DNA from: an uncultured Chloroflexota bacterium
Lineage (GTDB): Bacteria; Chloroflexota; Dehalococcoidia; UBA3495
Assembly: GCA_913031095.1 (NCBI GenBank)
Contig: CAJWGH010000014.1
Span: forward strand, 1 to 10,785
Length of the DNA stretch: 10,785 nt
Direction: 5' to 3'
Below are positions 1-10,785 of this stretch, piece by piece. How positions within the stretch are numbered: position 1 is the first letter of the stretch; every line of letters starts with the position of its first letter. Made by a program: the position numbers and the translations under genes. The notes under the pieces were generated by a model. It had not been told where the DNA came from. It ran no database searches and saw only the letters and a program-made list of their open reading frames with translations.

Positions 1-243
1 CATCATGGGTCGAGCGCCAAACCTGTCTCCTAGGTGGCCCGTAATGGGAGCAAAAATGGCACTGAATACATAGTAGAGGCCGATGGCCATGCTAAGCTGA
101 CCGATTCCAAAGCGGAAGCCGCCTTCGGGATCGGTCAGAGGCGGCACCATAACGCCTGCGATCATAAAAACAGAACTACCGAAGACCTGGACGATCGCCA
201 ACACAGCCACGATCACCCAACTGTAGTGGATGCCAAAGGGCAT
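1..243 (-). CDS. MFS transporter, N-terminal part (cut by window edge)
   Basis: The visible 81 residues form the start of a major facilitator superfamily permease in the inner membrane; the substrate cannot be told. A first hydrophobic helix (about residues 7-32, beginning HYSWVIVAVLAIV) is followed by a loop, a second helix (about 47-67), and then GHLGDRFGAR. That last stretch matches the MFS motif A (GxLxDRxGxR) between helices 2 and 3. The first ATG is at 243, but the frame stays open back to a TTG at 288 after an in-frame TAA; the 15 extra residues include several Lys, so 288 is an alternative start. The gene lies 126 bases downstream of the isomerase-family gene on the same strand and may be its operon partner. 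The family call is firm; the start is uncertain. Confidence 0.8.
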   Translation of the reverse strand, partial: MPFGIHYSWVIVAVLAIVQVFGSSVFMIAGVMVPPLTDPEGGFRFGIGQLSMAIGLYYVFSAIFAPITGHLGDRFGARPMM

Positions 244-369
244 CTTAGTGGCCGAATATCCGAACTTGGGTTTACCTAGAAGGGCCAATTAACCCATCCA
301 ACCGTTTGTTTAGCTACTTGCCGTTACCAGTGCATTGTACCGAGTCGCCATGACAATCACAGTCCGCCG

Positions 370-1182
370 TCAGATCATGATATTCATCTGATTGACGATA
401 GTTGTGCCCAAAGTAGTGTCCCCGGCGACAATGACCTTGCCGGAACGTATTGCTTCCGCGGGGTCCCAGCGTCCGCACCCCAGACAAGCAAAGGTTTCGA
501 CATCGGTGGTAATCCGGACCGTCGGTGATTCCGGCTCTGAGTCCAGTTCACTGCCCCGTCCCCCTTCGACGGCCACAGGAACAATTTGGCCCGCCGGGCC
601 GGTGATGTCAAATACCACGGTGATTCCGTCGGGGGCTTGGGCTTTTCTGGCCGCAACGAATGGCATCGCCCGGGCCACGCGGCCCACGGCGTGAGCCGCC
701 ACAGAGCTTTCTAGCTCACCAGGAACGGCCAGCGCCCGCCGGATGTCCTGCTCATGCACCCAGGCGTCCATGATGCGGATGCGCACGAACTCGGTGACCG
801 TGCCAGGGCCGATAGGTGTTTGCATCTCAGTGGCGAACTGCTCCTCAGACAGGCCTCTGAGGTAAGTCAACCGCCGACTGGTCAACTCCCGGAACTCATC
901 CAGAACCTTTTCCCCTGACCAAGGGCGTCGAAAATCCACCACCACTTCATTGGACTGACCGACGTCGTTCTTGACGTGGGCCGTGTCTTGGGGAGTGTGG
1001 TCAGGTCGGGGTTCTCCCAATATCCCGGACTCGGCTCCTACCAGATGGGACACCTGGTCTTGTACCGACCAACCGGGGCAGTCGGTTGGCGTATTCCACT
1101 GGGCTTCAGTCAGTCCAGAGCACAACGAGTCGATGGAACTCCAAACATGTTCCATCAAGTCAACCACTTGTTGATTGGTCAT
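370..1182 (-). CDS. Maleylpyruvate isomerase family (MDMPI/DinB-like) protein
   Basis: This 270-residue cytoplasmic protein matches the mycothiol-dependent maleylpyruvate isomerase family (TIGR03083 type): an N-terminal four-helix DinB-like domain followed by a C-terminal SCP2-like region. Seen in the sequence: the N-terminal family block around CPGWSVQDQVSHLVGAE (residues 35-51, His46 a likely metal ligand), the second block MDAWVHEQDIRRAL (138-151, with His143, Glu144 and Asp146), and the C-terminal GRWDPAEAIRSGKVIVAGD region. Members carry a metal and some use a low-molecular-weight thiol as cofactor, but most have no known substrate. The ATG at 1182 is supported by a GAGGAG ribosome binding site 4 bases upstream. 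The gene starts 36 bases after the redoxin gene ends, so the two are probably co-transcribed. The family is well supported; the reaction is unknown, and whether this organism makes mycothiol cannot be seen here. Confidence 0.85.
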   Translation of the reverse strand: MTNQQVVDLMEHVWSSIDSLCSGLTEAQWNTPTDCPGWSVQDQVSHLVGAESGILGEPRPDHTPQDTAHVKNDVGQSNEVVVDFRRPWSGEKVLDEFRELTSRRLTYLRGLSEEQFATEMQTPIGPGTVTEFVRIRIMDAWVHEQDIRRALAVPGELESSVAAHAVGRVARAMPFVAARKAQAPDGITVVFDITGPAGQIVPVAVEGGRGSELDSEPESPTVRITTDVETFACLGCGRWDPAEAIRSGKVIVAGDTTLGTTIVNQMNIMI

Positions 1183-1218
1183 AGCTCTCCTCTGTTTGAC
1201 TGGTGTATCGGTGCGAAG

Positions 1219-1722
1219 TCAGTGTGCTTTTTCCTCTTCCTTGCGGCGAATATTCTCTCGGTAGGTGATGTAGTGTATGGCCTCGTCCGCGCCCATGCGC
1301 CCCACTGGCCCCGTAGCATACATGGCACCCAGCACGGTGCCGCCACGGCCCAATAGGAACTCGGTGGGCTGAATGTAACCACCCCGATCCTCGGACCACC
1401 ATGATCCCAGCAGGTCGCCGTCGGCTTTGGTTGCAGCGTAAGCCATAGGAAAAGTCAACTTATTGTTGTCGGCAACTTCTTGAGCCAGTTCTTTGGTATC
1501 AACGCTGACGGCATATGTGGTGACGTCCAGTTCCTCCAGCGCTGCTTTGTTAGCTTCCCATTCGGCTAACTGCCGGTTGCAGTAGGGTCACCAATGGCCT
1601 CGGTAGAACAACAACGCTGTGTACCGGGTAGGTGCGTCGTCGGGTAGGGTGATAGTGCCCCCATCTAACAGTTGGAGGGCAACCTTTGGGAGGCGGTCCC
1701 CCTGTAGTAATTTCTCGCCCAT
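1219..1722 (-). CDS. Redoxin/peroxiredoxin-like selenoprotein with in-frame TGA (Sec45)
   Basis: Read through one TGA at 1590-1588, this is a complete 167-residue thioredoxin-fold protein of the AhpC/TSA (redoxin) type. Family features seen in order: QGDRLPKVALQLLDGG at the N-terminus (residues 7-22), then TALLFYRGHW-TGA-PYCNRQLAEW (35-55), then VTTYAVSVDT (67-76), then GSWWSEDRGGYIQPTEFLL (106-124). Cysteine homologues have RGHWCPYC here, so the TGA replaces the active-site Cys and gives Sec45-Pro-Tyr-Cys48. There is no other stop or frameshift. The ATG at 1722 has an AAGGAG site 5 bases upstream. TGA is a normal stop in neighbouring genes (trpC, trpD, the isomerase-family gene), and Trp44 is TGG, so a general TGA-to-Trp code does not explain it. 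A SECIS-like hairpin follows the TGA. Inferred role: thiol peroxidase or disulfide oxidoreductase. The alternative is a recent nonsense mutation (TGC or TGT to TGA) or a sequencing error. Redoxin identity about 0.95, selenocysteine about 0.75. Confidence 0.82.
1559..1579 (-). promoter_or_regulatory. Candidate bacterial SECIS hairpin downstream of the in-frame TGA
   Basis: Inside the redoxin coding sequence, CGGC (1575-1572) can pair with GCCG (1566-1563) around the loop AGTTA. An outer CA/TG pair (1579-1578 with 1560-1559) lies across a 2-by-2 internal loop. The loop begins 16 bases after the TGA and has a G at its second position. Both properties agree with the usual description of bacterial SECIS elements, where SelB binds and directs selenocysteine insertion. 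The stem is short, and a competing 5-bp hairpin (ACTGC 1583-1579 with GCAGT 1573-1569) exists, so the exact fold is uncertain. Confidence 0.5.
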
Positions 1723-1759
1723 TATCACTCCTTATATATTTGGCCGATACAGCCCGATA

Positions 1760-1773
1760 GTTGAGCACTCAAC
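1760..1773. repeat. Perfect 6-bp-arm palindrome upstream of the selenoprotein gene
   Basis: GTTGAG and CTCAAC flank a 2-base centre, giving the 14-base inverted repeat GTTGAGCACTCAAC. It lies 38 bases upstream of the redoxin start, inside the predicted 5' leader. It could be an operator half-site pair or chance; nothing else in the window repeats it. Confidence 0.3.
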
Positions 1774-1844
1774 GAGGACCGCCAGAGCCAAAAATGTTTC
1801 TTTGTTGATTGCTTACAATTTCAGTTCTATCGGGGATTACAGCC

Positions 1845-1873
1845 AGCATAGCCGTGGCCCGGAGCCTCGTCAA
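1845..1873 (-). promoter_or_regulatory. Predicted sigma70-type promoter for the selenoprotein unit
   Basis: Reading leftwards, TTGACG (1873-1868, five of six consensus bases) is followed after exactly 17 bases by TATGCT (1850-1845, four of six). Transcription would begin near 1838 and leave a leader of about 115 bases before the redoxin ATG. It is the best promoter match I found on this strand of the divergent region. It is a consensus match only. Confidence 0.45.
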
Positions 1874-1895
1874 CAACGCACCACCTTGGAGTTAT

Positions 1896-1954
1896 TTGAC
1901 CTGCCAACTACCCTGGGTTAACCTGCCTTCAAATCTCGCCACTTGGAGGCAGGT
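1896..1954 (+). promoter_or_regulatory. Putative control region of the MBL gene: -35 box and three ACCTGCC motifs
   Basis: TTGACC (1896-1901) with a 17-base spacer leads to a weak TAACCT (1919-1924), which would start transcription about 25 bases before the MBL start codon. The heptamer ACCTGCC occurs at 1899-1905 and 1921-1927, and in inverted form (GGCAGGT) at 1948-1954. The first two copies are 22 bases apart, close to two helical turns. The first overlaps the -35 box and the third overlaps the ribosome binding site. This arrangement suggests an operator, but no regulator gene is nearby. Confidence 0.3.
1945..1949 (+). promoter_or_regulatory. Ribosome binding site that fixes the MBL start
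   Basis: GGAGG lies 6 bases before the GTG at 1956. This decides the start in favour of GTG over the in-frame ATG at 1809, whose extra 49 residues do not resemble the family. Confidence 0.7.
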
Positions 1955-1955
1955 C

Positions 1956-2831
1956 GTGCAGCAGATAACCAGCAATGTATGGGTTGAGACCGAGACTAGG
2001 GGCTGCAACTTTGGGTTCGTAACCACGAGTGACGGCATCGTTATGGTCGACAGCCCCCACAAACCGACCACCGCCATGTGGCTGAAGTCAGAGATCGCGA
2101 AGCGGGGGCTGCTCCGCTACATCATCAACACAGAGCCTCACGGCGACCACTGGACCGGCAATGCGTTCTTCGACGCCCCAGTGGTGGCCCACGAGGGTGT
2201 CCGCGCCCGTATTCTAAACACCGACATGGCCGAACACGCCTCCAGAGTGGGCACATTTGGCCCTGACGAACCTGAGTTGCTAGAGGGATACACTGCCAAT
2301 GCCCCAGTGATAACCTTCCGAGACTCCATGACCATGCACGTTGGTGACCACACCTTCGAGATGGTCCACATGCCAGGCCATACCCTCTACCAGGCAGCCG
2401 TGATCGTTAAAGAAGAGGGCGTGGTATTTACCAGCGACAATATTTTCCACGGCGTACAGTCCTGGCTGCACGAGGCCGATCCGGACCTCTGGCTCCAAGC
2501 CCTCGAATCTTTGAGAGACCTGAGTGAAGACATCTTCGTGCCTGGTCACGGAGAAATGTGTGGCAAAGACTACTTGGACGAGCAAGGGTCATTCATCTCC
2601 GAGTGGAAAGACTACGTACAGGACGCTATCAACCGAGGCATGACCAGAGAGGAGTCAGTATCAACCCTGACAGCCATGATCGGCCGATACCCTATGGACG
2701 TAGAACAGGCAGCCTTAGCTCCTATGGTCATGGGCATAAACGCCGGTAACCTCTACGACTACCTGACCGGCCCCTGGCCTCCCGCCTCCATGGGCACAGT
2801 GGCGACCAGGCTGCCAGAAGATGACAGGTAA
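1956..2831 (+). CDS. MBL-fold metallo-hydrolase with a Glu-for-His metal motif
   Basis: The 291-residue protein has the metallo-beta-lactamase fold. It opens with QQITSNVWVETETRGCNFGF (residues 2-21), the usual first strands, followed by GIVMVDSP (27-34). The zinc motif normally reads HxHxDH; here it is Glu60-Pro-His62-Gly-Asp64-His65, inside NTEPHGDHWTGN. The remaining ligands are present: His142 (MPGHT), Asp161 (TSDN) and His198 (VPGHGE). This resembles general MBL hydrolases rather than a clinical beta-lactamase. The substrate is unknown; hydrolysis of an ester, thioester or lactone would be typical. There is no signal peptide, so it should act in the cytoplasm. It is transcribed alone, divergent from the selenoprotein unit and convergent with the aminotransferase. 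The GTG start is chosen because of the GGAGG site and because the N-terminus then aligns with the family. The fold is certain; the function is open. Confidence 0.88.
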   Translation: MQQITSNVWVETETRGCNFGFVTTSDGIVMVDSPHKPTTAMWLKSEIAKRGLLRYIINTEPHGDHWTGNAFFDAPVVAHEGVRARILNTDMAEHASRVGTFGPDEPELLEGYTANAPVITFRDSMTMHVGDHTFEMVHMPGHTLYQAAVIVKEEGVVFTSDNIFHGVQSWLHEADPDLWLQALESLRDLSEDIFVPGHGEMCGKDYLDEQGSFISEWKDYVQDAINRGMTREESVSTLTAMIGRYPMDVEQAALAPMVMGINAGNLYDYLTGPWPPASMGTVATRLPEDDR

Positions 2832-2943
2832 GTAGGCGAGGCTTTCAGCCTTCGCCACAAAGCCTGAATACTGAGCGAAATGGCTTTTGAACAATGTAGC
2901 AATCAAGAATCTTCATCTCTCAAAAATGGCTAGTATGAACAAA

Positions 2944-2978
2944 AAAGGAAAGGGCGGGTTGCACCCGCCCTTTCCTTT
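2944..2978. terminator. Strong bidirectional Rho-independent terminator
   Basis: A perfect 16-bp stem (2944-2959 with 2963-2978) closes a 3-base loop. On the minus strand it is followed by six T residues (2946-2941, partly within the stem), so it should end the aminotransferase unit. On the plus strand it follows the MBL gene by about 110 bases, with a weaker T-rich tail (TTTCCTTTCT). It sits exactly between two convergent genes. Confidence 0.9.
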
Positions 2979-3000
2979 CTGCCGCAATCGAGTTACCAGC

Positions 3001-4194
3001 TTACTCATCAAACATGGCAATCGCTCTCTGGGCTGCCGACAGACTGGCGCCAAAGGCAACTTCGTAACCCTCTTTGTGGAGAATAGTCTCCAAGGCTGAT
3101 AACAACGCGAAGACGTTGCGCTCCCTGGCTGACTCGCCCATAAGACCGATGCGCCAGGCTTTGCCTGCAAACTCGCCGAGCCCTCCACCGATTTCGATGT
3201 CATGCTCATTTAGTAGCGTCCGCCGGACCTTGGCATCTTCGACACCGTCAGGCACAGACACCGTGGTCAGCGGGTTCAAGCGGTGTCCTTCCTCGGCCAA
3301 GAGATCTAGCCCCAAAGCTTCCGCTCCCGCACGAAGCCCCGCCGCAACCTTAGCGTGTCGGTGGATGCGATTTTCCTGGCCTTCTTCCATCATCATGCGC
3401 AGAGCCTCCCTGAGAGCGTAGGTCATGTTGATAGGTGAAGTATGGTGGTAGGCCCTAGTCTGATTCCAGTAGGACTCTAGGTCCTTGAGGTTGAAGTAGA
3501 AGCTCTGTACTTTGGTCGGCCTCTTAGCCACCACGTCCATGGCTGCCTCGCTGAGGCTGATCGGAGCCAGTCCCGGAGGGGCGCCCAGACACTTCTGGGT
3601 GGCGCTATAGCAAACGTCTATGCCCCAGTCGTCCATCCGGACTTCGTGCCCGCCCAGTGACGTTACGGCATCCACTATAGCCAGTGCTCCACTCTCATGA
3701 ATAACATCGGCCAACTCTTTCATGTCGCTCAGCACACCGGTTGACGTCTCGGCGTGAACCACGCCCACGGCCTTCAGTCCGGGGTACTTCTTGAGTTCGT
3801 CCTGGAGCATCTGTGGGTCGACAGCTTTACCCCAGGGCGTGTCCATCAAGTGGACGGTGGCTCCGCAGCGTTCCGCGATGTCACCCAAGCGGATGCCAAA
3901 ATAGCCGTTCCGACAGATCAACACCGTATCGCCCGGTTCGATGATGTTGGCGCACGCCGTCTCCATGGCTCCAGTGCCGGTGGAGGAGATAGGTACGGTC
4001 ATCGTGTTCTTGGTGTGGAACACTTGTCGCAGCATCTCGCAGACGTCATCCATGACCTGGAAAAATGCCGGGTCTAGGTGTCCCATAACAGGAAGTGAAA
4101 GTGCCTGCAATACCCGAGGGTGCACGCTGCTTGGTCCGGGCCCCAACAGCACCTTCTGGGGCGGCTGCAATTCATCCATGTAGGCGTTAGTCAA
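3001..4194 (-). CDS. Class V aminotransferase, alanine/serine-glyoxylate type
   Basis: This 397-residue PLP enzyme is of the alanine-glyoxylate/serine-glyoxylate/serine-pyruvate aminotransferase family. Diagnostic blocks: LLGPGPSSVHPRVLQAL (16-32), GHLDPAF (38-44), STGTGAMETA (71-80, cofactor phosphate loop), HAETSTGV (147-154), VDAVTSLGG (174-182, Asp175 near the pyridine nitrogen), and SATQKCLGAPPGLAP (197-211, with Lys201 as the Schiff-base lysine). YHHTSPINM (249-257) and WRIGLMG (347-353, Arg348 binding the substrate carboxylate) complete the active site. It is full length and intact. It probably moves an amino group between alanine or serine and glyoxylate or pyruvate; sequence alone does not settle the donor. 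The start used is TTG at 4194, with GGAGG 10 bases upstream; the ATG at 4179 is an alternative that loses five residues. It lies 52 bases after the SDR gene, probably in one transcript, and ends at the hairpin terminator. Confidence 0.9.
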   Translation of the reverse strand: MTNAYMDELQPPQKVLLGPGPSSVHPRVLQALSLPVMGHLDPAFFQVMDDVCEMLRQVFHTKNTMTVPISSTGTGAMETACANIIEPGDTVLICRNGYFGIRLGDIAERCGATVHLMDTPWGKAVDPQMLQDELKKYPGLKAVGVVHAETSTGVLSDMKELADVIHESGALAIVDAVTSLGGHEVRMDDWGIDVCYSATQKCLGAPPGLAPISLSEAAMDVVAKRPTKVQSFYFNLKDLESYWNQTRAYHHTSPINMTYALREALRMMMEEGQENRIHRHAKVAAGLRAGAEALGLDLLAEEGHRLNPLTTVSVPDGVEDAKVRRTLLNEHDIEIGGGLGEFAGKAWRIGLMGESARERNVFALLSALETILHKEGYEVAFGASLSAAQRAIAMFDE

Positions 4195-4246
4195 CTTTAA
4201 GTTGCCTCCGGTCCTATAGACCTATTTGTAGTTAATCCGATTGAGC

Positions 4247-5044
4247 CTAAACGACTGACGATGCGCCGCCGTCAAGGTTCACGGCGATGCCGGTGAGATA
4301 ACTCGCACGTTCAGAAGCCAGGAATGCAATGACGTCACCAGCTTCTTCGGGCTCGCCCACGCGGCCGATGGGGACGTTTCGGCCGGCTGCCAGCTCATTG
4401 TAGAACGTTTCCAAAGACAGGTTGGGCTCTTTCTCTAAGCGCGCGTCGTACCGACGCTGGTGCTGCCCGCTCTTGATTAATCCTATGCAGACGGTGGTCA
4501 CCAAGATGTTTTCTTTGGCCAAGTCTTTGGAAAGGCCCTTTGTGATAGCGATTCCCGCCGCGCGGGAAATCGAGGTAGGCATGGAGGCGGGTCCAGGGGT
4601 CCGGCCACCTAGATTGGTCACGTTGATGATTCGTCCGCCGCCGACCTTACGCATCTCGACAATAGAGTCCTGCATTAGCCGGACCGCAGCCCAAACCTTC
4701 AACTCGAAGTCCGATTGCCAGTCGTCGTGGCTAACATCCTCAAAGGGTTTTGCCATGGAAGTACCAGCATTGTTAACGATGATATCTACGCGTCCGAAAT
4801 TATCGATAGCTGTCTTGATCATCTGCTGAGACGCACCGTCGGTGGTGACGTCCAAGGCCAGAGGGACCACCGACCCTTCAGTGGCCGTCTTGATCTCGTT
4901 CACTGCCTGGTTCAGCACATCTTGACGCCGAGCGACAATCACTACATTAGCGCCTTCTTTGACCATACTCAGCGCTGCAGCTTTACCTATCCCGTCGCTT
5001 CCACCTGTGATGATTGCAACTTTGCCCTCGAGACCCATATCCAT
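4247..5044 (-). CDS. SDR-family protein with degenerate catalytic residues
   Basis: This 265-residue Rossmann protein belongs to the classical short-chain dehydrogenase/reductase group. The cofactor site is intact: TGGSDGIG (13-20), Asp65-Val in the adenine pocket, NNAG (91-94). The C-terminal block YLTGIAVNLDGG (249-260) is typical. The catalytic part is not. Where the family has Ser and Tyr-x-x-x-Lys, the segment NVTNLGG and then PTSISRAAG puts Asn144, Thr157 and Arg161 at the aligned positions. The protein therefore binds NAD(P) but may not use the normal Tyr/Lys mechanism; related divergent SDRs with SxSRAAG segments exist, so this is probably a subgroup trait and not decay. The ATG at 5044 is chosen for its AGGAG site 8 bases upstream; the frame extends upstream to a TTG at 5101 without such support. 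It is the first gene of a unit with the aminotransferase. The substrate is unknown. Confidence 0.85.
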   Translation of the reverse strand: MDMGLEGKVAIITGGSDGIGKAAALSMVKEGANVVIVARRQDVLNQAVNEIKTATEGSVVPLALDVTTDGASQQMIKTAIDNFGRVDIIVNNAGTSMAKPFEDVSHDDWQSDFELKVWAAVRLMQDSIVEMRKVGGGRIINVTNLGGRTPGPASMPTSISRAAGIAITKGLSKDLAKENILVTTVCIGLIKSGQHQRRYDARLEKEPNLSLETFYNELAAGRNVPIGRVGEPEEAGDVIAFLASERASYLTGIAVNLDGGASSVV

Positions 5045-5052
5045 GCTGATTA

Positions 5053-5057
5053 CTCCT
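5053..5057 (-). promoter_or_regulatory. Ribosome binding site that fixes the SDR start
   Basis: AGGAG lies 8 bases before the ATG at 5044. It places the start 19 codons inside the longest open frame and gives an N-terminus (MDMGLEGKVAIITGG) that matches other SDR proteins. Confidence 0.7.
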
Positions 5058-5087
5058 GTTATTTGAAGGAATTCGAGACTAGATATG

Positions 5088-5116
5088 GCCGGGAAACTCA
5101 AAGAAAGAGCCCCGGC
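5088..5116 (-). promoter_or_regulatory. GC-rich hairpin at the 5' end of the SDR leader
   Basis: GCCGGG (5116-5111) pairs with CCCGGC (5093-5088). Inside it, GCTC (5110-5107) pairs with GAGT (5099-5096, one G-T pair) around a 7-base T-rich loop, with a 2-base bulge. It lacks a following T run, so it is not a normal terminator. It would begin only a few bases after the predicted transcription start, where such hairpins often protect the mRNA 5' end. Confidence 0.4.
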
Positions 5117-5128
5117 AAATCGGCAGCC

Positions 5129-5137
5129 ATTATAGCA
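5129..5137 (-). promoter_or_regulatory. Extended -10 promoter for the SDR-aminotransferase unit
   Basis: TGCTATAAT (5137-5129) is a perfect extended -10 element (TGnTATAAT). No good -35 is seen, which is common when the extended -10 is complete. Transcription would start near 5122, about 78 bases before the SDR ATG. The element lies in the 140-base gap after trpB, so the pair can be expressed independently of the trp operon. Confidence 0.55.
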
Positions 5138-5184
5138 CAGGTTTTTCCGACCGCTTACACGTGACGCAGCTTCGCCCAGTAACT

Positions 5185-6396
5185 CTAAATCTCTAGCCCC
5201 GAAGCCTCGGCCACGATACCGATGTCTTTGTCGCCTCGGCCACTGAGACAGACCAGGACGGTCTGGTCTGTCGAGAGCGTCTTTGCCAGTTCGACCGCCG
5301 CATACACCGCGTGAGACGACTCCAACGCCGGGATGATTCCCTCGGTACGGCAGAGTAGATGGAACGCCTCGAGAGCATCTGCGTCATTAACTTCCCGGTA
5401 TTCGGCCCTGCCGGAGTCCTTCAAGTAGCTGTGCTCCGGTCCAACTCCTGGGTAGTCCAAGCCGGCCGAGATGCTGTGTGTCTCTTGCACCTGTCCGTGC
5501 TCATCCTGCAGCAAGTAAGACATCGCACCATGGAGTACGCCAGGGCGTCCCGCGCTGAGGGTCGCCGAATGCTTGCCAGTAGATATGCCTTCGCCTCCAG
5601 CCTCAAGCCCCACCAACCTCACATCTTCTTCGGGCACGAAAGAGTGGAACATACCGATGGAATTACTACCACCCCCGACGCAAGCCAACACATAATCGGG
5701 CAAGCGTCCTTCGATCTCCAGCAACTGTGTTCGTGCTTCGCGGCCGATGACTGTCTGGAAGTCGCGAACCATCACTGGATATGGGTGTGGGCCAACGACG
5801 CTGCCGATCAGGTAATGGGTGGTCTCAACATTGGTCACCCAGTCTCGGATGGCTTCATTGATGGCGTCCTTAAGAGTCTGAGTGCCCGAGTCTACAGAGA
5901 TCACCTCAGCCTTAAGTAGTTTCATCCGGAAAACGTTCAACGACTGCCGCTTAATGTCCTCGCTGCCCATGTATACGATGCATTCCAGGCCAAGCATGGC
6001 ACAGGCAGTAGCCGAGGCAACCCCATGCTGGCCAGCCCCTGTCTCGGCGATGATTCGCTTCTTGCCCATACGCCGGGCCAGCAAAGCCTGCCCTAGGGCG
6101 TTGTTTATCTTGTGAGCCCCGGTGTGCGCCAGGTCTTCGCGCTTGAGGTAAATCTTGGCGCCGCCGCAGGCACGAGTCAGGTTCTCGGCGAAATACAGGG
6201 CTGTAGGCCGCCCGGCATACGTGTGCAGCAGATGTTCAAGCCGCTCTTGGAAATCTGGGTCAGCCTTGGCCGCTTGGTAGGCGTCATCCAACTCCGAAAC
6301 GGCAGCCATGAGCGTCTCAGGAATAAACTTCCCTCCAAAATCTCCAAACCTACCTCTATCGTCTGGAAAGCGGCTCACCGCGTTTTCATCTGCCAT
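5185..6396 (-). CDS. trpB: Tryptophan synthase beta chain
   Basis: This 403-residue protein is the PLP-dependent beta subunit that joins indole and serine to make tryptophan. It is the common TrpB1 type. Seen: [17 protein letters not shown] (14-30), [19 protein letters not shown] (85-103, with the PLP lysine Lys96), AETGAGQHG (117-125, catalytic Glu118), VGPHPYP (201-207), GGGSNS (241-246, phosphate loop) and CLSGRGDKD (383-391, Ser near the PLP nitrogen). Every key residue is present. The ATG at 6396 has AAGGA 7 bases upstream and starts 19 bases after trpF stops. An upstream in-frame extension to 6498 would overlap trpF by about 80 bases and adds a basic, non-homologous tail, so it is rejected. 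It is the last trp gene here; trpA does not follow. Confidence 0.97.
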
Positions 6397-6415
6397 TGAG
6401 AATTCCTTCTTATTC

Positions 6416-7099
6416 TTAGGTTGACTTGGCAGCAGCCTTTCTGGCTGTGCGCATGAATTCTTTGATCTTGGCGTGGTCTTTGTCGCCGTCGGTCTCAACG
6501 CCGCTGGAGACGTCTACGCCCCAGGGTTTTACCATAGAAATCGCTTCGAAGACGTTTTCAGGGGACAAGCCGCCTGCCAAAAGAAAGGGTTGTCCAGCCT
6601 GAGAAAGGGATGCTGCCACCTCCCAGTCGAAACTCTTTCCGGTGCCACCCTGGATACCTTCGACGTATCTATCTAAGGTCACCAAGTGCCCCACGCCGCT
6701 GTATTCCTTCATCCTTGCACCGGCGCCTGCGTCATCCTCTGACGTAGCAGACTCTGCAACGTGCACCACCTTGATCACATCGCAGCCTGTTTGGCCTGCG
6801 TACTCCACGGACTCTTTGCCGCAGAGTTGGGCGAGATCGAGTTTGCAAAATTCTACTATTCCAGCAACTTCCTCGATAACCTGGTCAGCAAACAGGCCCA
6901 CAATCCGAGGGGTCGGGCAGTCCGAATTCCGAACGCCGTCTACTATGACCTTGGCCGCTTGGGGAGTGATACGGCGGTGCCGCTCAGGGACGAATACCAT
7001 GCCGATGAAATCCGCGCCTGCTTCGGCTGCAATCACCGCGTCTTCCAGGTTGCGTATACCGCAGATTTTAACCTTAAGGTCCCGCGAATCCATGGTCAC
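6416..7099 (-). CDS. trpF: Phosphoribosylanthranilate isomerase
   Basis: This 227-residue TIM-barrel enzyme converts phosphoribosylanthranilate to CdRP, the third step of tryptophan synthesis. Seen: [14 protein letters not shown] (8-21) with the general-base Cys13, GADFIGMVF (28-36), the general acid Asp143 in VTLDRY, then GGTGKSFDW (151-159), [10 protein letters not shown] (174-183) and GVDVSSGVE (194-202). One oddity: the usual LHG of the VQLHG motif is Leu92-Cys93-Gly94. The GTG start at 7099 shares four bases with the trpC stop (GTGA), which implies translational coupling; an ATG two codons inside at 7093 is also possible. A linker around 117-135 is rich in Ala, Asp and Gly. Confidence 0.94.
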
Positions 7100-7896
7100 G
7101 TAGCCGAGGCTTTTTGCCCAGTTAGTTCCCTGACCTTCTCCCCCACGTCAGGCGCAGTAACCAGGGCCTCGCCCACCAGTACTGCATCTACCCTGCTACG
7201 GTTCATCTGCCGCAGATGGTCACGTGTGAAGATGCCGCTTTCGCTTACGATCTGTTTGCCCCTAGGCACCAATGGCGCCAGACGTTCGGTCACAGCCAAG
7301 TCGGTGGTGAAAGTGCGGAGGTCCCGGTTGTTGATTCCCACAACCTCTGCTCCAGCCTCCACAGCCTTGTCCAGTTCAGCTTCGTCGTGTACCTCTACCA
7401 GACATTGCATCCAGTGTTCTTGCGCCGCGGTCAACAATTCCTTGAGTTCAGTGGGCTCCAGGATAGCCACGATGAGCAGCATCGCGTCAGCCCCGGCAGC
7501 CCGAGTTTCAGCTACCTGGTAAGGGTCAAATATGAAATCCTTACGTATGACCGGTGCACGCTGGGACGACCCGGTCTCTTTGATCTCCCGCAGATGGGCC
7601 AACTCACCCTTGAACCTCGGGTCTGTGAGGCATGATATTGCTGCCGCGCCATTGGCTGCATAAGTTTCAGCCAGCTTCAAGTGGTCAAACTCGGGCATCA
7701 GCAGGCCACGCGACGGTGATGCCTTCTTGACCTCAGCGATCAACCGCACGCCGCCGCCGAGTAACGCTCCAGACATATTCAGAGGTCTCGGTTGATCAGC
7801 TGCTACAGACTCCAGATCGGCTATAGATACCCGAGACTTGCTCTCGGTCAGCTCGGCACGCTTCGCAGTGACTATTTCATCTAGGATGTTGGGCAT
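7096..7896 (-). CDS. trpC: Indole-3-glycerol phosphate synthase
   Basis: This 266-residue single-domain TIM-barrel enzyme closes the indole ring by decarboxylating CdRP; trpF is a separate gene, not fused. Active-site blocks: LIAEVKKASPSRG (52-64, with Glu55 and Lys57), APVIRKDFIFDPYQ (114-127, with Lys119), LVEVHDEAEL (166-175, with Glu168), GINNRDL (187-193), VSESGIF (217-223, with Glu219) and AVLVGEALV (238-246). Length and residues are normal. The ATG at 7896 follows trpD by 65 bases, the largest gap in the operon, and has only a weak purine-rich ribosome site (GAAAGAAGAA). Confidence 0.96.
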   Translation of the reverse strand: MPNILDEIVTAKRAELTESKSRVSIADLESVAADQPRPLNMSGALLGGGVRLIAEVKKASPSRGLLMPEFDHLKLAETYAANGAAAISCLTDPRFKGELAHLREIKETGSSQRAPVIRKDFIFDPYQVAETRAAGADAMLLIVAILEPTELKELLTAAQEHWMQCLVEVHDEAELDKAVEAGAEVVGINNRDLRTFTTDLAVTERLAPLVPRGKQIVSESGIFTRDHLRQMNRSRVDAVLVGEALVTAPDVGEKVRELTGQKASAT

Positions 7897-7961
7897 ATTT
7901 CTTCTTTCACGGGCTTGGATACCCGACTAACATTGTGCTTCGTCGCAACGATTTCGGTGGC

Positions 7962-8975
7962 TCAGGCGCCCCTACTAGCCTCGATCATGGACTCCATACG
8001 GGCCTTGGCCGCGCCCGAATCTATGGTCTGTGCCGCCAGCTGGACGCCATCACGGATGTTGGTGACCAGGTCACCTGCCAGTAGCACGCCAGCGCCATTC
8101 AGCAGCACGTAATCTCGAACCGGGCCGCCCTCTCCACTAAGAAGCGCCCGCATGGTTGCCGCGTTGTCTGCTTTGTCCCCGCCTCGGACGGCTTCGGTAG
8201 AGGTGATAGGGAGGCCTGTGTCAGCCACCGAAAGTGTCCAGTTGCTAACTTTGCCGCCGGCAACCTCCCACACGGTTGTGTTTCCGGCAAGGGTCATTTC
8301 GTCCAGGCCGCCGTCGCCATGGACGACTATCGAATGATGAGTGTCAAGTAGATTCAAGACTGACGCCATCTTCTCGCCAAGATCCGGAAAGGCCACCCCG
8401 ACCAGCATGGATTGCGCTCCAGCTGGATTGGTCAACGGCCCCAGGATATTGAATACGGTGCGGATTCCTATCTCGCGCCGCGCTGGGCCAGCGTGGCGCA
8501 TGGAGGGATGAAAGGCTTGAGCAAACATGAACCCTATGCCGCTCTCCCTGATGCACTGCTCCACTCCCTCAGGTGATAACTCTATCTTGACGCCTAGCTC
8601 CTCCAGCACATCGGCACTGCCGCAGGTACCCGACGCCGCCCGGTTGCCATGCTTGGCAACTTTCAATCCCGCTCCGGCGGCAACGAAGGCCGCAGCGGTG
8701 GAGATGTTGAACGTGTTTAGGCCGTCGCCGCCTGTACCCACCGAGTCCACCGCCATGCCGTCCACGTTCACCCGCAGCGAGAACTCACGCATGATGGTTG
8801 CCATGCCGGCAATCTCTTCGTTGGTCTCGCCTTTAAGTCTAAGCGCGGTCAGTAATGAGCCCAGTTGGGCTTGAGTGGCTTCACCGGACATGATCTGGCG
8901 CATCACCGACGCCGCGTCGTCCATGAGCAGGTCGTTGCCAGAGACGACTATATTTATCGCTTCTCTGATGTCCAC
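7962..8975 (-). CDS. trpD: Anthranilate phosphoribosyltransferase
   Basis: This 337-residue enzyme transfers phosphoribose from PRPP to anthranilate. Seen: SVGTGGDGLNTFNISTAAA (78-96, PRPP loop), KHGNRAASGTCGSADVLEELG (108-128; Lys108 and Asn111 flank anthranilate), FHPSMRHAGPARREIGIRT (155-173), NILGPLTNP (176-184), and GLDEMT (223-228, Asp225 and Glu226 as the second metal site). It is not fused to TrpG. The start is GTG at 8975, supported by AGGAG 8 bases upstream that overlaps the trpG stop codon. The gap to trpG is 11 bases. Confidence 0.97.
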   Translation of the reverse strand: MDIREAINIVVSGNDLLMDDAASVMRQIMSGEATQAQLGSLLTALRLKGETNEEIAGMATIMREFSLRVNVDGMAVDSVGTGGDGLNTFNISTAAAFVAAGAGLKVAKHGNRAASGTCGSADVLEELGVKIELSPEGVEQCIRESGIGFMFAQAFHPSMRHAGPARREIGIRTVFNILGPLTNPAGAQSMLVGVAFPDLGEKMASVLNLLDTHHSIVVHGDGGLDEMTLAGNTTVWEVAGGKVSNWTLSVADTGLPITSTEAVRGGDKADNAATMRALLSGEGGPVRDYVLLNGAGVLLAGDLVTNIRDGVQLAAQTIDSGAAKARMESMIEASRGA

Positions 8976-8983
8976 CTACTAAG

Positions 8984-8988
8984 CTCCT
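8984..8988 (-). promoter_or_regulatory. trpD ribosome binding site overlapping the trpG stop
   Basis: AGGAG begins inside the TAG stop of trpG and lies 8 bases from the trpD GTG. The layout keeps ribosomes close by after trpG and supports coupled translation and the GTG start. Confidence 0.6.
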
Positions 8989-9583
8989 ATTCAAACCCTC
9001 TTGCGTCAGACGCCGCGCTCACTTTATCCAGAAAATTCTGCAGCAGATGCTTCCCGTCTGGAGTCAAGATGGATTCCGGATGGAACTGAACTCCCTCCAC
9101 CGGGAATTCTTTATGCCGCAGACCCATAATCAGTCCGTTATCCGTTTGGGCGGTGACTTCCAGGGTATCCGGAATGGTCTCCGGATATACCACCAAGGAG
9201 TGATACCGGATGGCCTGGAAGGGGTTGGGCAGCCCAACGAGCACACCGGCCCCTTTGTGGCTCACCATAGATGTCTTGCCGTGACGAATCTCGCCTGCCC
9301 GGCCCACTTTGGCTCCGTACACATACCCTATGCACTGGTGGCCCAGGCATACACCCAGGATCGGAATTATCGGTCCGAACCGGCGTATCACGTCGTTGGA
9401 GATTCCTGCCTCAAGGGGAGTAGATGGCCCCGGAGAGATTATTATCCCAGCTGGCGATATGTCGGCGATCTCTTCCAGCGAGATCTTGTCGTTTCGGGCC
9501 ACCTCAACCTCAGCTCCTAGCTCGGATAGATACTGGTACAAGTTGTAGGTGAAGCTATCGTAATTGTCGATCATTAAAAGCAT
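8987..9583 (-). CDS. trpG: Anthranilate synthase glutamine amidotransferase component
   Basis: This 198-residue class I glutamine amidotransferase supplies ammonia to TrpE and may also serve PabB (the family includes dual-use PabA/TrpG). Seen: MIDNYDSFTYNLYQYL (4-19), IIISPGPSTP (47-56, oxyanion loop), GVCLGHQCIG (77-86, nucleophile Cys79), GKTSMVSHKG (102-111), RYHSLVV (126-132), and GVQFHPES (164-171, completing the triad with His168 and Glu170). It is full length. The ATG at 9583 was taken; a second Met three codons later is also possible. The VOC gene ends 31 bases upstream. Confidence 0.96.
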   Translation of the reverse strand: MLLMIDNYDSFTYNLYQYLSELGAEVEVARNDKISLEEIADISPAGIIISPGPSTPLEAGISNDVIRRFGPIIPILGVCLGHQCIGYVYGAKVGRAGEIRHGKTSMVSHKGAGVLVGLPNPFQAIRYHSLVVYPETIPDTLEVTAQTDNGLIMGLRHKEFPVEGVQFHPESILTPDGKHLLQNFLDKVSAASDARGFE

Positions 9584-9614
9584 GATTCCCTATCCCAATA
9601 ACGTCTGGCTGAGC

Positions 9615-10055
9615 CTAGAAGGTCTCGACGAACTCCAGCCAATTACCGTCAGGATCTTGGGCGTAGGCTGCCTTCCGTGACAACTTCCCGCTGTCGTCGA
9701 ACATGTGTGCCGGTGGGTTGTTATATTTTATGCCTTTCTGGGAGGTGTTTTCATAGAATTTATCCAAGTCTTCCACAAAAAAGGCCAGGTGTGACGCCCC
9801 CAGGTCGTTCCGGTGCAGATGGTTCTCGCCACTTGCCGGGGAGAGATATTGGATGAGTTCCAGTTGGTGTCCCTCTCCCATATCGACGAAACCACCCTTG
9901 ATGTGCGCGCCGGGGAAAGCCAAGACTTGTTCCACGAACTCGCCCTCACGCTCCGTTCGGCCTGCGATGCGCATGCCCAGGACGTCGGCGTAAAACTTGA
10001 TGGACGCCTCGATATCCTTGACTACGAACCCTGTATGGAAAAATGACTTCAACAT
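9615..10055 (-). CDS. VOC/glyoxalase-fold metalloprotein inside the trp operon
   Basis: This 146-residue protein has the two-repeat beta-alpha-beta-beta-beta fold of the vicinal oxygen chelate superfamily. Seen: FFHTGFVVKDIEASIKFYADVLGMR (split at residues 5-29), LELIQYLSP (65-73), ASHLAFFVEDLDKFY (87-101) and QDPDGNWLEFVE (133-144). Four metal ligands of the glyoxalase I pattern are in place: His7, Glu66, His89, Glu141. It could be a glyoxalase-like lyase, an isomerase or epimerase, or a dioxygenase; the sequence does not decide. It lies between trpE (26 bases away) and trpG (31 bases away) with its own GAGGAG site 9 bases before the ATG, so it is co-expressed with tryptophan synthesis. A role in the pathway, for example removing a reactive carbonyl side product, is speculation. 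Confidence 0.88.
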   Translation of the reverse strand: MLKSFFHTGFVVKDIEASIKFYADVLGMRIAGRTEREGEFVEQVLAFPGAHIKGGFVDMGEGHQLELIQYLSPASGENHLHRNDLGASHLAFFVEDLDKFYENTSQKGIKYNNPPAHMFDDSGKLSRKAAYAQDPDGNWLEFVETF

Positions 10056-10081
10056 TTTCTCGTGCTCCTCATCTCTCTATG

Positions 10082-10785
10082 TTAATCTGAGCCTTCGGCT
10101 AGGTCGATAGCCCGCATCAGCGCACCAGCTTTGTGGCGAGTCTCCTGAAACTCATCCTCGCCGACGCTGTCGGCCACGATTCCGCCGCCCGCTTGCACGT
10201 ACATGATGCCGTCTTTGTAGACGCCGGTGCGCAGTACCAGCGCCGTATCCATATCACCTGAGTAACTGAAGTAGCCCACTGCCCCTCCGTAAGGCCCTCG
10301 CTTTTGGCCCTCCACTTCGGCGATTATCTCCATAGCCCGAATCTTGGGCGCTCCCGAGACGGTACCCGCTGGGAAGCAGGAGCGTAGTGCATCGTACGAC
10401 GTCATTCCAGGTTTGAGATCGCCTTCAACGTGGGAGACCAGATGCATCACATGGGAGAACTTCTCCACGTCCATCAGCTGTGTGACCTCCACCGTGCCTG
10501 GCTTGCTGACCCGGCCGATGTCATTCCGTCCCAGGTCTACCAGCATGATATGCTCGGCGCGTTGTTTCTCGCTGCCCTTCAGTTCAGCCTCGTTGGCGTC
10601 GTCCTCACCCGGTGTTGCACCGCGGGGCCGCGTGCCAGCGATAGGATGGGTCGCCGCTTTGCCACCATGGACAGTCACCACTGTCTCGATGGCGGCGCCC
10701 ACGATCTGAAAGCCGTCCAGGTTCAGATAATACATATAGGGCGAGGGGTTGATACTGCGGAGTGACCGGTAGATTTGGAACGGGT
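10082..10785 (-). CDS. trpE: Anthranilate synthase component I, C-terminal part (cut by window edge)
   Basis: The visible 233 residues are the C-terminal half of the chorismate-binding domain; the frame runs off the right edge, so the start is outside. The segment begins PFQIYRSLRSINPSPYM, typical of TrpE, then gives GTRPRGATPGEDD, LVDLGRNDIGRVS (chorismate pocket), FPAGTVSGAPKIRAMEII, GPYGGAVGYFSYSGDMDTALVLRT and VQAGGGIVADS. These blocks favour anthranilate synthase; PabB and isochorismate synthase share part of them, but the operon decides. With TrpG it makes anthranilate from chorismate and glutamine. The feedback-inhibition site (N-terminal LLES motif) and any upstream leader or attenuator are not visible. 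Confidence 0.95.
   Translation of the reverse strand, partial: PFQIYRSLRSINPSPYMYYLNLDGFQIVGAAIETVVTVHGGKAATHPIAGTRPRGATPGEDDANEAELKGSEKQRAEHIMLVDLGRNDIGRVSKPGTVEVTQLMDVEKFSHVMHLVSHVEGDLKPGMTSYDALRSCFPAGTVSGAPKIRAMEIIAEVEGQKRGPYGGAVGYFSYSGDMDTALVLRTGVYKDGIMYVQAGGGIVADSVGEDEFQETRHKAGALMRAIDLAEGSD

Follow-up and report, generated by a model that had tools for sequence, protein, structure and literature searches.

The window analysed in this study, a stretch of 10,785 nucleotides from an uncultured Chloroflexota bacterium, very probably encodes a bacterial selenoprotein, a peroxiredoxin (Prx)-like redoxin in which selenocysteine (Sec) would occupy residue 45 at the first position of a UxxC active site. 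This reading had been proposed in an earlier note and is now supported by the conservation of the TGA in relatives, by a SECIS-like hairpin following it and by the selenocysteine machinery found in the nearest genomes. The gene (1219..1722), for which the earlier note named no strand, lies on the minus strand, where it is read from an ATG at position 1722 and comprises 167 residues. A single in-frame TGA at codon 45 (1588..1590, minus strand) is embedded in the sequence FYRGHW-TGA-PYCNRQL and opens a [C/U]xxC motif, and the gene terminates in a second TGA at 1219-1221. The protein thus contains the UxxC motif of Prx-like UxxC selenoproteins and its gene, as expected for a bacterial selenoprotein, places an in-frame UGA where homologues hold Cys. 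The claim that family sequence is intact on both sides of this codon was confirmed by a single match to AhpC-TSA (PF00578), which extends across the TGA from residue 8 to 130 (66.3 bits compared to a cut-off of 26), and by low dN/dS values between the window gene and the loci L001-L005 and L097, ranging from 0.02 to 0.11 for codons 1-44 and from 0.03 to 0.11 for codons 46-106. As judged from these substitution patterns, both halves of the redoxin on either side of the TGA are under purifying selection. Excluded from this comparison were L098-L100, with downstream values of 0.28-0.46 or undefined and upstream values of 0.06, 0.06 and undefined, the former presumably reflecting sequences that are out of register through gaps.

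The properties of the active site are illustrated in the predicted structure of the protein, which consists of a single domain (mean pLDDT 93.5) where strands at residues 14-18, 23-26 and 34-39 precede Sec45 and where the UxxC motif is located at the start of the first helix (residues 46-57). With high confidence, the model is predicted to combine a peroxiredoxin fold with a thioredoxin-type UxxC site. Cys48 (codon TGC, 1579..1581, minus strand), the partner of Sec45 and sole Cys in the protein, is invariant in 26 aligned rows, as is Arg142, and no export signal was seen by eye in the small protein. As to attacking atom, substrate and reductant, we infer that Sec45 likely acts as the attacking selenolate on either a disulfide or a peroxide, that Cys48, as the only Cys, would resolve this step with formation of a Se-S bond, and that the bond would subsequently be reduced by thioredoxin or a low-molecular thiol. 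The protein would in this case be a Sec-dependent Prx-like thiol:disulfide oxidoreductase, perhaps a peroxidase, and we lean slightly towards disulfide exchange as its main activity. The serious, if tentative, alternative of a Sec protein whose main job is the reduction of hydroperoxides is consistent with the peroxiredoxin fold, since all 50 entries shown in one comparison and nearly all of those shown in a second, with a ResA variant at rank 42, are of the peroxiredoxin type, and the invariant Arg142 might serve as active-site Arg. However, Sec resides at the Thr position of the TxxC motif of peroxiredoxins instead of the position of the peroxidatic Cys, the motif corresponds to the one in thioredoxin-like enzymes, and a sequence comparison with solved structures ranks the thiol-disulfide oxidoreductase StoA (3erw) first, closely followed by a Bcp-type thiol peroxidase (2cx3), with both matches being weak.

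Irrespective of its preferred substrate, the assignment of the protein as selenoprotein is reflected in the identity of codon 45 among its relatives. A scan of genome contigs identified 30 loci (L001-L030). Each of the 16 nearest, which are titled Chloroflexi/Chloroflexota, Dehalococcoidia or SAR202, has TGA at this codon, whereas all 13 of the more distant loci from other phyla (L017-L029) have TGC or TGT and L030, an ordinary Prx, encodes Thr. The loci thus display the combination of Cys in most homologues and TGA in close relatives that had been named as a check on the proposal. Of the 247 genomes drawn from the order to which the closest genome (G001) belongs, 103 contained a redoxin match with an E-value of 1e-20 or better, nearly all with a TGA inside, and a search of the order of G007 returned the same 103 genomes with nothing added. 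With codon 45 read in each of 60 further stretches that were fetched, the distinct Chloroflexota copies including the window hold TGA in 91 of 97 cases, Cys in five (L064, L065, L067, L145 and L159, three from a class-wide draw and two from the order) and Ser in one (the second copy in L153). These 97 copies have an alignment score of 280 or more; fourteen repeated loci were dropped, and where one locus contained a further TGA copy, this was left uncounted. Excluded from the counts were matches outside the fetched loci that contain a TGA somewhere within, namely those of G415, G355, G379, G416, G360, G347, G219, G382, G306, G367, G394 and G421, two matches of G353, the second of G391 and the C12 match of G260.

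Among the more distant redoxins of the class, a TGA is found at the equivalent residue in L068, L071, L073-L081, L083, L087 and L089-L091, Cys in L069, L072 and L086 and Tyr in L070, and redoxin matches across the phylum contain TGAs somewhere within. These TGA-containing redoxins of class and phylum are perhaps part of a wider hidden selenoproteome. In a separate case, L153 (G317, contig 43, 47919-48926) harbours tandem redoxins with TGA (UPYC) and TCA (SPYC) at the same codon, and the sequence SPYC is also present in the public protein P0002; in such Ser forms the redox centre may have been lost or another role taken. A second redoxin copy in G001 (L177, contig 128, 10161-10582, plus strand) constitutes a decayed paralogue: its frame is broken, and it carries a TAG in addition to TGA at both codon 33 and codon 45. 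This copy lies next to an MDMPI-like gene of its own, some 10 kb away from the intact redoxin.

The selenoprotein reading has gained a feature that was absent from the earlier note, a conserved SECIS-like hairpin with the core CGGC-AGUUA-GCCG (1563..1575, minus strand), whose loop (1567-1571, consensus AGUUR in relatives) is found 16 nt after the UGA. The described hallmark of bacterial SECIS elements, a small guanosine-bearing apical loop directly after the UGA (PMC1088965), is by comparison present in 79 of the 91 TGA copies, which retain at least four of the five stem pairs together with an AGUU loop, as opposed to a mean of 2.75 and a maximum of 8 copies in 500 synonymous resamplings, and 12 of the 91 fail this stem-and-loop test. 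Leu in the loop is encoded by UUA or UUG in 84 of the 91 copies, compared to 17% for Leu elsewhere in these genes, and Gln at the hairpin by CAG in all 91. This skew persists when each 70% identity cluster is represented by a single copy (UUR in 31/32 compared to a background of 21%, p 2.6e-20; CAG in 32/32), and the CAG-UUR pair is absent from all five Cys homologues. In L150 and L173, a change of the Arg codon from CGG to CGC is accompanied by a change of the Ala codon from GCC to GCG, which preserves the pair and leaves the protein unchanged. These patterns in the sequences argue that it is the RNA as well as the protein that is under selection at this site.

The isolated 13-mer core of the hairpin has a folding energy of -4.9 kcal/mol. 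Since the minimum-energy fold of 45 nt in the window shows a different pairing in which the hairpin is absent, and whose stability does not exceed that of synonymous shuffles (z 0.6), the SECIS of the window rests on comparison. Single-sequence fold criteria are passed by 69 of the 91 copies compared to a mean of 36% of their shuffles (mean z -1.0), although this is a weak test and the comparison between copies is the more informative one. A scan of the window with Rfam at the gathering threshold and with ARAGORN found nothing, and thus no Rfam family flags the SECIS. During translation, SelB and Sec-tRNA(Sec) would bind to the hairpin and thereby direct the insertion of Sec at residue 45.

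The machinery for such insertion, whose search had been recommended in the earlier note, was located in most of the nearest genomes with respect to tRNA-Sec, selA, selB and selD, while the sel genes of the genome of the window itself are expected to be present by extension from these relatives. In the genomes of L001-L016, ARAGORN identified a tRNA-Sec with the anticodon tca in 15 of 16 cases. The Rfam tRNA-Sec model passes in all 16 but is on its own not specific because 5 of 14 control genomes also pass its cut-off. Both selB and selA were found over their cut-offs in 13 of the 16 genomes, with the selB of G014 detected in part, that of G011 and G005 as C-terminal pieces below the cut-off, and selA missing in G004, G011 and G015, and selD is present in all 16. 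In G004, a close relative, there was no tRNA-Sec identified by ARAGORN (the Rfam match being a tRNA-Ser) and neither selA nor selB over the cut-off, with no selB candidate standing out from other elongation factors, but the genome retains selD, and the gaps in its Sec machinery are likely a consequence of an incomplete assembly. As a side observation, the selD match of each of these 16 genomes (G001-G016; split in G003 and G011) contains a single in-frame TGA, and SelD is thus probably itself a selenoprotein in these organisms.

The distribution of sel genes was also investigated in 80 further genomes, including 55 with a Sec redoxin (from 85 other matching genomes in which a TGA copy ranks first or ties for first), five with a Cys form (G017, G039 and G090 from the class-wide draw and G247 and G260 from the order, with G260 also bearing a distant TGA copy) and 20 without a redoxin match at 1e-20. 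Whereas selB and selA are found in 54 and 52 of the 55 Sec-redoxin genomes and in three and one of the five Cys-form genomes, respectively, they are also present in 18 and 19 of the 20 genomes without a match, so that the link of sel genes to the state of the redoxin is not specific. The sel genes alone are thus no specific sign of a Sec redoxin, and Sec decoding appears near-universal in the tested genomes of this order, with or without the redoxin.

In public databases, 107 among the 120 homologues listed (of 448 found; P0002-P0121) begin after the UGA or the motif, and the remaining ones contain Trp (4), Cys (8) or Ser (1) at position 45. The family is thus misannotated on a large scale, as had been anticipated in the claim that standard annotation would miss or truncate the gene, and its recognition turns headless database fragments into a whole active-site protein. 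The entries with Trp could be taken as sign that UGA is reassigned to Trp or another residue, or read by a near-cognate tRNA, without involvement of selenium, although they look like the product of a gene caller using a code where UGA equals Trp. We regard a change of the code as highly improbable and reject it, since TGA, in agreement with the earlier note, is a true stop that ends three neighbouring genes (the MDMPI-like gene, trpC and trpD), the neighbours write Trp as TGG, and distant homologues hold Cys and not Trp at the equivalent position, in addition to the presence of tRNA-Sec and SelA, SelB and SelD in the nearest genomes and the conservation of the hairpin. Inspection of 11 complete or partial neighbouring genes revealed no internal in-frame TGA, which is partly by construction as these were picked as open frames.

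The probability that the TGA arose through nonsense mutation as the redoxin gene decayed, or through a sequencing error, appears negligible. Although the lone TGA is the sole interruption of the frame in the window and decay does occur in the family, as exemplified in the second copy of G001, this origin is refuted by the recurrence of TGA at precisely this codon in many assemblies, which is far beyond chance and bears out the assertion that the codon was not hit at random, and by low dN/dS values on both sides and the conserved SECIS. The similarly minute chance of an internal start, where only the part following the UGA would be translated with the upstream part being a relic or regulator, corresponds to the annotation of most public homologues but is rejected in light of the selection on codons 1-44 and a predicted single domain that includes the three strands preceding Sec45, without which the product would also lack the UxxC motif.

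The redoxin encoded in the window, which we continue to view as a selenoprotein, is followed on the same strand by an MDMPI_N/DinB-like protein (370..1182, minus strand; PF11716, 104.6 bits), where MDMPI_N refers to the N-terminal domain of mycothiol maleylpyruvate isomerase. An MDMPI-like gene likewise follows the redoxin on the same strand in 13 of the 90 other Sec loci, whose flank length varies, and the encoded protein is a possible thiol-linked partner of the redoxin. The divergent upstream neighbour, a protein of the metallo-beta-lactamase fold (1956..2831, plus strand; PF00753, 50.1 bits), is found at this position in nine of the 90 other Sec loci, again with varying flank length. The region 5185-10783 (minus strand) contains a tryptophan gene run, whose members we take from their reading frames to be trpB, trpF, trpC, trpD, trpG and part of trpE, along with a glyoxalase-family gene assigned by a Pfam match that precedes the part of trpE.

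The relationship between the different forms of the redoxin was investigated in a rapidly built tree with 110 rows (91 Sec, 17 Cys and 2 Ser), which requires eight changes between Sec and other states, compared to a mean of 17.8 in shuffles, none of 500 being as low as eight, and in which well-supported branches force at least four. Since most Cys forms of Chloroflexota and the two Ser forms branch within groups of Sec forms, the tree suggests Sec to be the earlier state in Chloroflexota redoxins, although the count of changes is rough and their direction unsure because several branches are long and the outgroup sequences do not group together. Whether the use of Sec is a near-universal old trait of this SAR202/Dehalococcoidia-type order with the redoxin as its marker, where Sec would be ancestral and most Cys and the Ser forms later, is in our view evenly balanced. 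If true, selenium would be required by an abundant lineage of the dark ocean whose selenoproteome is hidden by current annotation. Together, the Sec, Cys and Ser forms also constitute a natural series in which to examine the advantage that Sec confers on a redoxin.

What looks new is the breadth of the UxxC redoxin in SAR202/Dehalococcoidia-type bacteria, which are largely marine and little studied, and which indicates selenium use across a Chloroflexota group including SAR202 members. In previous work, three selenoprotein families with three proteins were listed for Chloroflexi in 2006 (PMC1794560), the Sec trait of the phylum was mentioned in 2015 (PMC5322559) and selenocysteine is mentioned in the literature on Dehalogenimonas. 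In the open-access literature searched, which does not cover all that is in print, SAR202 was not found together with 'selenoprotein'; in papers that contain both SAR202 and 'selenocysteine', the latter has a single mention each, and 'selenoproteins' or 'selenium' were not found in SAR202-titled papers among the matches listed. Similarly, 'chloroflex' is absent from the main text of PMC1088965, PMC9312934 and PMC13188914 and 'chloroflexi' from that of PMC2398784. SAR202 strains have been brought into culture (PMC10444878), which makes selenium dependence directly testable provided that the gene is encoded.

Collectively, the redoxin shares features with several known systems. Its similarity to the SelL-related redox protein (NCBIfam NF040769) is weak and confined to residues 10-92 (25.6 bits, below the cut-off of 120), and the redoxin differs from it in its UxxC motif with one Sec. 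In comparison to peroxiredoxins of the Bcp/AhpE type (e.g. Bcp4, 3hjp), UxxC replaces TxxC and there is no other Cys. The Prx fold is shared with Sec-peroxiredoxins containing a TxxU motif, but the window gene lacks the Thr that these and typical peroxiredoxins place three residues ahead of their peroxidatic Sec or Cys; here, Sec is located three residues earlier, at the Thr position, and Cys48 at the peroxidatic position, in contrast to six aligned Prx proteins with Thr at position 45 and Cys at 48. The closest correspondence is with the Prx-like UxxC selenoproteins, an established class in bacteria and marine metagenomes, as the earlier note had stated, which was described in 2005 with 22 sequences from the Sargasso Sea (PMC1088965), appeared as 'Prx-like 1' with PF00578, UxxC and 225 sequences in the GOS data (PMC2398784) and was named 'Prx-like thiol:disulfide oxidoreductase' in later reviews (PMC9312934, PMC13188914). 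According to the same sources (PMC1088965, PMC2398784, PMC9312934, PMC13188914), PF00578, UxxC and a hairpin right after the UGA are common to both, a likeness that refers to descriptions of domain, motif and hairpin and not to sequence clusters. The gene described here thus very probably encodes a further UxxC Prx-like selenoprotein of a class known since at least 2005, whose host in this case is a member of the Chloroflexota.
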